From contig LDXJ01000055.1 in NCBI GenBank assembly GCA_001029295.1, positions 62,001-126,000 on the forward strand: DNA of 64,000 nucleotides, read 5' to 3'. A model generated the notes under the pieces. That model ran no database searches. It was given only the letters and a program-made list of their open reading frames with translations, and had not been told where the DNA came from. The first letter of the stretch is position 1. Every line of letters begins with the position of its first letter. A program made the position numbers and the translations under genes. Shown in pieces: positions 1 to 64,000 of the stretch. The stretch comes from Peptococcaceae bacterium CEB3. Lineage in GTDB: Bacteria > Bacillota > Desulfitobacteriia > Desulfitobacteriales > Desulfitobacteriaceae.

Positions 1-2
1 GT

Positions 3-794
3 GCCCTTCAATGCCGGTGCGGGTGTGCCGTTTCCTATACAGGGGCAGGGGTTTGCCAGCACGTGGTTGCCGTTTTGAAGGCAGCGCAGGCCGAGTTTTC
101 GAGTTCTCGGCCCGGACGGCCCGGGACTCCGGCTGCCGTCAAGGAGTTCCTCTCCTTTTTTGAAAATCTTCGTCCCGGAAATTCGAAGGAAGAGATCAAT
201 TTCGCCGTGGAATTGTCACTCAGCCTAATCCCCGGCGTTTCCGCCCATGTGTCGTTTAAAGTGGGCCGGGAACGGCTCTATGTAGTTAAGGATATCCCTG
301 CTTTTCTGCGTGCTGTCGCAGAGGAAAGGCCAATGTTTTTTGGCAAGGAATTCACTTTTGAGCCTCTGCAGCAGGCTTTTAAGAAGGACGATCGTCCCGT
401 CGTCGATCTGTTAGGGCAAATATATGCCCTGCATCAGGAATGGACCGGGGAGTATACTTATCTTTCCACAGTCATTGGCAAAAGGTATATGGTTCTAAAA
501 GGGGTGTCCCTGAAAAGGATGCTGGACACACTTGGGGACAAAGTCTTTACTCTCAGTGTGGACCGGAAGCTGGGACATGAGGTGCGCCTGCGTAAAGAAA
601 CGCTCCCTTTGAAATTTTCCCTGCAGACCCGGGATCAGGATATGTATGGAGTTGTCTTTGGCTGCCGGGGAGGTGCCGCTGCCATTGACGAGGGATGGGA
701 GGTTATTTCCTTTACGGGCAGGAGATTTTCCGGGTTACCGACCCGCGCCAGCAAAAGGTTTTACCGGCCAGTTGCTGAAAGCCTTGGGCTATAG
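3..794 (+). CDS. SWIM zinc finger / SNF2 helicase, N-terminal part (5' partial, frame broken)
   Basis: This is the front part of a bacterial SNF2-family helicase whose start lies before the window. The first codons read CRCGCAVSYTGAGVCQH, a SWIM zinc finger (CxC...CxH), followed by about 200 residues typical of the N-terminal region of SWIM/SNF2 proteins. The frame stops at 794, but similarity to the next reading frame (from 646) shows that both belong to one protein. Between about 650 and 780 the best continuation moves through all three frames: VELSLAAGEVPLPLTRDG in frame 1, GGYFLYGQEIFRVTDPRQQK in frame 2, then QLLKALG in frame 1 again. Either several indels have broken the gene or this stretch has sequence errors. 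Confidence 0.75.
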   Translation, partial: ALQCRCGCAVSYTGAGVCQHVVAVLKAAQAEFSSSRPGRPGTPAAVKEFLSFFENLRPGNSKEEINFAVELSLSLIPGVSAHVSFKVGRERLYVVKDIPAFLRAVAEERPMFFGKEFTFEPLQQAFKKDDRPVVDLLGQIYALHQEWTGEYTYLSTVIGKRYMVLKGVSLKRMLDTLGDKVFTLSVDRKLGHEVRLRKETLPLKFSLQTRDQDMYGVVFGCRGGAAAIDEGWEVISFTGRRFSGLPTRASKRFYRPVAESLGL

Positions 795-3051
795 GAAAAG
801 GTCCGCTCTGTTGCTTCCGCGGGAGAAGAAAGAATTCTTCGTCTCAGAAGTGCTTCCCGCTTTGGCAAAAGCGGGGGATGTCTCGATTGATCCGGAGTTG
901 GCGGCGAAATTCTGCCGGGAGGACTTGCGGACCGAGGTGTATTTTGAGCGGGGTGCCGGCAGAGGAGTTGGGGCCCGGGTCGAATTTCATTACGGGCTAA
1001 CAGTGATCAATCCTTTTGCGGTCCGGGGCCAGGCTCCCAAGGAAAGCACCGGGGAGGAGCTCATTCTCGTCCGCGCCGCGGAGCGGGAAGAGCAAGTCCT
1101 GGGGATTCTGGAACAGGCGGATTTCAGTGTCTCTCAAGGCAGGATTCACCTCGAAGACGACGAGAAGGTTTTCACCTTGGCGACCGTGTATCTGCCGCAG
1201 CTGCAGAAAGTGGCGGAAATCTACTATTCGGATGATTTTCGCTTCAGACTGCGTAGCTCCGTGTCTTTCTCGGGACGCGTGCGTCTGAATGAATCACTCG
1301 ACCTGCTGGAGGTTTCTTTTCAGTATGGAGATATCGATGAAAGTGAATTGGTCGATATTTTTCAGGCTTTGCGACGCAAGAAGAAATATTTTCGGCTCCG
1401 TGACGGTTCCTTTCTGCCGCTTAATCAGCCGGAATTGGAAGATGTCGCCGAACTCTTGGACGAATTGAAACTGCCGGTCGAGGATCTGCGGCGGAAAGCT
1501 ATTCGTCTCCCAAAGTACAGGGCCCTCTATATAGACAATTTTCTGCGCTGTTCGGGACTTCAAGGGGTCGCGCGCAATGGGGCGTTTAAGCAGCTGGTGC
1601 AGAGTATCCTCGAACCTCAGGACAGCGAATTCGTAGTCCCCGCTCACCTGGAAAGAGTGATGCGGGATTATCAAAAGACAGGTTTCAAATGGCTGAAAAC
1701 CTTGGCTTCCTATGGGCTGGGAGGAATTTTAGCGGACGACATGGGGTTAGGCAAGACCCTGCAGGTTCTGTCTTTTCTCCTGTCGGAGAGGGAGAGCATC
1801 GGTAAGCCGGCTTTGGTTGTCGTTCCTACTTCGCTTGTTTACAATTGGCTGGAGGAAGCGAAGAAATTTGTCCCCACTTTGAAAGTCCTGGTCATTGAAG
1901 GTGCACCGTCGGAACGACAGGCCCAATTGCAGGATATCGGCGACTGGGATCTGATCGTGACTTCCTACCCTGTTCTGCGCCGGGACATTGAATATTATGA
2001 CAACCTCGAGTTCTCCTATTGCTTTCTTGATGAAGCTCAGCACATTAAGAATCCGCAGACGGTTAACGCCAAATCGGTGCGCCGGATTCAGGCGGGGGGA
2101 TATTTTGCCCTGACGGGTACCCCCATTGAAAATTCCCTTTCGGAACTTTGGTCTGTGTTTAACTTTATCCTGCCCGGATACCTTTATTCGCACGCGGAAT
2201 TCACTAAGAAGTTTGATGTCTCCCCCGCACAAGAGGAAGGGGCAGGCCCGCTGCGGGAATTGAGCCGGCAGGTGGCCCCATTTATTCTTCGCCGTTTGAA
2301 GAAAAATGTTCTGGTGGAATTACCGGACAAAATTGAGACGCGTCTGGTCGTCCAGATGACGGAGGACCAAAAGAAAATCTACCTGGCTTTTCTCCTGGAG
2401 GCCAAGCAGAGTATTGTCCGCGATATTGCGTCCTCCGGCTTTGAGAGCAGCCGGCTTAAAATCCTGGCGGCTTTGACCCGGCTGCGCCAAATCTGCTGTC
2501 ACCCGGGTCTGTTCCTGGAAGATTATTCGGGAGAAAGCGGGAAGATGCTTCTCTTTCAGGAAATCCTGGCGGGAGCCTTGGGCAGCGGGCACCGCTTGCT
2601 GGTCTTTTCCCAGTTCACCTCGATGCTGGATATCATTCAACGGCATCTGCTCGCCGAGGGGATCGGACATTTCTATTTGCAAGGCTCCACCAAGGCTTCC
2701 GACCGCTCCCCCATGGTTAAATCGTTTAACGCGGGGGAAGGGGAGGTGTTTCTCATCTCCCTAAAGGCAGGCGGAACCGGGCTCAACTTAACCGGCGCCG
2801 ACATGGTGATCCACTTCGATCCCTGGTGGAACCCCGCAGTCGAAGACCAAGCGACGGACCGGGCTTATCGCATTGGGCAGGAAAAGGCGGTTCAGGTCCT
2901 GAAGCTGGTGACCCAAGGCACGATTGAGGAAAAGGTCTGCACTTTGCAGGAAAAGAAGAAAGAGTTAATCGAACAAGTGATTCAACCGGGTGAAACTTTC
3001 GTTTCTAAGCTGACGGAAGCGGAATTGCGGGGACTCTTTGAGATATCCTGA
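646..3051 (+). CDS. SNF2-family DEAD/DEAH-like helicase, ATPase core
   Basis: This is the C-terminal 2/3 of a bacterial SNF2 (HepA-like, COG0553) ATP-dependent DNA translocase. All helicase motifs are intact: ADDMGLGKT (motif I), DEAQHIKN (II), LTGTPIENSLSELWS (III), VFSQFTSMLD (IV), SLKAGGTGLNLT (V) and QATDRAYRIGQ (VI). The bacterial SNF2-associated domain precedes motif I. The ATG at 646 is only the first start in this frame. The natural protein probably begins upstream of the window with the SWIM finger, and the join is disturbed at about 650-780. Members of this family are usually about 1050-1100 aa. The precise DNA task in bacteria is poorly defined. Confidence 0.85.
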   Translation: MELSLAAGEVPLPLTRDGRLFPLRAGDFPGYRPAPAKGFTGQLLKALGYRKRSALLLPREKKEFFVSEVLPALAKAGDVSIDPELAAKFCREDLRTEVYFERGAGRGVGARVEFHYGLTVINPFAVRGQAPKESTGEELILVRAAEREEQVLGILEQADFSVSQGRIHLEDDEKVFTLATVYLPQLQKVAEIYYSDDFRFRLRSSVSFSGRVRLNESLDLLEVSFQYGDIDESELVDIFQALRRKKKYFRLRDGSFLPLNQPELEDVAELLDELKLPVEDLRRKAIRLPKYRALYIDNFLRCSGLQGVARNGAFKQLVQSILEPQDSEFVVPAHLERVMRDYQKTGFKWLKTLASYGLGGILADDMGLGKTLQVLSFLLSERESIGKPALVVVPTSLVYNWLEEAKKFVPTLKVLVIEGAPSERQAQLQDIGDWDLIVTSYPVLRRDIEYYDNLEFSYCFLDEAQHIKNPQTVNAKSVRRIQAGGYFALTGTPIENSLSELWSVFNFILPGYLYSHAEFTKKFDVSPAQEEGAGPLRELSRQVAPFILRRLKKNVLVELPDKIETRLVVQMTEDQKKIYLAFLLEAKQSIVRDIASSGFESSRLKILAALTRLRQICCHPGLFLEDYSGESGKMLLFQEILAGALGSGHRLLVFSQFTSMLDIIQRHLLAEGIGHFYLQGSTKASDRSPMVKSFNAGEGEVFLISLKAGGTGLNLTGADMVIHFDPWWNPAVEDQATDRAYRIGQEKAVQVLKLVTQGTIEEKVCTLQEKKKELIEQVIQPGETFVSKLTEAELRGLFEIS

Positions 3052-3073
3052 GGGACTCTTCGAGATATCATGG
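3030..3073 (+). repeat. 22-bp tandem duplication across the SNF2 stop codon
   Basis: Positions 3030-3051 (the last codons and TGA of the helicase gene) are followed immediately by a second copy at 3052-3073 with three mismatches. The rest of the gap to 3177 shows no gene or clear signal. Confidence 0.7.
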
Positions 3074-3177
3074 GGAACTGCTGGAGAAGTCCTGAGGGAA
3101 AAACTGCTGATTCTTCGCGTTTTCGCAGCGGCGAAGTCCCAAGGGAGGTTGCGGCGGTCTGCGGGATCATCGCTAAT

Positions 3178-3702
3178 TCAGGCCTGATAGCTCTCATAAA
3201 ACACGAGTTCCTCAAGGGGTTTGCGGTCACGCTCATGTCGGTCGGGGGAGGCCTGTTCGCCTGCGGCATATCCGGCTAATAGGATGGCGATCGGTTCGAC
3301 GCTCGCGGGCAGGCGGAACTCTGCGGCGATCACATCCGGCTTAAAGTAACCGACCCAAACCGTACCTAAACCGAGATCCGCAGCTTCCAACATCATGTGA
3401 GTCGTGACGATGGAGGCATCGATCTCAACTGTGGTCTGGCCGTCAAAGGGCCTTTTCCAGGCGACTTGGCGTTCGGAGCAAACGACAATGGCCAGGGGTG
3501 CGTCATAAATATTGGCGGCCTTGCGCAACTTGGCCAGACCTTCGTCTTCTTCCACCACAAGCAGCCGTTGGGGCTGCATGTTGGCGGCGGTAGGTGCGAT
3601 CCTGCCGGCTTCCAAAATCTTGAGCAGTTTCTCCCTTTCCACCTTCCGGGGCAGGTACTTTCGGACGGAACAGCGCGTTTTGGCGAGTTGCAGAAAATCC
3701 AT
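3178..3702 (-). CDS. Nitroreductase-family FMN oxidoreductase
   Basis: This 174-aa protein belongs to the nitroreductase family of FMN flavoproteins that reduce nitro or quinone-type compounds with NAD(P)H. Family features seen are RCSVRKYLPRKVE near the N terminus (FMN phosphate binding), GRIAPTAANMQPQ, the DASIVTTHMMLEAADLGLGTVWVG helix-strand and the small size of single-domain members. The start at 3702 is set by AAAGGAG nine bases upstream. It lies in the same direction as the FAD dehydrogenase and MFS genes, 120 bases beyond the former. The natural substrate cannot be told. Confidence 0.85.
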   Translation of the reverse strand: MDFLQLAKTRCSVRKYLPRKVEREKLLKILEAGRIAPTAANMQPQRLLVVEEDEGLAKLRKAANIYDAPLAIVVCSERQVAWKRPFDGQTTVEIDASIVTTHMMLEAADLGLGTVWVGYFKPDVIAAEFRLPASVEPIAILLAGYAAGEQASPDRHERDRKPLEELVFYESYQA

Positions 3703-3822
3703 GACTATCGACTCCTTTCTGTGTGAGGAATGCTTGATACGCGCGGGCCAACGGCTGACGGATGTTCCGCTGACCAGAGCCTAACCTGGCGTCGGAACCT
3801 GGGGTTGGCTCGCTGACCCGCT

Positions 3823-5253
3823 CTAGGTGTGTGAGCGGATGATTTCCCTGGCGATGGCGACCCCGCAGGCACTGGCCTGAGCCAGGCCGCGCGTGATGCC
3901 GGCCCCGTCTCCTCCCGCGTAGAGCCCAGCGATCTCGCTTTCGAACGAGTTTGTCAGTTTGGGTCGCGAAGAGTAGAATTTAGCCTCCACACCGTAGAGA
4001 AGGGTATGTTCGGAGGCGATCCCGGGTGTCACTTTGTCCAAAGCCTCGATCATTTCTATAATACTTTTCATTGTGGAATAAGGCAAGACCAGACTCAAGT
4101 TGCCGGGAACCGCTTCTTTCAGGGTGGGCTCGATGAAGCCTTCAGCGATCCGTTTTTCGGTGGAGCGCCGGCCTTTGAGAATGTCGCCATAGCGCTGGAG
4201 CAGGACGCTGCCGTTGGAGAGGTCATTGGCTAGGCGGGAAATGAATTTGGCATATTCCGTCGGCTTATTAAAGGGATAAGAGAAATGATGCGAAACGAGC
4301 AAGGCAAAGTTAGTGTTCGTGCTGCCCAGGTTTTTGTCTTTGTAAGCATGGCCGTTGGCTAACATGACCCCGCTGTGGTTCTCAATCACCACGTGGCCGG
4401 ACGGGTTACTGCAGAAACTGCGCACGGTCGTGCCCACGGATGTGCGGTAGATAAACTTGCCTTCGTAGAGGTTCTCGTTGATCTCTTCCATGATGGTATC
4501 CAGGGTTTCGACTCGTACCCCGACATCCACCTGATTGCTGGTCATTTCCAAACCGTATTTTTGCAGAGCGGCTGCCAGCCATTCTGAGCCGTCTCGGCCG
4601 GGCACGGCGACGACATAAGGCGCATAGTAAGAGTCTCCCCCAGCGGTTAAAACCCCTTTGATCCGGAGTGTCCCCGCTTCGTCGGCGACCAGAAGTTCGG
4701 TCACTGCCGTTTCAAAAATCATGTTCATTTTGGGTGTGAGAAATTCGTAAATATCTTTTTGAATCTCCAGGTTCTGCTCGGTGCCAAGATGTCTTACTTG
4801 GGCCCGCAGGAGTTTGAGCCCGGCGGCCAACCCCCGGCGCTCTATTTCTTTCACCGCCTGGGTAGTGGGGTCGGTCAAAGGTGCCCTGGCCCCATGTTTC
4901 AGGTTAATGTCATCGACATATTTGATAAGGCTGAGGACCTCGGACGGAGACCTGTACTCGGTCAACCAGCCGCCAAACTCCGTCGTGATGTTGAATTTGC
5001 CGTCCGAATAAGCGCCGGCTCCCCCAAATCCATTCGTGATAGAACAGGCGGGCGAACAACCGGCCGCTTCCTTTAGTTTGTTGGGCGGGGGGCATTTGGC
5101 AAGGGCCTTTTTCAGGATAGGACAATTCCTGTGATAGATGTCACGTCCTTTTTCGATCAGCAGAATAGATAACTGAGGGGCTTTTTGGCTGAGTTCGTAG
5201 CAGGTAAAGATCCCCGCGGGTCCGGCTCCCACCACGATAACGTCATAGTCCAT
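3823..5253 (-). CDS. FAD-dependent dehydrogenase (COG2509 type)
   Basis: This 476-aa flavoprotein begins MDYDVIVVGAGPAGIFTCYE, a Rossmann dinucleotide-binding motif (GxGxxG), and carries the CSITNGFGGAGAYSDGKFN segment typical of COG2509 NAD(FAD)-utilizing dehydrogenases. The C-terminal GLYAGGDGAGITRGLAQASA is the second FAD-contact motif. The frame is open to 5337, but the start at 5253 is preferred because AGAAGGAT lies about ten bases upstream and the Rossmann fold should be N-terminal. Its metabolic role is unknown. Confidence 0.85.
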   Translation of the reverse strand: MDYDVIVVGAGPAGIFTCYELSQKAPQLSILLIEKGRDIYHRNCPILKKALAKCPPPNKLKEAAGCSPACSITNGFGGAGAYSDGKFNITTEFGGWLTEYRSPSEVLSLIKYVDDINLKHGARAPLTDPTTQAVKEIERRGLAAGLKLLRAQVRHLGTEQNLEIQKDIYEFLTPKMNMIFETAVTELLVADEAGTLRIKGVLTAGGDSYYAPYVVAVPGRDGSEWLAAALQKYGLEMTSNQVDVGVRVETLDTIMEEINENLYEGKFIYRTSVGTTVRSFCSNPSGHVVIENHSGVMLANGHAYKDKNLGSTNTNFALLVSHHFSYPFNKPTEYAKFISRLANDLSNGSVLLQRYGDILKGRRSTEKRIAEGFIEPTLKEAVPGNLSLVLPYSTMKSIIEMIEALDKVTPGIASEHTLLYGVEAKFYSSRPKLTNSFESEIAGLYAGGDGAGITRGLAQASACGVAIAREIIRSHT

Positions 5254-5374
5254 AAAATAATATCCTTCTTTCCGCCGAGAGTCATACTTCGATATCTTGA
5301 CAAAGAAGGTGCCGCCGCACCTCAAATGGATTGCCAAAACGGACTGTGGGCCTCAAGAGCGCGCGTCAGGTGTT

Positions 5375-6634
5375 TCAGGAGTCCTGGGAACGGAGGGGTT
5401 CAAGGGCAGGCGCGGGGTGCTTGGGCAGGAGGCCGAGAGCCCAGACTGCCAGGCTGAGGAGAACCATAGTGCTTCCGGCCGTGCTCACTCCGGTCCACCG
5501 CCAAGCGCTCCAAGCGAAGGATCCCAGCCATGACCCAAGGGCGCCGCCCAGGAAGTAAGTGACCATATAAACCGTATTGAGCCGGTTTTTCGCGTCCGGG
5601 CGCAAACGGTAGATCCGGGCCTGGTTGGAGATCTGGGTGGATTGCACTCCCAGGTCGAGGAGAATCACGCCCAGAATTAACCCCCAAATCTCTTTGCCCG
5701 CCACGGTAAAAAGGGCAAAAGCAAGGAGGGTGATCAAGACGGCGATCCCGGCTACCCGGCGGGCGCTGTCGCTTTCCGGCCGAGCCTGTGGACGGCGACG
5801 GGATGTCCTCGGCTTTCTGTCGGCAAGACGGCCGGCCAAGGGGGCGGCGGCCGCTCCGGCGACACCCGCCAGACCGAAGAGCCCGGCGCCTTGGGCTCCG
5901 AGATGATAGGGGGGCTGCCTGAGAAAGAAGACCAAGGTCGTCCAAAACGCGCTGAAAGCACCGAAAAGAAGGCCTCCCATAACAGAGGCTTCACGCAATT
6001 CGGGTTCGGCCAAGAACAACTTCCGTAAAGAGCGAAAGAGTTGAGGGTAACTCAGTGTGGCGGCAGGTTTAGACTCTGGCAGTCCCAGGCGCAGAAGCAG
6101 AGCCAGGCCGCACATCAGGCCGGCGGCGATGACATACATGGCTCGCCAACCGAAATGCTGGCCGATCAAGCCGCTGACCGTTCGAGCTAAGAGAATGCCG
6201 AAGAGAAGACCGCTCATTACCGTTCCCACTACTTTGCCCTGTTCGTCGGGAGCGGCCAGCTGGACCGCCAAGGGGACGATGAGCTGCGGCACCACCGTCG
6301 TGGCACCGAGGAGGAAGCTCATAAGGCTGAGCAAGGTGAGGTTTTCCGCGGCCGCAACCCCGAGCAGGGCTAAGGCAACGGCAAAGAGCAGCGCGACAAT
6401 GAGGAAACGTCTCTCCTTCATATCCCCCAGGGGGACAAAGAGAAAAAGCCCTAAGGCATAGCCCATTTGAGTGAGCATGGGAATTCCGCCGCTCGCGCGG
6501 GCGGAGACGTGCAACGTGAGTGCCATGTCTGCTAAGAGGGGCTGGCTGTAATAGAGATTGGCCACCGAGAGGGCGCAGGCGATAGCCATGAGCCACAATA
6601 AGCGTCGGGAGAGGGGTTCCTGGTTGGTTCTCAT
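5375..6634 (-). CDS. MFS transporter
   Basis: This 419-aa major facilitator has about 12 hydrophobic segments. NLYYSQPLLADMA in helix 1 and the MFS loop 2-3 motif (FVPLGDMKERR) place it with the sugar/drug-exporter-like MFS subgroup whose members start SVANLYYSQPLL. The central loop (about residues 270-295) is arginine-rich. GGAG lies eight bases before the ATG at 6634. The gene ends about 120 bases before the FAD dehydrogenase start, so the two could be cotranscribed. The transported compound is unknown. Confidence 0.85.
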   Translation of the reverse strand: MRTNQEPLSRRLLWLMAIACALSVANLYYSQPLLADMALTLHVSARASGGIPMLTQMGYALGLFLFVPLGDMKERRFLIVALLFAVALALLGVAAAENLTLLSLMSFLLGATTVVPQLIVPLAVQLAAPDEQGKVVGTVMSGLLFGILLARTVSGLIGQHFGWRAMYVIAAGLMCGLALLLRLGLPESKPAATLSYPQLFRSLRKLFLAEPELREASVMGGLLFGAFSAFWTTLVFFLRQPPYHLGAQGAGLFGLAGVAGAAAAPLAGRLADRKPRTSRRRPQARPESDSARRVAGIAVLITLLAFALFTVAGKEIWGLILGVILLDLGVQSTQISNQARIYRLRPDAKNRLNTVYMVTYFLGGALGSWLGSFAWSAWRWTGVSTAGSTMVLLSLAVWALGLLPKHPAPALEPLRSQDS

Positions 6635-6770
6635 GTCAAAACTCCAATGTCGTTAAATTTACGCTTCATTATATCACAATCTCGGCCGTTTTTCCCGGAG
6701 CTTACCCATGGTCCCCATGGCCGTACAGGTCGGAGGCCGGGAAGTTGGGCAAAGCAATTTCATTTGGGGT

Positions 6771-6799
6771 TTGACAACTGTATCCTCTTGGGGTATGAT
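6771..6799 (+). promoter_or_regulatory. Sigma-A promoter of tRNA-Gln
   Basis: TTGACA (6771-6776), a 17-base spacer and TATGAT (6794-6799) form a near-consensus housekeeping promoter 15 bases before the tRNA. Confidence 0.85.
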
Positions 6800-6813
6800 A
6801 ATTAAGTTAGTAA

Positions 6814-6889
6814 TGGGGTGTCGCCAAGCGGTAAGGCACCAGACTCTGACTCTGGCATTTCGTTGGTTCGAATCCAGCCACCCCAGCCA
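6814..6889 (+). tRNA. tRNA-Gln (anticodon CTG)
   Basis: A full cloverleaf can be drawn. The acceptor TGGGGTG pairs with CACCCCA, the anticodon stem is CCAGA/TCTGG with loop CTCTGAC (anticodon CTG at 6846-6848), the T arm contains GGTTCGAATCC, and the 3' CCA is encoded. A T-rich run follows from 6890 and probably ends transcription. It decodes CAG glutamine codons. Confidence 0.95.
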
Positions 6890-7023
6890 AATTTTATTTT
6901 TGTTTTTTTGGGTCCCGTGAGGGCGCGCTCGTAGGGCCGTTTTGACAGGGGTCTGCATCGGAAAATTAAGGGTCTACATGAGATAGTCAGAGGTTTGCAT
7001 GAGGTTGCAGGAACCGGAAATGG

Positions 7024-7056
7024 GAAGCCCCTTTACTTTGCCAGTAAAGGGGCTTC
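7024..7056 (+). terminator. 13-bp perfect hairpin
   Basis: GAAGCCCCTTTAC (7024-7036) and GTAAAGGGGCTTC (7044-7056) form a perfect stem with a 7-base loop. No U-tract follows on either strand, so this could be a terminator of unusual form or another RNA structure. The surrounding 6900-7090 interval holds no gene. Confidence 0.4.
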
Positions 7057-7094
7057 ATAAGTGTTGCGCTGTCCATCAAATCTTAAGACTTTGC

Positions 7095-7125
7095 TTGCAT
7101 TCCTTTAAGAACAGGTGGTTATAAT
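7095..7125 (+). promoter_or_regulatory. Probable sigma-A promoter
   Basis: A perfect TATAAT (7120-7125) has TTGCAT (7095-7100) 19 bases upstream. It is placed correctly for the secreted protein whose ATG is at 7169. The -10 lies inside the longest possible reading frame, which argues for the later start. Confidence 0.5.
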
Positions 7126-7168
7126 GCTAGCGTGGCCACAAAAAAATCTTAAAGGGGGAATTGCTGGC

Positions 7169-7963
7169 ATGAAGTTGCCGAGATTTGCACTGGTCGGTGT
7201 TCTCGCGCTGGCGGCAACCGTTGCAGTGACTGGAGCAGCCGCCGCTTCCACAGGTGGGACGAATTTGCCCGGGCAAAACGCGGCCTTGGTGACTCCGCCC
7301 GTCGTTCACGCGCAACCCCAGCAGAGCCAACACTTTAAGCCGGATTGTCCCTTCGTTCTGGGGGCCGTCGCGGGTATTCTCGGGGTACAGCCTCAAGAAC
7401 TGAGGACGGAGTTGCAGGGTGGCAAGAGCTTGAAAGACGTGGCTGCCGCCAAGGGTATGGATTCGGCAACGTTGGCCGGGAAATTACAGGCTGCCTGGTC
7501 CGAGAAGATAGACTCCGCGGTCAAGAACGGCCGGCTTGAACCGCAAAAAGCGGCTGCCGTCAAGGCCAAGCTGTCCGCTAGGGTTGAGTCTTTCATCTCC
7601 AAATCGTGGAAGTGCGAAGGACGGAAGTCTTCTGAAGCTCAAAGAACTCCGTTTTCCGCGGCGAAGCACGCCGGGATGTTCCAAGGAATGCGCGATCAAG
7701 TGCAAAGCCTTCTCGGGCTGGATTCCGCCCAGCTAAAGGCGGCTCTAAAGAGTGGGAAGTCTTTGGCCCAGCTTGCCCGGGAAAAAGGGATAGCGGTGGA
7801 AACCCTGGAAAGCAAGATCCAGGAGACGCTGGCCGCTAACCTAGACCAAGCGGTCAAAGACGGAAAACTGGCGTCTGAAGAAGCCGCCCAGGTGAAAGCG
7901 GATTTACCGCAGTGGGTGAAAATGATGGTGACAAGGGAGCACAACGGGAGAAGCCACTCCTGA
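7169..7963 (+). CDS. Secreted protein with two helical repeats, family not recognised
   Basis: This 264-aa protein has a clear signal peptide (MKLPRFALVGVLALAAT..., probable cleavage after AAA near residue 28). The mature part contains two copies of a domain of about 70 residues. The first runs LGVQPQELRTELQGGKSLKDVA...KNGRL, the second LGLDSAQLKAALKSGKSLAQLA...KDGKL. Each has the form of a short helix pair followed by a basic helix and a turn. The start at 7169 follows AAAGGGGGAA at proper spacing. It probably acts outside the membrane; no catalytic motif is visible and no function can be assigned. Confidence 0.75.
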   Translation: MKLPRFALVGVLALAATVAVTGAAAASTGGTNLPGQNAALVTPPVVHAQPQQSQHFKPDCPFVLGAVAGILGVQPQELRTELQGGKSLKDVAAAKGMDSATLAGKLQAAWSEKIDSAVKNGRLEPQKAAAVKAKLSARVESFISKSWKCEGRKSSEAQRTPFSAAKHAGMFQGMRDQVQSLLGLDSAQLKAALKSGKSLAQLAREKGIAVETLESKIQETLAANLDQAVKDGKLASEEAAQVKADLPQWVKMMVTREHNGRSHS

Positions 7964-8002
7964 AAGTGCGTCCTGAAGCGGCTTAACCGGGTATAGCCCA
8001 TG

Positions 8003-8070
8003 GGGGTGCCAGCAGGCCTCGGAGGCCGGTGGCACTCCGCTTCTCCCTAAGTGCGGACGGCCGGAGAAGC
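8003..8070 (+). other. Two adjoining hairpins after the secreted-protein gene
   Basis: GGGGTGCC-AGC-AGGCC (from 8003) pairs with GGCC-GGT-GGCACTCC (to 8038), and directly after it GCTTCTCC (8039-8046) pairs with GGAGAAGC (8063-8070). There is no U-tract. The whole 7964-8421 interval lacks a credible gene. It holds these stems, a promoter at 8243-8251 and a small hairpin at 8332-8355. Confidence 0.5.
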
Positions 8071-8242
8071 CGGAGAATATTTGGGATTTCGTTAAAGTCA
8101 ATCGGGGCCTCGTCACTGTTGGTGAGCCTGCACTGCAGAGCCGCTCATTGACCCAAGAGTGCTGGAAAGGGTAAAGACAGCCACAGGACTTTGACGTTTC
8201 CCTGGGAGAACGTAAGGAAAAGGTTAAGATGGATTGCGGATG

Positions 8243-8251
8243 TGCTATAAT
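8243..8251 (+). promoter_or_regulatory. Extended -10 promoter for gtrA-like gene
   Basis: TGCTATAAT is an extended -10 element. The -35 region is poor. It would give a leader of about 165 bases before the gene at 8422. Confidence 0.4.
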
Positions 8252-8331
8252 AAGAGAATCCACATAAGATATTCACCGTTTACTGATCATGTATTAAAAA
8301 GTTCCGGTTAAAATTAAGGTTTAAGGGAACC

Positions 8332-8355
8332 ACTCGCACTTGTAGAAGTGGGAGT
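8332..8355 (+). other. 10-bp hairpin in gtrA leader
   Basis: ACTCGCACTT (8332-8341) and AAGTGGGAGT (8346-8355) pair with one G-G mismatch around a GTAG loop. It resembles the terminal hairpins of IS200/IS605 elements but has no transposase beside it. It could also be a leader RNA structure. Confidence 0.4.
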
Positions 8356-8421
8356 CTCACGATTGGATGAAGACAGACATTTGGATGAAGACAGACGAGA
8401 TCTTCAGAAAGGATATCGGCG

Positions 8422-8964
8422 ATGGCATCCGTATTGACCGGAAACGAAAATTTAGAAGTGGAAATGGAGCCCGGTGTGCAAAAAAACCGCCGACCGGCCG
8501 TGTGGCCGACATCGAAAAAAGGGACTTTTAAATATTATCCGGGGCAGATTGTCCAATTCCTGGTGGTGGGAGGGCTGAACGCTGTCATCGATATCGGCAT
8601 GTTGGATCTGATCCTCTACCTCTGGCCGACGACCAATGACGGACTTCTAATCCTATTTAACACTTTCGCCTATACTTTGGCGATTCTGAACAGTTATGTC
8701 TGGAATTCCCGCTTCACTTTCCGGCAGCACGCTCGCCAGGATATCCGGGAAAAAGCCTACTTCCTGGTCCAGGCGGGGATCAGCTTGCTTCTCAGCAATT
8801 TGACGTTTCTCACGGCTTTCCACGAACTGACGGCTTGGCAGTTGCCCAACTGGGTGGTGCAAAACGCGGCTAAAGCTTTAGCCATGGCGGTCCCTTCCAC
8901 GGCCAGCTTCCTCTTCATGAAGTACTGGGTTTTTCGCCGGGCCACGCACAAGACGGAGCGCTGA
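8422..8964 (+). CDS. GtrA-like four-helix membrane protein
   Basis: This 180-aa integral membrane protein has four transmembrane segments and the GtrA (PF04138) pattern QFLVVGGLNAVIDIG...YVWNSRFTF...KYWVFRR. GtrA proteins are thought to move lipid-linked sugars across the membrane or assist cell-wall sugar transfer. No glycosyltransferase partner lies nearby. The cytoplasmic N-terminal stretch of about 40 residues is longer than usual. AGAAAGGATA precedes the ATG. It is followed by a strong bidirectional terminator. Confidence 0.85.
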   Translation: MASVLTGNENLEVEMEPGVQKNRRPAVWPTSKKGTFKYYPGQIVQFLVVGGLNAVIDIGMLDLILYLWPTTNDGLLILFNTFAYTLAILNSYVWNSRFTFRQHARQDIREKAYFLVQAGISLLLSNLTFLTAFHELTAWQLPNWVVQNAAKALAMAVPSTASFLFMKYWVFRRATHKTER

Positions 8965-8988
8965 CAGGGAATTTCCCCGGGGAAAAAG

Positions 8989-9025
8989 AAAGCTTCGGGA
9001 GAGCTTTGTGCTCTCCCGAAGCTTT
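8989..9025 (-). terminator. Intrinsic terminator between convergent genes
   Basis: A 15-bp perfect stem (AAAGCTTCGGGAGAG / CTCTCCCGAAGCTTT) surrounds a 7-base loop. On the minus strand the stem is followed by TTCTTTTT, so it mainly serves the permease gene and may also stop the gtrA-like transcript. Confidence 0.8.
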
Positions 9026-9076
9026 GCTGTCTTTCGCTGGGGGAACTCTGTTTTCGGCGTTGGAAGTCAGTCGGGT

Positions 9077-10684
9077 TTAGGCGACTTCTTTCCCTTGTTC
9101 AGCTATAGTTTCCTGCAGTTCTTTGGTGGAGAAAGCACTGGAAGTGCCCCAGATGAAGAAGATGATACCACCGATGATGCCGACCACCTGATCCATCGGG
9201 TACTTGATGACATTCGTGCCGCCGAACTTGGAGCTGCCCAAATAGCTGAGGCCGAGCAGGAACAGCATATAGACGACCAGCCAGATGCCCGCTTTGATGT
9301 GCTTGCCGATGTCCTGACGGAGATCGGGCCGGACGTAGAGGAAGCCGGCGAAGAGGACGAGACCGAAGAGGTTGGCGAGCATGACGACCGAAACGGTGGA
9401 CCAGCTGCTCCAGTAGATGATGAGCGTGCTGACGACAAAGGCGATGCCGGCGATGAGCGAGACTCCCTTAAGCGTAAAGGGACGGTGCAGTCCGGGAGCG
9501 TGGCGCCGCAAGGCTATGATGCTGACCGGTCCGATCATATAAGTGAACACGACAGCCCCGGAAACGACCCCGACCAGTTTGCTCCAGGACGGGAAAGGTG
9601 CGGTCCAGAAGAGGGCCAGCAGAAGAGTTAACCAAAGAGCGGGGCGGGGAACTCCGGACTTGGGATGAATTTTTTTGAAAACTTTCCACCAGAAACCGTT
9701 CTGGGATTGGGCCATGATCAGCCGGGAAGTGGTGCCCATATAAATGTTTCCGGTTCCGGCGGGGGAGATGACCGCATCAGCAAAGAGAATCGCGGCCAGC
9801 CAATTGAAGTTAAGCAGAATGGCCAACTCGGCGAAAGGCGAACGGAAATTGATGTGGCCCCAACCTTTGGCCATGGCGCTGCCCGGAATGGCACCGATAT
9901 AGGTGATCTGGAGGAGAATATAAAGGATGACTCCTATGCCGATTGCCAGACCAATCGCCAAAGGCACATCCCTCTGGGGATTCTTGGCTTCCCCGGACAT
10001 AACCACGGCTTGCCGGAAGCCAAAGTAAGAGAAGACGATCCCGCCGGAAGAGATGGCGGCAAACACCGAGGCTACGCCGAAGGGAGCAAAGCCGCCTGAG
10101 GTCATGTTTCCGGCATGGAATTGAGTCAACAGGACGACGACCGTCAAAGCCGGAGTCAGGAACTTGAGGGTCGTAACGAAGGTATTGCTCTTGGCGAAAG
10201 CCTTCGCGCTGAGATAATTGAGGAAGAAAAAGAGAATGATCAAGATGGCCGCCACGAACCAGCCGCTGGTTGTCATGATACCGGCTGTGTTGTTGTACAG
10301 GGCAGGGAGATAATAACTGGCATACTGGACAACGGCTTCGGCCTCGATGGCAATAACCGTAGAATCGGCAAGGATAAGGGCAAAAGCCATCATGTAACTG
10401 ACGAAACTTCCGTGCGAGTACTGGGAATAACGAACGAGTCCTCCGGATTCAGGTAACATGGCGCCGAGTTCGGCATAGACCAAGGCGATGAACATGACGG
10501 CAACGCCGCCGCCCAGCCAGGCGAAAATAGATGCAGGACCGGCCATGTTGCCCGCCTTCATGGCCCCCATGAGCCAGCCGGAGCCGATGATGGCGCCCAA
10601 ACCCATCATCGTTAAATCGAGCAGACCGAGTTCCCTTTTGAGCCCTTGCTTCATGCGCGCGCTTTGTCCCGCCTTTGCGGACAA
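9077..10684 (-). CDS. APC-superfamily amino acid permease
   Basis: This 535-aa, about 12-helix permease has the APC hallmark LTMMGLGAIIGSGWLMGA in helix 1 and YAELGAMLPESGGLVRY in helix 2. It most resembles the longer amino acid:proton symporters of the aspartate/YveA type. The start is TTG at 10684 with AGAGAGGTGG six bases upstream. An ATG 30 bases further in has no better ribosome site. Import of an amino acid as carbon or nitrogen source would suit the leucine and alanine catabolism genes in the window, but the substrate is not shown by sequence. Confidence 0.85.
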   Translation of the reverse strand: MSAKAGQSARMKQGLKRELGLLDLTMMGLGAIIGSGWLMGAMKAGNMAGPASIFAWLGGGVAVMFIALVYAELGAMLPESGGLVRYSQYSHGSFVSYMMAFALILADSTVIAIEAEAVVQYASYYLPALYNNTAGIMTTSGWFVAAILIILFFFLNYLSAKAFAKSNTFVTTLKFLTPALTVVVLLTQFHAGNMTSGGFAPFGVASVFAAISSGGIVFSYFGFRQAVVMSGEAKNPQRDVPLAIGLAIGIGVILYILLQITYIGAIPGSAMAKGWGHINFRSPFAELAILLNFNWLAAILFADAVISPAGTGNIYMGTTSRLIMAQSQNGFWWKVFKKIHPKSGVPRPALWLTLLLALFWTAPFPSWSKLVGVVSGAVVFTYMIGPVSIIALRRHAPGLHRPFTLKGVSLIAGIAFVVSTLIIYWSSWSTVSVVMLANLFGLVLFAGFLYVRPDLRQDIGKHIKAGIWLVVYMLFLLGLSYLGSSKFGGTNVIKYPMDQVVGIIGGIIFFIWGTSSAFSTKELQETIAEQGKEVA

Positions 10685-11131
10685 AGCAATCCACCTCTCT
10701 TTTTTGGATTTTTTTTAATAATACAACTTCTACTTCTGGAATAGAACATTGTATTAATATGAGCTGGGGATTTAAATCAAGGGGAGGTTGAATAAAAAAG
10801 GGGGAGGAGTTAAAAAAACTGGGGAATTCAAGTTGTTCGCGATAATTCTATATTTTGAATTGATTATACACCGTCTTGCGACAAAATGGAACAGGGTTTA
10901 ACAAGAAGTTTTACAAAACAGCAGACTTTTTTTCGACACTATTGTCATACAATTTTTGTTTCCATAAATATACGAAGGGCGGACAGGACGTCACGCGAAG
11001 GAAACGGGCACGCACATGCTCTCGGGGCGGGTTTCGCCCGTTCAGCCCCTATCCTTGACCGAAGAATTGTGGTAAAATCTTGTGGGTGATAAGCCCCGAA
11101 AATGTACGTTAATAGAAAGGAGTTCACAGCT
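10685..11131 (+). other. AT-rich divergent intergenic region
   Basis: This 447-base stretch between the permease (leftward) and pepP (rightward) is much richer in A+T than its surroundings up to about 10985. It must hold both promoters. No convincing -35/-10 pair or coding frame stands out. A small GC stem (GGGCG/CGCCC) lies near 11030. Confidence 0.5.
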
Positions 11132-12208
11132 ATGGAACTTGTGACACAGCGCCGCCTTGATAAGATGCGTAAAAGGATGGAGATAGAGGGGCTTGAGGGA
11201 TTTGTGATCGTGCGGCCGGAAAATCTTCGCTATCTGAGCGGATTTTCCGGGGGGGAAGGGACAGTGTTCATCCTGCCGGATCGTGCCTATCTTTTGACGG
11301 ATTTTCGCTACATAGAACAGGTTGCCGGTGAAGCCCCGGGGTTTGAGATTGTGAGGGTGGCGGCGGATCCGTTCGCCCCGTTGACGGATCTGGGCCAAGG
11401 GACCAAGCGGGTCGGGTTCGAGGGGGATTTTGTCACCCATGACGCCTATCTTAAGCTTGCGGAGCACCTGCCGCTGAGTGAACTCGTGTCCCGGCCCGAG
11501 GTGATCAACGATTTGCGCGCGGTGAAGGATGAGGAGGAAATCAGTCGGATCCGCCGGGCCGTACGGGCGGCCGATCAAGCTTTTGACGTGATCTTGACCA
11601 AGCTCGCCGTGGGCCAAAAGGAAGAAGAAATATCCTTGGAATTGGAATTTGCCATGCGCCGCGCGGGCGCCAGCGGCCGTTCGTTTGATTTCATTGTGGC
11701 GTCCGGCCCGAGGGGAGCTCTGCCACACGGAACCGCAAGCTCCAAGCGGGTTGAAAAAGGCGAGTTTTTAACTTTTGATTTCGGAGCTGTCCTGGCGGGG
11801 TATTGTTCCGACATTACGCGAACCGTTGTTTTCGGGGAGCCGGATGAGAAACAAAGGGAAATCTACGAAGTCGTCCTCAAGGCCCAGCTGGCCGGTATCC
11901 GGGCGGTGAAGCCCGGGGTCACGGGCCGGGAGGTAGACGCGGTGGCTCGCGGGATCATCGCGGAGGCCGGGTATGGGGAGTATTTCGGGCACGGCTTGGG
12001 ACATTCCGTGGGCTTGGCCATTCATGAAGGTCCGAACCTGAACATGCGGGAGGAACGGCTTCTGCAGCCGGGGAACGTGGTCACGGTGGAACCGGGCATT
12101 TATATTCCCGGCTGGGGTGGCGTGCGGATAGAGGATATGGTCGTCGTTACGGAAGAGGGATGCGAGATCCTGACCCAGGCTCCCAAGGATCTGATCATTA
12201 TTCAGTAA
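11132..12208 (+). CDS. pepP: Xaa-Pro aminopeptidase, M24 family
   Basis: This 358-aa cytoplasmic metallopeptidase releases N-terminal residues ahead of proline. The N-terminal creatinase-like domain covers residues 1-125 (LEGFVIVRPENLRYLSGFSG). The pita-bread catalytic domain follows with metal ligands in FDFGAVLAGYCSDITRT (two Asp), FGHGLGHSVGLAIHEGP (His) and VTVEPGIYI and VRIEDMVVV (Glu). AAAGGAG nine bases before the ATG at 11132 fixes the start. It is paired with efp just as yqhT-efp is in Bacillus. Confidence 0.93.
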   Translation: MELVTQRRLDKMRKRMEIEGLEGFVIVRPENLRYLSGFSGGEGTVFILPDRAYLLTDFRYIEQVAGEAPGFEIVRVAADPFAPLTDLGQGTKRVGFEGDFVTHDAYLKLAEHLPLSELVSRPEVINDLRAVKDEEEISRIRRAVRAADQAFDVILTKLAVGQKEEEISLELEFAMRRAGASGRSFDFIVASGPRGALPHGTASSKRVEKGEFLTFDFGAVLAGYCSDITRTVVFGEPDEKQREIYEVVLKAQLAGIRAVKPGVTGREVDAVARGIIAEAGYGEYFGHGLGHSVGLAIHEGPNLNMREERLLQPGNVVTVEPGIYIPGWGGVRIEDMVVVTEEGCEILTQAPKDLIIIQ

Positions 12209-12217
12209 AGGTCATTC

Positions 12218-12247
12218 AGTGAACTCGTTCAGCTTAAGCTGAACATC
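12218..12247 (+). repeat. 30-bp dispersed repeat, copy 1
   Basis: This segment starts 10 bases after the pepP stop and contains the perfect palindrome TTCAGCTTAAGCTGAA (12229-12244). A second copy with one mismatch lies at 22578-22607, overlapping the accC stop. Confidence 0.8.
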
Positions 12248-12624
12248 ACGATAGTGTCCTGTGGACACTATCGCCGAAGCGCAAGCTTTCAAAGAATGCT
12301 TGTGCGGAGTCAAACTGAACGCGTGTCCTTGGCAGGCTGCTTGCAGAGCACGGTTTGGAAGCCTGCGGAGAAGAATTTCGGCAAATCAGAGATACGCTCG
12401 ATCGGTCCGGGGATCCATAGGCGGCGGACCTGGCGGTTTGCTTCGCTTTTTTGAAGTTTGGAATTGCACGATTGGCATGGTACAAAAGGAGAAAAGCGGA
12501 TAAGCTAAGCTGAGAGCGAATTTGTGGGCCGAAGCTGAAGTAAATCGGCCCAATTGGGCCGAGATTTAGGGGCACATTCACTGGCATTCACTAAGCAACC
12601 ACGATATTAGGGGGAATGAGGCAA
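12248..12624 (+). other. Structured gene-free leader of efp
   Basis: No credible gene lies between pepP and efp. The stretch contains an 11-bp perfect hairpin (CGATAGTGTCC/GGACACTATCG, 12249-12273), a run of T at about 12446-12452 and a 16-base perfect palindrome CGGCCCAATTGGGCCG (12546-12561). The hairpins could end the pepP transcript or belong to a repeat family. Confidence 0.5.
12458..12486 (+). promoter_or_regulatory. Candidate sigma-A promoter of efp
   Basis: TTGGAA (12458-12463), a 17-base spacer and TACAAA (12481-12486). This is a moderate match at a suitable distance from efp. Confidence 0.4.
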
Positions 12625-13182
12625 ATGATTTCTTCAAATGATTTTAAGACGGGTGTGACGATCGAAGTAGACGGGGACGTTTATACAATTGTTGAGTTTC
12701 AACACGTGAAGCCGGGCAAAGGTGCGGCTTTCGTCCGGACAAAGCTCAAAAACGTAAAAACCGGCGGGGTGGTGGAACGCAAATTCAATGCCGGCGAAAA
12801 AGTTCCGAGGGCCCACGTGGAACGGAGGGAGATGCAGTACCTCTATAAAGACGGCGAACATTACGTGGTGATGGACAACGAAAACTATGAGCAAATGTCT
12901 CTCACGGCGGATCAAATAGGGGACCAGGTCAAATGGCTCAAGGAGAACATGAATTTAGGGGTGCTCTTTTTTGGCAGTGATGTGATCGGAGTCGACATTC
13001 CCAACAGCGTTCAGCTGGCGGTGGTGGCGACGGAACCGGGTGTCAAAGGGGACACGGCGACGGGCGGCACGAAGCCGGCCACAGTGGAGACCGGAGCCAT
13101 TGTGCAGGTACCTTTCTTCGTCAATGAGGGGGATGTGCTCATCATTGATACGCGTACCGGCAACTATGTGCAGCGGGCCTAG
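12625..13182 (+). CDS. efp: Elongation factor P
   Basis: EF-P (185 aa, the usual length) binds between the P and E sites of the ribosome and relieves stalling at proline runs. The N-terminal KOW-like domain holds the loop [15 protein letters not shown], whose Lys is the site of activity or modification in the family, followed by two OB domains ending in [15 protein letters not shown]. The ATG at 12625 is chosen because GAGG precedes it and it gives the standard [10 protein letters not shown] start. The ATG at 12616 sits too close to its GGGGG. Confidence 0.96.
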
Positions 13183-13304
13183 CTGCCGCAGGCGACGCGA
13201 GCAAACCCGCCTTTTCCCGACGGTCAAAACCATGGGGCTTGCGGCGGGTTACGGTTCTGTCAAAGGGATAGGGACGGGTGAAGCAGGGAAGGGTCTTTCA
13301 GGTC

Positions 13305-13335
13305 GAGCATCTCGCGGGAGCGAGGTGCTCTTTTT
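13305..13335 (+). terminator. Intrinsic terminator after efp
   Basis: GAGCATCTCGC and GCGAGGTGCTC form an 11-bp stem (one G-U) with a GGGA loop, followed by TTTTT. Confidence 0.8.
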
Positions 13336-13348
13336 GGTTCCGCGGGAT

Positions 13349-13420
13349 AAGAAAACTTGTGGCAGCCGCCGTGATTCGGCCGATCGCTCGCTTGAGCGAT
13401 CGCACCAGCCGAGTTTTCTT
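13349..13420 (+). other. Nested inverted repeat before spoIIIAA
   Basis: An outer 9-bp perfect inverted repeat (AAGAAAACT 13349-13357 / AGTTTTCTT 13412-13420) encloses an inner perfect hairpin (CGATCGCTC-GCTT-GAGCGATCG, 13381-13402). It could form a cruciform or an mRNA leader structure. Confidence 0.55.
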
Positions 13421-13471
13421 GATTCTAAAAAGGGCGGCGCGGACATACCTTCTATCAAGGAGGGACAGAAC

Positions 13472-14530
13472 GTGCCGCTTCACTATGTTAACTCTCGGAA
13501 ACCGGCCCGGTCCGTTTCTTCCTCGAACGGGGATGATGGAGCCGTGGAAGCGGGGTTTGGCTGGGACGAGTTCCTGGGCTGGTTTGGCGGGCGCCCGGGC
13601 CAGATTTTGGCCCGGACGGAGGTTGCCCCCGTTCAAGTGGAGGAAATTCGTTTGCGGGTTAACCAGCCGCTCTTGCTCCGCTTGACCGGCGAGGATCTTT
13701 TTTTGGACCGGACCGGACAGCCCGCCCCAGCCCAAGACGCTTATAGGGTAGAGCTGTCAGACCTGGCCGAAACCATGGACCGCTTGACCCAAAGCTCGCT
13801 CTATGCCGCCGCGGAAAATCTGCGTCAGGGCTTTCTCACCTTGCCGGGGGGGCACCGGGTGGGGATCACGGGAGAGGCCGTTATGAAGCAGGGGAGCTTA
13901 CAGACGATTAAACACATTACGGGGTTGAATTTCCGCCTAGCCCAGGACATCCGAGCGTTGGGGCTGGATATTCTGCCGCATCTCATCTCCTCGGAAAGAA
14001 GGCTTCATCACACGATCATCCTTTCCGCTCCCAGAGCGGGAAAAACGACCCTGCTCCGGGCCTTGATCCGGTGGTTGAGCAACGGGGTGCCGGAGTTGGG
14101 CCTTCCCGGACAGGCGGTGGGTGTTGTCGATGAGCGCGGGGAATTGGCCGGACTGTGGCAGGGAGTGCCGGCTTATGATTTAGGGAGACGTACGGATGTT
14201 CTAGGTTCCTGCCCGAAGGCGCTGGGCATGGGGATGCTGATCCGGTCCATGGGGCCGGAGGTGGTGGCTGTTGACGAAGTGGGACATGCCGAGGATGTTG
14301 CGGCCATAGCGGAGGCCTTGCGCAGCGGCGTCAGCATTCTCAGTACGGCTCACGCCGGCTCCCTGGAAGAAGCGCGCTGCCGTCCTATCTTAAGGGATTT
14401 GCTGGTGGGCGGGATTTTTGAGCGGGCGGTTCTACTCAGCAGGCGGCGGGGCCCCGGAACAGTGGAAAGCGTTTTGGATCTTGCCCGGGGGCAGGAAGTA
14501 AGGCCTTGGGGTCGGGTTGCCAACCGGTAG
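13472..14530 (+). CDS. spoIIIAA: Stage III sporulation protein AA, secretion ATPase
   Basis: SpoIIIAA (352 aa) is the ATPase of the mother cell to forespore channel, related to type II/IV secretion ATPases. A Walker A site APRAGKTT lies near residue 188, a Walker B-like VVAVDEVG further on, and the family segments EEIRLRVNQPL and GLNFRLAQDI are present. The frame is open far upstream, but GTG at 13472 has AAGGAGGG at good spacing and gives the family length. It is the first gene of the spoIIIA operon, usually transcribed by sigma-E; no convincing sigma-E promoter was found. Confidence 0.92.
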   Translation: MPLHYVNSRKPARSVSSSNGDDGAVEAGFGWDEFLGWFGGRPGQILARTEVAPVQVEEIRLRVNQPLLLRLTGEDLFLDRTGQPAPAQDAYRVELSDLAETMDRLTQSSLYAAAENLRQGFLTLPGGHRVGITGEAVMKQGSLQTIKHITGLNFRLAQDIRALGLDILPHLISSERRLHHTIILSAPRAGKTTLLRALIRWLSNGVPELGLPGQAVGVVDERGELAGLWQGVPAYDLGRRTDVLGSCPKALGMGMLIRSMGPEVVAVDEVGHAEDVAAIAEALRSGVSILSTAHAGSLEEARCRPILRDLLVGGIFERAVLLSRRRGPGTVESVLDLARGQEVRPWGRVANR

Positions 14531-14568
14531 ATGTGAAATTGAGCGATGACGATGAGGTGGAAAAAGAA

Positions 14569-15078
14569 ATGCTTATTCTGGGAGCGATGGGATTGATCGC
14601 CGCCTTCGGAGGAATTGGGCTCTGGCTTGCGGCTAGAGTCAGGCGCCGGCCCGAGGAAATCCGCGTTTTGCTGACCGCTTTGGCCTTGCTGGATACGGAC
14701 ATATACTGGGGTGCCACCCCTTTACCGGAAGCGTTTTCCGGTATTGCCAACAGGGTGGAGGGCCCGTGGCGGAGTTTTTTCGCCGAGGTTAAAGAACGGA
14801 TTGAAATGGGCGAGGCGGCTTGGCCCGCCTGGAAAGAAACGATCGCCCGGCAGACCGGCGCTTTTGCGCTCAAACCCGAAGACTGGCTGATCGTCCTCGA
14901 TATCGGCAAAGGGTTGGGACGTTCCGATCAACAGGAACAGCATAAACAACTGGAAATGGTCCAGAAACAATTGGCTTTATTGCGGGAACAGGTGGTCATT
15001 TGGGCTGAAAAACAAGCAAAAATGTGGGCCTATATGGGTTTTCTCGTAGGGTGTGCCAGTGCCATCTTTCTCATTTGA
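14569..15078 (+). CDS. spoIIIAB: Stage III sporulation protein AB
   Basis: SpoIIIAB (169 aa) is a membrane component of the SpoIIIA-SpoIIQ channel and resembles GspF-type secretion proteins. An N-terminal membrane helix (LILGAMGLIAAFGGIGLWL), a helical cytoplasmic region and a C-terminal helix (MGFLVGCASAIFLI) are seen. The KPEDWLIVLDIGKGLGRSDQ stretch is typical of the family. ATG at 14569 with GAGGTGG upstream is chosen over earlier in-frame codons that would overlap spoIIIAA. Confidence 0.9.
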   Translation: MLILGAMGLIAAFGGIGLWLAARVRRRPEEIRVLLTALALLDTDIYWGATPLPEAFSGIANRVEGPWRSFFAEVKERIEMGEAAWPAWKETIARQTGAFALKPEDWLIVLDIGKGLGRSDQQEQHKQLEMVQKQLALLREQVVIWAEKQAKMWAYMGFLVGCASAIFLI

Positions 15079-15175
15079 GAGCAGACTCCGGGGATAACAG
15101 CAGACCCTCGGGCGACTGGATCATTCTGGCCTCAGGCCTCCGGCCTCCGGCCTCTGGATTGGGAGGAGTATGAAG

Positions 15176-15373
15176 ATGGACTTAAGCATGATCTTTAGAA
15201 TAGCCGGAATCGGGATATTTGTCGGTTTCCTTGTGACCCTCCTTAATGAGGCGGGAAAGAAGGAAATTGCCCAATTTGTGACTGTGGCAGGGATTATTTT
15301 AGTCCTCTTCAGTATCCTTCAAGGAATGTCCCAGCTGTTTGCCTTGGTGAAAAGCGTGTTTCAATTGTACTAG
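15176..15373 (+). CDS. spoIIIAC: Stage III sporulation protein AC
   Basis: This 65-aa protein has two transmembrane helices. The sequence MDLSMIFRIAGIGIFVGFLV...GKKEIAQFVTVAGII matches SpoIIIAC, one of the small membrane subunits of the feeding-tube channel. An ATG at 15170 is too close to GGAGG, whereas 15176 has nine-base spacing. A run of ggcctcc repeats (15129-15157) lies just upstream. Confidence 0.92.
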   Translation: MDLSMIFRIAGIGIFVGFLVTLLNEAGKKEIAQFVTVAGIILVLFSILQGMSQLFALVKSVFQLY

Positions 15374-15392
15374 TGTACGGGGAGGACTGAAG

Positions 15393-15779
15393 GTGGAAAT
15401 CTGGCAAATTGTCGGGGTCGCCTTGCTTGTGACGATTATTGCCGTGGTACTGAGGAAAATTCAACCGGAGATTGCCGTCCAACTGAGCATATTGGCCGGC
15501 ATAGCCATCTTTCTCCTCGTTCTCGGAAAAATCAAGGTGATCGTCGACCTCTTGCAGAATTTGGCAGACCAGGCAAATATCAGCTCCTATTACCTGATCA
15601 TCGTCCTGAAAATCGTCGGAATCTCCTACCTGGCAGAATTCGGGGCTCAAATCTGCCGGGACGCGGGGGAGGGGGCCCTGGCCCTCAAAGTGGAACTCGC
15701 AGCTAAGATCGGAGTGCTCATTTTGGCGATACCCATTATCGTTGCCATCTTGGAATCTCTGGTGCGGCTGCTGCCGTGA
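15393..15779 (+). CDS. spoIIIAD: Stage III sporulation protein AD
   Basis: This 128-aa membrane protein has about four helices. It starts with GTG after GGGGAGGACTGAAG. The pattern IIAVVLRKIQPEIAVQLSI and YLAEFGAQICRDAGEGALA is characteristic of SpoIIIAD. It follows spoIIIAC by 19 bases and belongs to the same operon. Confidence 0.93.
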   Translation: MEIWQIVGVALLVTIIAVVLRKIQPEIAVQLSILAGIAIFLLVLGKIKVIVDLLQNLADQANISSYYLIIVLKIVGISYLAEFGAQICRDAGEGALALKVELAAKIGVLILAIPIIVAILESLVRLLP

Positions 15780-15790
15780 GGTGATGCTCT

Positions 15791-17140
15791 TTGAAAGTCA
15801 AACTGGGCGTAATCTTCTTCTTTTTTTTCCTGACGCTTGGGACAACTCCTCGTTCCTTGCTGGCCGCGGACAATGGACAGAATCCCGTCGCGCCCGGTTG
15901 GATTCAGAACTCAGGCGTCAATATTTCGGGTCAAAGCCCGGATCCGAGTGCCGGTCAAAACCAGGTTCAAACTCCGGCTTCAAGTGCGAGTCAAGGTCTG
16001 AGCCAAAGCGCGGATCCGAGTGCGGGCCAAAGTCTGAATCAGAGCACGGACCAAAACCCGAATCAAAGGACCGATTTGTCACAGCAGGTCGATTTAAGCA
16101 AAATGCAGGGCTTCTTGCAGAGTATCGACCAACAGGCTCAGACCTCTTTGCCCGGATTCTCCCTGACCGGACTGTTGGCAGGGCTTAAGCAAGGGAAACT
16201 GGATCTGAAGCCTCAGGACATCATGCGCAGCCTGTTGACATTTCTCACCGGAGAAATTCTGAAAACCGCTCCCTTAATCGGAAAATTCCTGGTCCTCGCC
16301 GTTTTGCTGGCGGTTCTGCAGCAGCTGCAGGAGGCCTTTGACGGCTCGGTAGGCAAATTGTCCCGCTTTTTATCCTACCTGGTTCTTTTGAGTTTGGCGA
16401 TGGCCGCTTTCCAAAGTGTGCTGGCAACCGCCCGAGGGGCCCTTGACCAAATGGTCGGGCTGATGCAGGCCCTCTTTCCGGCTATGCTGACTTTGCTCCT
16501 GGCTATGGGGAGCTTCGCCACAGCGGCGCTTTTCCGGCCAATGGTGATGGCCAGTCTGACTTTTCTGGCCACTTTATTCAAGAATGTCGTCCTGCCTTTG
16601 TTCTTTTTGGCAGCCGTCCTGCGCTTGTTTAACCAGATATCGGAACAGTTTAAACTGAATAAACTGGCGGGGCTGATTGAATTCGGCGGCAAAGTGAGTT
16701 TGGGGTTGGTCATGACCCTGTTTGTCGCCCTGATGACCCTTCAGGGTGTGACGGGAGGGGTAGCGGACGGTGTCACCCTGCGTACGGCCAAGTACTCCGT
16801 GGATCTCATTCCGGTGGTGGGTAAGTTCTTCAAGGACTCGGTAGAACTGGTTGTGACTTCGGGGCTGCTGCTCCGGAACGCCTTGGGCGTGGTGGCCTTC
16901 ATCGCCCTGTTAATCATCTGCCTGGGGCCTTTGGTAAAAATCCTGGCCATGATGTTTGTCTTTCGCCTTTCGGCTGCCCTGATCGAACCCTTGGGAGAGC
17001 AATCCCTAGCCAACGCTTTGCAGGATATGGCCAAGAGTCTGACCTACATCTTTGCGGCGCTGGCCTCAGTGGGCGTCATGTTTTTTATCGCAATCGTCGT
17101 GGTCGTGAGTTCGGGCAATCTGGCCTTGATGCTGCACTGA
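15791..17140 (+). CDS. spoIIIAE: Stage III sporulation protein AE
   Basis: SpoIIIAE (449 aa) is the large polytopic membrane subunit of the SpoIIIA channel. After a signal-type helix (residues 8-25) comes a low-complexity S/Q/N/D-rich region (about residues 38-98) with imperfect DPSAGQ-type repeats. A conserved amphipathic part (QDIMRSLLTFLTGEILKTAPLIGKF) and about seven helices follow. The start is TTG at 15791, with AGGTGAT upstream. The repeat region is not part of the conserved family core and looks like an expanded linker. Confidence 0.92.
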   Translation: MKVKLGVIFFFFFLTLGTTPRSLLAADNGQNPVAPGWIQNSGVNISGQSPDPSAGQNQVQTPASSASQGLSQSADPSAGQSLNQSTDQNPNQRTDLSQQVDLSKMQGFLQSIDQQAQTSLPGFSLTGLLAGLKQGKLDLKPQDIMRSLLTFLTGEILKTAPLIGKFLVLAVLLAVLQQLQEAFDGSVGKLSRFLSYLVLLSLAMAAFQSVLATARGALDQMVGLMQALFPAMLTLLLAMGSFATAALFRPMVMASLTFLATLFKNVVLPLFFLAAVLRLFNQISEQFKLNKLAGLIEFGGKVSLGLVMTLFVALMTLQGVTGGVADGVTLRTAKYSVDLIPVVGKFFKDSVELVVTSGLLLRNALGVVAFIALLIICLGPLVKILAMMFVFRLSAALIEPLGEQSLANALQDMAKSLTYIFAALASVGVMFFIAIVVVVSSGNLALMLH

Positions 17141-17169
17141 CCGCAGGCTCCGGGGAGGGAAAGATTGAA

Positions 17170-17769
17170 ATGCAGGCCCTGCAAAATCTCATAAGAAATC
17201 TGGCCATCATCCTTCTTCTCGCGACGTTTTTGGAGATGCTCCTGCCCAATAAATCCATGCGAGGGTATGTCCGGCTAGTCATGGGCCTGTTTGTCATTTC
17301 CGCCATACTCAACCCGCTGGCCGACCTTCTGCATGTGCCTTTGGCCCTGAACATACCGGCCTGGACGTCATCATCTCCCCAGGATTTGCCGGTCTTCGCG
17401 GCCGAAGGGCAGGGAAACAAACTTGGCCGAGATGCCGTACTGGCTCAATATCGCCAGATTCTCCAACACCAAATCGAGGCTTTGGCTCTCGGTGTCAAGG
17501 GGGTGGACAGAGCAAATGTGACGATTGATTTTGCCAATGACGGGGGCGGACTTATGGAGCAGCCACCCCTGACCAAAGTGAGCATCACGCTGTTTACCAC
17601 GACCACTGACATCCGGCCAATTCGTCCGATCGTCATTGATGGAAGCGGCCCGGCGCAACCTCACGCCCCGGCGCCGAATCCGCTGGCTCAAGAGGTCAAA
17701 GACAGGGTATCGGCTTTGATGGAAATAGACCCGGCAAAAGTAGATGTCCAAATGGCCGGAGAAAACTGA
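17170..17769 (+). CDS. spoIIIAF: Stage III sporulation protein AF
   Basis: This 199-aa protein has two N-terminal membrane helices (LAIILLLATFLEMLLPNKSMRGYVRLVMGLFVISAIL), matching the SpoIIIAF signature, and a soluble C-terminal domain. GGGAGGG lies upstream of the ATG. It sits between AE and AG in the operon. Confidence 0.9.
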   Translation: MQALQNLIRNLAIILLLATFLEMLLPNKSMRGYVRLVMGLFVISAILNPLADLLHVPLALNIPAWTSSSPQDLPVFAAEGQGNKLGRDAVLAQYRQILQHQIEALALGVKGVDRANVTIDFANDGGGLMEQPPLTKVSITLFTTTTDIRPIRPIVIDGSGPAQPHAPAPNPLAQEVKDRVSALMEIDPAKVDVQMAGEN

Positions 17770-17788
17770 GGAAGAGGAGGGGAAATTC

Positions 17789-18601
17789 ATGTTTGACAAA
17801 CCTGAGAGGCGCCTGACCCTGCAAGAATGGGGCCTGGGGAAAAAGGATGATTATGGCCGCAAGGACAGCGGAAAACAGGGGTTCAGGCGGACGGGGACGA
17901 ACCGTAAGAGAATGGACCGCGAGGGAGCAAAGGGGGAAAGCGGGAATCAAAAGAGAATGCGTCAAGAGGGAATGAATCGTGAGGGAATGAGCCGGGAGGG
18001 AAAGGCCAAGAAAGAGGGGAGCGGTTGGCTGGATTCCCTCTTACACAACGATAATCTTTTGAAACTTATGGTGGCCGGGATCGTGGTTTCCGTCGGGTTG
18101 ATCTTTTGGAGCAAAGGGGGCGGGCCGAACACGCCGGCTTTCAAACCTGTGGCTCAAACCCTGCCCGCCGCCAAGGACAACTCCGGAGGCAGCCAGAGCC
18201 AGATTAGCGCTCTGGAGCAGGCTTTGGAAAACAGAATGGCCGATAACTTGAGCCAAATCAACGGGGTCGGGCAAGTCAAAGTGATGGTGACCCTGGCAAC
18301 GGGACTGAAAAACGATTACGGCAAAAATGCCAGCGTGACAAAAAGCACGACGGAAGAGACGGATAAGACCGGGGGCACCCGCAAGTCCACGCAAACGACG
18401 GAAACGGACACTCTTGTGCTCCCCAACGGCTCAACCCAACCTGTGACGATTATGCAGGAGAGCCCGAATATTGAAGGCGTGCTGGTGGTGGCGGAAGGAG
18501 CCAAAGATCCCGGCATCCAGGAAGAAATACACAGTACGGTCTGTACGCTTCTGCATATCCCGGCCGCCAAAGTAGTCGTCGAAGCCATGGGCAGTTTCTG
18601 A
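17789..18601 (+). CDS. spoIIIAG: Stage III sporulation protein AG, ring-forming
   Basis: SpoIIIAG (270 aa) forms a large ring in the forespore-facing membrane. The N terminus (about 80 residues) is very basic and carries degenerate REGMNREGMSREG repeats. A membrane helix (LMVAGIVVSVGLIFW) follows, then the ring-building domain (VGQVKVMVTLATG...GVLVVAEGAKDPGIQEEI). ATG at 17789 follows GAGGAGGGG. The gene ends in a 19-bp tandem duplication, and the expected spoIIIAH does not follow. Confidence 0.92.
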   Translation: MFDKPERRLTLQEWGLGKKDDYGRKDSGKQGFRRTGTNRKRMDREGAKGESGNQKRMRQEGMNREGMSREGKAKKEGSGWLDSLLHNDNLLKLMVAGIVVSVGLIFWSKGGGPNTPAFKPVAQTLPAAKDNSGGSQSQISALEQALENRMADNLSQINGVGQVKVMVTLATGLKNDYGKNASVTKSTTEETDKTGGTRKSTQTTETDTLVLPNGSTQPVTIMQESPNIEGVLVVAEGAKDPGIQEEIHSTVCTLLHIPAAKVVVEAMGSF

Positions 18602-18656
18602 AACTGTGGGTAGTTTCCGAAGCTATGGGTAGTTTCTGAAGCTATGGACGGTTTCT
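18581..18656 (+). repeat. Four 19-bp tandem repeats across the spoIIIAG stop
   Basis: Units at 18581, 18600, 18619 and 18638 share the form GAAGCTATGGGTAGTTTCT with a few changes. The first unit encodes the last residues of SpoIIIAG and supplies the first bases of its stop region; the rest are noncoding. Confidence 0.85.
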
Positions 18657-18771
18657 GATCTTAAGATATTTGCGGGCGGCGGCAGGAAATCGTGACTGGA
18701 GCACGAATCAATCAAAGAGGTAAGCCCCCTACGACGGAATCGGGCCCGGTTGGAGGAGAGAGATATCCGAG

Positions 18772-19137
18772 ATGAACAGAGTTCTGGTGGCGGACGATGC
18801 CAGCTTTATGAGGCTGATGATCCGGCAGATCCTCGTCCGCCGGGGCGGTTTTGAGATCATGGAAGCGGGAAACGGGCTGACAGCCATTGAACTGTACAAG
18901 AAGCAAAGGCCGGACTTGGTCATTCTGGATATCACCATGCCGGAAGCGGACGGCCTTCAGGTCCTCAGTGAAATCTTGACTTGTGATGCCACGGCACGGG
19001 TAATCATGTGCAGTGCCCTGGCTCAGGGGGAAATCGTGAAGGAGGCGATGCGTCGGGGAGCTTCGGATTTCATTGTGAAGCCTTTTTGTCCTGACGATTT
19101 GGTGCAAGTTGTTTGCAAATATCTCACCTGCCCTTGA
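18772..19137 (+). CDS. Stand-alone receiver (CheY-like) response regulator
   Basis: This 121-aa protein is a single receiver domain with the acidic pair D8/D9, phospho-acceptor D53 (VILDITMPEADG), the switch S81 and K103 (IVKPF). There is no output domain, so it works by protein contact, as CheY or Spo0F do. GGAGGAGAG lies about 15 bases before the ATG. No histidine kinase or chemotaxis gene is nearby. It sits where spoIIIAH is expected. Confidence 0.9.
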   Translation: MNRVLVADDASFMRLMIRQILVRRGGFEIMEAGNGLTAIELYKKQRPDLVILDITMPEADGLQVLSEILTCDATARVIMCSALAQGEIVKEAMRRGASDFIVKPFCPDDLVQVVCKYLTCP

Positions 19138-19225
19138 CCAAAAAGCTTAGCTGCATGCCCCCGGCTTCAGCCGGCTTTAGCCATGGGGAGATTCAGACAA
19201 ATACTGTATACTTGAGGCGCTTGTG

Positions 19226-19255
19226 TTGCAAAGCCGCGCTGTGACCCCATATAAT
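19226..19255 (+). promoter_or_regulatory. Sigma-A promoter of carboxylase operon
   Basis: TTGCAA (19226-19231), an 18-base spacer and TATAAT (19250-19255) upstream of the carboxyltransferase gene. Confidence 0.7.
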
Positions 19256-19272
19256 AGACCATGGATCCTGCG

Positions 19273-19299
19273 ATAGGTGAAAATGTTCACCTATTTTTC
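19273..19299 (+). terminator. Leader hairpin with U-tract (attenuator or operator)
   Basis: ATAGGTGAA-AATG-TTCACCTAT is a perfect 9-bp stem followed by TTTTTCT. It lies about 11 bases after the likely transcription start and before the ribosome site of the carboxyltransferase gene, so it could be an early terminator/attenuator or a repressor palindrome. Confidence 0.6.
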
Positions 19300-19333
19300 T
19301 AATAGGAGAAAGGGTCTGAGAGGAGTTGCAGCG

Positions 19334-21223
19334 GTGAAAGCGGTAGGAATTACGGATACAACCTTGCGCGATGCGCACCAGAGCCTGTGGGCAACCAGGA
19401 TGCGCACGGAAGACATGCTTCCGGTTTTGGCCGATTTGGATGAAGCGGGCTTTCACTCGCTCGAAGTCTGGGGTGGGGCGACGTTCGATGTCTGCCTGCG
19501 TTTTTTGGGGGAGGATCCTTGGGAACGGTTGCGGCTGATCAAGCGTTATGTGCGTAAGACCCCGTTGCAGATGCTCCTGCGGGGTCAATCCTTAGTGGGG
19601 TACCAGCATTATCCCGACGATATTGTGCGGGAATTCGTCGCCCTCAGTGTCAAGAACGGGATAGACATTATTCGCATCTTTGACGCGCTCAATGATGTGC
19701 GCAATATGGAAGTACCTATCGAGGCGGCGAAAGAGGCCGGAGCCCACGTGCAAGCCGCGATTGCGTATACCGTGAGCCCGATGCACACGGTGTCCCATTA
19801 CCTTGAGACGGCGAGAGCCCTGGTGGCGCAGGGTGCGGATTCTTTGTGCATTAAAGACATGGCCGGACTTCTGACCCCTTACAAGGCCTACGAACTGGTG
19901 ACTTTGCTCAAACGGGAACTCGGAGTGATGGTTCAGCTGCACAGCCATTATATCGGGGGAATGGCAGTGGGAGCCTACTTAAAAGCCGCGGAGGCGGGAG
20001 TCGACGTGATCGACACGGCCAGCGTGCCCCTGGCCTTTGGGGCCAGCCAGCCTCCCGTGGAGACGGTGGTCAGAGCTTTGCAGGACTCCGAATACGCGAC
20101 AGGGTTGGATTTGCCCTATCTGTTCAAGATTGCGGACTACTTTGAGCAGTTGCGCAAAAAACGGGGCTTTGACCGGGGGCTCACCCGTATCAGCGATATG
20201 CGGGTCTTTGAGCACCAGGTCCCGGGCGGGATGATTTCCAATCTCATTTCGCAATTGGAGGAACAAAAGGCAGTGGAGCGCATCCACGAGGTTTTGACGG
20301 AAATTCCGCGGGTGCGGGCGGAGTTGGGCTATCCCCCCCTTGTCACTCCGACCAGCCAAATCGTGGGAACACAGGCTGTATTAAACGTTTTGAGCGGGGA
20401 AAGATATAAGTTAGTGCCCGGCGAGGTCAAAGCCTATGTGCGCGGACTTTACGGCCGTCCCCCGGCTCCGGTGGCCCGGGAAATTCAAAAGAAAATCATC
20501 GGGGACGAGAGCCCGATGACGGCCAGGCCGGCCGACAGCCTGGCGCCGGGACTGGAGAAAGCCAGGCGCGATCTGGGAGAGTTGGCCGGGTCGCCCGAAG
20601 ATGTTCTGAGCTACGCGCTCTTTCCGCAAGTGGCGCGCAAGTTCTTCGGAGAGCGCTCCCAAAGGGGCAAGGCGGGACTCGCTGAGACTCGGGTGCAAGG
20701 TGGTGCGGCCGCGAAGGAGGATGCAAAGTTGAATTTGGGCGAGATTAAAGAACTTATTCGTATACTGGACGAGACGGCGATTACGGAGTTGAACCTGGAA
20801 AGTGAAGGAGTCAGGATTTCCATTAAAAAAGGCGGTACAGGGGCGGCAACGGCGGCTTTTGCTCCGCTCGGCCCGGCGGCGCCTCAGGGATTGGGGTCGG
20901 CCGCAGAGACGGGCTCCGGGGGCGAACCGGTGCCGGTCCTGGCCTCGGCGGCGGGCAAGTACCAGGCGGAGGCCCGGTCGGAGAATTATACTTATGTTAA
21001 AGCACCTATGGTGGGCACCTTTTACCGGGCTCCGGCACCGGACGCACCCAGTTTTGTCGAGGTGGGTCAGCGAGTGCAAGCCGGGCAAACCGTGTGTATT
21101 ATTGAAGCCATGAAGTTGATGAACGAGATTGAGGCGGAGGTCGAGGGCAAAATCGCGCAAATCCTGGTGGAGAACGGTCAGCCTGTCGAATTCGGTCAAG
21201 AGTTGTTTGCAATTGAAGAGTAA
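19334..21223 (+). CDS. Pyruvate/oxaloacetate carboxyltransferase fused to AccB-type biotin carrier
   Basis: This 629-aa protein joins two enzyme parts. Residues 1-460 are a 5S-type carboxyltransferase (HMGL-like barrel plus PYC_OADA domain). It has [18 protein letters not shown], the Lys of [11 protein letters not shown], which is carbamylated in the family, and the metal ligands HSHYIGG. Residues from about 466 match a full Acc[23 protein letters not shown], a Pro/Ala linker and the biotin site EAMKLMNE (Lys594). With AccC directly downstream, the likely activity is ATP-dependent pyruvate carboxylation. The start is GTG at 19334, after GAGAGGAGTT. The AccB-type N-terminal helix inside the fusion is unusual, and an internal ribosome site precedes it. 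Confidence 0.88.
20729..21223 (+). CDS. accB: Possible nested acetyl-CoA carboxylase biotin carrier (internal start)
   Basis: Inside the fused gene AAGGAGG (20714-20720) lies eight bases before an in-frame TTG (20729). Translation from there gives a 164-aa protein starting [15 protein letters not shown], the normal beginning and length of AccB, with the biotinyl Lys in EAMKLMNE. It may be made separately from the same message as a free carrier for acetyl-CoA carboxylase. No accA or accD is in the window. Whether this start is used is inferred only from the ribosome site. Confidence 0.5.
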
Positions 21224-21235
21224 GGGGAGCGGGAT

Positions 21236-22582
21236 GTGTTCAAGAGAATTCTTATTGCCAACCGCGGCGAAATAGCCCTGAGAATCATCCGGGCCTGCCG
21301 CGAGCTGGACATAGAGACGGTGGCTGTTTTTTCCGAGGCTGACCGGGAGTCCCTGCATGTCAAAGCAGCCGATGAGGCGGTCTGTATTGGACCCGCCGCC
21401 ACAAGCAAGAGCTATCTCCACATTCCCAACATTATCAGCGCGGCCGAGTTAACCGGGGTCGATGCCATCCATCCCGGTTATGGGTTTTTGGCCGAGAATG
21501 CCCGCTTTGCCGAGATCTGCGAGTCTTGCGGGATCACCTTCATCGGACCGGCGGCCGAAGCGATCGAGAATATGGGAGACAAAGCCAAAGCTCGCCAAAC
21601 CATGATAGCCTCCGGGGTTCCGGTTGTGCCCGGCTCGCCCGGACCTGTGGATGATCTGGCCCAAGCGGAGGAGATCGCCGGGAAGATCGGCTACCCTGTG
21701 CTTATCAAGGCTTCAGCTGGGGGCGGCGGCAAGGGAATGCGCGTGGCCCAAAATGCCAGAGAACTGTCAAAGTCCGTCCAGGCCGCGCGGGCTGAAGCCC
21801 ACGCTTCTTTTGGTAATTCCGAGATTTACCTGGAAAAGTATGTCGAGGAACCGCGCCACATCGAATTTCAGATCCTGGCGGATAAATTCGGCGAAGTGGT
21901 CCATCTGGGGGAAAGAGATTGCTCTCTGCAGAGACGCAATCAAAAACTGCTGGAAGAGTCTCCTTCCAGTGCCATGACTCCCGAACTGCGCGCGCGCATG
22001 GGTCGCGTCGCGGTGGAAGCGGCCAGGGCCGCTAAGTATTCCAATGCCGGCACGATCGAGTTTTTGCTGGACAAACATAAGAACTTTTACTTTATTGAGA
22101 TGAATACCCGGATTCAAGTGGAACATCCGGTGACAGAGTTCGTCACCGGCATGGACCTTGTCAAAGAACAGATTCGCCTGGCTGCGGGAGAGCCGTTGGG
22201 GCTCTGTCAAGAAGACGTGCAGATGCGGGGTTGGGCAATGGAATGCCGTATCAATGCCGAAAATCCCGAGAAGAACTTTATGCCTTCGCCCGGGACGATT
22301 GAACTTTACCACGCTCCGGGGGGGCCGGGGGTCCGGGTCGACAGTGCGGCCTATCAGGGGTATCGAATTCCCCCGCATTACGATTCCATGATCGGGAAAC
22401 TGATTGTTTGGGGCTCCGACCGGGACGAGGCTGTACAGCGGATGAAAAGGGCGCTGGAAGAGTTTGTGATCGAAGGGGTAGCGACAACGATTCCTTTTCA
22501 TCTCAAAGTCTTGGATAATGCTTTCTTTCGCCGCGGGGAAGTCTATACCAATTTTATCCAGCGCCGGATTCTCGGTGAGTGA
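21236..22582 (+). CDS. accC: Biotin carboxylase
   Basis: AccC (448 aa) carboxylates the biotin of its carrier with ATP and bicarbonate. Seen are the N-terminal [20 protein letters not shown], the glycine-rich ATP-grasp loop GGGGKGMR, the metal/catalytic segment [14 protein letters not shown] and the C-terminal AccC domain ([16 protein letters not shown]). GTG at 21236 follows AAGGGGAGCGG. It lies 12 bases after the carboxyltransferase-BCCP gene, and the two products form the carboxylase. Its stop overlaps the second copy of the 30-bp repeat. Confidence 0.95.
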
Positions 22583-22607
22583 ACTCGTTCAGCTTAAGCC
22601 GAACATC
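22578..22607 (+). repeat. 30-bp dispersed repeat, copy 2
   Basis: 29 of 30 bases match the copy at 12218-12247. The accC stop TGA lies inside it. The palindrome is here TTCAGCTTAAGCCGAA. Confidence 0.8.
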
Positions 22608-22698
22608 GATAAACTCAAAGAAGGCCCGGCTTAGTGACTGACGGGGCGGGCCGTGAAAGGGCAGGCACAGATACGGGGGGCAGGCCTGAGATGAGCCT

Positions 22699-22727
22699 TT
22701 GCCAGCGAAATGGAAATCTGCTATAAT
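22699..22727 (+). promoter_or_regulatory. Sigma-A promoter of asp23 group
   Basis: TTGCCA (22699-22704), a 17-base spacer and TATAAT (22722-22727). Confidence 0.75.
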
Positions 22728-22786
22728 GACAGGGAACCTGAAGAGTGTTGAAGAGAGTGGCTGAATACGGTTGGAGAGGTGACGAC

Positions 22787-23182
22787 ATGGAGAAACCCGA
22801 GATGGCGAACTCCCTTGGTGTCATTCGAATTGCCGATGAGGTTGTGGAGATTATTGCCGGAATGGCCGCTTCCGAAGTGGACGGAGTGGCCGGAATGAGC
22901 GGAGGTTTTGTGGGTGACCTGGCTCATATGCTGGCCCGCAACAAGAATTTGGCCAAAGGGGTCAAAGTAGAAGTTGGCCAGGAAGAGGCGGCGGTTGACC
23001 TTTACATTATCGTCGAATACGGGGTGAGAATCCCGGATGTCGCCGTGCGCGTTCAGGAAGCCGTAAAGGATGCCATTGAGAGCATGACCGGCTTGACGGT
23101 CGTAGAGACGAATGTACACATCCAAGGTGTCAATTTCCATGCCGCGCCGGAGGTAAAGGAAGAAGAGAATAGGGTCAAGTGA
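22787..23182 (+). CDS. Asp23/Gls24 family envelope stress protein
   Basis: This 131-aa Asp23-domain protein has GVIRIADEVVEIIAGMAASEVDGVAGM and VDLYIIVEYGVRIPDVAVRVQEAVKDAIE. It corresponds to Bacillus YqhY, which sits at the same place after accBC and has been linked to control of acetyl-CoA carboxylase. ATG at 22787 is chosen (AGAGGTG six bases upstream) over an earlier frame start at 22745. It is probably a peripheral membrane protein held by the AmaP/DUF2273 proteins encoded downstream. Confidence 0.9.
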   Translation: MEKPEMANSLGVIRIADEVVEIIAGMAASEVDGVAGMSGGFVGDLAHMLARNKNLAKGVKVEVGQEEAAVDLYIIVEYGVRIPDVAVRVQEAVKDAIESMTGLTVVETNVHIQGVNFHAAPEVKEEENRVK

Positions 23183-23346
23183 TTCCGATTCCGCCGGGCA
23201 GCGAAAAAGGAGTTCCGGGCAAAAGATAGGTCAGCGCCAGGATTATGATAAGGGCTTTTGTCTGAGATGTATGCGCATTTCGGGCGAAGCATTAGCTCAG
23301 CACCTGCCTGGCACAAGGGAAGGGAACTCCGGGAAGAAGAAGAACG

Positions 23347-23370
23347 GCCCCCTTGGCAAGCCAGGGGGGC
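23347..23370 (+). other. GC-rich hairpin before amaP-like gene
   Basis: GCCCCCTTGG and CCAGGGGGGC form a 10-bp stem with one G-U pair and a CAAG loop, ending just before the ribosome site. It could separate or tune expression of the two genes. Confidence 0.5.
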
Positions 23371-23391
23371 TTCTGAAGGAGGTGGCGGAGA

Positions 23392-23904
23392 TTGGCGGCC
23401 CTGGCTTTGGGATTGATCATCATCCTGGCAGGTCTGGTGGTTTTGGCCTTAGGCAGCGGGTGGTTTCTGCCCTATTTTTGGACGGGTCAGCTGATTGGAT
23501 ATATGAGAGAAAATGCCTGGGAGACTATGGCCGCGGGGGTGCTCCTGGTCCTGGTGGGCTTGCTCTTTTTCCTGCGCCCGCGTGAAAGCTCCCCGTCTTT
23601 TGCGTTGCCTTCCCGTTTAGGTGAAGTACGGATAACGGAAGAAGCCTTGCGGGAGATCATTGCCCGCGCCGCCCAGGGCGTTTCCGGGGTTCAACAGGTA
23701 GAATCCGCTCTCAGAGAGCGGCCGGAAGGATTGGAAGTCAGGGTGTCCGGCCAATTGCATCCGGGTGTTGCCGTGGCTCAGGTTTCCGAGGAGTTGCAGA
23801 ATGCGGTGAGAAGCGATGTGGAACAGTATACCGGGATTAAAGTAGCCGAGGTGAAAGTGCTGGTGAGGGGTATGTTTACCGCCCGCCCGGCACGGGTGCG
23901 ATGA
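23392..23904 (+). CDS. amaP: AmaP-like membrane anchor with Asp23 domain
   Basis: This 170-aa protein has two N-terminal membrane helices and a C-terminal Asp23-like domain (RITEEALREIIARAAQGVSGVQQVES). This is the layout of AmaP, which tethers Asp23 proteins to the membrane. The start is TTG at 23392 after GGAGGTG. It overlaps the next gene by four bases (ATGA). Confidence 0.82.
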   Translation: MAALALGLIIILAGLVVLALGSGWFLPYFWTGQLIGYMRENAWETMAAGVLLVLVGLLFFLRPRESSPSFALPSRLGEVRITEEALREIIARAAQGVSGVQQVESALRERPEGLEVRVSGQLHPGVAVAQVSEELQNAVRSDVEQYTGIKVAEVKVLVRGMFTARPARVR

Positions 23905-24143
23905 GTTTCAAGGAGCAGTTCGGGCAGACTGTTACCCGCTTTTTTTCCTGGTCCTGGAACGAACACCCCGGAAAGCTGGTCGGAACCTCCAGCGGCTTTG
24001 TTTTTGGACTTTTTCTGGTCATTTTGGGTTTCTGGCGGGCCTTGGTCTTATCCCTATTTATTGTAGCCGGTTTTTTGCTGGGGAAACGTTATGACGAGCA
24101 CAGGGATCTGACCGCTTGGTTGAACCGGTTTTTTCAAAAGTAA
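23901..24143 (+). CDS. DUF2273 family small membrane protein
   Basis: This 80-aa protein begins with an amphipathic stretch, has two membrane helices (LVGTSSGFVFGLFLVILGFWRALVLSLFIVAGFLLG) and ends in a charged tail, matching DUF2273. These proteins accompany AmaP and Asp23 in Firmicutes and form an envelope-associated set. It is translationally coupled to the preceding gene. Confidence 0.85.
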   Translation: MSFKEQFGQTVTRFFSWSWNEHPGKLVGTSSGFVFGLFLVILGFWRALVLSLFIVAGFLLGKRYDEHRDLTAWLNRFFQK

Positions 24144-24215
24144 TCTTCAAAGGGCCGCAGCCCGGTGAAAGGAGGACGGCGATTTCCTCGCGAAAGGAAG
24201 AGTCGCTGACAGAAT

Positions 24216-24617
24216 ATGAGTCGCAGACGAGGGCGCGAGACGGCGCTTCAAGTATTGTTCCAACTAGATATGACAGGGGAAGCGGCGGATCCCGGGCCGG
24301 TGCTTGACCGTTGGGGAGAGGAATTCGCCGTGCCGGCGGAGGACCTTTCTTTCGCTCGGGAACTGGTTCAAGGAACTTTGGCGCACCGGACGGAAATCGA
24401 TGAGAAACTGGCGCGGATTGCGGCGGGTTGGCATCTGGAGCGCATGGCCAACGTCGACCGCAATGTTTTGCGCCTGACGGCTTTTGAGATTCTGTTCCGC
24501 CCCGATATTCCGCGGCCGGTGAGTCTCAACGAGGGGATTGAACTGGCCAAACTTTTTGGCGGGAACGATTCCGCCAAATTTGTCAACGGTGTTTTGGACA
24601 AGTTGGTCGGAGATTGA
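24216..24617 (+). CDS. nusB: Transcription antitermination factor NusB
   Basis: NusB (133 aa, usual length) acts with NusE in antitermination of rRNA operons. Seen are RRRGRETALQVLFQLDMTG at the N terminus and NVDRNVLRLTAFEILF...PVSLNEGIELAKLFGGNDSAKFVNGVLDKL at the C terminus. The ribosome site is weak (GGAAGAG about 15 bases away). It ends just ahead of the TsaD-like gene. Confidence 0.95.
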   Translation: MSRRRGRETALQVLFQLDMTGEAADPGPVLDRWGEEFAVPAEDLSFARELVQGTLAHRTEIDEKLARIAAGWHLERMANVDRNVLRLTAFEILFRPDIPRPVSLNEGIELAKLFGGNDSAKFVNGVLDKLVGD

Positions 24618-24625
24618 AAGTAAAA

Positions 24626-25570
24626 ATGTATTACTTAGGAATAGACACATCGGCTTATACGACTTCTTTGGCCATCGTCGGCGCCAAAAGGCTCGTTTGG
24701 GAAGAGAGGCTCGTTTTGCAGGTCCCCGAGGGGGAGACGGGTTTGGCTCAATCAGCGGCCTTTTTTCAGCATGTGCAGAATCTTCCCTTGCTCGTGCAAA
24801 AAGTTCCGTCCTCTTACTGGAGCGAATTGGCGGGCATCGGGGTGAGCAGTGCTCCCCGCCGGATCGAGGGTTCCTACATGCCGGTTTTTACCGCCGGGTT
24901 GGCCCTGGCTCGGTCCGTGGCGGCGGCCCGTCAAACCCGGCTCTGGCTCACCAGTCATCAGGAAGGGCATCTGGCGGCCGGTTTGGCCTCTGCCGGGGGT
25001 CCCGCGGCGGCGCGTTTTTTGGTGCTGCATCTTTCCGGCGGTACGACGGAACTGATCGAGGCCCGGCGCGGAGAGGCGGGCAGGTTCGACTTAAATCTTC
25101 TTGGCGGAACCACCGATCTGCACGCCGGACAGTTTGTCGATCGGGTGGGTGTGCGCTTGGGTTTGGAATTTCCGGCCGGCAAGCGTTTGGAGGAATTGGC
25201 TGAGGGAGCTTCCCCAGGTGCGGAGTCTCTGCTTCCTTCCTCGGTGCGAGGGTTGAAAGTGAGCTTTTCCGGGGTGGAAAGCGCGGCCCAGCGTTTGGTC
25301 GACCGAGGGGTGTCCCGTCCTGACGTGGCGCGCGCCGTGGAAGGATGCTTGGCCCGGACCGTGGGTAAACTGATCTTGGCGGGCTGTGCCCAAACAGGCT
25401 TAACGGAAGTTTTGCTGGTAGGGGGAGTCGCCGCCAACAAGTTTATCCGCCGTGAGTTGGGCCGGCGGTTGCAACAGACTGCTAGGCTCTATTGGGCGGA
25501 GCCCGCTTGGAGCCGGGATAACGCCATTGGGGTGGCCTTCTTGGCCGAGCAGGCGCTGTCTCCGACATAG
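24626..25570 (+). CDS. TsaD/Kae1-like paralog (peptidase M22 family)
   Basis: This 314-aa ASKHA-fold protein is related to TsaD/Kae1 but distinct from the genuine tRNA t6A enzyme. It begins YYLGIDTSAYTTSLAIVG, carries HQEGHLAAGL (the HxEGH metal site is kept) and LHLSGGTTEL, and ends LVGGVAANKFIRREL. Sequence identity to TsaD looks low and it is shorter. ATG at 24626 is preferred (GGAG 13 bases upstream) over a TTG that overlaps the nusB stop. A paralog like this recurs beside nusB in some Clostridia; its role is unknown. Confidence 0.75.
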   Translation: MYYLGIDTSAYTTSLAIVGAKRLVWEERLVLQVPEGETGLAQSAAFFQHVQNLPLLVQKVPSSYWSELAGIGVSSAPRRIEGSYMPVFTAGLALARSVAAARQTRLWLTSHQEGHLAAGLASAGGPAAARFLVLHLSGGTTELIEARRGEAGRFDLNLLGGTTDLHAGQFVDRVGVRLGLEFPAGKRLEELAEGASPGAESLLPSSVRGLKVSFSGVESAAQRLVDRGVSRPDVARAVEGCLARTVGKLILAGCAQTGLTEVLLVGGVAANKFIRRELGRRLQQTARLYWAEPAWSRDNAIGVAFLAEQALSPT

Positions 25571-25783
25571 CGTGTTCCGGGTCGGCCCCGCCGGCATCGT
25601 GGCTCTTGCCAGGGTGCCGGCGCCGTTCCCCCTCGTCATCCTGTTGTTTGTGAATCGTTTGTCGACGGCGGGCTATTATGAGGATTTTCGTATTTTGCCC
25701 AATGCTCTGACTTGTGAGAAGGATTTTGTCCAACGGGTGGCGAATAGTAATATGTTTGAGTTTTTTCAGGAGGAGGAGTGTAC

Positions 25784-26623
25784 TTGTACCAGGTAGTGAA
25801 AAGAAGGCAACTGGCTCCCGCCATCGTCCTGTTCGAGGTGGAAGCCCCGAGAGTTGCCGCCAAAGTCAAAGCGGGCCAGTTTGTCATTGTCCGAATGGAT
25901 GAGAAGTCCGAACGCATCCCTTTGACGGTTATGGATTTCAACCGGGAGCGGGGCACCATAACCATCGTGATTCAAGACGTGGGTTATTCTTCTTGTATGA
26001 TTAACAACATGCGGGAAGGAAGTTCTTTCCTGGATTTTGTGGGTCCCCTGGGGGTTCCGTCCGATATTGAGAATTACGGCACCGTGGTCTGTATGGGAGG
26101 AGGACTGGGAATCGCCCCGATCTATCCCATCGCGCGCGCTCTGAGAGAGGCCGGCAACCATGTTATCTCCATTTTGGGCGCTCGTACCGCGGACTTGCTG
26201 ATCCTGAGAGAAGAGATGGAAGCCGTGAGCGATGAAGTAGTGATCGTCACGGATGACGGCAGCTTGGGGACCAAAGGATATCACAGCACAGGCCTCGATC
26301 AAATCCTGGCCCAAGGACATAAAGTGCAGGTCATTTGGGCCATCGGACCGATGGTGATGATGAGGGCCGTGGCGAACTATACCAAGACCTTGGGGATCAA
26401 GACGATTGTCAGCATGAACCCGATTATGGTCGACGGTACGGGGATGTGCGGTGCCTGCCGGGTCAAAGTGGGTGAGGAGACCAAATTCGCCTGTGTGGAC
26501 GGGCCGGAATTTGACGGGCACCTGGTCGACTTTGAGCTGGCCATGCAACGCTTGGCCTTTTACAAGGATGAAGAAAACAGAGCCAAAGCACACGGTGCCT
26601 GCGGCCAAGAAGGAGGGCATTGA
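25784..26623 (+). CDS. nfnA: Ferredoxin-NADP reductase/NfnAB small subunit (NfnA)
   Basis: This 279-aa flavoprotein has a ferredoxin-reductase FAD domain (residues 1-100), an NAD(P)-binding domain (GGGLGIAPIYPIARAL) and a C-terminal Cys cluster (GMCGACRVKVG...CVDGP) for a [2Fe-2S] centre. It forms the small subunit of electron-bifurcating NADH-dependent ferredoxin:NADP oxidoreductase together with the next gene. TTG at 25784 gives the usual start (MYQVVKRRQLAP) with AGGAGG seven bases upstream. A GTG two codons earlier is possible. Confidence 0.85.
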   Translation: MYQVVKRRQLAPAIVLFEVEAPRVAAKVKAGQFVIVRMDEKSERIPLTVMDFNRERGTITIVIQDVGYSSCMINNMREGSSFLDFVGPLGVPSDIENYGTVVCMGGGLGIAPIYPIARALREAGNHVISILGARTADLLILREEMEAVSDEVVIVTDDGSLGTKGYHSTGLDQILAQGHKVQVIWAIGPMVMMRAVANYTKTLGIKTIVSMNPIMVDGTGMCGACRVKVGEETKFACVDGPEFDGHLVDFELAMQRLAFYKDEENRAKAHGACGQEGGH

Positions 26624-26626
26624 GTC

Positions 26627-28018
26627 ATGGCTTTAAAAATTCCGCGTCACGACATGCCTTGTCAGGATCCGGCGGTAAGGGCCCATAATTTTGACGAAGT
26701 GGCCTTGGGCTATACGGAAGAGATGGCTGTGGAAGAAGCGAAGCGCTGTTTGCAGTGCAAAAAACCGACCTGCCGTTCCGGCTGTCCCGTGGAGGTTTTG
26801 ATTCCGGATTTTATTAAACAAGTGGCTGAAGGGGATTTTTTGGCCGCCGCGGTGACGCTGAAAGAGAAGAATTCCCTGCCCGCGGTCTGCGGACGGGTCT
26901 GCCCGCAGGAAAGCCAGTGTGAAAGCCAGTGCATCTTGGGCAAGAAAGGCGAACCGGTGGCCATCGGCCGGCTGGAGCGTTTTGTGGCGGATTACGAAAT
27001 TAAGTTTGGGGAAAGCCATGCGGAAAAACCGGCCCCGACCGGCAAAAAAGTGGCGATTATCGGCGGCGGTCCCTCGGGTCTGGCTTGCGCCGGGGATCTG
27101 GCCAAGGCCGGACACGGGGTCACTGTTTTTGAAGCCCTCCATGTGGCGGGTGGGGTGCTTATGTACGGTATTCCTCAGTTCCGTTTGCCCAAAGAGATCG
27201 TCCAGACCGAAATCAATAACCTGAAAAAAATGGGCGTGGAGATCCGGACCGACGAGGTCGTTGGTAAGATTACCTCGGTAGACGAGCTGATGGCGAGCGG
27301 GTATGACGCCGTCTTCATTGGCACGGGAGCCGGACTTCCTTATTTCATGGGAATTCCCGGGGAAAACCTGCTCGGGGTTTACTCCGCCAACGAATTCCTG
27401 ACCCGAACCAACCTGATGAAAGGGTATAAATTCCCCGAATACGCCACTCCCATCAAGGTGGGCAAGAAAGTGGCGGTTCTGGGAGCAGGGAATGTGGCAA
27501 TGGATGGTGCCAGAACATCATTGCGCCTGGGTGCGGAAGAGGTGTCCATCGTCTACCGCCGCTCCCGGGAAGAGATGCCGGCCCGGGCGGAAGAAGCACA
27601 TCACGCGGAAGAAGAGGGAATCAATTTCCGCCTCCTCACCAATCCGGTCGCTTTGCACGGTGATGAAAAGGGCTGGGTGAAGAGTATGACTTGCCTGCGC
27701 TACGAACTGGGTGAACCGGATGCCTCCGGAAGACGCTCTCCCGTGCCTATTCCCGGTTCGGAATTTGAGCTGGAAGTGGATACGGTCGTTGTGGCTATCG
27801 GTCAGGGTCCCAATCCTTTGGTGACCAAATCCACACCCGGCCTGGAATTGAACAGGCGCGGCAACATTGTGGCGGATCCGGAAACTCTGGCCACATCGAA
27901 GCGGGGAGTCTTTGCCGGCGGAGATATCGTCACGGGTGCGGCCACAGTCATTTTGGCCATGGGCGCCGGTAAGAAGGCTGCGGCGTCGATTGACGAGTAC
28001 TTGAAGAACAAAAACTAA
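26627..28018 (+). CDS. nfnB: NfnAB large subunit (NfnB), GltD-like
   Basis: This 463-aa protein resembles the glutamate synthase small chain. The N-terminal part binds two [4Fe-4S] clusters (CLQCKKPTCRSGCPV and CGRVCPQESQCESQC). FAD- and NADP-binding Rossmann motifs follow (GGGPSGLACAGDLA and LGAGNVAMDGARTSLRLGAEEV). The adjacency to nfnA, three bases apart, and the lack of a glutamate synthase large chain point to Nfn transhydrogenase, which links NADH, NADPH and ferredoxin pools. AAGGAGGG precedes the ATG. Confidence 0.87.
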   Translation: MALKIPRHDMPCQDPAVRAHNFDEVALGYTEEMAVEEAKRCLQCKKPTCRSGCPVEVLIPDFIKQVAEGDFLAAAVTLKEKNSLPAVCGRVCPQESQCESQCILGKKGEPVAIGRLERFVADYEIKFGESHAEKPAPTGKKVAIIGGGPSGLACAGDLAKAGHGVTVFEALHVAGGVLMYGIPQFRLPKEIVQTEINNLKKMGVEIRTDEVVGKITSVDELMASGYDAVFIGTGAGLPYFMGIPGENLLGVYSANEFLTRTNLMKGYKFPEYATPIKVGKKVAVLGAGNVAMDGARTSLRLGAEEVSIVYRRSREEMPARAEEAHHAEEEGINFRLLTNPVALHGDEKGWVKSMTCLRYELGEPDASGRRSPVPIPGSEFELEVDTVVVAIGQGPNPLVTKSTPGLELNRRGNIVADPETLATSKRGVFAGGDIVTGAATVILAMGAGKKAAASIDEYLKNKN

Positions 28019-28025
28019 AGCGAAA

Positions 28026-28043
28026 TCTCCGCTTGGGCGGAGA
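28026..28043 (+). other. Short hairpin between nfnB and folD
   Basis: TCTCCGC-TTGG-GCGGAGA is a perfect 7-bp stem without a U-tract. Confidence 0.4.
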
Positions 28044-28069
28044 GGGTGCAGAAACATAAGGGGGAGTGT

Positions 28070-28927
28070 ATGGTGGCTCAATTACTGGATGGCAAAGCGG
28101 TCTCGAAAGTTCTGAAAGAGGAAATTCAGCAGGAGATCGGACAGTGGAAGGAAAAAGGGGTCCAACCCAAACTGGCGGTGATATTGGTGGGGGACGACCC
28201 GGCCTCTGTGGTCTACGCCAAGTCCAAACAGAAAGTCAGCGAGGGTTTGGGGATGGCTTTCGAACTCTTTACTTTTCCGGCGGACACGGCGGAGGAGGAA
28301 GTTCTCGCTCTGATCGAGCGTCTGAACGGGGACACGCAAACACACGGCATCATGATCGAGCTGCCGTTGCCCAAACATATTGCTAAAGAGAGGATCATGG
28401 CGGCCGTGCTGCCGGAAAAGGATGTGGACGGGGTTCATCCCGTGAACAGGGGCTATATCCTGAGCGGGCAAAAGGGACTCTTCCCAGCTACGCCCCAGAG
28501 TTGCATCGAGATCCTCTTGCGTTCGGGCGTGGAAATAGCCGGCAAGCACGTGGTCATCGTCGGCCGGGGAGAAACCGTTGGCAAGCCTCTGGTCTTCCTG
28601 ATTCTCAAACACAATGCCACGGTGACGATTTGCCACTCCAAGACTCCGGATCTCGGTTACCATACCCGCCAGGCGGACATCTTGATCGCGGCGGTGGGCA
28701 AGGCTAAGCTTATTAAGAAGGATATGGTTAAGCCCGGAGCGGTTGTCGTCGATGCTGGGATCAATGAGATTCCCGGAGGAATCTGCGGGGACGTGGATTT
28801 CGAGGCGGTCAAGGATGTGGCAGGGCTGATTTCCCCGGTTCCGGGCGGGGTAGGCTCTCTGACGACCGCCCTGATCATGCGCAATGTCTTGCAGGGTATT
28901 GCTTTGCAGAGGGGGAATCAGAAGTAA
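28070..28927 (+). CDS. folD: Methylene-THF dehydrogenase / methenyl-THF cyclohydrolase
   Basis: FolD (285 aa) oxidizes 5,10-methylene-THF with NADP and hydrolyses methenyl-THF. The active-site region SVVYAKSKQKVSEGLG keeps the Tyr and Lys. VDGVHPVNRG, FPATPQSCIEILL and GRGETVGKPL (in place of the common GRSxxVGKP) and the C-terminal ISPVPGGVGSLTTALIMRNVL are seen. ATG at 28070 follows AAGGGGGAG closely; GTG at 28073 is an alternative. It overlaps fchA by one base. Confidence 0.92.
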   Translation: MVAQLLDGKAVSKVLKEEIQQEIGQWKEKGVQPKLAVILVGDDPASVVYAKSKQKVSEGLGMAFELFTFPADTAEEEVLALIERLNGDTQTHGIMIELPLPKHIAKERIMAAVLPEKDVDGVHPVNRGYILSGQKGLFPATPQSCIEILLRSGVEIAGKHVVIVGRGETVGKPLVFLILKHNATVTICHSKTPDLGYHTRQADILIAAVGKAKLIKKDMVKPGAVVVDAGINEIPGGICGDVDFEAVKDVAGLISPVPGGVGSLTTALIMRNVLQGIALQRGNQK

Positions 28928-29562
28928 TGGCCGGAAAAGAACTTTGGCAGTGGACCACGGAAAAACTCCTGGCTGAGGCGGCGAGCTCCGCGCCCACGCC
29001 CGGGGGCGGAAGTGTTTCCGCCTTTGTCGGTGCTCTGGCGGCCTCGATGGTCTCGATGGTCGCCAATCTGACCCTCGGCAAAGAGAAGTACAAAGAAGTC
29101 GAACCCGAGGTTCAAAGGATTTTGGCGGAAGCCCAGACGGCCCTCAACGACTTGAAAAGCGGTTTGAGCCAGGATATTGACGAATTCTCCAATTTCATGG
29201 CCGTCCTCAAGCTGCCCAAGAACAGCGAGGGAGAAAAAGCCGCCCGGGCGCAAAAGATGCAGGGGGCTTTGGTTTCCGCAACGAATACTCCTTTGGGTAT
29301 TGCTCAAAACTGTTTCCAAGTCCTGAAGCTGGCCCAGGAGCTGGCCCCCATTGGCAACAAAGGGGCGATCAGCGATGTCGGGGTGGCCGCTTATTTGGCG
29401 GAGAGCGCCTTGAAGGCCGCCATGTTCAGTGTCGACATCAATTTACCCCAGATTAAAGACGGAGGCTACCAAGCTCAAGTCAAGGCAGAGCGTGCCCGCC
29501 TGTTCGAGGAAGCCGGTAAAATCTGCGCCGCCACGGTAGCGGTCGTGGAGAGCAGACTGTAG
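28927..29562 (+). CDS. fchA: Cyclodeaminase/cyclohydrolase FchA-type
   Basis: This 211-aa protein of the formimino-THF cyclodeaminase/methenyl-THF cyclohydrolase family has SSAPTPGGGSVSAFVGALAASMVSMVANLT and SDVGVAAYLAESAL. In acetogens and related anaerobes this family supplies methenyl-THF cyclohydrolase activity. The TAATG overlap with folD implies cotranslation, and its job is probably one-carbon interconversion with FolD. Confidence 0.88.
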   Translation: MAGKELWQWTTEKLLAEAASSAPTPGGGSVSAFVGALAASMVSMVANLTLGKEKYKEVEPEVQRILAEAQTALNDLKSGLSQDIDEFSNFMAVLKLPKNSEGEKAARAQKMQGALVSATNTPLGIAQNCFQVLKLAQELAPIGNKGAISDVGVAAYLAESALKAAMFSVDINLPQIKDGGYQAQVKAERARLFEEAGKICAATVAVVESRL

Positions 29563-29643
29563 GAGTTCACTCGCTTTTTTCAGTCCCTGTGAGCGCGCCT
29601 TCTCCGCAGCCGCAGGGTTCGCTTTCCGGTAGGTTTTCACTTT

Positions 29644-29698
29644 CCCGTTCCACTTTCTCCCTGAATCACAAGGGGGGAATCGGAACGGGCTATTTTTT
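29644..29698 (+). terminator. Intrinsic terminator after fchA
   Basis: CCCGTTCC (29644-29651) pairs with GGAACGGG (29682-29689), and a second inner stem (TTCTCCC/GGGGGAA) lies within. The stem is followed by TATTTTTT. Confidence 0.75.
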
Positions 29699-29757
29699 GG
29701 GGAAGGTTTCCGGCTGCTGGACATTTGCCCTATGTTCACTTTCCTTGATATGGTGCG

Positions 29758-29884
29758 ATGCACATGTGGAATGGGCCGCCAGCGACTTCGCCGCATGAGA
29801 TAGCTCGGCTTGTGCATGATATGGACGAGTGGTATTCTGAGAAGGGATGGCTTGCTCATTGTGTTGAGAGGTTAGGTGGAAATT
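29758..29884 (+). other. Short reading frame that may be a gene relic
   Basis: The frame MHMWNGPPATSPHEIARLVHDMDE... continues in protein-like composition for about 41 residues, then runs out of frame into the next gene. It has no visible ribosome site. The first part looks more like real protein than a chance frame and could be a truncated gene, but no family is recognised. Confidence 0.25.
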
Positions 29885-30295
29885 ATGACGGCACTCTTTG
29901 TTCTCGTTCCCCTCATAGGGTACGTGGGGCTTTGGATACTGGGGAGTGTACTTTTCCTTGCCTATTTCAGGCTATACAATATATCTATAGATCTGAGACA
30001 TACTGTTGCCATGATCCAGCGGGTTCCCGCGCCCCTCGCGATAATCACGGTTCCTGTGTGTAGTTTCGTATCCTTCTTCCTAACAACTCGGATCATGATT
30101 CACGCTTTCACCACACCCACAAACGCAATAATGCTGCTCGAGGTTGGCGTAGTTTCCCTCATAGCAACGATAATCTTGGATCTACTGATAACAGTCGTCG
30201 GCGAGAAGATCGACGTTCGCATCTTTCCGGTGAATCTGATGTACCTGTTTGCGTGGTTAGTTATTATTCCATCTGTTGTGCTGGCGGGACATTAG
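29885..30295 (+). CDS. Membrane protein of unknown family
   Basis: This 136-aa, very hydrophobic protein has about four membrane helices (MTALFVLVPLIGYVGLWILG..., the last ending FAWLVIIPSVVLAGH). ATG at 29885 follows AGGTGG at five bases; a GTG at 29876 is an alternative. Its base composition is lower in GC than that of its neighbours, suggesting a separate origin. No motif or partner gives a role. Confidence 0.6.
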   Translation: MTALFVLVPLIGYVGLWILGSVLFLAYFRLYNISIDLRHTVAMIQRVPAPLAIITVPVCSFVSFFLTTRIMIHAFTTPTNAIMLLEVGVVSLIATIILDLLITVVGEKIDVRIFPVNLMYLFAWLVIIPSVVLAGH

Positions 30296-30460
30296 TCCTG
30301 CAGCGCAGGAGGCCTGCCACAATCTGACAATACAAATGTACCATACGCTCTGCATTCGTCTGGTCGGGGACTTCCACTGAATAGCTCATACTCCGTAATC
30401 CTTTCGGATCCCTTCAAGCACGGTGCTCGCAGTCTTTACACTACGATTGGAGGTGTTTCA

Positions 30461-30721
30461 ATGCTGGCAGTCAACTATTCCACCCTGCGGGAGAACCTGA
30501 AAAAATACTGTGATAAGGCCAATGAAGATTTTGAAACAATTGTAGTTACGAGGAAGAGTGGCGGCAATGTCATTTTGCTCTCGGAAGCGGAATATAACAA
30601 TCTCTTGGAAAACCTTTACGTGAGAAGCAACCCGGAATACTATCAGAAGATCTTAAGACCCATCGCCGAACTCAAAGACGGGCAAGCCGAGATGAGGGAG
30701 CTTAAGGATGAGTGTAGGTAA
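30461..30721 (+). CDS. YefM/Phd-family antitoxin, apparently solitary
   Basis: This 86-aa protein matches the YefM antitoxin fold: MLAVNYSTLRENLKKYCDKA, then VVTRKSGGNVILLSEAEYNNLLENLYV, the repressor domain, and a short acidic C-terminal tail that would wrap a toxin. GGAGGTG lies six bases upstream. A YoeB/Txe RNase toxin normally overlaps the 3' end. Here only an 18-codon frame (from 30708) follows, which does not resemble YoeB, so the toxin is lost or the gene is an orphan. Confidence 0.8.
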   Translation: MLAVNYSTLRENLKKYCDKANEDFETIVVTRKSGGNVILLSEAEYNNLLENLYVRSNPEYYQKILRPIAELKDGQAEMRELKDECR

Positions 30722-30760
30722 ATATTATCAGATGCCGGGGGCATTATTCCTGACTGGTAT

Positions 30761-32944
30761 CTAGTCTGTGGGAAGCGGATTCTTAAAGTAATTATAGATG
30801 CCATGAAAGATACCTGCGGCGACATTCTTGCGGAATGTGGGGTTTTGCAGCCTCGCTTCCTCATAGGGATTGGAAATAAAGGCCACCTCAAGCAAAACGG
30901 CGGGCATGGTCGTATGTTTAATGACGTAGAAGGCTTCGTCATTAATGCCCCGATCCTTGGTGTGAACCGTGTCGACCACAGCCGTCTGGATGCAATGGGC
31001 CAGTTGCAGGCTCTCGTTTTGTTTGGGGTTATCAGAGGAAAAGTAGGTTTCCGTACCTTGTACATCAGGGTTGGTGAAAGAATTATTGTGGATGCTGATA
31101 AATAAGTCGGCGTGACTCTGATTCGCTATATCCACGCGTGCCTGCAGATCGGCAATGACGGAAAAGGGCGTTGCCGGTGATACGTCGCTGTCGCGGGTCA
31201 AAACGACCTTGGCACCCGCTTGTTTTAAGATTGCGTTCAAGGCGAGGGCGATGGCTAAGTTGTTGTCTTTTTCATAAGTATGGTTCGGTCCGACAGCTCC
31301 GGCATCCGGACCCCCGTGTCCGGGGTCCACGACGATAGTCTTGCCTGACAGGGCCCGGGCCGGAATACCCTGAAAGGGATCAACCGGGATTTCTTTCGAG
31401 GGGTCATATTGGCTGGCCACGGGAGGGGTAACGACCGGAGGGGTAACGACCGGTGGAGTGGCGGGGCCGGGATCTGCCGGAGGAGTGCCGCTGCCTGACG
31501 CGGGAGGAGGCGGTGTGATTTGCGACGGGAGCGGGGGGAAAGATTGGAGATTCTCGGGGTAAGCGGAAGAAGCTTTCCCTTCGATAATGTTCTGTGCTTG
31601 CAGGCTTACGGCGCCGGATCCTCCCAGAATATAAACGGTGCCGTTCGGAGACAAATCAATGCCTGTGGCTGAGTTGATCGGGCTCCCGGAGCCGGCGGCG
31701 GAAGTCCCGCTGCCGGGTTGAGCCGGGGTGGAGCCGGAGGCGCTTGAACTGGCTGCGAGGGTTACATAACTCGAGAAGATCCAGCCTGTGCTGGTTTGAT
31801 ATGTCGTTTGGTACCATTGGCCCTGCCGGGCGGAAAGACTGACGACGGTGCCTTGGGGAATGACCCCGAGAACTCTGCCGGTTGTGGACGGGGTGCTGCG
31901 CAGGTTCAAGCCTGCCGCCGCGTTAATCGTTCCTCGCAGGGTTGAATTTCCGCCCGAATCAGGGTTGACGGTAGGGTCACCCGGAGTCTGCCCCGAGGTG
32001 TCTCCGGAACTATTCCCTGATGGATTTCCCGGGGAAGAAGGGGGCGCGACTTTCATGTGTGCCCGCAGGAGACGATAGATCGCCGGAGGGATGTCGTTGC
32101 TTTCTGTCAGTAAGAGGGGAGCTTTTAATTTTGCCGCGAGAACCGTACCGGCTATGGCGTCCGGGAAGGTGAGACCGGAAGCCAGGAAAAGATCATTGGA
32201 CTGAATGGCACCCTGCATGTATGCGACCACTTTGGAATTGGTGTCGTAACGATCCTGACCGCCCAAACGGGTTTCGGCGCTGAAATGATATTTGGCTAAC
32301 TCCGCCGCGGGGATGGCTCCTTCACCGCCGATCACCAGCAAATGTTGAGGGTGAACCTGGTCATAATATTTAACGACCGAGGCCGGAAAGGTCTTGGAGG
32401 TCAGAACAATGGGTATTTGTTTGATCCCGGCGTAGCTGGCCGCTGACAGGGCGTCGGGAAAATTATCCCCGTTGGCCAAAATTAGGGAATCACTGTGCAA
32501 ATGTTGGGCGAGAAGGATGGAGGTCTCATAACGATCCGCGCCGCCGATGCGTTCCCCCTTCAAAGAGAGGCGGCTGAGCTCCTGTTCGATCGCGGGCTGC
32601 AGACAACCGCTTCCGCCCAGGAGGATGACTTTTTGAGGTTTCAGTCTTTGCAGTTCGGCCACTACCCGCGGATCCAGAGCATCGCCCGAGGTGAGGAGAA
32701 TGGGAGCATTTAAACTCACAGCGTATGGTGTGGCGGCGATGGAATCCGCGTAATCCGACTCCTCGCATAAAACAACCGTTTGGGCCGAAGTCCAGCCTTC
32801 TTGCGCGATTTTGAGCGCCGTTCCGATCCGGTCGTGCCCGGCCAGGCGTTGAGTCGAGAAGGCCAAAGGACTGGCTTGGGCGTTTGGCGGATGGCACCAA
32901 AAGGCGGCAAGCAATACAATAGCAAAGAGGACGAACTTTTTCAA
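30761..32944 (-). CDS. N-acetylmuramoyl-L-alanine amidase with CWB2 and SH3 domains
   Basis: This 727-aa secreted cell-wall hydrolase has a signal peptide (residues 1-24) and three cell-wall-binding repeats of CWB2 type (about 30-300, with RLAGHDRIGTA, RIGGADRYETS and RLGGQDRYDTN). Next come a G/S/P linker, a bacterial SH3 domain (about 337-398) and a Pro-rich stretch with VVTPP repeats. The C-terminal Amidase_3 domain (about 535-720) has zinc ligands in DPGHGGPDAGA, YEKDNN and SIHNN and catalytic Glu in LLEVAFISN. The start is TTG at 32944 with GAGGGAT upstream. It may serve peptidoglycan remodelling in growth or sporulation. Confidence 0.9.
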   Translation of the reverse strand: MKKFVLFAIVLLAAFWCHPPNAQASPLAFSTQRLAGHDRIGTALKIAQEGWTSAQTVVLCEESDYADSIAATPYAVSLNAPILLTSGDALDPRVVAELQRLKPQKVILLGGSGCLQPAIEQELSRLSLKGERIGGADRYETSILLAQHLHSDSLILANGDNFPDALSAASYAGIKQIPIVLTSKTFPASVVKYYDQVHPQHLLVIGGEGAIPAAELAKYHFSAETRLGGQDRYDTNSKVVAYMQGAIQSNDLFLASGLTFPDAIAGTVLAAKLKAPLLLTESNDIPPAIYRLLRAHMKVAPPSSPGNPSGNSSGDTSGQTPGDPTVNPDSGGNSTLRGTINAAAGLNLRSTPSTTGRVLGVIPQGTVVSLSARQGQWYQTTYQTSTGWIFSSYVTLAASSSASGSTPAQPGSGTSAAGSGSPINSATGIDLSPNGTVYILGGSGAVSLQAQNIIEGKASSAYPENLQSFPPLPSQITPPPPASGSGTPPADPGPATPPVVTPPVVTPPVASQYDPSKEIPVDPFQGIPARALSGKTIVVDPGHGGPDAGAVGPNHTYEKDNNLAIALALNAILKQAGAKVVLTRDSDVSPATPFSVIADLQARVDIANQSHADLFISIHNNSFTNPDVQGTETYFSSDNPKQNESLQLAHCIQTAVVDTVHTKDRGINDEAFYVIKHTTMPAVLLEVAFISNPYEEARLQNPTFRKNVAAGIFHGIYNYFKNPLPTD

Positions 32945-33111
32945 ACTTCTATCCCTCTCTTTCTCCTCATTTCTCCTTTATTTTTTGTCGTGGGGAAATT
33001 CACGACTGAATTGGCAAATCTTATCCTATTTTACGTCGATTATAGCACAAATCTTTAGAACTTTTGCGGGTATAAGAAAAATGTTCGTCGACGTATTCGA
33101 CGTCGCGGGAG

Positions 33112-33140
33112 TTGAAATTCGCTTTCTCTTACTTTATCAT
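33112..33140 (+). promoter_or_regulatory. Sigma-A promoter of xseA
   Basis: TTGAAA (33112-33117), a 17-base spacer and TATCAT (33135-33140), 21 bases before the xseA ATG. Confidence 0.65.
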
Positions 33141-33161
33141 AAACGGGTAAGAGGTGAAAAT

Positions 33162-34382
33162 ATGCCGAAAATCTGGTCAGTGAGCGAGTTAACGGCGGAA
33201 ATAGGGCGGGCGCTGCTGGAACGTGCCGAATTTCGCAATTGCTGGGTGAGCGGAGAAATCTCGAATTATAAGAACCACCGGCCGTCGGGACACTGGTATT
33301 TTACTTTAAAGGACGAAAACTCCAGCCTGCGAGCCGTGATGTTTCGCAGCCGGGCGGAGCGGGTGCGCTTCGAGCCCCGCAACGGCCTGAAAGTGGTTGT
33401 GCGGGGTGACCTGAGACTCTATGACCGGGACGGCAATATCCAACTCTATGTTTCGGATATGCAGCCCAGCGGCATCGGGGAATTGTATCTGGCCTTTGAG
33501 CAATTGAAGGAACGCCTGGGGCGGGAGGGTCTTTTTGACCCCGCGCGCAAGAAGGCGGTTCCGCTCTTGCCGCGACGTATCGGAATTGTGACCAGCCCTT
33601 CCGGAGCCGCGCTCAGGGATATCCTCAATATCGGGCGCCGGCGCCATCCCAAAATGTCCTGGCTGCTGGCCCCGGCCGCGGTCCAGGGTGAAACGGCTCC
33701 GCGCGAAGTGGCTTTGGCGATCGAGCGCTTCAACAGGTTCGGCGAGCCGGATGTCCTTATTGTCGGCCGAGGAGGAGGCTCGCTGGAGGAGCTTTGGGCT
33801 TTTAATACGGAAGAGGTGGCGAGGGCGATTGCCGCCTCCCGCATCCCGGTCATTTCAGCGGTGGGGCACGAAACAGATGTGACGATTGCCGATTATGTGG
33901 CGGATCTGCGGGCTCCCACCCCCTCCGCCGCGGCCGAGCTGGCGGTACCCCTGCTGGCTGACCTGCAGGATCAAGTCGGCTCTTCACTCGCGGCTTTGCT
34001 GAAGAACATGAGGGCACAACTGGACTGGAAACGCCGGGAAGTGGAGTATTTCGCCCGGAAAGCGCCCCTGAAGGATCCCTTTTGGCGCAGCGAAAGGAGT
34101 CGGCAAGAACTGGATACTCTTTCCGAAGCCCTGTCTGAGAACATGGCTAGATTTATTACGGATAAAAATGGTATACTACAAATATTGGGGACAAGGTTGG
34201 ATTTATTGAGTCCTTTGGCTATCTTAAACAGGGGGTATTCCCTGACTTACGGACAAGAAGGCAAGCTCGTACGTTCGGCCGAGGGGGTCAACTGCGGAGA
34301 CGTACTCCGGGTTCGTCTGGCCTCCGGTTCCTTGCAATGTCGGGTCTTGACGAAAGACACCGGGGGTGGCCCGGTGTCGTAA
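33162..34382 (+). CDS. xseA: Exodeoxyribonuclease VII large subunit
   Basis: XseA (406 aa) is the catalytic chain of the single-strand exonuclease. It has an N-terminal OB fold (FRNCWVSGEISNYKNHRPSGHWYFTLKDE), then the active domain with GIVTSPSGAALRDIL, VLIVGRGGGSLEELWAFN and AVGHETDVTIADYVADLRAPTPSAAAE, and the C-terminal coiled coil. ATG at 33162 with AAGAGGTG is chosen, not the far upstream frame start. It forms an operon with xseB and ispA. Confidence 0.95.
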   Translation: MPKIWSVSELTAEIGRALLERAEFRNCWVSGEISNYKNHRPSGHWYFTLKDENSSLRAVMFRSRAERVRFEPRNGLKVVVRGDLRLYDRDGNIQLYVSDMQPSGIGELYLAFEQLKERLGREGLFDPARKKAVPLLPRRIGIVTSPSGAALRDILNIGRRRHPKMSWLLAPAAVQGETAPREVALAIERFNRFGEPDVLIVGRGGGSLEELWAFNTEEVARAIAASRIPVISAVGHETDVTIADYVADLRAPTPSAAAELAVPLLADLQDQVGSSLAALLKNMRAQLDWKRREVEYFARKAPLKDPFWRSERSRQELDTLSEALSENMARFITDKNGILQILGTRLDLLSPLAILNRGYSLTYGQEGKLVRSAEGVNCGDVLRVRLASGSLQCRVLTKDTGGGPVS

Positions 34383-34412
34383 CGGATTGCAGCGGATTGC
34401 AGCGGGTTGTAA
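34383..34412 (+). repeat. Three 10-bp tandem repeats directly after the xseA stop
   Basis: Two exact copies of CGGATTGCAG and a third degenerate one (CGGGTTGTAA) follow the stop codon. Confidence 0.65.
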
Positions 34413-34457
34413 CCGGATCGATCCGCGCGGGTATGGGTTGATTGGGGCATCAAAATG

Positions 34458-34489
34458 TGCCGCCGACGGTAGACAGAAAGACGGCGGCA
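34458..34489 (+). other. Hairpin between xseA and xseB
   Basis: TGCCGCCG (34458-34465) and CGGCGGCA (34482-34489) form a perfect 8-bp stem. No U-tract follows. Confidence 0.4.
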
Positions 34490-34524
34490 TGGGCGGAAGT
34501 TAGCTGTACAAGGAGTATGGGTAA

Positions 34525-34842
34525 ATGACGGAAGACGGGCTGTGGGCGGAAGCCACAGGAGAACCGGAGGGGACAGTCGAAGAACAGACCGGCACGAATC
34601 AGGCCGGGGAAGGGCGGGAACTTAGCTTCGAAGCCGGGATCGAAGACCTGGAGCGGATCGTGAAAGCCTTGGAACAGCGGGAGGTCCCTTTGGAGACTGC
34701 CTTGGCCTTGTTTAAGGAGGGGGTGGGGCTTGTCCGGCATTGTTCGCGCTTGCTCGATCAGGCCGAACAGGAGATGCGAATCCTGGTGGAAGAGGACGGG
34801 AAACTGCAAATCAAGCCAGTGGATTTCCCGTCGGAAGGATGA
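34525..34842 (+). CDS. xseB: Exodeoxyribonuclease VII small subunit
   Basis: XseB (105 aa) is longer than the usual 70-80 aa because of an acidic N-terminal extension of about 32 residues. The core SFEAGIEDLERIVKALEQREVPLETALALFKEGVGLVRHC is typical. AAGGAG nine bases upstream supports ATG at 34525. An internal start that would skip the extension has no better site. It overlaps ispA by four bases (ATGA). Confidence 0.92.
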   Translation: MTEDGLWAEATGEPEGTVEEQTGTNQAGEGRELSFEAGIEDLERIVKALEQREVPLETALALFKEGVGLVRHCSRLLDQAEQEMRILVEEDGKLQIKPVDFPSEG

Positions 34843-35717
34843 GGGCGCAAGTGTTCAAAGAGGAATTGCAGAGATATGCGACTTTAGTTGAGGATTTTCT
34901 CAACACTTTGCCCTGGGAAAAGAATGTACTCGCAGAGAGTATGAAGTATTCGCTGGCCGGCGGCGGAAAACGCATCCGGCCGGTCCTGGCCCTGGCTGCG
35001 GCCGAAATGAACGGGGGAGATGCCCGAAAGGTTTTACCCTCAGCCGCCGCGCTGGAACTCATCCACACTTATTCTTTGATTCATGATGATTTGCCGGCGA
35101 TGGATGACGACGACTACAGGCGCGGCCGCCTAAGCAATCATAAGGTTTTTGGCGAGGGGACGGCCATCTTGGCCGGGGACGCTCTTCTGACTTATGCCTT
35201 TGAGCTGCTCTCTCGGCCGGCGGATGTCGCACCCGAACTGCAGGTCCGCGTGCTGCGCGAAGTAGCGGAAGCGGCCGGTCCCCGGGGGATGGTCTATGGG
35301 CAGGTGCTTGACCTGGAAGGGGAAGGGACGAGCCTCTCTTTGGCGGAGATCGAGCGCATTCACAGGCACAAAACGGGGGCTATGCTTAAGGTGTCGGCCC
35401 GTTTGGGCGGGATTTTGGCGGGCTCGGACGAATTGCGTCTGGCGGCGTTAACCGACTATGCCCAGGCCCTGGGGTTGGCTTTTCAGATTAAAGATGATAT
35501 TTTGGATGTGGAGGGAGAGAGTGAAATCCTGGGCAAACCGGTTGGCAGCGATCAGAAGAAAGGCAAGGCTACCTATCCCTCACTCTTGGGTTTAGCCGGG
35601 GCCAGAGCACATCTCCAAAGCCAGGTGGAACAAGCGAAAGAGTCTCTCCGCTTATTCGGACAGCGTGGGGAGTTTTTGCGGGACCTGGCCGATTTTATTG
35701 CGGAACGCAGGCGCTAA
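34839..35717 (+). CDS. ispA: Geranyl/farnesyl diphosphate synthase
   Basis: This all-alpha prenyl synthase (292 aa) condenses IPP with allylic diphosphates. The first Asp-rich motif is HDDLPAMDDDDYRRG and the second FQIKDDILD; GGGKRIRPVLALAA binds IPP. The ATG overlaps the xseB stop (translational coupling). GTG at 34851 with GAGGG upstream is an alternative and would give the more usual VFKEELQRY start. Confidence 0.93.
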   Translation: MRAQVFKEELQRYATLVEDFLNTLPWEKNVLAESMKYSLAGGGKRIRPVLALAAAEMNGGDARKVLPSAAALELIHTYSLIHDDLPAMDDDDYRRGRLSNHKVFGEGTAILAGDALLTYAFELLSRPADVAPELQVRVLREVAEAAGPRGMVYGQVLDLEGEGTSLSLAEIERIHRHKTGAMLKVSARLGGILAGSDELRLAALTDYAQALGLAFQIKDDILDVEGESEILGKPVGSDQKKGKATYPSLLGLAGARAHLQSQVEQAKESLRLFGQRGEFLRDLADFIAERRR

Positions 35718-35733
35718 GGAGTGGATACACACC

Positions 35734-36168
35734 ATGTTTCCAGGGATTTTCACCAATACGATTTTGTTTTCCGCTTTGTTGGCCTGGTTCGCGGCCCAGG
35801 TGCTGAAGGTTTTCCTTCATCTGTTTTTGCACGGAAAGCTGGACTTGCAATTACTGTTCAGTTCCGGCGGCTTTCCCAGTTCGCATTCCGCCACGGTGAC
35901 TGCCCTGGCCTTCGGAATCGGCAAGTACTACGGTTGGAACTCCCCCATTTTTGCCGTGGCGGCGGTTTTTGCCATGATCGTCATGTATGATGCGGCCGGG
36001 GTAAGAAGGGCGGCGGGAAAACAAGCCGAGGTGATCAACCAGTTGGTCGAACGTTTGTATCAAGGTTCGGATCCTTCTCAGGAAAGGCTGAAGGAACTCA
36101 TCGGCCACTCTCCTTTAGAGGTCTTTGGCGGCGCTCTGGTGGGTGTGATCATAGGAACCATCGTCTGA
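35734..36168 (+). CDS. Divergent PAP2-family (DUF212) membrane protein
   Basis: This 144-aa protein has about four helices and the divergent PAP2 motifs GGFPSSHSATVTALA and MYDAAGVRRAAGKQAEVINQL. It may be a phosphatase for lipid-linked diphosphates, which fits its place next to ispA and dxs, but activity is unproven in this family. AAGGAG lies 13 bases upstream. Confidence 0.85.
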   Translation: MFPGIFTNTILFSALLAWFAAQVLKVFLHLFLHGKLDLQLLFSSGGFPSSHSATVTALAFGIGKYYGWNSPIFAVAAVFAMIVMYDAAGVRRAAGKQAEVINQLVERLYQGSDPSQERLKELIGHSPLEVFGGALVGVIIGTIV

Positions 36169-36283
36169 GCCCAGGGCAAAGATTCGCTCAGATTCCCGAG
36201 AGAATTTTCCCGGAAGGGTTGCCCGGACGTTCTTTCTGACTTCCGGCATCCGACTTCCGACTTCTGAATTGGAGGTCTCGCGT

Positions 36284-36895
36284 TTGTCGAGTCGGAAAAA
36301 ACCGAAGCTTAAGCATCTTCTTATGGTCTTCATCGTGAGTTTCCTGATCGCCTCTGTCGTGGCAGGCGGCTCTGAGGTGCTTTTGCGGCATACTTCTCTG
36401 GTTATAGCCTGGGTCTTTTTGCTGGTGGTGATTCTGGTTCACGTGATCTTCGATACTATCGGCATCGCGGCCACGGCGGCCACGGAGCCCCCGCATCACG
36501 CCCGGGCGGCGAATAAGGTCCACGGAGGAAAACAAGCGGTTGCGCTGGTTCGCCATGCCGACATGGTAGCCAATTTTGCCAACGATATAGTAGGGGACGT
36601 GACCGGCACTTTGGCCGGAGCGATGGGAGCCAGCATAGCCATGAATCTGGTGCACAGTTATCCTGAGCTGAGCCCAGGCGAAATCTGGCTCAATACCGGA
36701 ATGTTGGCTTTGATTGCGTCCGTCATGGTGACCAGCAAAGCGGTAGGTAAGTCCTTTGCCATTGAGGAGGCCAACATGATCATCGGAACTGTGGGAGGGA
36801 TCTTGGCGACGATTGAAAAGTTTACGGGCTGGAAGATTACAGAAGGAAAAAAACGAGGAGGAAAAAAGCATGGGCCTGCTCGAAAGCATTCATGA
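36284..36895 (+). CDS. Membrane protein, distantly CNNM/DUF21-like
   Basis: This 203-aa protein has about four membrane helices and a basic C-terminal tail ([15 protein letters not shown]). The middle segment ([44 protein letters not shown]) resembles the layout of DUF21/CNNM transport domains but lacks CBS domains. TTG at 36284 follows GGAGGT; the open frame begins at 36269. Its end overlaps dxs by 26 bases. Its presence just before dxs suggests a constant partner in this group; function is unknown. Confidence 0.65.
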
Positions 36896-38789
36896 GCCAA
36901 GCGATTTACTTTCCCTGGATCCGGTACAGCTGGCCAAATTGGCAGAGGAGATCCGCCGAGAGATGATTTCGGTGGTCTCTGTCAACGGCGGTCATTTGGC
37001 GCCGAACTTGGGAGTCGTCGAACTCACTCTGGCCTTGCACCGCGCGTTCGTTACTCCTAAGGATAAAATTGTTTGGGATGTGGGGCACCAAACCTACGTG
37101 CATAAGCTGCTCACGGGACGGTTGGCCGCTTTTAAAACCCTGCGCCAATTTAACGGCTTGTCCGGATTCCCCAAACGCTCGGAAAGCGAATATGATTTTT
37201 TTGGCACCGGGCATTCCAGCACTTCCATATCCGCCGCCGTAGGCTTTGCCCAAGCACGGGATCTGCTGCACGAAAAATACCATGTCGTGGCGGTGATCGG
37301 CGACGGAGCGATGACCGGAGGGATGGCCTATGAGGCTTTGAACTATGCAGGTGAAAGAGACATGAGCCTCATCGTGGTCTTGAATGACAACGAAATGTCG
37401 ATCGCGCCGAATGTCGGTGCCATCTCCTCTTACCTCAACCGCCTGCGTACGGATCCCCGTTATGACAAGCGCAAGGCGGAGGTGGAGTATCTGCTCAAAC
37501 GCATTCCCCGCATCGGCAACAAAGTGGCGAAAGCGGCGGAAAAGGCCAAGGACGGTCTCAAGTATTTGCTCGTCCCCGGCCTCTGGTTCGAAGAACTGGG
37601 CTTTACTTATCTGGGGCCGATAGACGGCCACAATCTGGCCCTGCTGGAACAGGTATTTGAACTGGCAAAACAGAAAAAGGGTCCCGTCCTGGTTCATGTT
37701 CTAACCCGGAAAGGCAAAGGTTACTTACCGGCTGAGCAGAATCCGGATGTTTTTCACGGGGTCGGGCCTTTCAATCGGGAAACGGGGGAGGTTTTCAAAG
37801 GGACGACTCCGCCCACCTACACTCAGGTCTTTGGGGAAACGCTTTGCGCCTTGGCCCGGGAAGATGAGAAGATCGTGGCCATTACGGCCGCTATGCCCGG
37901 CGGTACCGGTCTGAATCAATTTGCGCGGGAATTTCCCCAACGTTTCTTCGACGTTGGCATAGCGGAACAACACGCGGTTACGTTTGCGGCGGGGTTGGCC
38001 TTCGGCGGGTTGAAGCCTGTCGTCGCCATCTACTCCACCTTTTACCAGAGGGCCTATGACCAAGTGCTGCACGATGTCTGCCTGCAGAAGGCCCCCGTCG
38101 TCCTGGCCATTGACCGGGCGGGAGTTGTCGGGGACGACGGTCCCACCCACCACGGGGTTTTTGACATTTCTTTTTTGCGCGTCATTCCCAACCTGACCTT
38201 TATGGCCGCGAAAGATGAAAACGAACTCAGGCATATGCTCTTTACCGCCCTGAAGCTGGATGGGCCTGTGGCTCTGCGTTATCCCAGGTCGGCCGGTCAG
38301 GGAGTCGCCCTGGAGCCGGAATTGCGGGAGATTCCCCACGGAAAAGGCGAAGTCTTGCGCGACGGAAAAGACCTGACTCTGATCAGCGCCGGGCCTCTGG
38401 TCTACACCTGCCTGGCTGCGGCCCAGGAACTGCGCCACCGCGGTTGGGAGGCGACGGTGATCAATCTGCGTTTCCTCCGGCCCCTGGATGAAGAACTGAT
38501 CATAGACTATGCCCGCCAGACAAAACACCTGATCACGGTGGAAGACCACATCCTGGACGGGGGGATGGGGAGCGCCGTGCTTGAGGTCCTGGCTGACCGC
38601 GGAGTCACGGATGTGCGGGTGGAACGATTGGGGTATGACGATTTCGTAGAGCAGGGTCCCACTGCGGTCCTACAGCAGAGCCAGGGATTGTCCGTCAAAG
38701 GGATTTTGGCGGCCGCGGATCGTCTCCTCGGTCCGGCGAGACCCTCCCGCGGCTCCCTGCACGACCTAGTCCGGCTGAAGGCCCGCTGA
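36870..38789 (+). CDS. dxs: 1-deoxy-D-xylulose-5-phosphate synthase
   Basis: DXS (639 aa) makes the first intermediate of the MEP isoprenoid pathway from pyruvate and glyceraldehyde-3-phosphate. The TPP motif is [18 protein letters not shown]...[29 protein letters not shown] and [17 protein letters not shown] are family marks. ATG at 36870 follows GAGGAGG at eight bases. It is likely in the same operon as ispA and tlyA. Confidence 0.96.
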
Positions 38790-38806
38790 GAAAAGAAGGA
38801 GAAGTC

Positions 38807-39625
38807 TTGGCAAAAGGCAAAGAACGTTTGGATAGTTTGTTGGTCAGGCGCGGATTAGCCCCGAGCCGGGAAAAAGCCAAAACGTCGATTATGGCCGGCC
38901 TGGTTTTTGTGGACGGGCAAAGAGCGGATAAACCCGGGCAGGAAGTGGCCGGGGAAGCCCGCGTTGAAGTGCGGGGGGAGACGATACCTTTTGTCTCCCG
39001 TGGGGGATTAAAATTGGCCAAGGCCGTACAGGCCTTCGGGCTCTCTTTCGTCGGCCGAGTGCTCGCCGATATCGGGGCTTCGACCGGAGGATTCACGGAT
39101 TGTGCCCTGCAGAACGGGGCCGAGCGGGTCTACGCGATTGATGTGGGTTATGGGCAACTGGCCTGGAGACTCCGTACCGATCCCAGGGTGGTTACGATGG
39201 AACGGGTGAATGCCCGTTATCTGGAGGAGAGCGCCCTGCCGGAGAAAGTGGACTGGATTGTGACCGATGTTTCCTTTATTTCCTTGAGAAAGATCTTTCC
39301 GGCGATGCGTCGCATCCTTAAACCGGCCGGAGAAGTGATAGCCTTGATCAAACCCCAGTTTGAGGCGGGCCGGCAATATGTGGGTAAACACGGTGTGGTG
39401 CGGGAACCGGAGGTTCAGGAGCGCGTTATCGCGGAGGTAGTGGCGGACGCGCTGGAGTTGGGTTTTTGTCTGAAGGGCCTGGATTATTCCCCGATCCGAG
39501 GGCCGGAGGGAAATGTAGAGTACTTGATGTGGCTTGGGAACGGGCCTTCCCCGGAACCGGATCGGGAGGAAATAGCGAGAGTTGTGCGGGAGGCACAGAA
39601 GGGGACCAATAGGCATGGGCAGTGA
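38807..39625 (+). CDS. tlyA: TlyA-family rRNA 2'-O-methyltransferase
   Basis: This 272-aa protein has an N-terminal S4 RNA-binding domain (ERLDSLLVRRGLAPSREKAK...VFVDG) and an FtsJ-like SAM domain (RVLADIGASTGGFTDCALQNGA, TDVSFISL, IKPQFEAG). Homologs methylate 16S and 23S rRNA. The start is TTG at 38807 after GAAGGAG. It lies between dxs and nadK as in many Firmicutes. Confidence 0.92.
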   Translation: MAKGKERLDSLLVRRGLAPSREKAKTSIMAGLVFVDGQRADKPGQEVAGEARVEVRGETIPFVSRGGLKLAKAVQAFGLSFVGRVLADIGASTGGFTDCALQNGAERVYAIDVGYGQLAWRLRTDPRVVTMERVNARYLEESALPEKVDWIVTDVSFISLRKIFPAMRRILKPAGEVIALIKPQFEAGRQYVGKHGVVREPEVQERVIAEVVADALELGFCLKGLDYSPIRGPEGNVEYLMWLGNGPSPEPDREEIARVVREAQKGTNRHGQ

Positions 39626-40499
39626 GGATGAAAAGGGAAATCAGGGCAGGCGGGCGGAAGGGGTCGCAAGTCCGGGCTCGGGACGGCTGCGCGGGGTAGG
39701 TTTATGGATAAACGCCGCCAAACCCCATGCCAGGATGATGGCCGGGCGGATTGAAGAGTGGTTGGAAGCCGGGAAGTGGCGGCTGGTTAAGGAACCCCGG
39801 CTGATGGCGGAGGAAAAGGTAGAGTTTGTCATCTCGCTTGGGGGAGACGGAACCTTGCTGGAGGCGGCCCGCGCCATGGCCGCCCCGGGGATTCCGGTTC
39901 TCGGTGTCAATCTGGGTCGCTTGGGTTTTCTCTGCGAGATCGAAAAAGAAGAAATTTTTCCGGCGCTGACTAAGGTATTGGCCGGAGAGTACAAACTGCA
40001 GCGCCGTTTAATGCTTAACGCCGTCGCCGAGACCGCGGGCAAGACGGTTCAATATACAGTCTTGAATGATGTGGTCTTCGCCAGAGATCAGAATTGCGGT
40101 CTGGTCACCCTGCAGGCCAATCTTGCCGGAGAGCCCTCGGTCAGTTATCCTGCGGACGGTATGATCATCGCGACTCCGACCGGGTCGACCGCCTATTCCT
40201 TATCGGCCGGGGGGCCGATCGTCAGCCCGGAAGTGGAAGCGATCCTCCTCACCCCTCTGGCGGCGCATTCCTTATCGGCGCGCCCCATGATTCTCAGCTG
40301 TGACGAGGAGATCGAGATCCTGATGGCCAGGGGTGAGAAATGCCGGGTCACTTTCGACGGGCAGGAAGAACTTTACCTCCATCCGGGGGAACGGGTCAAG
40401 GTGCAAAGGTCCCCTTTGCGGGGTTTACTTATTCGCTTGGGCCGGCGGAGTTTCCCCGCCGTGGTCAGGGAGAAACTCATGGACCGTTGGCATGATTAG
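39615..40499 (+). CDS. nadK: NAD kinase
   Basis: NAD kinase (294 aa) makes NADP. The active-site motif GGDGTLLEAAR, the NE/D-type segment NDVVFARDQ and the conserved PTGSTAYSLSAGGPIVSP are present. The ATG at 39615 overlaps the tlyA end by 11 bases and gives about 25 non-conserved leading residues. A later start near VGLWINAAKPHA is possible but lacks a clear initiation codon with a ribosome site. Confidence 0.92.
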   Translation: MGSEDEKGNQGRRAEGVASPGSGRLRGVGLWINAAKPHARMMAGRIEEWLEAGKWRLVKEPRLMAEEKVEFVISLGGDGTLLEAARAMAAPGIPVLGVNLGRLGFLCEIEKEEIFPALTKVLAGEYKLQRRLMLNAVAETAGKTVQYTVLNDVVFARDQNCGLVTLQANLAGEPSVSYPADGMIIATPTGSTAYSLSAGGPIVSPEVEAILLTPLAAHSLSARPMILSCDEEIEILMARGEKCRVTFDGQEELYLHPGERVKVQRSPLRGLLIRLGRRSFPAVVREKLMDRWHD

Positions 40500-40568
40500 G
40501 GCCGACTCCTTGTGCCTGCTGAGGCCATGGTTCCTTATTGGATTCCGGTGGAAAGGAAGGGGTGGGTG

Positions 40569-41021
40569 ATGAAAACTCGCCGGCAGATGAAGATTCAGGA
40601 ACTGATCGCGCAGGAAGCCGTTCACACCCAGGAGGAATTGGCCGACAAACTGCGTCAAGCGGGATTTGAGGTCACACAAGCCACAGTGTCGCGGGACATT
40701 AAAGAATTGGGCCTGGTCAAAGTGGCCGGGCAGAACGAGGAGTACCATTATGCCCTGGCGCCGGTGAGCCACCCGATCAACTACTCCGAGCGTTTGAAAC
40801 GCTTGGCCCGCGAGGCGGTCATCAGTGTCAATTCCAGTGAAAACATCATCCTGATCCGTACCATTCCCGGAAACGCTCATGCCTTGGCCGAACTCATCGA
40901 TAACAGCGAATGGAAAGATATTATCGGCACGGTGGCGGGGGACAATACGATCTTAATGGTCGTTAAGCCCAAAGAGGCGACCCCCGCGGTGATGGCGCGC
41001 CTTGAACGGTTAATGGGTTGA
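40569..41021 (+). CDS. argR: Arginine repressor
   Basis: ArgR (150 aa) has an N-terminal winged HTH (IQELIAQEAVHTQEELADKLRQ...TQATVSRDIKELGLVKV) and a C-terminal arginine-binding/hexamer domain (RTIPGNAHALAELIDNSEWKDIIGTVAGDNTILMV). It controls arginine metabolism. GGAAGGGG lies upstream of the ATG. No arg genes are in the window, so it acts in trans. Confidence 0.94.
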   Translation: MKTRRQMKIQELIAQEAVHTQEELADKLRQAGFEVTQATVSRDIKELGLVKVAGQNEEYHYALAPVSHPINYSERLKRLAREAVISVNSSENIILIRTIPGNAHALAELIDNSEWKDIIGTVAGDNTILMVVKPKEATPAVMARLERLMG

Positions 41022-41033
41022 GGGGGCTTAAGT

Positions 41034-42722
41034 GTGCTGGTGGAATTACACGTAGAAAACTTTGGCCTGATCGAGAAGATTCGTCTGAATTTCAGTCTGG
41101 GGCTTACGGTCTTCACCGGAGAGACCGGCGCGGGGAAATCCATGCTGATCGACGCTCTCGCTGTTCTTTTGGGCGGACGGGCTTCGGCGGAACATATTCG
41201 CCACGGGCAGGGGCGGGCTACCTTGGAGGGAGTCTTTGCGGCTCTGCCCGCAAGTATCCTCAGCAGGTTGGAAGAAGCCGGCTATCCGGCTGAAGAGGGG
41301 CAGCTTTTCCTGGGCCGGGAGGTTAACAGTTCAGGCCGGAATGTTTGCCGGGTTCAGGGACGAACGCTCCCTCTCACCCTCTACCGCACCCTCTGTGCGG
41401 GACTGGTCGACATTCACGGTCAAGCGGAACATCAGTCCCTTCTGCGGCAGGAAACTCAGAGGAATCTGCTCGATGCCCTGGGTGGCCGGGAGCAACAGGA
41501 ACTCAAAGACGAGGTACAAAAGCAAGCCTCGGTTTACCGGAGTATCAGCAAGAGATTGCAAGAATTGAGCCTCTCGGAAGCCGAGCGCCAAAAACGGGTG
41601 GACATGCTGCAATTTCAATTGGACGAAATCGACCGGATCAATCCCCTCCCCGGCGAAGAGGAAAAGCTGACTGAGGAAAAAAAACGTTTAAGCAACGCGG
41701 AAAAGATCCTCAACCTGGCGGGAGAGACTTATGCCTGTCTCTATGAAGGTTCGGGGCGCGGACAAGCCGCCTATGATTTATTGGCTACCGCGCGCAAGGA
41801 TCTGGCCGAGCTCGCTCGTCTGGACGGCCGCGGCGCCGGCATGGCGGACCAGGTCGACGCGGTCTATTATAATTTGGAAGATCTGGCCGAACAGGTGAGA
41901 GCTTACCGGGAAGACTTTGACTTCGATCCGGGGAGGCTGGAGGAAATCGGGGACCGTCTGGTCCAACTGCACCGTCTGCGCAAGTACGGCGTTTCCATTG
42001 AGGAGATCCTGACGCTGCGATCCGGCCTGGTTAAGGAACTGGCGGATCTCGGCAATCTGGAGTTTCAGTTGGAGGAGGTACGCTCTCGCCAAAAGGAGGC
42101 CTTGCAATCCTACCTGGAGTTAGCCGGGCGCTTGAGCGCAAAAAGAAGGGAGGAGGCCGACAGGTTGGAAAGAGGGTTGACCGGGGAACTTTCCGGGCTG
42201 GGCTTGGAACGCAGCCGCTTAGAGGTGCGTTTCGTTCCGCGGTCCGGGGTGCATCCGGAGGGAGCGGAGGACATCGAGTTCTATTTTTCCGCCAACCCGG
42301 GTGAACCGCCGAAACCTTTGAGCAAAGTAGCTTCCGGGGGAGAGATGTCTCGTCTGATGCTCGCCCTGAAAGCGCTTCTGGCCCGGGCGGAAGAGGTGGG
42401 GACTTTTGTCTTCGATGAAGTGGACAGCGGGGTCGGGGGTCGGACGGTGCAGAAGGTCGGCGAGAAGCTCAGCCGAATCGCCCGGGAAAAACAGGTATTC
42501 TGCATTACCCATTCCGCCGCCGTGGCCGCCTTGGCGGAGGAGCACTTCGGGATTGTCAAGGAAGTTGTCAACGGGAAAACCCGGACTCTGGTGAGGCTGC
42601 TCGGTCAGGAGGAGCGGGTGGAGGAACTGGCCCGGATGCTGGGAGGGGAGGGTGAAATCTCCCGCCGCCATGCTCAGGAGCTTTGGCACTCAGGTGGCCG
42701 GCAAGCGGAAACAAAAAATTAA
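41034..42722 (+). CDS. recN: DNA repair protein RecN
   Basis: RecN (562 aa) is an SMC-like ATPase for double-strand break repair. Walker A is GETGAGKS near the N terminus, the middle is coiled coil, and the C terminus has the ABC signature SKVASGGEMSRLMLALK and Walker B FVFDEVDSGVGG. GTG at 41034 follows GAGGGGG. The argR-recN-spoIVB-spo0A order matches Bacillus. Confidence 0.95.
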   Translation: MLVELHVENFGLIEKIRLNFSLGLTVFTGETGAGKSMLIDALAVLLGGRASAEHIRHGQGRATLEGVFAALPASILSRLEEAGYPAEEGQLFLGREVNSSGRNVCRVQGRTLPLTLYRTLCAGLVDIHGQAEHQSLLRQETQRNLLDALGGREQQELKDEVQKQASVYRSISKRLQELSLSEAERQKRVDMLQFQLDEIDRINPLPGEEEKLTEEKKRLSNAEKILNLAGETYACLYEGSGRGQAAYDLLATARKDLAELARLDGRGAGMADQVDAVYYNLEDLAEQVRAYREDFDFDPGRLEEIGDRLVQLHRLRKYGVSIEEILTLRSGLVKELADLGNLEFQLEEVRSRQKEALQSYLELAGRLSAKRREEADRLERGLTGELSGLGLERSRLEVRFVPRSGVHPEGAEDIEFYFSANPGEPPKPLSKVASGGEMSRLMLALKALLARAEEVGTFVFDEVDSGVGGRTVQKVGEKLSRIAREKQVFCITHSAAVAALAEEHFGIVKEVVNGKTRTLVRLLGQEERVEELARMLGGEGEISRRHAQELWHSGGRQAETKN

Positions 42723-42875
42723 TATACCGTTTTATGCCAATACTGAAAAAATCCAGGAAATGATGGAACGCTTTTTATAGGATGAAAGACAAGTCACTTG
42801 GACACTTTAAGATTAGACTTCGCTTGATAAGGGCCGAAAAACGAGGAGAGCCGAAGGAGAAAGGGAAAAAATAAC

Positions 42876-44138
42876 ATGGAGGGTGATGGAGAGGTGAAAA
42901 CCAGAAGATTCATCGTTATTTTGAGCCTCCTTCTCTGTACCTTCCTAAGCTTCAACCCGAGCATTCAGCAGTTGGCCCAGTTTCCGGATTTCCAGACTCA
43001 AACAAAACTTGCGGCACCTGCGCTATCGGGGTTTTGGAGCCATGTGATTCAGTTTAACGAAGTGCCGGCGGTCAAGGCCCTGGCGGGTCCCACGACTCAA
43101 ACCGTTCAGCTCACCTATAAGCTTTTCGGGATCTTTCCTTTAAAGTCAAGCGAAGTTGAAGTCATGCCGGAGATGAGTCTCCTGCCCGGCGGAGAATCCA
43201 TCGGTGTCACTCTCCAATCCAAAGGGGTTATGGTTGTCGGGCAGGCGCCTGTGGTCGGTCCGGATGGGAAAAAGCATTTTCCAGCCAGAGACGCGGGGAT
43301 TGAAACCGGGGATGTCTTATTGAAGATTAATCAGGAGGAGGTGCAATCCGATCAGGAGGTGGCCAGCCTGGTGAATGACGCCGGCAGAAATCACCAAGGC
43401 CTGCAGATTACGTTCAGGCACCAGGGGCAGGTACTGGTACGGACAGTGAATCCTGTTTACTGTCCCGACGATAAACGTTTTCGAATCGGTCTCTACGTCA
43501 GGGACGCGGCGGCCGGTGTCGGCACCTTGACGTATTATGACCCGACTACCAACAAATACGGCGCCTTGGGACACGTGATCAATGATGCTGATACAAACCA
43601 GAAAATTGATGTCTCCTCCGGTCAGGTGGTCGCTTCCGACATTCACTCCATCGAAAAGGGCCGCCGAGGGCATCCCGGCGAAAAAGTAGGTTCTTTCGAC
43701 CTTGGTTCTTCCTTTAGCGGGACCATTGAGAAAAACACGCGCACCGGGATATTCGGCACCCTCCAAGGCAAATTGAAGAACCCCTACTTCTCGAAGCCCA
43801 TTCCGGTCGGCTGGCAGACCGAAGTCAAAACCGGGCCGGCAAAAATCTACACGGTTTTGCACGGGGAGAAGATTGGGGAGTACAGTATAGACATTGAACG
43901 GGTTATGTTGAACCGGACCGACAGTAAAAACATGGTTATTCGGGTCACGGATCCCAGACTGTTGGCGGAAACCGGAGGAATCGTCCAGGGGATGAGCGGC
44001 AGCCCAATCGTTCAAAACGGCAAACTCATCGGGGCGGTCACGCATGTTTTTGTCAATGACAGTTCCCGCGGCTACGGGGTCTTCATCGAAAACATGCTGC
44101 GTGATTCGGGTTTCCTCCGGGAGGGAAAAGCGGCCTAA
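42876..44138 (+). CDS. spoIVB: SpoIVB serine peptidase
   Basis: SpoIVB (420 aa) is the S55 serine protease released by the forespore that triggers pro-sigma-K processing. It has an N-terminal membrane/signal helix, a PDZ domain (about 110-200, ARDAGIETGDVLLKINQEEV) and a peptidase domain with His in GALGHVI and Ser in GMSGSPIV (about residues 372-378). ATG at 42876 is used; GTG at 42894 is an alternative. It is expected under forespore sigma control; no clear promoter was found in the 150-base gap. Confidence 0.93.
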   Translation: MEGDGEVKTRRFIVILSLLLCTFLSFNPSIQQLAQFPDFQTQTKLAAPALSGFWSHVIQFNEVPAVKALAGPTTQTVQLTYKLFGIFPLKSSEVEVMPEMSLLPGGESIGVTLQSKGVMVVGQAPVVGPDGKKHFPARDAGIETGDVLLKINQEEVQSDQEVASLVNDAGRNHQGLQITFRHQGQVLVRTVNPVYCPDDKRFRIGLYVRDAAAGVGTLTYYDPTTNKYGALGHVINDADTNQKIDVSSGQVVASDIHSIEKGRRGHPGEKVGSFDLGSSFSGTIEKNTRTGIFGTLQGKLKNPYFSKPIPVGWQTEVKTGPAKIYTVLHGEKIGEYSIDIERVMLNRTDSKNMVIRVTDPRLLAETGGIVQGMSGSPIVQNGKLIGAVTHVFVNDSSRGYGVFIENMLRDSGFLREGKAA

Positions 44139-44293
44139 AGGACTCACCGAACGGCTTTGGTTAGGCCGACCAAACCGGGGGCTTATTGCTCTTTCCTTGC
44201 CGGGAAAGGGCAAACGAGCCTCCGGCTCTAAACTCCGGTTTTTTGATCATGATTGCAAATACACAGTCGGCGGAGAAGGAATAGGATAAAAGA

Positions 44294-44300
44294 TGTCGAA
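44294..44300 (+). promoter_or_regulatory. 0A box upstream of spo0A
   Basis: TGTCGAA is an exact Spo0A-binding consensus, 72 bases before the spo0A start, consistent with autoregulation. A small stem (CGCGGA/TCCGCG) lies between it and the gene. Confidence 0.55.
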
Positions 44301-44372
44301 CAATTTAAGAGGGCATAGCGTCGCGGAATTCTCCGCGAATCGCTGCAGTTGGAGGGAAGGCGAAAAGGGAAA

Positions 44373-45197
44373 ATGCACAAAGTTCGAGTGCTGCTTACAG
44401 ACGACAACCGCGATTTTATTGAGGTTTTAAAGGAATATATCAAACAGCAGCAAGACATGGATTTGGTCGGAGTCGCTTATCACGGTCAAGAAGCGGTTGA
44501 ATTGATTAATCGGGAAGAACCTGATGTGGTTGTTCTTGATATAATTATGCCCCACCTTGATGGGCTGGGGGTTTTGGAGAAAATACAGGACCGGGCCAAA
44601 AAACCTCGGATCATTATTCTGTCGGCCTTCGGTCAGGAGACAATGACGCAGAAGGCGGTAAACCTTGGTGCCGATTACTACATTTTAAAACCCTTTGATT
44701 TGGAAACATTGGGCCGCCGCATCCGGCAGCTGGCAGGCAACGATCCTGTCCCTGTCGGCCCGGGCCTGCAAGCTGCGAACATGGTGCTTGCGAACGGTGT
44801 TTTCGCCGCGGGATTGTCCCCCAAGAGTGCCGCCGGGGAGGCTAAACACCTGGAGGTCGAAGTAACCCGTATGATTCATCAGATGGGGGTTCCGGCCCAT
44901 GTCAAAGGATATCAGTATCTGAGGGACGCTATCGTCGATGTCGTACAGGAGATTTCTCTCTTGGGCGCGGTGACCAAGGAATTGTACCCTATGATTGCCG
45001 AGAAATACGAAACCACACCGAGCCGGGTGGAACGCGCAATCCGCCACGCGATTGAACTCGCTTGGGACCGGGGCAACATCGAACTCATGAATAAATTTTT
45101 CGGTTATACGATTGATGTGGACCGCGGTAAGCCCACCAATTCCGAATTCATAGCTATGGTAGCGGACAAATTGCGCATGACGAACCTGATGCTCTGA
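44373..45197 (+). CDS. spo0A: Sporulation master regulator Spo0A
   Basis: Spo0A (274 aa) is the response regulator that starts sporulation. The receiver domain has D10/D11, phospho-acceptor D56 ([13 protein letters not shown]) and the Lys of ILKPF. The C-terminal DNA-binding domain has [35 protein letters not shown] at 44373 follows AAAAGGG. It is monocistronic, ending in a terminator, with a 0A box upstream. Confidence 0.97.
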
Positions 45198-45219
45198 TGA
45201 AGGGACATTGTCGCCAGGA

Positions 45220-45247
45220 AAAAGCCGGATTCGGCTTTTCTTTTTTC
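45220..45247 (+). terminator. Intrinsic terminator after spo0A
   Basis: AAAAGCCG-GATT-CGGCTTTT followed by CTTTTTT. Confidence 0.85.
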
Positions 45248-45278
45248 AGCCGAGCTTTGTTCTAAGGGGGAATTAGAA

Positions 45279-47015
45279 GTGCTTACGCGTCTTCAGGTCG
45301 AGCGTCTGGCACGCGAAGGGGACAACGCCGTCATCGCGATCGACGGGCGCGGCAAAATTGCGGTTTTCAACGAGGCTGCGGCAAAATTGCTGGGCATAAC
45401 GAAAGATGAAGCTTTGGGCTTGGCTTACGGGCAGGTTTTGCCTGACATACCCCTCTCTGAGGTGCGACAGCGGCAGGTCCCGAGTTTTAACCTGATGACC
45501 CGAATCGGCGGCAAGCAGGTCGTGGTCAGCAGTGTGCCTTACCGAAGCTTATCCGGGCGGGTGGGCGGTGTGGCCGCCTTCATCCGGAATATGGACGAAT
45601 TCGAGAGTTTGAGCGCACAAGTCAATAATCTGCGGGAAGCGGGCAATCTCCTCACGGCTATCATTAATTCCACGCAAGACGCCATCTCGGTCGCTGACGA
45701 AGACGGCGTGGGGATCCTGGTTAACCCGGCTTACACGCGCTTGACGGGTTTAACCGCGGAAGATGTCCTGGGCAAGCCTCCCACGGTGGATATGGCCGAG
45801 GGGGGGGAGAGCATGCACATGAAAGTTCTGCGCACCGGCAAAGCGGTCAAAGGGATCAGTATGAAAGTGGGTCCCAAACGCAAAGAAGTGATCGTCAATG
45901 TGGCTCCCATCCTGGCTCAGGGGAGACTTTTGGGCTCTGTGGGCGTGCTGCAGGATGTCTCCGAGATTCGCAAACTGTCCGATGAACTCGAAGGTGCTAA
46001 ACGGATCATCCGGCATTTGGAGGCAAAGTATACTTTTACGGATATTATCGGGGAGAGTGAAGCGATCCGGGCGACGGTCGAACAGGCGCAGCGCGCCGCC
46101 GCCACCCCCGCGACCGTCTTGCTGCGAGGTGAGAGCGGGACAGGCAAGGAACTGTTCGCCCACGCCATCCATCGCTTGAGCTCACGGCCCAAAGGCCAGT
46201 TCATCCGGGTGAACTGTGCGGCTCTTTCGGACAGCTTACTGGAAAGCGAACTTTTCGGCTATGTGGAAGGGGCGTTTACCGGAGCTAAAAGAGGGGGAAA
46301 GGTCGGACTTTTTGAAGAGGCCAACGGGGGGACGATTTTCCTGGACGAAATCGGGGAAATCAGCCTGAACCTGCAAACCAAGCTTCTCAGGGTTCTGCAG
46401 GAACGGGAAATCGTGCGGGTGGGAGCCAATCAGCCGGTCAGTGTGGACGTACGGGTCATTGCCGCTACGAACGCTAACTTGGAAGAGGCACTGCGTCTGG
46501 GCAAGTTCCGGGAAGATCTTTATTACCGCTTAAATGTCATCCCGGTATTGATCCCTCCGCTGCGCCAGCGCCGCGCGGATATGCCCCTCCTGGTGCACCA
46601 TTTGATCCGCAGGTTCAATCAGGAGTACGGCCGGGGTGTTGAGAAGGTCACGGATGAGGCCCTTGAGGTTTTAAGCCGGTATCAGTGGCCGGGAAATGTG
46701 AGGGAATTGGAAAACGTCTTAGGAAGGGCGATTATCAACATGCGCGTCGGCGACACGGTCATGGAGGCCGGTTACTTACCCCCGCTCGACGGACGGCAGG
46801 GCGGAGGGGGCCAAGCCGGCAACGGCGCCTCAAACCCCGCTGCTGGCGGGAGGCCGGACGAGAGTAGTTACGCGGAACTGCAGTTTAGTTGGGAAGAGGA
46901 GGTCCTGCGCCGGGCTTTGAGAGAAGCGGGGGGGAATAAAACCCAGGCGGCCCGCAACCTGAAGATTTCGATCCGAAACTTTTATTACAAACTGCGGCGC
47001 CACGGGCTTGCTTAA
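45279..47015 (+). CDS. bkdR: Sigma-54-dependent activator with PAS domains (BkdR-like)
   Basis: This 578-aa enhancer-binding protein has two N-terminal PAS-type sensor domains (about 10-105 and 120-230). The AAA+ domain has Walker A GESGTGK at 284-290 and the sigma-54 contact motif GAFTGA at 331-336. A C-terminal Fis-type HTH ([24 protein letters not shown]) binds the enhancer. GTG at 45279 follows AAGGGGG. It has the position and target genes of Bacillus BkdR, controller of branched-chain keto-acid degradation. A -24/-12 promoter precedes the genes just downstream. The signal sensed by PAS is unknown. Confidence 0.88.
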
Positions 47016-47143
47016 ACAATCGATTAATCGATTACGCAAGCTTACGGAAACGCCAAAGGGCGATAGCACGGATTTGCTCACGGCTTTGCCGGAAAGGCGG
47101 GACGTGTGCTTAAGATTGCCTTGCGGTGGGCAAATTATAGCAA

Positions 47144-47174
47144 GCAATATATTGCGCACAATGCAAAGAATTGC
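47144..47174 (+). promoter_or_regulatory. Candidate upstream activator sites, two GCAA-N4-TTGC palindromes
   Basis: GCAATATATTGC (47144-47155) and GCAAAGAATTGC (47163-47174) have the same half-sites, with centres 19 bases apart. They lie about 105-125 bases before the -24 element, a normal place for enhancer sites of a sigma-54 activator. Confidence 0.5.
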
Positions 47175-47272
47175 AAGTTTATAGGCCTTCACTCTTGTTA
47201 ACAGGGTGGGACAGGATACGGAAAAAGGCGTTAAATTAGACAATTCAAAAGTTTTACTGTTGCCCTGGATTT

Positions 47273-47288
47273 TGGCATCTATCTTGCA
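47273..47288 (+). promoter_or_regulatory. Sigma-54 (-24/-12) promoter
   Basis: TGGCATC-TATC-TTGCA matches the consensus TGGCAC-N5-TTGCW with exact spacing between GG and GC. It is 79 bases before the butyrate kinase start and next to the sigma-54 activator gene. Confidence 0.8.
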
Positions 47289-47366
47289 TAAGGTTGCATA
47301 AGGAAAGAAGCGGAACAGCGAGAGAGCAGTACCACGGCACGGTCTCGTGGAAACGAAGGGGCAGAC

Positions 47367-48422
47367 ATGTATTTATTGGTGATCAACCCGGGTTCAACCT
47401 CGACGAAAGTCGGTCTCAGCCAGGATGGCGAGCTGCTGGCGGTCAAGACTTTGCAGCATGCGCCCGAGGAAATGCGCCGGTTCCGGAACGTCATGGACCA
47501 AAAGGAAATACGCCGCCGGGCGGTGGAGGGTTTTCTTTCCCAACAGGGGCTAAGTCCGAACGGATTGGCAGCGGTGGCAGCGCGGGGCGGGCTTCTCGAT
47601 CCGGTTCCCAGCGGGACCTACGCGGTCAACGCCAGAATGCTAGAGCACCTGCTGACGGCCAAAAACGGCGAACACGCTTCCAACCTCGGTGCGGTGCTGG
47701 CCAAGGCTCTGGCGGACAGAGCCGGGATCCCGGCTTTTGTCGTCGACCCTCCGTCGGTGGACGAACTGGAAGATTGGGCGCGCTTCTCCGGCCGGCCCGA
47801 GCTTCCCCGCGTCAGTTTTCTGCACGCTTTGAACATTCGTCGGGCGATTCTCCGCTGTGCCGCTGGGCTGGGCAAGCCGTTGCCAACCTGTCACTTTGTC
47901 GCGGTTCATCTGGGAGGGGGGATCAGCGTCGTCGCTGTCAAAGAGGGGCGAATCGTCGACGTGAGCAATGCCAATCATGGAGGACCTTTTTCTCCCGAAC
48001 GTTCCGGCAGCTTGCCGGCGCGGGAGCTTCTGCATCTTTGTTTTTCCGGCCGGTATGGCGAAATGGAGTTGAGACGGCAAATTAACGGCAAGTCCGGCTT
48101 GCTGGGCTACTTGGGGACCAATTCCGGTCAAGAGATAGAAGAACGCATAGAGCGGGGGGACGAGGAAGCCGGCCGGATCTTTCGGGCGATGGCTTACCAA
48201 ATTGCCAAAGAAATTGGCGCCATGGCCGCGGTTCTCCCGCAAATTGACGGCCTTATTTACACAGGGGGTCTGGCACATTCGGAGCTTTTGTTAGGTTTCA
48301 TTCAGGAGTACGTAGGTTCTTTGGCCCCTGTCTTCCGGCTGCCGGGTGAAGATGAACTGACGGCTTTGGCGGAAGGGGCTTACCGGGTCTTGAGCGGCAA
48401 AGAAGAGGTACGTGTCTACTGA
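47367..48422 (+). CDS. buk: Butyrate (branched-chain acyl) kinase
   Basis: This 351-aa ASKHA kinase converts acyl phosphates (butyryl, isobutyryl, isovaleryl) and ADP to free acid and ATP. The full set of motifs is present: NPGSTSTKVG (phosphate 1), ARGGLLDPVPSGTYAVN, HALNIRRAI, HLGGGISVV and YTGGLAHS. AAGGGG lies five bases before the ATG. It is the first gene after the sigma-54 promoter. In the expected pathway it conserves energy from branched-chain acyl-CoA, but the usual phosphotransacylase gene (ptb) is not in this operon. Confidence 0.92.
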   Translation: MYLLVINPGSTSTKVGLSQDGELLAVKTLQHAPEEMRRFRNVMDQKEIRRRAVEGFLSQQGLSPNGLAAVAARGGLLDPVPSGTYAVNARMLEHLLTAKNGEHASNLGAVLAKALADRAGIPAFVVDPPSVDELEDWARFSGRPELPRVSFLHALNIRRAILRCAAGLGKPLPTCHFVAVHLGGGISVVAVKEGRIVDVSNANHGGPFSPERSGSLPARELLHLCFSGRYGEMELRRQINGKSGLLGYLGTNSGQEIEERIERGDEEAGRIFRAMAYQIAKEIGAMAAVLPQIDGLIYTGGLAHSELLLGFIQEYVGSLAPVFRLPGEDELTALAEGAYRVLSGKEEVRVY

Positions 48423-48471
48423 GACACGCTGTACCAAAGCCAGAGGATCAAGAGAAAGGAAGTAATCGGAC

Positions 48472-49539
48472 ATGACAACTTTCGAGTATATGGAAAAATA
48501 CGACTATGAACAACTTGTTCTCTGCCAAGACAACACCTCAGGACTTAAAGCCGTCATCTGCATTCATGACACGACTTTGGGGCCGGCCTTGGGCGGAACG
48601 CGCATGTGGAATTATGCCAGTGAGGAAGATGCCATTCTTGACGCTCTGCGGCTGGCCAGAGGGATGACTTACAAGAACGCGGCCGCCGGCCTGAACCTGG
48701 GCGGTGGGAAAGCCGTCATCATGGGGGATTCCCGCACGCAAAAGTCAGAGGAACTGTTCAGGGCTTTCGGCCGCTATGTCCAGGCTCTCAACGGGCGCTA
48801 TATCACCGCGGAAGATGTGGGAACCAACGTTCAGGATATGGACTGGATCCACATGGAAACCAAGTTTGTCACCGGTATTTCCTCGTCTTACGGAGCATCG
48901 GGAGATCCTTCGCCTCTCACGGCCTTGGGCGTGTATCGCGGCATGAAGGCCGCCGCCAAGGAAGCGTTCGGTTCGGACTCCCTGGAAGGAAAGACGGTAG
49001 CCATCCAGGGTCTGGGGCATGTGGGCTATTACCTGGCCAAACATCTCACAGACGAAGGGGCGAAGCTCATCGTTACGGACATTAACAGCGAGGCCGTGAA
49101 ACGCGTGGCCCGCGAATTTGTGGCGACGGCGGTGCGGACGGAGGAGATTTTCGGGGTTAAATGCGATATTTTCGCTCCCTGCGCCTTGGGAGCCGTCATT
49201 AACGACGAAACCATTCCCCAGCTTAAGTGCCAGGTGGTGGCGGGGGCGGCCAACAATGTCCTGAAAGAGGATCGCCATGGAGATGAACTCTACGAAAAGG
49301 GAATCCTTTACGCTCCGGATTATGTGATCAATGCCGGGGGTGTCATCAATGTTGCGGATGAACTGGAAGGGTATAATGCCGAGCGCGCTTTGAAGAAAGT
49401 CGAGATGGTCTACGACAATGTGGCCCGGGTGATTGCCATCGCCAAGCGGGACCATATCCCGACGTATAAGGCGGCAGATCGCATGGCGGAAGAGAGAATC
49501 GCCAAAATCGGCAAAGTGAGCAATACTTTCCTGCGTTAG
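48472..49539 (+). CDS. bcd: Leucine (branched-chain amino acid) dehydrogenase
   Basis: This 355-aa NAD-dependent dehydrogenase deaminates leucine, valine and isoleucine to 2-oxo acids. [10 protein letters not shown], the catalytic Lys in [11 protein letters not shown], the [12 protein letters not shown] loop and the NAD-binding [17 protein letters not shown] are seen. It feeds the VOR oxidoreductase encoded downstream. GGAAG lies ten bases before the ATG. Confidence 0.94.
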
Positions 49540-49685
49540 GTTTGAGGCGGGAAACCTGAAACCTTCTCCTTCAAGGCTCCGGGACTCCTCCGGATAATCG
49601 GTGAGAGAAGTGCAGGCTTTCTTGCATTGAGATTCGATCTACGGGCTTATCCGGTGTATAATCTTAAAGGACGGAGTGCTGGGGT

Positions 49686-50612
49686 GTGTTTCTGACATGG
49701 GTGGAACAAGTCAAGGGGATTGAATTGACGCTTTGGCGGGGCGAAGAACGCCTTGAGTCCCGGTGTTTCCCTCCGTACGGCCCCGCGGCCGGGGATCAGA
49801 ATACAGAGCCGGACGCGCTCCGAGTGGCCTGTGAGGGTTGGCTGGGCGGTTTGGGCGTGAGCGCCTTGCAGGTCGTCCTCGTTGCGGGTCTGGATTTCCG
49901 GGCTTCCGCTTCCGGTTCGTGCCGGGTTGACAAGCTGGCGCGGACCTTTGGCGCTTGCCTCTGTGCCATCCCGCTGTGGTGGGAAGAGGACCTGCCGGAG
50001 TTGGCGGAGGTTTCGGGTTTCCCCGGCATCAAGCGTAAGGGGGTATATGACCGGATTGCGCACGAGGCAGCCCTCTGCCGGCTGGAGCGGGAGTCGGAGC
50101 CGAACCTGTCGGCCAGGCTCATCGTGGCCAGCCTGGGGGAAGGGGTGTCTGTCGCGGCCTATGCCGGCGGACGGCTTTTGGATGTCAACAATGCGCGCGA
50201 CGGCGAGGGGCCCATGGGCTGGAAATGCAGCGGCTCCCTGCCGACGGAACCCTTTATTCATTGGGCTTTTACGGGTGGCAAGACCCGGGCGGAATTGGAG
50301 TCAGCCCTGGAAGAGGAAGGCGGCTGGGCCGCCTATAAAGGGATGATGTCTGCGGAAGAATGGGAAGAGATCATGGCTTATCAGGTGGTTAAAGAGATCG
50401 GTGCGATGCGGGCGGTGCTTAAGCAGAGAGTGGACAGGATCGTTCTTACCGGGGAAATGGCTTCTCGTTCAGGAATGGCTCGCATCAGGAAGCGGCTGCC
50501 GCCTGACCCGGCGGTTCAGGAGATTCCCGGTGCAGACCGCGCTTTGGGGCTCGCGCGCATTTGGTTGACCGACATGCGGTTGGCGGCGGAAAGAGGCGGG
50601 AAGCTTGATTGA
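49686..50612 (+). CDS. Degenerate butyrate kinase paralog
   Basis: This 308-aa protein aligns by eye along the butyrate kinase encoded two genes upstream, about 40 residues shorter. It lacks the NPGSTSTK phosphate motif (the N terminus is MFLTWVEQVKGIELTLWRGE). The ARGGLLDP segment is replaced by VAGLDFRAS, and LGGG of the ATP site by LGEG. The C-terminal half (VNNARDGEGPMGWKCSGSLPTEP, AYQVVKEIGAMRAVL) is recognisable. It is probably not an active kinase but may be a regulatory or partner subunit. A TATAAT at 49657 might give it a separate promoter. Confidence 0.75.
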   Translation: MFLTWVEQVKGIELTLWRGEERLESRCFPPYGPAAGDQNTEPDALRVACEGWLGGLGVSALQVVLVAGLDFRASASGSCRVDKLARTFGACLCAIPLWWEEDLPELAEVSGFPGIKRKGVYDRIAHEAALCRLERESEPNLSARLIVASLGEGVSVAAYAGGRLLDVNNARDGEGPMGWKCSGSLPTEPFIHWAFTGGKTRAELESALEEEGGWAAYKGMMSAEEWEEIMAYQVVKEIGAMRAVLKQRVDRIVLTGEMASRSGMARIRKRLPPDPAVQEIPGADRALGLARIWLTDMRLAAERGGKLD

Positions 50613-51339
50613 GATTTTCACCGGGTATTTCGGCAGCGGTAAAACGGAAATTGCGCTCAATCGGGCCGTGAGTCTGACCGCGGCGGGGCAGCGTGTCCAT
50701 GTGGTCGACCTGGACATTGTCAAACCGTATTTTCGTTCGCGGGAAGCCCGCGCCTTCCTGGCGGAAGCCGGGGTGGATTTGATTATGCCGAACGGAGGCT
50801 GGGAAGATGCCGACCTGCCTGTAGTCAGCCCCCGGGTACTGGGCGCTTTGACCAGCGCGGAGGGGGAGATCTTGATCGATGTGGGGGGAGACGCGGCCGG
50901 TGCTTTGGCCTTGGCCGCTTTTGCCCCGCTTTTGCAGAAGCGCGGTTACCGCATGTTTCTGGTGATCAATCCCTACCGGCCTTTTTCCGGGGACGCGGGA
51001 GGCCTGATAGCCTTGCGACGGGATATCGAGCAGGCCTCCCAGCTGAGGATTGACGGGATCGTCAGCAATCCCAATTTGGGTGAAAAGACGGAATGGGAGG
51101 ATTTGCTGGCGGGGTATGCTCAGGTCAACACCATGGCCCGGGATTTAGACTTGCCGGTGCTGATGACGGGGGTGACAGAACGCTGGGCCGAGCGCTTGGA
51201 GCAAGAACTGGCAGAACCCGCGCGTTGGAGGCAGGGGGAAAAGCCGGTCGGACCCAGGCAACGGATCAGGAACTACCTCCTTCCCCCCTGGGAGTCGGAG
51301 GAAGGACAAATTAACAGAATCGGGCCGCCTTTTCACTGA
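50605..51339 (+). CDS. P-loop ATPase/GTPase of unknown role in the VOR operon
   Basis: This 244-aa protein begins IEIFTGYFGSGKTEIALNRA, a Walker A P-loop in a MinD/ParA/CobQ-like fold, with VVDLDIVKPYFRSREA and ILIDVGGDAAGALAL as switch-like segments. TTG at 50605 overlaps the preceding gene; GAGGCGGG lies upstream. The gene ends 19 bases before the ferredoxin subunit. It may help assemble or regulate the oxidoreductase, for example in cluster or cofactor delivery, but no direct evidence is seen. Confidence 0.7.
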   Translation: MIEIFTGYFGSGKTEIALNRAVSLTAAGQRVHVVDLDIVKPYFRSREARAFLAEAGVDLIMPNGGWEDADLPVVSPRVLGALTSAEGEILIDVGGDAAGALALAAFAPLLQKRGYRMFLVINPYRPFSGDAGGLIALRRDIEQASQLRIDGIVSNPNLGEKTEWEDLLAGYAQVNTMARDLDLPVLMTGVTERWAERLEQELAEPARWRQGEKPVGPRQRIRNYLLPPWESEEGQINRIGPPFH

Positions 51340-51358
51340 GAAGGAAGGAGGGATTTTC

Positions 51359-51580
51359 ATGCTGAAAGTAGAGTTTGACGAGGAACGCTGCAAAGGGTGC
51401 GAACTGTGCAAGGCCGCGTGCCCGAAAGGGATCATTGTTATGGCCGACCACCTCAACTCCATGGGGTTCTATCCGGCGACGGTCATCGATCAGGACAGCT
51501 GTATTTCCTGCGCGTTTTGCGCCCGGATGTGTCCCGATGTGGTGATTACAGTGCGAAGGGAGGAGAAAAATCATGGCTAA
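51359..51580 (+). CDS. 2-oxoacid:ferredoxin oxidoreductase, ferredoxin-like delta subunit
   Basis: This 73-aa protein with two [4Fe-4S] motifs (CKGCELCKAACPKG and CISCAFCARMCPDV) passes electrons from the oxidoreductase to free ferredoxin. It overlaps the alpha subunit start by eight bases. GAAGGAAGGAGG lies upstream. Confidence 0.9.
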   Translation: MLKVEFDEERCKGCELCKAACPKGIIVMADHLNSMGFYPATVIDQDSCISCAFCARMCPDVVITVRREEKNHG

Positions 51581-52643
51581 GGTCCTGATGAAAGGGAATG
51601 AAGCACTCGGTGAGGCGGCGATCCGGGCCGGCTGCCGCTTTTTCTTCGGCTACCCGATTACACCGCAGAGTGAACTTCCGCATTATTTGGCCAAGCGCCT
51701 GCCCGAGGTCGGCGGGGTCTTTTTGCAGGCGGAGTCAGAAGTGGCGGCTATTAATATGGTCTACGGAGCGGCCGGCGCGGGCGCGCGCGTTATGACATCC
51801 TCCTCTTCCCCGGGCGTGAGCCTGAAGATGGAGGGCATTTCCTATATCGCGGGCGCGGAATTGCCCTGTGTCATCGTCAACATGCAACGGGGCGGCCCGG
51901 GCTTGGGCAGCATCCAGCCGGGGCAGGCCGATTACTTTCAAGCGGTTAAAGGGGGAGGGCACGGCGATTACCGGCTTCTGGTCCTCGCTCCCGCCAGCAT
52001 CCAGGAGATGGTGGATTTGATGGGTCTGGCCTTTGCTCTGGCGGATAAATACCGCAACCCGGTGATGATTCTCGGAGACGGGACTTTGGGGCAAATGATG
52101 GAGCCGGTGGAGTTCCCCGAGATGCTCGATCCGGAGAAACTGCCGCAAAAGCCCTGGGCCGCCCAGGGAGCCAAAGGACGGGAGCCTAATATCATCAATT
52201 CTCTTTACCTCAATCCGCTGGAACTGGAAGACCACAACCTGAAACTGCAGGCTAAGTACACCCAGATGGCAGCGGAGGAGACACGCTCGGAGAGCTATTA
52301 TACGGATGACGCCGACATTGTTCTGGTTGGGTACGGTTCCTCGGCCCGCGTGTGCAAAGCGGCAGTGGATCAGGCTCGGCAGCAGGGAATTAAGGCCGGC
52401 TTGTTTAGGCCGATCACTCTTTTCCCCTTTCCGAAGGCGGAGATCCAGGCGGCCTGCCGGCAGGCCAAGGCGGTCCTGACGGTGGAAATGAGCATGGGTC
52501 AATTGGTTGAAGATGTGCGCTACAACCTCGAATTTAGAGTGCCCGTTCACTTCTACGGACGAGCCGGGGGGATGGTTCCCACGACTCGGGCTGTCGTCTC
52601 CAAGATCACAGAGTTGGTGCAGGAAGGAGGGCGATCGGCATGA
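51573..52643 (+). CDS. vorB: 2-oxoacid:ferredoxin oxidoreductase alpha subunit (VOR type)
   Basis: This 356-aa alpha chain has the pyrimidine-binding domain ([81 protein letters not shown]) and domain II. It works with the beta and gamma chains to oxidize 2-oxo acids to acyl-CoA, CO2 and reduced ferredoxin. The place after leucine dehydrogenase and butyrate kinase argues for branched-chain 2-oxo acids (VOR) over 2-oxoglutarate. Its start lies within the delta gene and its end overlaps beta by four bases. Confidence 0.9.
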
Positions 52644-53389
52644 TTACGGTGTTTGAAAAGCCAAAGTCCCTGACCCCAGCCAAGACGCATTATTGCCCAG
52701 GGTGTACGCACGGCATCATTCACCGCTTGGTGGCGGAAGTTATCGACGAACTCGGCGTGAGGGAAGAGACTATCGGTATCGCTCCCGTCGGTTGCTCAGT
52801 GCTGGCTTATAACTATTTTAACGTGGATATGTACGAAGCGGCCCACGGCCGCGCTCCGGCGGTGGCCACGGGGATCAAGCGGGTTCATCCCGATAAAGTG
52901 GTGTTTACCTATCAGGGAGACGGAGATCTGGCAGCCATCGGAACGGCCGAGATCATTCACGCCGCGGCCCGGGGGGAAAAGATTACCACCATCTTCGTCA
53001 ATAACGCGATTTATGGCATGACCGGGGGACAGATGGCCCCCACGACTCTGATCGGTCAGACAGCGACAACGGCCCCGAACGGACGCGATCCGGAGGTACA
53101 GGGTTACCCCATCCGTATGTCCGAGATCCTGGCTACGATGCCGGGGGCGGCCTACATCGCCCGCGTTTCGGTGCATAATCCGCAGGAAGTGGCGAAAGCG
53201 AAAAAGGCCATTAAGACTGCTTTTCAGGTTCAGCTGGAACGGAAAGGGTTTGCCATGGTCGAGGTCCTGTCCAGCTGTCCGACCAACTGGGGCCTGACTC
53301 CGCTCAAGGCTTTGGAGTGGCTTAAGGATAATATGATTCCCTATTATCCCCTGGGTGTACAGAAAGCACCTGAGGAGGTGAAGGCCTGA
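52640..53389 (+). CDS. 2-oxoacid:ferredoxin oxidoreductase beta subunit (TPP)
   Basis: This 249-aa TPP-binding chain has [43 protein letters not shown] and [16 protein letters not shown]. It carries the thiamine site of the VOR complex. The ATGA overlap with the alpha gene and the single-base overlap with gamma indicate coupled translation. Confidence 0.92.
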
Positions 53390-53931
53390 TGTTGCAGGAG
53401 ATTATTTTGGCCGGTTTTGGCGGCCAAGGAGTCATGTCCATGGGGCAGCTTCTGGCTTATGCCGGGATGGAGGAGAACAAGCAGGTCAGCTGGATTCCTT
53501 CTTACGGTCCGGAGATGCGGGGAGGAACGGCCAATTGTTCCGTGACCTTGTCGGATACCCCGGTGAGTTCCCCTTTGATCGACGAACCCGATACCCTTTT
53601 TGTTCTCAACCGGCCTTCCTTGGAAAAATTCGAAGGGAGTGTCAAACCGGGCGGGTTGCTCTTGCTCAATTCCTCTCTCGTAAAGGTTGAACCCCAAAGG
53701 ACGGACCTGCGGGTCCTGAAACTCCCGGTGGACAATCTGGCCCAGGAGAAATTCGGCAATTCCCGCGTGGCCAATATGATTCTGGTCGGTGCTTTCGTGG
53801 CAGTCACGGGGGCCGTGAGTCTCGACTCCGTGGTGGGGGCCCTGAAGAAAGTGCTGCCTGAGCACCGGCACAAGTTAATTCCGCTGAACCGGCAGGCTTT
53901 GGAATTAGGAGTTGAGTTGGCTCAATCATGA
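53389..53931 (+). CDS. 2-oxoacid:ferredoxin oxidoreductase gamma subunit
   Basis: This 180-aa gamma chain has IILAGFGGQGVMSMGQLLAYAGM at the start and PSYGPEMRGGTANCSVTLSD, which is typical and helps bind CoA. It completes the four-subunit enzyme. Its end overlaps the Nudix gene by four bases. Confidence 0.92.
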   Translation: MLQEIILAGFGGQGVMSMGQLLAYAGMEENKQVSWIPSYGPEMRGGTANCSVTLSDTPVSSPLIDEPDTLFVLNRPSLEKFEGSVKPGGLLLLNSSLVKVEPQRTDLRVLKLPVDNLAQEKFGNSRVANMILVGAFVAVTGAVSLDSVVGALKKVLPEHRHKLIPLNRQALELGVELAQS

Positions 53932-54470
53932 AAAACAGCGACACCGATTTGCGCGAAGAGAGAATCAGCCGGGAAGTCGTCTTTCAAGGGCGCATGCTGC
54001 GTTTGGAACAGGATACGGTCCGCCTGCCCCAGGGAGGAAAAACGACCCGGGAAGTGGTCAGGCATCCGGGAGCCGTGGGGATTGTGGCCCGGTTGGAGGA
54101 GAGGGTTTTGCTCGTCAGGCAGTTCCGCTATCCCATCGGGGACGTGACCTTGGAGATCCCGGCCGGAAAGTTGGATCCGGGGGAGGAGGTTTTGAGTTGC
54201 GCCGAGCGGGAACTGAGGGAGGAAACGGGTTACAGGGGAACTATGGTTCCCCTCGGCACCTTCTACACTACTCCCGGATTCTCGGACGAAATTATGCACC
54301 TTTACCTGGCTCGGGACTTGGTTTGGGACCCCCTCGTTCCGGATGAGGACGAGTTCTTGGCGGTGGAAGCCCTTGACTGGGCGGGGGCTGTGGTCAGGGC
54401 TCGCGACGGTGGTTTTCGGGACGCGAAAACGGTCCTGGCCCTCTTGCTGGCGGCGGAAAGGCTGAAATGA
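53928..54470 (+). CDS. nudF: Nudix hydrolase, ADP-ribose pyrophosphatase type
   Basis: This 180-aa NUDIX protein has the full box GKLDPGEEVLSCAERELREETG and the leading EIPAG found in ADP-ribose pyrophosphatases. It likely cleaves ADP-ribose to AMP and ribose-5-phosphate. It overlaps the neighbouring genes by four bases on each side. Confidence 0.9.
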   Translation: MKNSDTDLREERISREVVFQGRMLRLEQDTVRLPQGGKTTREVVRHPGAVGIVARLEERVLLVRQFRYPIGDVTLEIPAGKLDPGEEVLSCAERELREETGYRGTMVPLGTFYTTPGFSDEIMHLYLARDLVWDPLVPDEDEFLAVEALDWAGAVVRARDGGFRDAKTVLALLLAAERLK

Positions 54471-55654
54471 TCTACGCGGATATGCACATTCATATCGGAC
54501 GCAGTCTGGACGGCAAAGCGGTCAAGATTACGGCCGCGGCTTCGCTGGACCTGCCGCGTATTCTTGAGGAAGCGGGTGCGGTCAAAGGTCTCTCACTGAT
54601 TGGAATTGTGGATGCCCACTCGACCGGAGTGCGCCGGGATTTTGAGACCCTCTTGGCGCGGGGCATCCTTCGCCCCCTGGCGGGCGGCGGTTACCGGGCG
54701 GGAGAACTGACCGTGATTCCGGGGGTTGAGGCGGAATTAGCCGTGGGCAAGGGCGTTGCCCACCTCCTGGCTTATTTTCCGGGCCTGGCGGAGGTGGGGG
54801 AATATGTGCGCCGGCTGCGGCCCTATGTAAAGAACTGGCAACTCAGTTCGCAGAAGGCCTTTCTGCCGGTGGAAGGCTGGTTAGACGCTGTTCTCGGCTC
54901 CGGAGGGGTCTGGCTCCCGGCCCACGCTTTTACGCCGCACAAAGGGATCTACGGCAACTGTTGCCGGCGCTTGGCGGAGGTCCTGCCCGAACTTCCTCGG
55001 GGTTTGGAAATCGGACTGAGTGCCGACCGCAGCATGGCGCGCAGTATCAGCGAATTGGACGGGGTGGAACTCTTCAGCAATTCGGATGCCCACTCCCTGC
55101 CCAACATCGCCCGGGAGTACAATGCCTTGCAACTGAGCGAAGCTTCCTTTGCCGGTTGGCAGGATCTGCTGGCCCGGAGGGCTGGGCAGGTGGTGGCGAA
55201 TTATGGTTTAAACCCGGAAGTCGGCAAGTACCACCGAAGTTTCTGTCTGGCCTGTGAAAAAGTGGTGGAGGGGGCTCCGCCGGCTTTTGTCTGCCCGCGT
55301 TGCGGGAGTGCACATGTGGTTCCCGGGGTCTTGGATCGCCTGGTCAGCATCGCCGACCGAGCCGTGGTTTCCGGCGTGTCCGCGACCGGACCGTCGGCAG
55401 CGACCGGCGGGGGTCGTTATGTCTACCAGATTCCCTTGCGCCGTTTGCCCGGGATCGGTCCGAAAACGATCGGGCGCTTGCTGGGGGCTTTCGGTACAGA
55501 GATGGCTGTCTTGCATGAGGCGGAAGCGGAGGACTTGGTGCGGGTGGCCGGTGAGAAAGCAGCCCGCTGGATTCTGGGCTCGCGGCGGGGAGAGCTCAGG
55601 GTCGAGCCCGGCGGAGGAGGGATATTCGGCAGGGTCGTGGACATACTTTCCTGA
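54467..55654 (+). CDS. Endonuclease Q-like PHP-domain DNA repair nuclease
   Basis: This 395-aa protein has an N-terminal PHP domain (DMHIHIGRSLDGKAVKITAAASLDLPRIL, IVDAHS, VIPGVEAEL, HAFTPHKGIY, SNSDAHS). A zinc-binding segment (CLACEKVVEGAPPAFVCPRCG) and a C-terminal helix-hairpin-helix (LRRLPGIGPKTIGRLLGAFG) follow. This is the layout of endonuclease Q, which cuts 5' of deaminated bases and is known from archaea and a few Bacillales (YqxK region). It is translationally coupled with nudF. Confidence 0.85.
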   Translation: MIYADMHIHIGRSLDGKAVKITAAASLDLPRILEEAGAVKGLSLIGIVDAHSTGVRRDFETLLARGILRPLAGGGYRAGELTVIPGVEAELAVGKGVAHLLAYFPGLAEVGEYVRRLRPYVKNWQLSSQKAFLPVEGWLDAVLGSGGVWLPAHAFTPHKGIYGNCCRRLAEVLPELPRGLEIGLSADRSMARSISELDGVELFSNSDAHSLPNIAREYNALQLSEASFAGWQDLLARRAGQVVANYGLNPEVGKYHRSFCLACEKVVEGAPPAFVCPRCGSAHVVPGVLDRLVSIADRAVVSGVSATGPSAATGGGRYVYQIPLRRLPGIGPKTIGRLLGAFGTEMAVLHEAEAEDLVRVAGEKAARWILGSRRGELRVEPGGGGIFGRVVDILS

Positions 55655-55706
55655 AATCTGGAATAAATATCCTTTGAAGGGATGCAACCGGAAAGGGGTA
55701 TTGTTC

Positions 55707-56306
55707 ATGCGGCACAGGTTGGAGGAGCATGTTCGCCGGTATTGGTTAATTTACTTAACCCTTGCCAGTGTCTATCTGGCGGGAATCGTCTTAGGAGCGG
55801 TCGGAGTCGGTGCTTTGGGCGGGCAGGAGACCTCCCGGCTCGGGCAATTTCTGGACACGTTGCTGCTCAGCCAGCCTTCGGCCTTGAGTCCTCAGTTTTT
55901 GCTGGCGCTGGCCCGGGATACCTTGATTATAATGGCTGGGATCTGGCTTTTGGGCTTGACGGTCGTCGGGGTTCCCTTAATCTATGTGGTCGTCTTCACC
56001 CGGGGGTTCATTCTCGGGTTTACCGCCAGCTTTATCATTGAGGTCAAGGGGGCGGCCGGGGTTGCGCTGGCAGTCGTTACGATCTTTCTGCCGGCTTTGG
56101 CCGCCATACCGCTGCTGTTGCTCGACGCCGGCATGGCCACGATCTTTTCCTTGCTCTTGTTGCGCGGCCGCGGCAAAGGGGAGTCTCTGAGACGCGATGT
56201 TTTCTATTACAGCCTATCGGCTGCCCTAGTTTCCTTGGGAGCCGTACTGGTGGGCATCGCCCAGGGGTATTTTTCCCTCTTGGGGGTGCACCTGTTCGGC
56301 CTGTGA
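55707..56306 (+). CDS. spoIIM: Stage II sporulation protein M
   Basis: SpoIIM (199 aa) is a five-helix membrane protein of the SpoIID-SpoIIM-SpoIIP engulfment machine. RYWLIYLTLASVYLAGIVLGAVGVGAL, VVVFTRGFILGFTASFI and the last helix before the C terminus fit the family. ATG at 55707 follows AAAGGGG. It is normally a mother-cell gene; the position between nudF and xerD is as in Bacillus. Confidence 0.93.
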   Translation: MRHRLEEHVRRYWLIYLTLASVYLAGIVLGAVGVGALGGQETSRLGQFLDTLLLSQPSALSPQFLLALARDTLIIMAGIWLLGLTVVGVPLIYVVVFTRGFILGFTASFIIEVKGAAGVALAVVTIFLPALAAIPLLLLDAGMATIFSLLLLRGRGKGESLRRDVFYYSLSAALVSLGAVLVGIAQGYFSLLGVHLFGL

Positions 56307-56408
56307 GGAGAAAGTATTAAAGTATTTTGCCGCAAAGGATTAGGAATAATAACCGAGGGTGGGAATCACGGGGGCCGTGATGGGGGCAGGTGCCGCGGAA
56401 ACCGCGGC

Positions 56409-56585
56409 GGACATCACCGGGAAAGTGTGAGAAGGCAGACGCGGCCGGGAAGATGTCGCCGGAGATGTCTCCGGGGATATCATCGGAAGATGTCGTCAGG
56501 AACACGTCACCGGGAAGATGTCGCTAGGAAAATGTCGCCAGGCGGACGTCATCGGGAAGATGTCGCTAGGGTGGCGTCGCCGGGA
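56409..56585 (+). repeat. 14-bp tandem repeat array (about 13 units) upstream of ald
   Basis: The degenerate unit is AGATGTCGCCGGGA. Units start at 56409, 56423, 56437, 56451 (12 bases), 56463, 56477 (11), 56488, 56502, 56516, 56530, 56544, 56558 and 56572. A period of 14 is not a multiple of 3 and no ribosome site opens a gene here, so the array is noncoding. It fills almost all of the gap between spoIIM and ald. Confidence 0.85.
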
Positions 56586-56615
56586 AGACGGCATAAGAAA
56601 TTGGAGGTTTAGCTA

Positions 56616-57731
56616 ATGATTATCGGGGTACCAAAAGAAATCAAGAACAGTGAAAACAGGGTGGGGATTACGCCGGCCGGTGTTCATGCTTTTGTCCAAG
56701 CCGGACACAAGGTCATGGTGGAAAAGACCGCGGGTGAAGGCAGTGGTATTACAGACGCCGAGTACGTGCAAGCCGGAGCTCAGATGGCGGAAGCGGCGGG
56801 TGTTTGGTCTGAGGCTGACATGATCATTAAGGTCAAAGAGCCCCTCCCCCAGGAATATCAATATTTTAAAGAGGGACAAGTTATCTTTACTTACCTGCAT
56901 TTGGCCCCCGAACCGGAACTGACCAAAGCCCTGCTGGAAAAGAAAACAGTCGGTATTGCCTATGAGACGATTCAGCAAGACAACGGCGCCTTGCCGCTTT
57001 TGGTACCCATGAGTGAGGTGGCCGGCAGGATGTCCGTCCAAATCGGGGCCCAGTTCCTGGAAAAACATTACGGAGGCAAGGGAGTTTTGCTGGGCGGAGT
57101 TCCCGGAGTCCCGCCCGCCCATGTCACCATCGTGGGCGGCGGCATTGTCGGCACCAACGCCGCCAGGATGGCTTTGGGCCTGGGTGCTGATGTGACGATC
57201 CTGGATAACAATCCCCAGCGCCTGCGCGAAATCGACGACCTCTTCGGCGGCCGGGTCAAGACCTTGATGTCCAACGCCTACAACCTGGCCCACAGTGTCG
57301 CTCAGGCCGACCTGTTGGTAGGAGCCGTCCTCATTCCCGGGGCCCGCGCTCCGCGGCTGGTGAGCGAGGAGATGGTCAAGTCCATGACCCCCGGCAGCGT
57401 TATCGTCGACGTCGCTATCGATCAGGGCGGCAGTATTGCTACGATTGACCGGGTGACGACCCATAGTGACCCGGTGTACACCCGCTACGGCGTTGTTCAC
57501 TATTCCGTCGCGAACATGCCTGGGGCCGTGGCCCGCACTTCCACTTTCGCGCTGACTAACGCCACACTTCCCTACGGTCTGGAACTGGCCAATAAGGGCT
57601 ACCTAAAGGCCGTTCAGGAAAACAGGGCCCTGCGCAAAGGGGTCAATGTTGTGAACGGAAAACTGACGTACAAGGCGGTCGCGGAAGCCCTGAACCTTCC
57701 TTACACGCCTTTGGAAGAGATTTTGCTCTAA
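56616..57731 (+). CDS. ald: Alanine dehydrogenase
   Basis: Ald (371 aa) reversibly deaminates alanine to pyruvate with [23 protein letters not shown] (substrate site), [19 protein letters not shown], and the NAD-binding [28 protein letters not shown] are seen. GGAGG lies upstream of ATG at 56616. It is inserted between spoIIM and the yqzK-like gene relative to Bacillus. In spore formers Ald supports alanine catabolism during sporulation. Confidence 0.96.
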
Positions 57732-58134
57732 CATCCGGCGCTGGTTTTGCGCTCCTCTGCGAAATCGTTCGCTTGGCACGTGTGGCACAGGGTATGGTGA
57801 TTTCATCGATCATCGCGTGGGCGTCCGGTCGTTCTCTTAGCACGTGCGGCATAGGGTACGGCTTGCTGGGCTCCTCCGCTTGCTGGGTTCCTCGGCTTGC
57901 ACTGTTGCTTGGTTTGCCGGGTTCCTTTGTAAACAGGCACTTGGTGCTTGCAGTGCCCGGGTAATTTGTGATTCGCGGGTCAAGGATATATTCGTGGGTT
58001 AAGGATATTAGGTTCCTCGAAAAGGGACGGGAAAAGGGATCGCCGCTCGGCAGCTCCTTTTCCCGTCCTTTCGCTTTAATATGACCTATGACAATCTCCC
58101 CCCGGCATAGACTGTAAGGATAGGGGGGAGGAGC
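57732..58134 (+). other. Repeat-rich gene-free region after ald
   Basis: No gene is supported here. The region holds a 33-bp direct repeat (57765-57797 and 57829-57861, 28 of 33 matching), a GCTTGCTGGG duplication near 57862-57890, a 19-bp tandem duplication (57971-57989 / 57990-58008, two mismatches) and the terminator at 58026-58069. Confidence 0.7.
58026..58069 (+). terminator. Terminator-like hairpin after ald
   Basis: GGACGGGAAAAGG (58026-58038) and CCTTTTCCCGTCC (58057-58069) form a perfect 13-bp stem extended by bulged pairs. The tail TTTCGCTTTAAT is T-rich but not a clean U-tract. Confidence 0.6.
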
Positions 58135-58368
58135 GTGCGTCGGGAAAGCTGGGGAGAATTTTTCTTCTATGTGGTAAGAATTCTGTTGCTCTTGATCTTG
58201 CTGGCTTTATTGCTGCCCAAGATCGCGCAAGTGTGGGGTGCCTGGATGTCGGCCCTGGACCACGGGGAACGTCAACCGAGCGGGAATCCGATGCGGGTGG
58301 AGAGCCGCCCCTGGACCGAGTTTGTCATACATATCTTACCGAGAGCCGGAGGAAAAGTGGCGGAGTAG
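58135..58368 (+). CDS. YqzK-like (DUF4227) small membrane protein
   Basis: This 77-aa protein has one N-terminal membrane helix (VVRILLLLILLALLLPKI) and a soluble tail with PWTEFVIHIL near the end. Length, layout and location before xerD agree with YqzK/DUF4227. GGGGGGAGGAGC precedes GTG at 58135. The function of the family is unknown. Confidence 0.65.
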   Translation: MRRESWGEFFFYVVRILLLLILLALLLPKIAQVWGAWMSALDHGERQPSGNPMRVESRPWTEFVIHILPRAGGKVAE

Positions 58369-58407
58369 ATCCTGGTGCAGGCGGTGGCAGTGCTTCCCAG
58401 GACAAAA

Positions 58408-58459
58408 GGTTTTCGCCGATATTAGCGGGAATAGATGTCGCTAGCGGCGAGCGAAAACC
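58408..58459 (+). other. Long hairpin upstream of xerD
   Basis: GGTTTTCGC (58408-58416) and GCGAAAACC (58451-58459) pair perfectly, with an inner TAGCG/CGCTA stem. No U-tract follows. It lies in the 235-base gap between the YqzK-like gene and xerD. Confidence 0.5.
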
Positions 58460-58603
58460 GGGGTTGGCATTTGTCTTACGGAAAGGGACGAACCCGTACC
58501 TCTGCTTCAGCCGCAACGATGTGCTTTTGCTTGTATCCATAGCCAGGAGGGAGGAGAATCCGCCCCGATGTAGAAATGAAGAAGGGCGGGAGGTGGAGAC
58601 TGT

Positions 58604-59497
58604 ATGGCCGAAGAAGAGATGCTTATCAATAACTATCTCAACTTTCTCAAGCTGGAAAGGGGACTGTCGGAAAACACGATTGCGGCTTACAGACGGGATC
58701 TGAAGCGGTTGAGCGTCTTTCTGGCGGGTCGGGGCGAAGGACTCCTGACCTGTGAAGCCAACGACCTGTTTCTCTTGGTCTATCATCTCAGGTCCGAGGG
58801 GAAAGCCGCACGCAGCCTGGCCAGAGCAACTGCCACCCTGCGTGGTTTTTTTTCCTATCTGCTCAATGAAGGACTGCGCACTGAGGATCCGACGCTTTAC
58901 CTGAACACCCCCAAGTTGGATAAGGTCCTGCCTCATGTTTTGTCCGAGCAGGCGATGGACAAGCTACTAACGGTCCGCTCGAGTACGGACCTGGACCTGC
59001 GCAACCTGGCCATGCTGGAAGTGATGTACGGCAGTGGGTTGCGGGTTTCCGAGCTGACGAACCTCAGTGTAAAAGACGTGGCTCTGGACGTGGGGTATGT
59101 TCGTTGTTTGGGTAAAGGCGGGAAGGAGAGAATCGTTCCTCTGGGCGAATGCGCAGTGCAGGCATTGAACACTTATCTGCGGGGACCCCGTGAGCGCCTT
59201 CGTCGGGGGCGGCGGACAGAGGTTCTCTTCCTCAATGCCCGGGGAAACCGCCTGACCAGGCAGGGGTTTTGGCAGATCCTCAAAGACTGGGCGAAGGCCC
59301 ACGGCCTGGAGCAGAATGTCTTTCCCCATATGCTCAGGCATACCTTCGCTACCCATCTGTTGGACCACGGCGCGGACTTGCGCTCCGTTCAAGAGATGCT
59401 GGGGCACGCTGACATTTCGACCACCCAGATCTACACGCACTTGAGCAGGCAGAGACTGTTGGAGGTATTTCGACGGGCACACCCGCGCAGCCAGTGA
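58604..59497 (+). CDS. xerD: Tyrosine recombinase XerD
   Basis: XerD (297 aa) resolves chromosome dimers at dif with XerC. It has an N-terminal SAM-like core-binding domain (NNYLNFLKLERGLSENTIAAYRRDLKR) and a catalytic domain with the Arg of GSGLRVSELTNL, Lys of GKGGKERIVPLG, HMLRHTFATHLL (His-x-x-Arg), GHADISTTQIYTH (His, nucleophile Tyr). A GGGAGGTGGAG site lies upstream of ATG at 58604. Synteny spoIIM-xerD-punA-dacF supports XerD. Confidence 0.94.
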   Translation: MAEEEMLINNYLNFLKLERGLSENTIAAYRRDLKRLSVFLAGRGEGLLTCEANDLFLLVYHLRSEGKAARSLARATATLRGFFSYLLNEGLRTEDPTLYLNTPKLDKVLPHVLSEQAMDKLLTVRSSTDLDLRNLAMLEVMYGSGLRVSELTNLSVKDVALDVGYVRCLGKGGKERIVPLGECAVQALNTYLRGPRERLRRGRRTEVLFLNARGNRLTRQGFWQILKDWAKAHGLEQNVFPHMLRHTFATHLLDHGADLRSVQEMLGHADISTTQIYTHLSRQRLLEVFRRAHPRSQ

Positions 59498-59582
59498 GGT
59501 CTGCGCCCGAACCGGGCAACTAACATCACGGCAGTTGCCATAGGGGGGTGCGTTTCGGTCCGTTGGAGAGTCGCTTTGCGGT

Positions 59583-59609
59583 GCGAAACAGTTCAGTGAC
59601 CAGTTTCGC
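59583..59609 (+). other. Hairpin between xerD and punA
   Basis: GCGAAAC (59583-59589) and GTTTCGC (59603-59609) pair perfectly. The 220-base gap contains no gene. Confidence 0.35.
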
Positions 59610-59720
59610 TTGCAGCGTTGCTAATGTTATCGACGGGTTTCAGACTTGACCCCTGTGCCGCTGTCGGAAAACAGCCGAAAAACGGAAAATGGTCGAAAAA
59701 GAGTTGAGGAGGTTTTAACC

Positions 59721-60560
59721 ATGCCCATCAGACCGGATGAAAAGGATTATATGGCCAAGATCAATGAGGCCAAAGAGTTTGTGCAGCGAAAAATTGGGAA
59801 AGTGCCTGACTTGGGGATTATTTTGGGTTCGGGGTTGGGGCCCTTGGCCAAGGCGGTGGAGAATAGAACGGAAATTCCCTATCGGGAGATACCTCACTTT
59901 CCGGTATCAACGGTGGAAGGACATGCCGGGCAGTTAGTTTTCGGTCGGCTTCAGGGCAAAGAAGTCGTCGTGATGCAGGGGCGTTTCCACTTTTACGAAG
60001 GGTATTCATTGCGGGAGGTGACCCTTCCGGTGCGGGTCATGCAGGTCCTGGGAGTGAAGGGGCTGATCGTGACCAATGCGGCCGGAGGAATCAACGCGGC
60101 GTATAAGCCGGGTGACCTGGTCCTGATCAAGGACCATATTAACCTGCTGGGGGACAACCCGCTCAGAGGAGCCAATCTCGACGATTTGGGGTTGCGTTTT
60201 CCGGATCTGAGCGAAGGTTATGACCGCGAATGGAGGGAAAGAGCACTTCAAGTGGCCAGGGAGGCAGAGGTCCGGTTGGAGGAGGGAGTCTATGCCGCCA
60301 TGCTGGGCCCAAGCTATGAGACTCCGGCAGAGATCCGCTTTTTGCGTACGATCGGCGCGGATGTGGTCGGCATGTCGACCGTGCCGGAGGTCATAGCCGC
60401 CAACCACGGCGGGATGCGGGTTCTCGGTATTTCCTGTGTCACCAATATGGCGGCGGGAATTCTGCCGCAGAAACTCAGCCACTTGGAAGTGATGGAAACG
60501 GCTGAGCGCATTGAGAAGGAATTTGTAAGTCTGGTCGAAAAGATCATACGGGTGCTCTAA
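59721..60560 (+). CDS. punA: Purine nucleoside phosphorylase
   Basis: PunA (279 aa) splits purine nucleosides with phosphate. Family motifs are GIILGSGLGPLAKAVE, FPVSTVEGHAGQLVFG, the phosphate/purine site MQGRFHFYEGYS, VTNAAGGIN, and GPSYETPAEIRFLRTIGADVVGMSTVPEVIAA. ATG at 59721 follows GAGGAGG. In Bacillus, drm (phosphopentomutase) precedes it; here drm is missing. Confidence 0.95.
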   Translation: MPIRPDEKDYMAKINEAKEFVQRKIGKVPDLGIILGSGLGPLAKAVENRTEIPYREIPHFPVSTVEGHAGQLVFGRLQGKEVVVMQGRFHFYEGYSLREVTLPVRVMQVLGVKGLIVTNAAGGINAAYKPGDLVLIKDHINLLGDNPLRGANLDDLGLRFPDLSEGYDREWRERALQVAREAEVRLEEGVYAAMLGPSYETPAEIRFLRTIGADVVGMSTVPEVIAANHGGMRVLGISCVTNMAAGILPQKLSHLEVMETAERIEKEFVSLVEKIIRVL

Positions 60561-60568
60561 GGTGCTTT

Positions 60569-60612
60569 TAGATGGAGGAGGCCAGCCTCCCGGTCTAACT
60601 TTTGTTTTCCTA
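60569..60612 (+). terminator. Terminator after punA
   Basis: TAGA..GGAGG-CCAG-CCTCC..TCTA folds into a stem (60569-60597) followed by ACTTTTGTTTTCC. Confidence 0.6.
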
Positions 60613-60649
60613 GCGTAGATCTCTTAGAGAAGCGCGGGGGGAGTGAGAG

Positions 60650-61132
60650 ATGCGGGAGAAAAAGATCCATCCTTTTACGGAAACCTTACATACGGGGTTG
60701 AGTTATGCCGTCATCGGCTCAAAGGAGGAACTGCGCCATCACCGGCACGCCTGGAAGGCTTGGCGGGCTTTGCAAGGATTCGGCTGCACCGTTTATCTGG
60801 TTGCCGCAGAGTTAAAACGCTGGGAAGGGGCAAAAGTCTATCCCGATTTGCTGGCTTTGACAGGGAAAGTGCAGGTTGCGGTGCCCTGTCTGAGCCCTGA
60901 AGAAGTGCCGAATTTGGTGGCACAAGCCCAGGCTGCGGGTGTGGAACAGATTTGGTTTCAGGCACCAAGCTGGAGTCCCAAGTTGCAAGAGCAGTGCGAG
61001 CAGGCGGGGATCCCGGCGGTGCGTGGCTGTGTGCTCCGCCATAAGGTCTACCGCCCGCCTCTGGGCTATTTTCGGCCCTGTTTTTGGCACGGTTCAAGGG
61101 ATCTTAAAGTGCCTTCAAAACGGCATCTATAG
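60650..61132 (+). CDS. CoA-binding domain protein
   Basis: This 160-aa protein has a Rossmann fold of the CoA_binding_2 (YccU) type: YAVIGSKEELRHHRHAWKAWRALQGFGCTVYLV, KVYPDLLAL, VQVAVPCLSPEEVPNLVAQAQAAGVEQIWFQ and the terminal Cys of CVLRHK. A tail of about 25 residues after the usual family end is odd and runs toward the IS element 100 bases on, so the 3' end could have been altered by the insertion. GGGGGGAG precedes the ATG. Confidence 0.75.
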   Translation: MREKKIHPFTETLHTGLSYAVIGSKEELRHHRHAWKAWRALQGFGCTVYLVAAELKRWEGAKVYPDLLALTGKVQVAVPCLSPEEVPNLVAQAQAAGVEQIWFQAPSWSPKLQEQCEQAGIPAVRGCVLRHKVYRPPLGYFRPCFWHGSRDLKVPSKRHL

Positions 61133-61238
61133 AAGTAAGACGACAGCGACACCCAAGACAACAGTGATACCCAATTTGATATACACTTTTGCGCTTTCGC
61201 TTGAGGGCAATTGGGCTGTTATGCTAACGATCTTCAAT

Positions 61239-61330
61239 TTGACTTCCTCCCCGCGTTGAAACGCGAGGATTCCCAAGTCCCCCGAAGGAGCTTGGCAGGC
61301 CGTACAAGTGGCCTCTATGCGGTCGCCGTT
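61239..61330 (-). ncRNA. Candidate omega RNA (reRNA) scaffold at the tnpB 3' end
   Basis: TnpB guide RNAs span the tnpB 3' end and the right end of the element. Here the minus strand between the tnpB stop and 61239 contains the terminal stem-loop with GGGGAGGAAGTCAA. The guide would be read from the flank just beyond, about 61219-61238. The 5' end may extend into tnpB. Confidence 0.5.
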
Positions 61331-62630
61331 AGGCCGCCGCTTTACTTTTAAGTGTACGCTTTTTGATTGTTGCCAGCGGGTAGAGTCTCATGGGATTTAG
61401 GCATAGTGCGTGGCTTACCCGTGACAAGTCAATCCCCGGACAGGCTTTGCGCAGAATATTAGCTGCCCCGTTTAAGTCGGCGTTTACGGTTTGCCCATCT
61501 GCACTGCGATAGAGTCCCCGTTTTACCCGTTTACCGCTGAACACGTACTTTTCTGTGTGCTCAGGGTCGAATTCCGGCAATAGATCCCGGTCCAGAAAGC
61601 TGGCCTTGGAAGTATAGCTCTCCGTAATCTCTACGTATTCAATGCCGTTCTTTTCACACAGGTACGCCAGAAACCGCCGGAATTTCCAGAAGGGAATCTG
61701 CACAAAGTTTTGATTGTTCACATGCCCGATCTTGATTGCTTGCTTCCAGCCGGGATTCACACCCACCACTACCCGCCCGATCTTGTTGTCGAGGCAATGT
61801 TGCAGAATCAAGTGACCGGCTTTGCTCAGGTAGTCGCGCATGAAGTTTTCCCGGTTGTAAGCGATCAACGCCAGTTTATTGGTTTCGCCTTTGATCCTTT
61901 GCAGGTCTTTTATTGATTGGAGTCTGGAACGTTCCTTGTTGTACCATTGATTGACGGATTTCAGCCGCTTCCCGTCGATCAAAAATGCGGTTCCAGTAGT
62001 ACTAATACCGGCTGCCAGGGTATTTATCCCAAGATCCAGAGCTAAAGTTTCCGGCTCCCCTACAGGCTGGGCCTTATCTGCTGTTTTATACACAAACTCC
62101 GCTTCCAAGAAGCGGGCATGGTGGAGGGGGTTTAGGCGTACCTCACGGAGAGGTTGCTTAGCTATACGATCCGGCACACGAATTGTGATGGTTAAGCCGG
62201 GATGCTCCTGCATGAACCGATTGGACATGGGTATCTGAAAATAGCCGTCGTGAACAGTGATCGCATTGGTGGAACAAAGAAGTTGAGAATAGCCGTCCTT
62301 GGGTAGATACTTGGGAATCTTGACTTTCTCCGCTGGATATTGTCCCAATGCCGCTTTTGTGCTGAGTGCCAGAAACGATTTCATATTTCCATGCGCACTC
62401 TTTAGGATCTGCTGGCTGACTCCGGCTTGGAGCAAGTGGTAGTTCTCATTTGTTTTACACTGATGGTAGAGCTTATTGAAGCTCAGTAGTCTTCCCGTCG
62501 CAAAAAAGTGCTGGCGCAGAGCATAGAGCGCCACATTGCAGAGGTTTTTGGCATACCGATGGAGCAGACACAGAATCTCATATTCTGCTTGCGTAAGCCC
62601 TTTAATGCGTACTTTCTGAGTAGCGAACAT
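61329..62630 (-). CDS. tnpB: TnpB RNA-guided endonuclease
   Basis: This 433-aa RuvC-fold protein has motif I ALDLGINTLAA (D199) and motif III NADLNGAANIL (D385). The usual IVIED motif II is replaced by VVVGVNPGWKQ; a Glu in ITESYTSKASFLD (E337) may be the catalytic acid in its place. No CxxC pairs are present in the C-terminal part, so the zinc ribbon is missing. It is otherwise full length. TnpB cuts DNA guided by the RNA from the element end and so helps keep the element. Confidence 0.88.
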   Translation of the reverse strand: MFATQKVRIKGLTQAEYEILCLLHRYAKNLCNVALYALRQHFFATGRLLSFNKLYHQCKTNENYHLLQAGVSQQILKSAHGNMKSFLALSTKAALGQYPAEKVKIPKYLPKDGYSQLLCSTNAITVHDGYFQIPMSNRFMQEHPGLTITIRVPDRIAKQPLREVRLNPLHHARFLEAEFVYKTADKAQPVGEPETLALDLGINTLAAGISTTGTAFLIDGKRLKSVNQWYNKERSRLQSIKDLQRIKGETNKLALIAYNRENFMRDYLSKAGHLILQHCLDNKIGRVVVGVNPGWKQAIKIGHVNNQNFVQIPFWKFRRFLAYLCEKNGIEYVEITESYTSKASFLDRDLLPEFDPEHTEKYVFSGKRVKRGLYRSADGQTVNADLNGAANILRKACPGIDLSRVSHALCLNPMRLYPLATIKKRTLKSKAAA

Positions 62631-62648
62631 TTCTTTTTCACCCCCTCT

Positions 62649-63050
62649 CTAGTGATCTTGGCATTCTTCGATGTAATGCCGAATGGTTTCTGCCGAGACA
62701 TTCCCGGCGGTACCCACGTAATAGCTTGGTGCCCACAAGGTCCCCCGGCCCGTCTTTTGAGCCAGATTAGGAAACGCCATGAGTACCCGTCTAGCTGACC
62801 AGCCCTTAAATGCTTTTACGATTTCAGCCGGTGCATATTTAGGCGGCGCAGATACAAACAAGTGAACATGATCCGGCATCACTTCCAACGCAATGATTTC
62901 CCACTCCTTTTCCTGCGCTACAGTTTGAAGTGATTCTTCAACCGCCTGAGCTACGTTACCCGTAAGAATCTTGCGTCTGTACTTGGGTATCCATACTATG
63001 TGGTAGTTTGTAAAGTAAGTCGCATGTCGAGTATTTATGCATTTATCCAC
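62649..63050 (-). CDS. tnpA: IS200-type transposase TnpA (Y1 HUH)
   Basis: This 133-aa HUH single-strand transposase has the metal motif HVH (H61, H63 in MPDHVHLFVS) and the nucleophile Tyr in ETIRHYIEEC (Y126). GTG at 63050 gives the standard N terminus (HATYFTNYHIVWIPKYRRKIL). The frame is open to 63146, but the extra residues are not conserved. A TATAAT on the minus strand (63062-63057) lies just before the start, so the message may be nearly leaderless. Confidence 0.9.
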   Translation of the reverse strand: MDKCINTRHATYFTNYHIVWIPKYRRKILTGNVAQAVEESLQTVAQEKEWEIIALEVMPDHVHLFVSAPPKYAPAEIVKAFKGWSARRVLMAFPNLAQKTGRGTLWAPSYYVGTAGNVSAETIRHYIEECQDH

Positions 63051-63166
63051 AGCTTCATTATACCACAAATATTGACTATGTGCATGAGGTTTTTTAAAGA
63101 AAGCGCTCTCATCCCTGGAATCGAATTCCGAGGTTTTCCCGCGCACGTTCTATAATCTGGCTTTTC

Positions 63167-63176
63167 GGGAATACTA
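63167..63176 (+). promoter_or_regulatory. Candidate forespore (sigma-F/G) -10 element of dacF
   Basis: GGGAATACTA fits the sigma-F -10 pattern GGNRANANTW completely. The -35 (GTTCT about 15 bases upstream) is a partial match. dacF is sigma-F dependent in Bacillus. Confidence 0.4.
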
Positions 63177-63204
63177 TGGCCAGACTGTTTAAGGAGGGTT
63201 TGCG

Positions 63205-64000
63205 ATGCGTAAAGGTTTGGCCATTTTGCTCACATTCGTTTTAACCTTAGGCAACCTCGGCTGGATTCGGCCGGCTCGCGCCTTGGGCGTGGAGCTGCAG
63301 ACGGACGCCGTCAGTGCGGTCTTGATGGATGCGGCGAGCGGGAAAATTCTCTGGGAAAAAGATGCTCATCAAGAGCTTCCTCCGGCCAGTGTGACGAAAC
63401 TCATGACTCTTTTGGTGGCAGCCGAAGCCGTCAAGGAGGGAAAGGTCAAACTGACGGACAAAGTGACGTCGAGTGAGAACGCCAGTAAGTTAGGCGGTTC
63501 GCAAATTTACCTCGAGCCGGGTGAAACGTTTACCTTGGAACAATTGCTTTACGCGGTTGCCGTGGGCTCCGCTAACGATGCCTGCGTGGCGGTAGCCGAA
63601 CACATTTGCGGAACCGAAGAGGCTTTCGTGGAGGAAATGAACAAAAAAGCCCAGGAGCTGGGCTTAAAGAATACGCATTTCGTCAATGCTTACGGGTTGC
63701 CGGCCTCGGGCCATTACACGAGTGCGTATGACCTGGCCGTCATGGCCCGCGAGGCTTTGAAATACCCTCTCATCATGCAGCTCACAGGTACCAAAGAGTA
63801 TGATCTGCGAGGTGGCAAATTCAAGCTCTGGAATACCAACAAACTGCTGTGGTGGTATCCGGGAACAGAGGGCTTTAAGACGGGCTGGACGAACGAGGCT
63901 CACTATTGCCTGGCTTCGACCGTCAAACGCGACGGGCTCGGGCTCATCTGTGTCGTCATGGGGGTACCCCAACCCAAGGGACACTTCGCCGAATCTATGA
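63205..64000 (+). CDS. dacF: D-alanyl-D-alanine carboxypeptidase DacF (3' partial)
   Basis: The reading frame runs from ATG at 63205 to the window end without a stop. A signal peptide (MRKGLAILLTFVLTLGNLGWIRPARA) is followed by the penicillin-binding motifs SVTK (S62, K65), SAN (S122-N124) and KTG (K225-G227), which define an S11 DD-carboxypeptidase. AAGGAGGG precedes the start. Location after punA, and before spoIIA in other spore formers, supports DacF, which trims spore peptidoglycan cross-links. Confidence 0.93.
   Translation, partial: MRKGLAILLTFVLTLGNLGWIRPARALGVELQTDAVSAVLMDAASGKILWEKDAHQELPPASVTKLMTLLVAAEAVKEGKVKLTDKVTSSENASKLGGSQIYLEPGETFTLEQLLYAVAVGSANDACVAVAEHICGTEEAFVEEMNKKAQELGLKNTHFVNAYGLPASGHYTSAYDLAVMAREALKYPLIMQLTGTKEYDLRGGKFKLWNTNKLLWWYPGTEGFKTGWTNEAHYCLASTVKRDGLGLICVVMGVPQPKGHFAESM

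Follow-up and report, generated by a model that had tools for sequence, protein, structure and literature searches.

According to textbooks, mother cell and forespore are linked by the interaction of SpoIIQ with SpoIIIAH, and the locus studied here raises the question of whether a lineage can keep the remaining SpoIIIA proteins without it. We analyzed a stretch of 64,000 nucleotides, hereafter the window (positions 62001-126000 of contig LDXJ01000055.1), from the genome of Peptococcaceae bacterium CEB3 (G000; 5.31 Mb, 64 contigs, 98.5% complete), in which the original prediction had placed 170 noncoding bases and a receiver gene, instead of spoIIIAH, after spoIIIAG. In a 2012 survey, all eight SpoIIIA proteins were listed in every spore-former (PMC3533761). 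A later survey found SpoIIIAH to be missing in Thermaerobacter, SpoIIP to be undetected in Alicyclobacillus acidocaldarius, and both SpoIID and SpoIIQ to be missing from Sulfobacillus (PMC7924749). Several of the taxa reported without SpoIIIAH, SpoIIP or SpoIID/SpoIIQ are acidophiles.

The ORFs and the profile searches bore out the predicted arrangement (Table 1). Instead of the eight genes spoIIIAA-AH in order, the operon consists of spoIIIAA-AG, and spoIIIAH is absent genome-wide. Homologues of spoIIIAA-AF were found in the same order in 20 of 20 relative loci, some of which are truncated at contig ends, and SpoIIIAF matched TIGR02896 (spore_III_AF). Compared with the genus-mate Acididesulfobacillus acetoxydans, dN/dS was 0.02-0.17 for AA, AB, AD, AE and AF and 0.24 for spoIIIAG. 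SpoIIIAG has both the TM segment and the ring-building domain; residues 89-266 matched TIGR02830 with E 4.8e-38, which is under the curated cut-off, and an alignment with 7 relatives showed that the ring-building domain has been kept and an N-terminal extension gained. This low-complexity extension (window 17789-18025) contains REGMNREGMSREGK-type repeats and exceeds its sister-genus counterpart by ~50 residues. SpoIIIAE likewise carries a Q/N/S-rich stretch after a signal-like N-terminus (window 15791-15990), coded in part by a 36-bp tandem repeat (15930-16031), and its core begins at about residue 67, compared with about residue 17 in the sister genus.

Table 1. Positions of the features discussed in the text. 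Coordinates refer to the window except in the last row, which refers to contig C63 of the same genome.
Feature	Position	Strand	Evidence or remark
spoIIIAA, AB, AC, AD, AE, AF	13040..17769	+	Intact rest of the operon (ORFs); start position of AA uncertain
spoIIIAG, 270 aa	17789..18601 (stop at 18601)	+	Normal ring-building ectodomain; genus-specific low-complexity N-terminal extension
Tandem array of the last spoIIIAG codons, 19 bp x 4.1 copies	18581..18658	+	TRF
spoIIIAH site, gene missing	18602..18771	none	Last ~110 bases resemble the sister-genus AH-receiver spacer
CheY-like receiver-only protein, 121 aa	18772..19137	+	PF00072, E 3.9e-28
pycB-like carboxyltransferase/biotin carrier and accC	19277..22582	+	Usual genes downstream of spoIIIA; synteny in relatives
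spoIVB and spo0A, intact	42876..45197	+	TIGR02860, E 2.4e-140; TIGR02875, E 9.8e-120
spoIIM (matched part)	55770..56249	+	PF01944, E 2.8e-12; TIGR02831, E 8.5e-21, under the curated cut-off
Short ORF at the spoIIQ locus	G000 C63:118470-118730		86 aa from the first ATG; 125 aa in A. acetoxydans (G001)

The 170 noncoding bases that separate spoIIIAG from the receiver gene contain no ORF of at least 60 aa on the + strand. The AH gene of relatives starts at, or just past, the AG stop codon, and the receiver gene is conserved between AH and pycB in G007, G009, G011, G017 and G020. Because relatives have the order AG-AH-receiver-pycB or AG-AH-pycB, synteny indicates that the receiver gene is an old neighbour and not an insertion.

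SpoIIIAH was sought with two profiles. Pfam PF12685 gave no match at E<=10 in the host genome and none in the complete chromosome of A. acetoxydans INE (G001), a single contig of 4,520,225 bp. A local profile, built from 16 SpoIIIAH proteins that all come from the same order as the host, gave no match at E<=1 in either genome. Of the 73 genomes searched, 52 gave a SpoIIIAH match to this profile with an E-value no higher than 1e-44; therefore, poor sensitivity is not why the protein was missed, and since the A. acetoxydans chromosome is one contig, an assembly gap is not the cause of its absence. Relocation was rejected, as neither profile found a match in either genome. Thus, where the original prediction had held that SpoIIIAH was either moved or lost, the former drew a blank genome-wide, the complete A. 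acetoxydans chromosome included, and the latter gained support from a loss common to both Acididesulfobacillus species examined. Given that SpoIIIAH sits exactly at this place in relatives, and that the left-over spacer resembles the spacer between AH and the receiver gene in the sister genus, the comparison indicates that spoIIIAH is deleted, not relocated, and a deletion spanning spoIIIAH alone would be the simplest reading.

The resemblance of the spacers was assessed by shuffling. The host spacer aligned to the AH-receiver spacer of the sister-genus genome G011 with a score of 59.5 (shuffled mean, 33.9; reached in 2 of 300 shuffles), and the A. acetoxydans spacer gave a weaker result (21 of 300 shuffles). 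Between the host and A. acetoxydans, alignment showed the spacer 3' of the tandem array to be conserved. An AH remnant inside the 170 bases was rejected, the recognisable part being the downstream spacer only.

The tandem array had been taken as a hint of a past rearrangement, a suggestion that stands at most in part. According to TRF, the array starts inside the final spoIIIAG codons, and A. acetoxydans has at the same place an array of the spoIIIAG end with 7 copies of 36 bp. The last repeat copy is common to both species in the alignment, so that at least one duplication is old. However, the arrays differ between the two species in unit length and copy number, so most of their growth came after the loss of AH. 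A coding role for the array was rejected because the 66-aa frame of A. acetoxydans is not conserved in the host. Elsewhere, in G039 (genus g14; L049 8932-9876 and 9929-10189), spoIIIAG is followed first by an Rpn-like transposase gene and then by a second copy of its own end.

The partner of SpoIIIAH was examined at its own locus. Desulfosporosinus-like bacteria and several related genera encode a LytM protein of 180-240 aa beside spoIID and spoIIID. In the family, 33 genomes matched a SpoIIQ profile made from five such proteins with E-values of 3e-59 or lower; the best match of this profile in CEB3 and A. acetoxydans was only ~1e-12. Over the Pfam cut-off, these two genomes have two M23 proteins each, and G003, of the sister genus, has six. 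The two CEB3 proteins, and the single A. acetoxydans protein included in the comparison, are each the orthologue of a G003 M23 protein other than SpoIIQ; on this basis, a relocated SpoIIQ was rejected. Three further M23 genes of G003, besides SpoIIQ, have no counterpart in CEB3 or A. acetoxydans at the Pfam cut-off, and perhaps cell-wall hydrolysis has changed overall in this lineage.

Instead of the LytM gene, the spoIID-spoIIID interval of both species contains a short ORF that has a single membrane span but lacks the LytM/M23 domain of SpoIIQ; the 86-aa ORF of CEB3 gave no Pfam M23 match. The ORF is preceded by GATTA-N15-GGGAAC(A/T)CTA and by GAGGTG at spoIIQ spacing, an arrangement that matches the sigma-F-like promoters ahead of spoIIQ in relatives (GTCTA-N15-GGcAAnnnTA). 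The ORF therefore has the place (spoIID-spoIIID) and the sigma-F-like promoter of a clostridial SpoIIQ, with a promoter match that is weaker than those of relatives and a score reached by 1-2% of shuffles. The two species share 97% identity in the N-terminal and membrane part of the ORF and 72% in its tail; the differences are concentrated at third codon positions (p 0.002), with a dN/dS of 0.22. Protein similarity to SpoIIQ was not demonstrable. Our reading, from its place, the promoter-like sequence and the start site, is that the ORF represents a SpoIIQ remnant or substitute kept by selection. The proposal that another ring protein partners SpoIIQ in these bacteria fails as stated, since the partner-binding LytM domain of SpoIIQ is also gone and the short membrane ORF is what is left; the HMM searches in the genome and in relatives found SpoIIIAH and a LytM SpoIIQ to be absent from both Acididesulfobacillus species. 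In several genera with SpoIIIAH (g5 and the members of family f3 that were sampled; L111, L112, L113, L117 and L118), the spoIID-spoIIID interval likewise holds no LytM gene, and SpoIIIAH may pair with a different protein there.

A third engulfment protein, SpoIIP (PF07454), was sought in 19 genomes; CEB3 and A. acetoxydans lack it, and the other 17 have it. The spoIIP gene of relatives is flanked by a holin-like gene and murJ. In the two Acididesulfobacillus genomes, the holin-like gene adjoins murJ and the site is closed, with no SpoIIP-like sequence between the two genes. The engulfment proteins SpoIID and SpoIIM are present; the interval from spoIIM to the alanine dehydrogenase gene contains a 14- and 42-bp tandem repeat (window 56444-56588).

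In a tree of six SpoIIIA proteins, Acididesulfobacillus (g1) grouped with its sister genus (g3) with a UFBoot value of 100. SpoIIQ and SpoIIP were found in both G003 and G011 of the sister genus and SpoIIIAH in G011; G003 was set aside as an AH-less sister, since its AH junction is a run of N and G011 of the same genus has the gene. Because the sister genus keeps all three genes, the phylogeny indicates that the losses of SpoIIIAH, the LytM domain of SpoIIQ and SpoIIP all date to the Acididesulfobacillus branch and precede the split of the two species. SpoIIIAH is also missing in genera g2, g14 and g17, which are represented by fragmented assemblies only, and SpoIIP is kept in the seven genomes of these genera tested. 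That the loss of SpoIIIAH follows the loss of SpoIIQ is suggestive only: the AH-less genera all have no recognisable SpoIIQ, and the same is true of several AH-bearing genera. Acidity as the sole cause was rejected. The Desulfosporosinus-like genus (g6) includes acidophilic species (PMC8982180), and every g6 genome has a SpoIIIAH match; therefore, acidity alone is insufficient.

Taken together, these results make it probable that Acididesulfobacillus is a spore-former lineage that runs SpoIIIAA-AG without the SpoIIQ-SpoIIIAH zipper and without SpoIIP, having lost spoIIIAH, the SpoIIQ LytM domain and spoIIP on its own branch. The alternative that the genus is losing sporulation, with SpoIIIAH, SpoIIQ and SpoIIP as the first to go and others to follow, would account for three missing engulfment genes and would suit the absence of SpoIIIAH from the fragmented g2, g14 and g17 assemblies, as well as from g16, in which SpoIIIAG was not found in the two genomes searched and SpoIIID was not found in the one searched. 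However, of the endospore programme, spo0A, sigF, sigE, sigG, spoIIGA, spoIID, spoIIM, spoIIID and spoIVB are present, and the sporulation genes compared between the two species are all full length, with dN/dS of 0.01-0.24 pointing to purifying selection on these intact genes in both species. Moreover, the A. acetoxydans type strain was described with subterminal oval endospores by phase-contrast microscopy (PMC8982180), and we consider ongoing loss of sporulation unlikely. We found in the literature neither heat-resistance data for A. acetoxydans spores nor a record of sporulation in CEB3 itself.

It is also rather improbable that a strongly diverged analogue of SpoIIIAH, SpoIIQ or both is encoded elsewhere, so that the zipper persists in another form. 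In favour of such an analogue, SpoIIQ is known to have undergone non-orthologous displacement in clostridia (PMC3533761), and the ring-building domains of SpoIIIAF and SpoIIIAG are related to that of SpoIIIAH (PMC7924749); against this, no SpoIIIAH match appeared at E<=10 with Pfam in CEB3 or at E<=1 with the local profile in both species, and the only two M23 proteins per genome have, where compared, orthologues in the SpoIIQ-bearing sister genus. That spoIIIAH simply moved, or that the assembly is at fault, as the 64 contigs and 98.5% completeness of the host genome might suggest, is hardly credible, given that the junction lies inside a contig and that the complete A. acetoxydans chromosome has the same gene order and no SpoIIIAH genome-wide.

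On the Acididesulfobacillus branch, the spoIIIA operon thus probably lost its last gene, spoIIIAH, by deletion; the LytM ectodomain of SpoIIQ was lost as well, leaving a short single-span protein behind the retained sigma-F-like promoter, and spoIIP was deleted. The SpoIIIAA-AG transporter ring would then be assembled without the zipper, and trans-septal contact would be made another way; candidates for this role are SpoIIIAG and the short putative forespore protein encoded at the spoIIQ locus. SpoIID and SpoIIM might work with another amidase or endopeptidase that replaces SpoIIP. Tentatively, and with more doubt than conviction, we suggest that engulfment and sigma-G activation could proceed by a rebuilt route in which SpoIIIAA-AG is anchored by a minimal SpoIIQ (a span and a short tail, no LytM), SpoIIIAH plays no part, and septal peptidoglycan is removed without SpoIIP.

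Work in B. subtilis provides a measure for this proposal. Deletion of SpoIIIAH leaves 5% sporulation, far milder than the effect of other spoIIIA deletions, and direct SpoIIQ-SpoIIIAH contact is dispensable, while deletion of spoIIQ decreases heat-resistant spores about a million-fold (PMC12720343). This difference between a mild and a severe deletion fits a lineage in which SpoIIIAH could easily be lost and the spoIIQ locus still encodes a minimal membrane protein of the forespore, and the severity of the spoIIQ deletion makes a SpoIIQ-less spore-former a demanding reading. The B. subtilis SpoIIQ mutants that are unable to bind SpoIIIAH likewise sporulate without direct contact, although they still make both proteins (PMC12720343), whereas Acididesulfobacillus is without the binding domains themselves.

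Compared with the spoIIIA operon and SpoIIIA-SpoIIQ complex of B. subtilis and C. difficile, Acididesulfobacillus has the same spoIIIAA-AG order with efp and pycB/accC as neighbours and the same spoIID-x-spoIIID locus with a sigma-F-like promoter before x, but it has no SpoIIIAH, no LytM domain in x and no SpoIIP. In Thermaerobacter marianensis, spoIIIA is likewise reported complete except for SpoIIIAH; unlike Acididesulfobacillus, which has SpoIID and no SpoIIP, Thermaerobacter is without SpoIID and GerM, and within its group SpoIIQ was reported missing only from Sulfobacillus (PMC7924749). Alicyclobacillus acidocaldarius is likewise an acidophilic spore-former reported to be without SpoIIP (PMC3533761, PMC7924749), for which a lack of SpoIIIAH or SpoIIQ is not reported. 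In the literature searched, we found no description of a joint loss of SpoIIIAH, the SpoIIQ LytM domain and SpoIIP.

The importance of the SpoIIQ-SpoIIIAH link itself is under question in B. subtilis (PMC12720343), and the Acididesulfobacillus lineage can show which parts of the junction between mother cell and forespore are really needed. Here, both interacting domains and SpoIIP have been dropped with SpoIIIAA-AG remaining under selection, which would separate the transporter role from the zipper role, and A. acetoxydans is a cultured organism in which the two roles can be tested. If true, the minimal-SpoIIQ route would represent a naturally occurring minimal form of the channel between mother cell and forespore.
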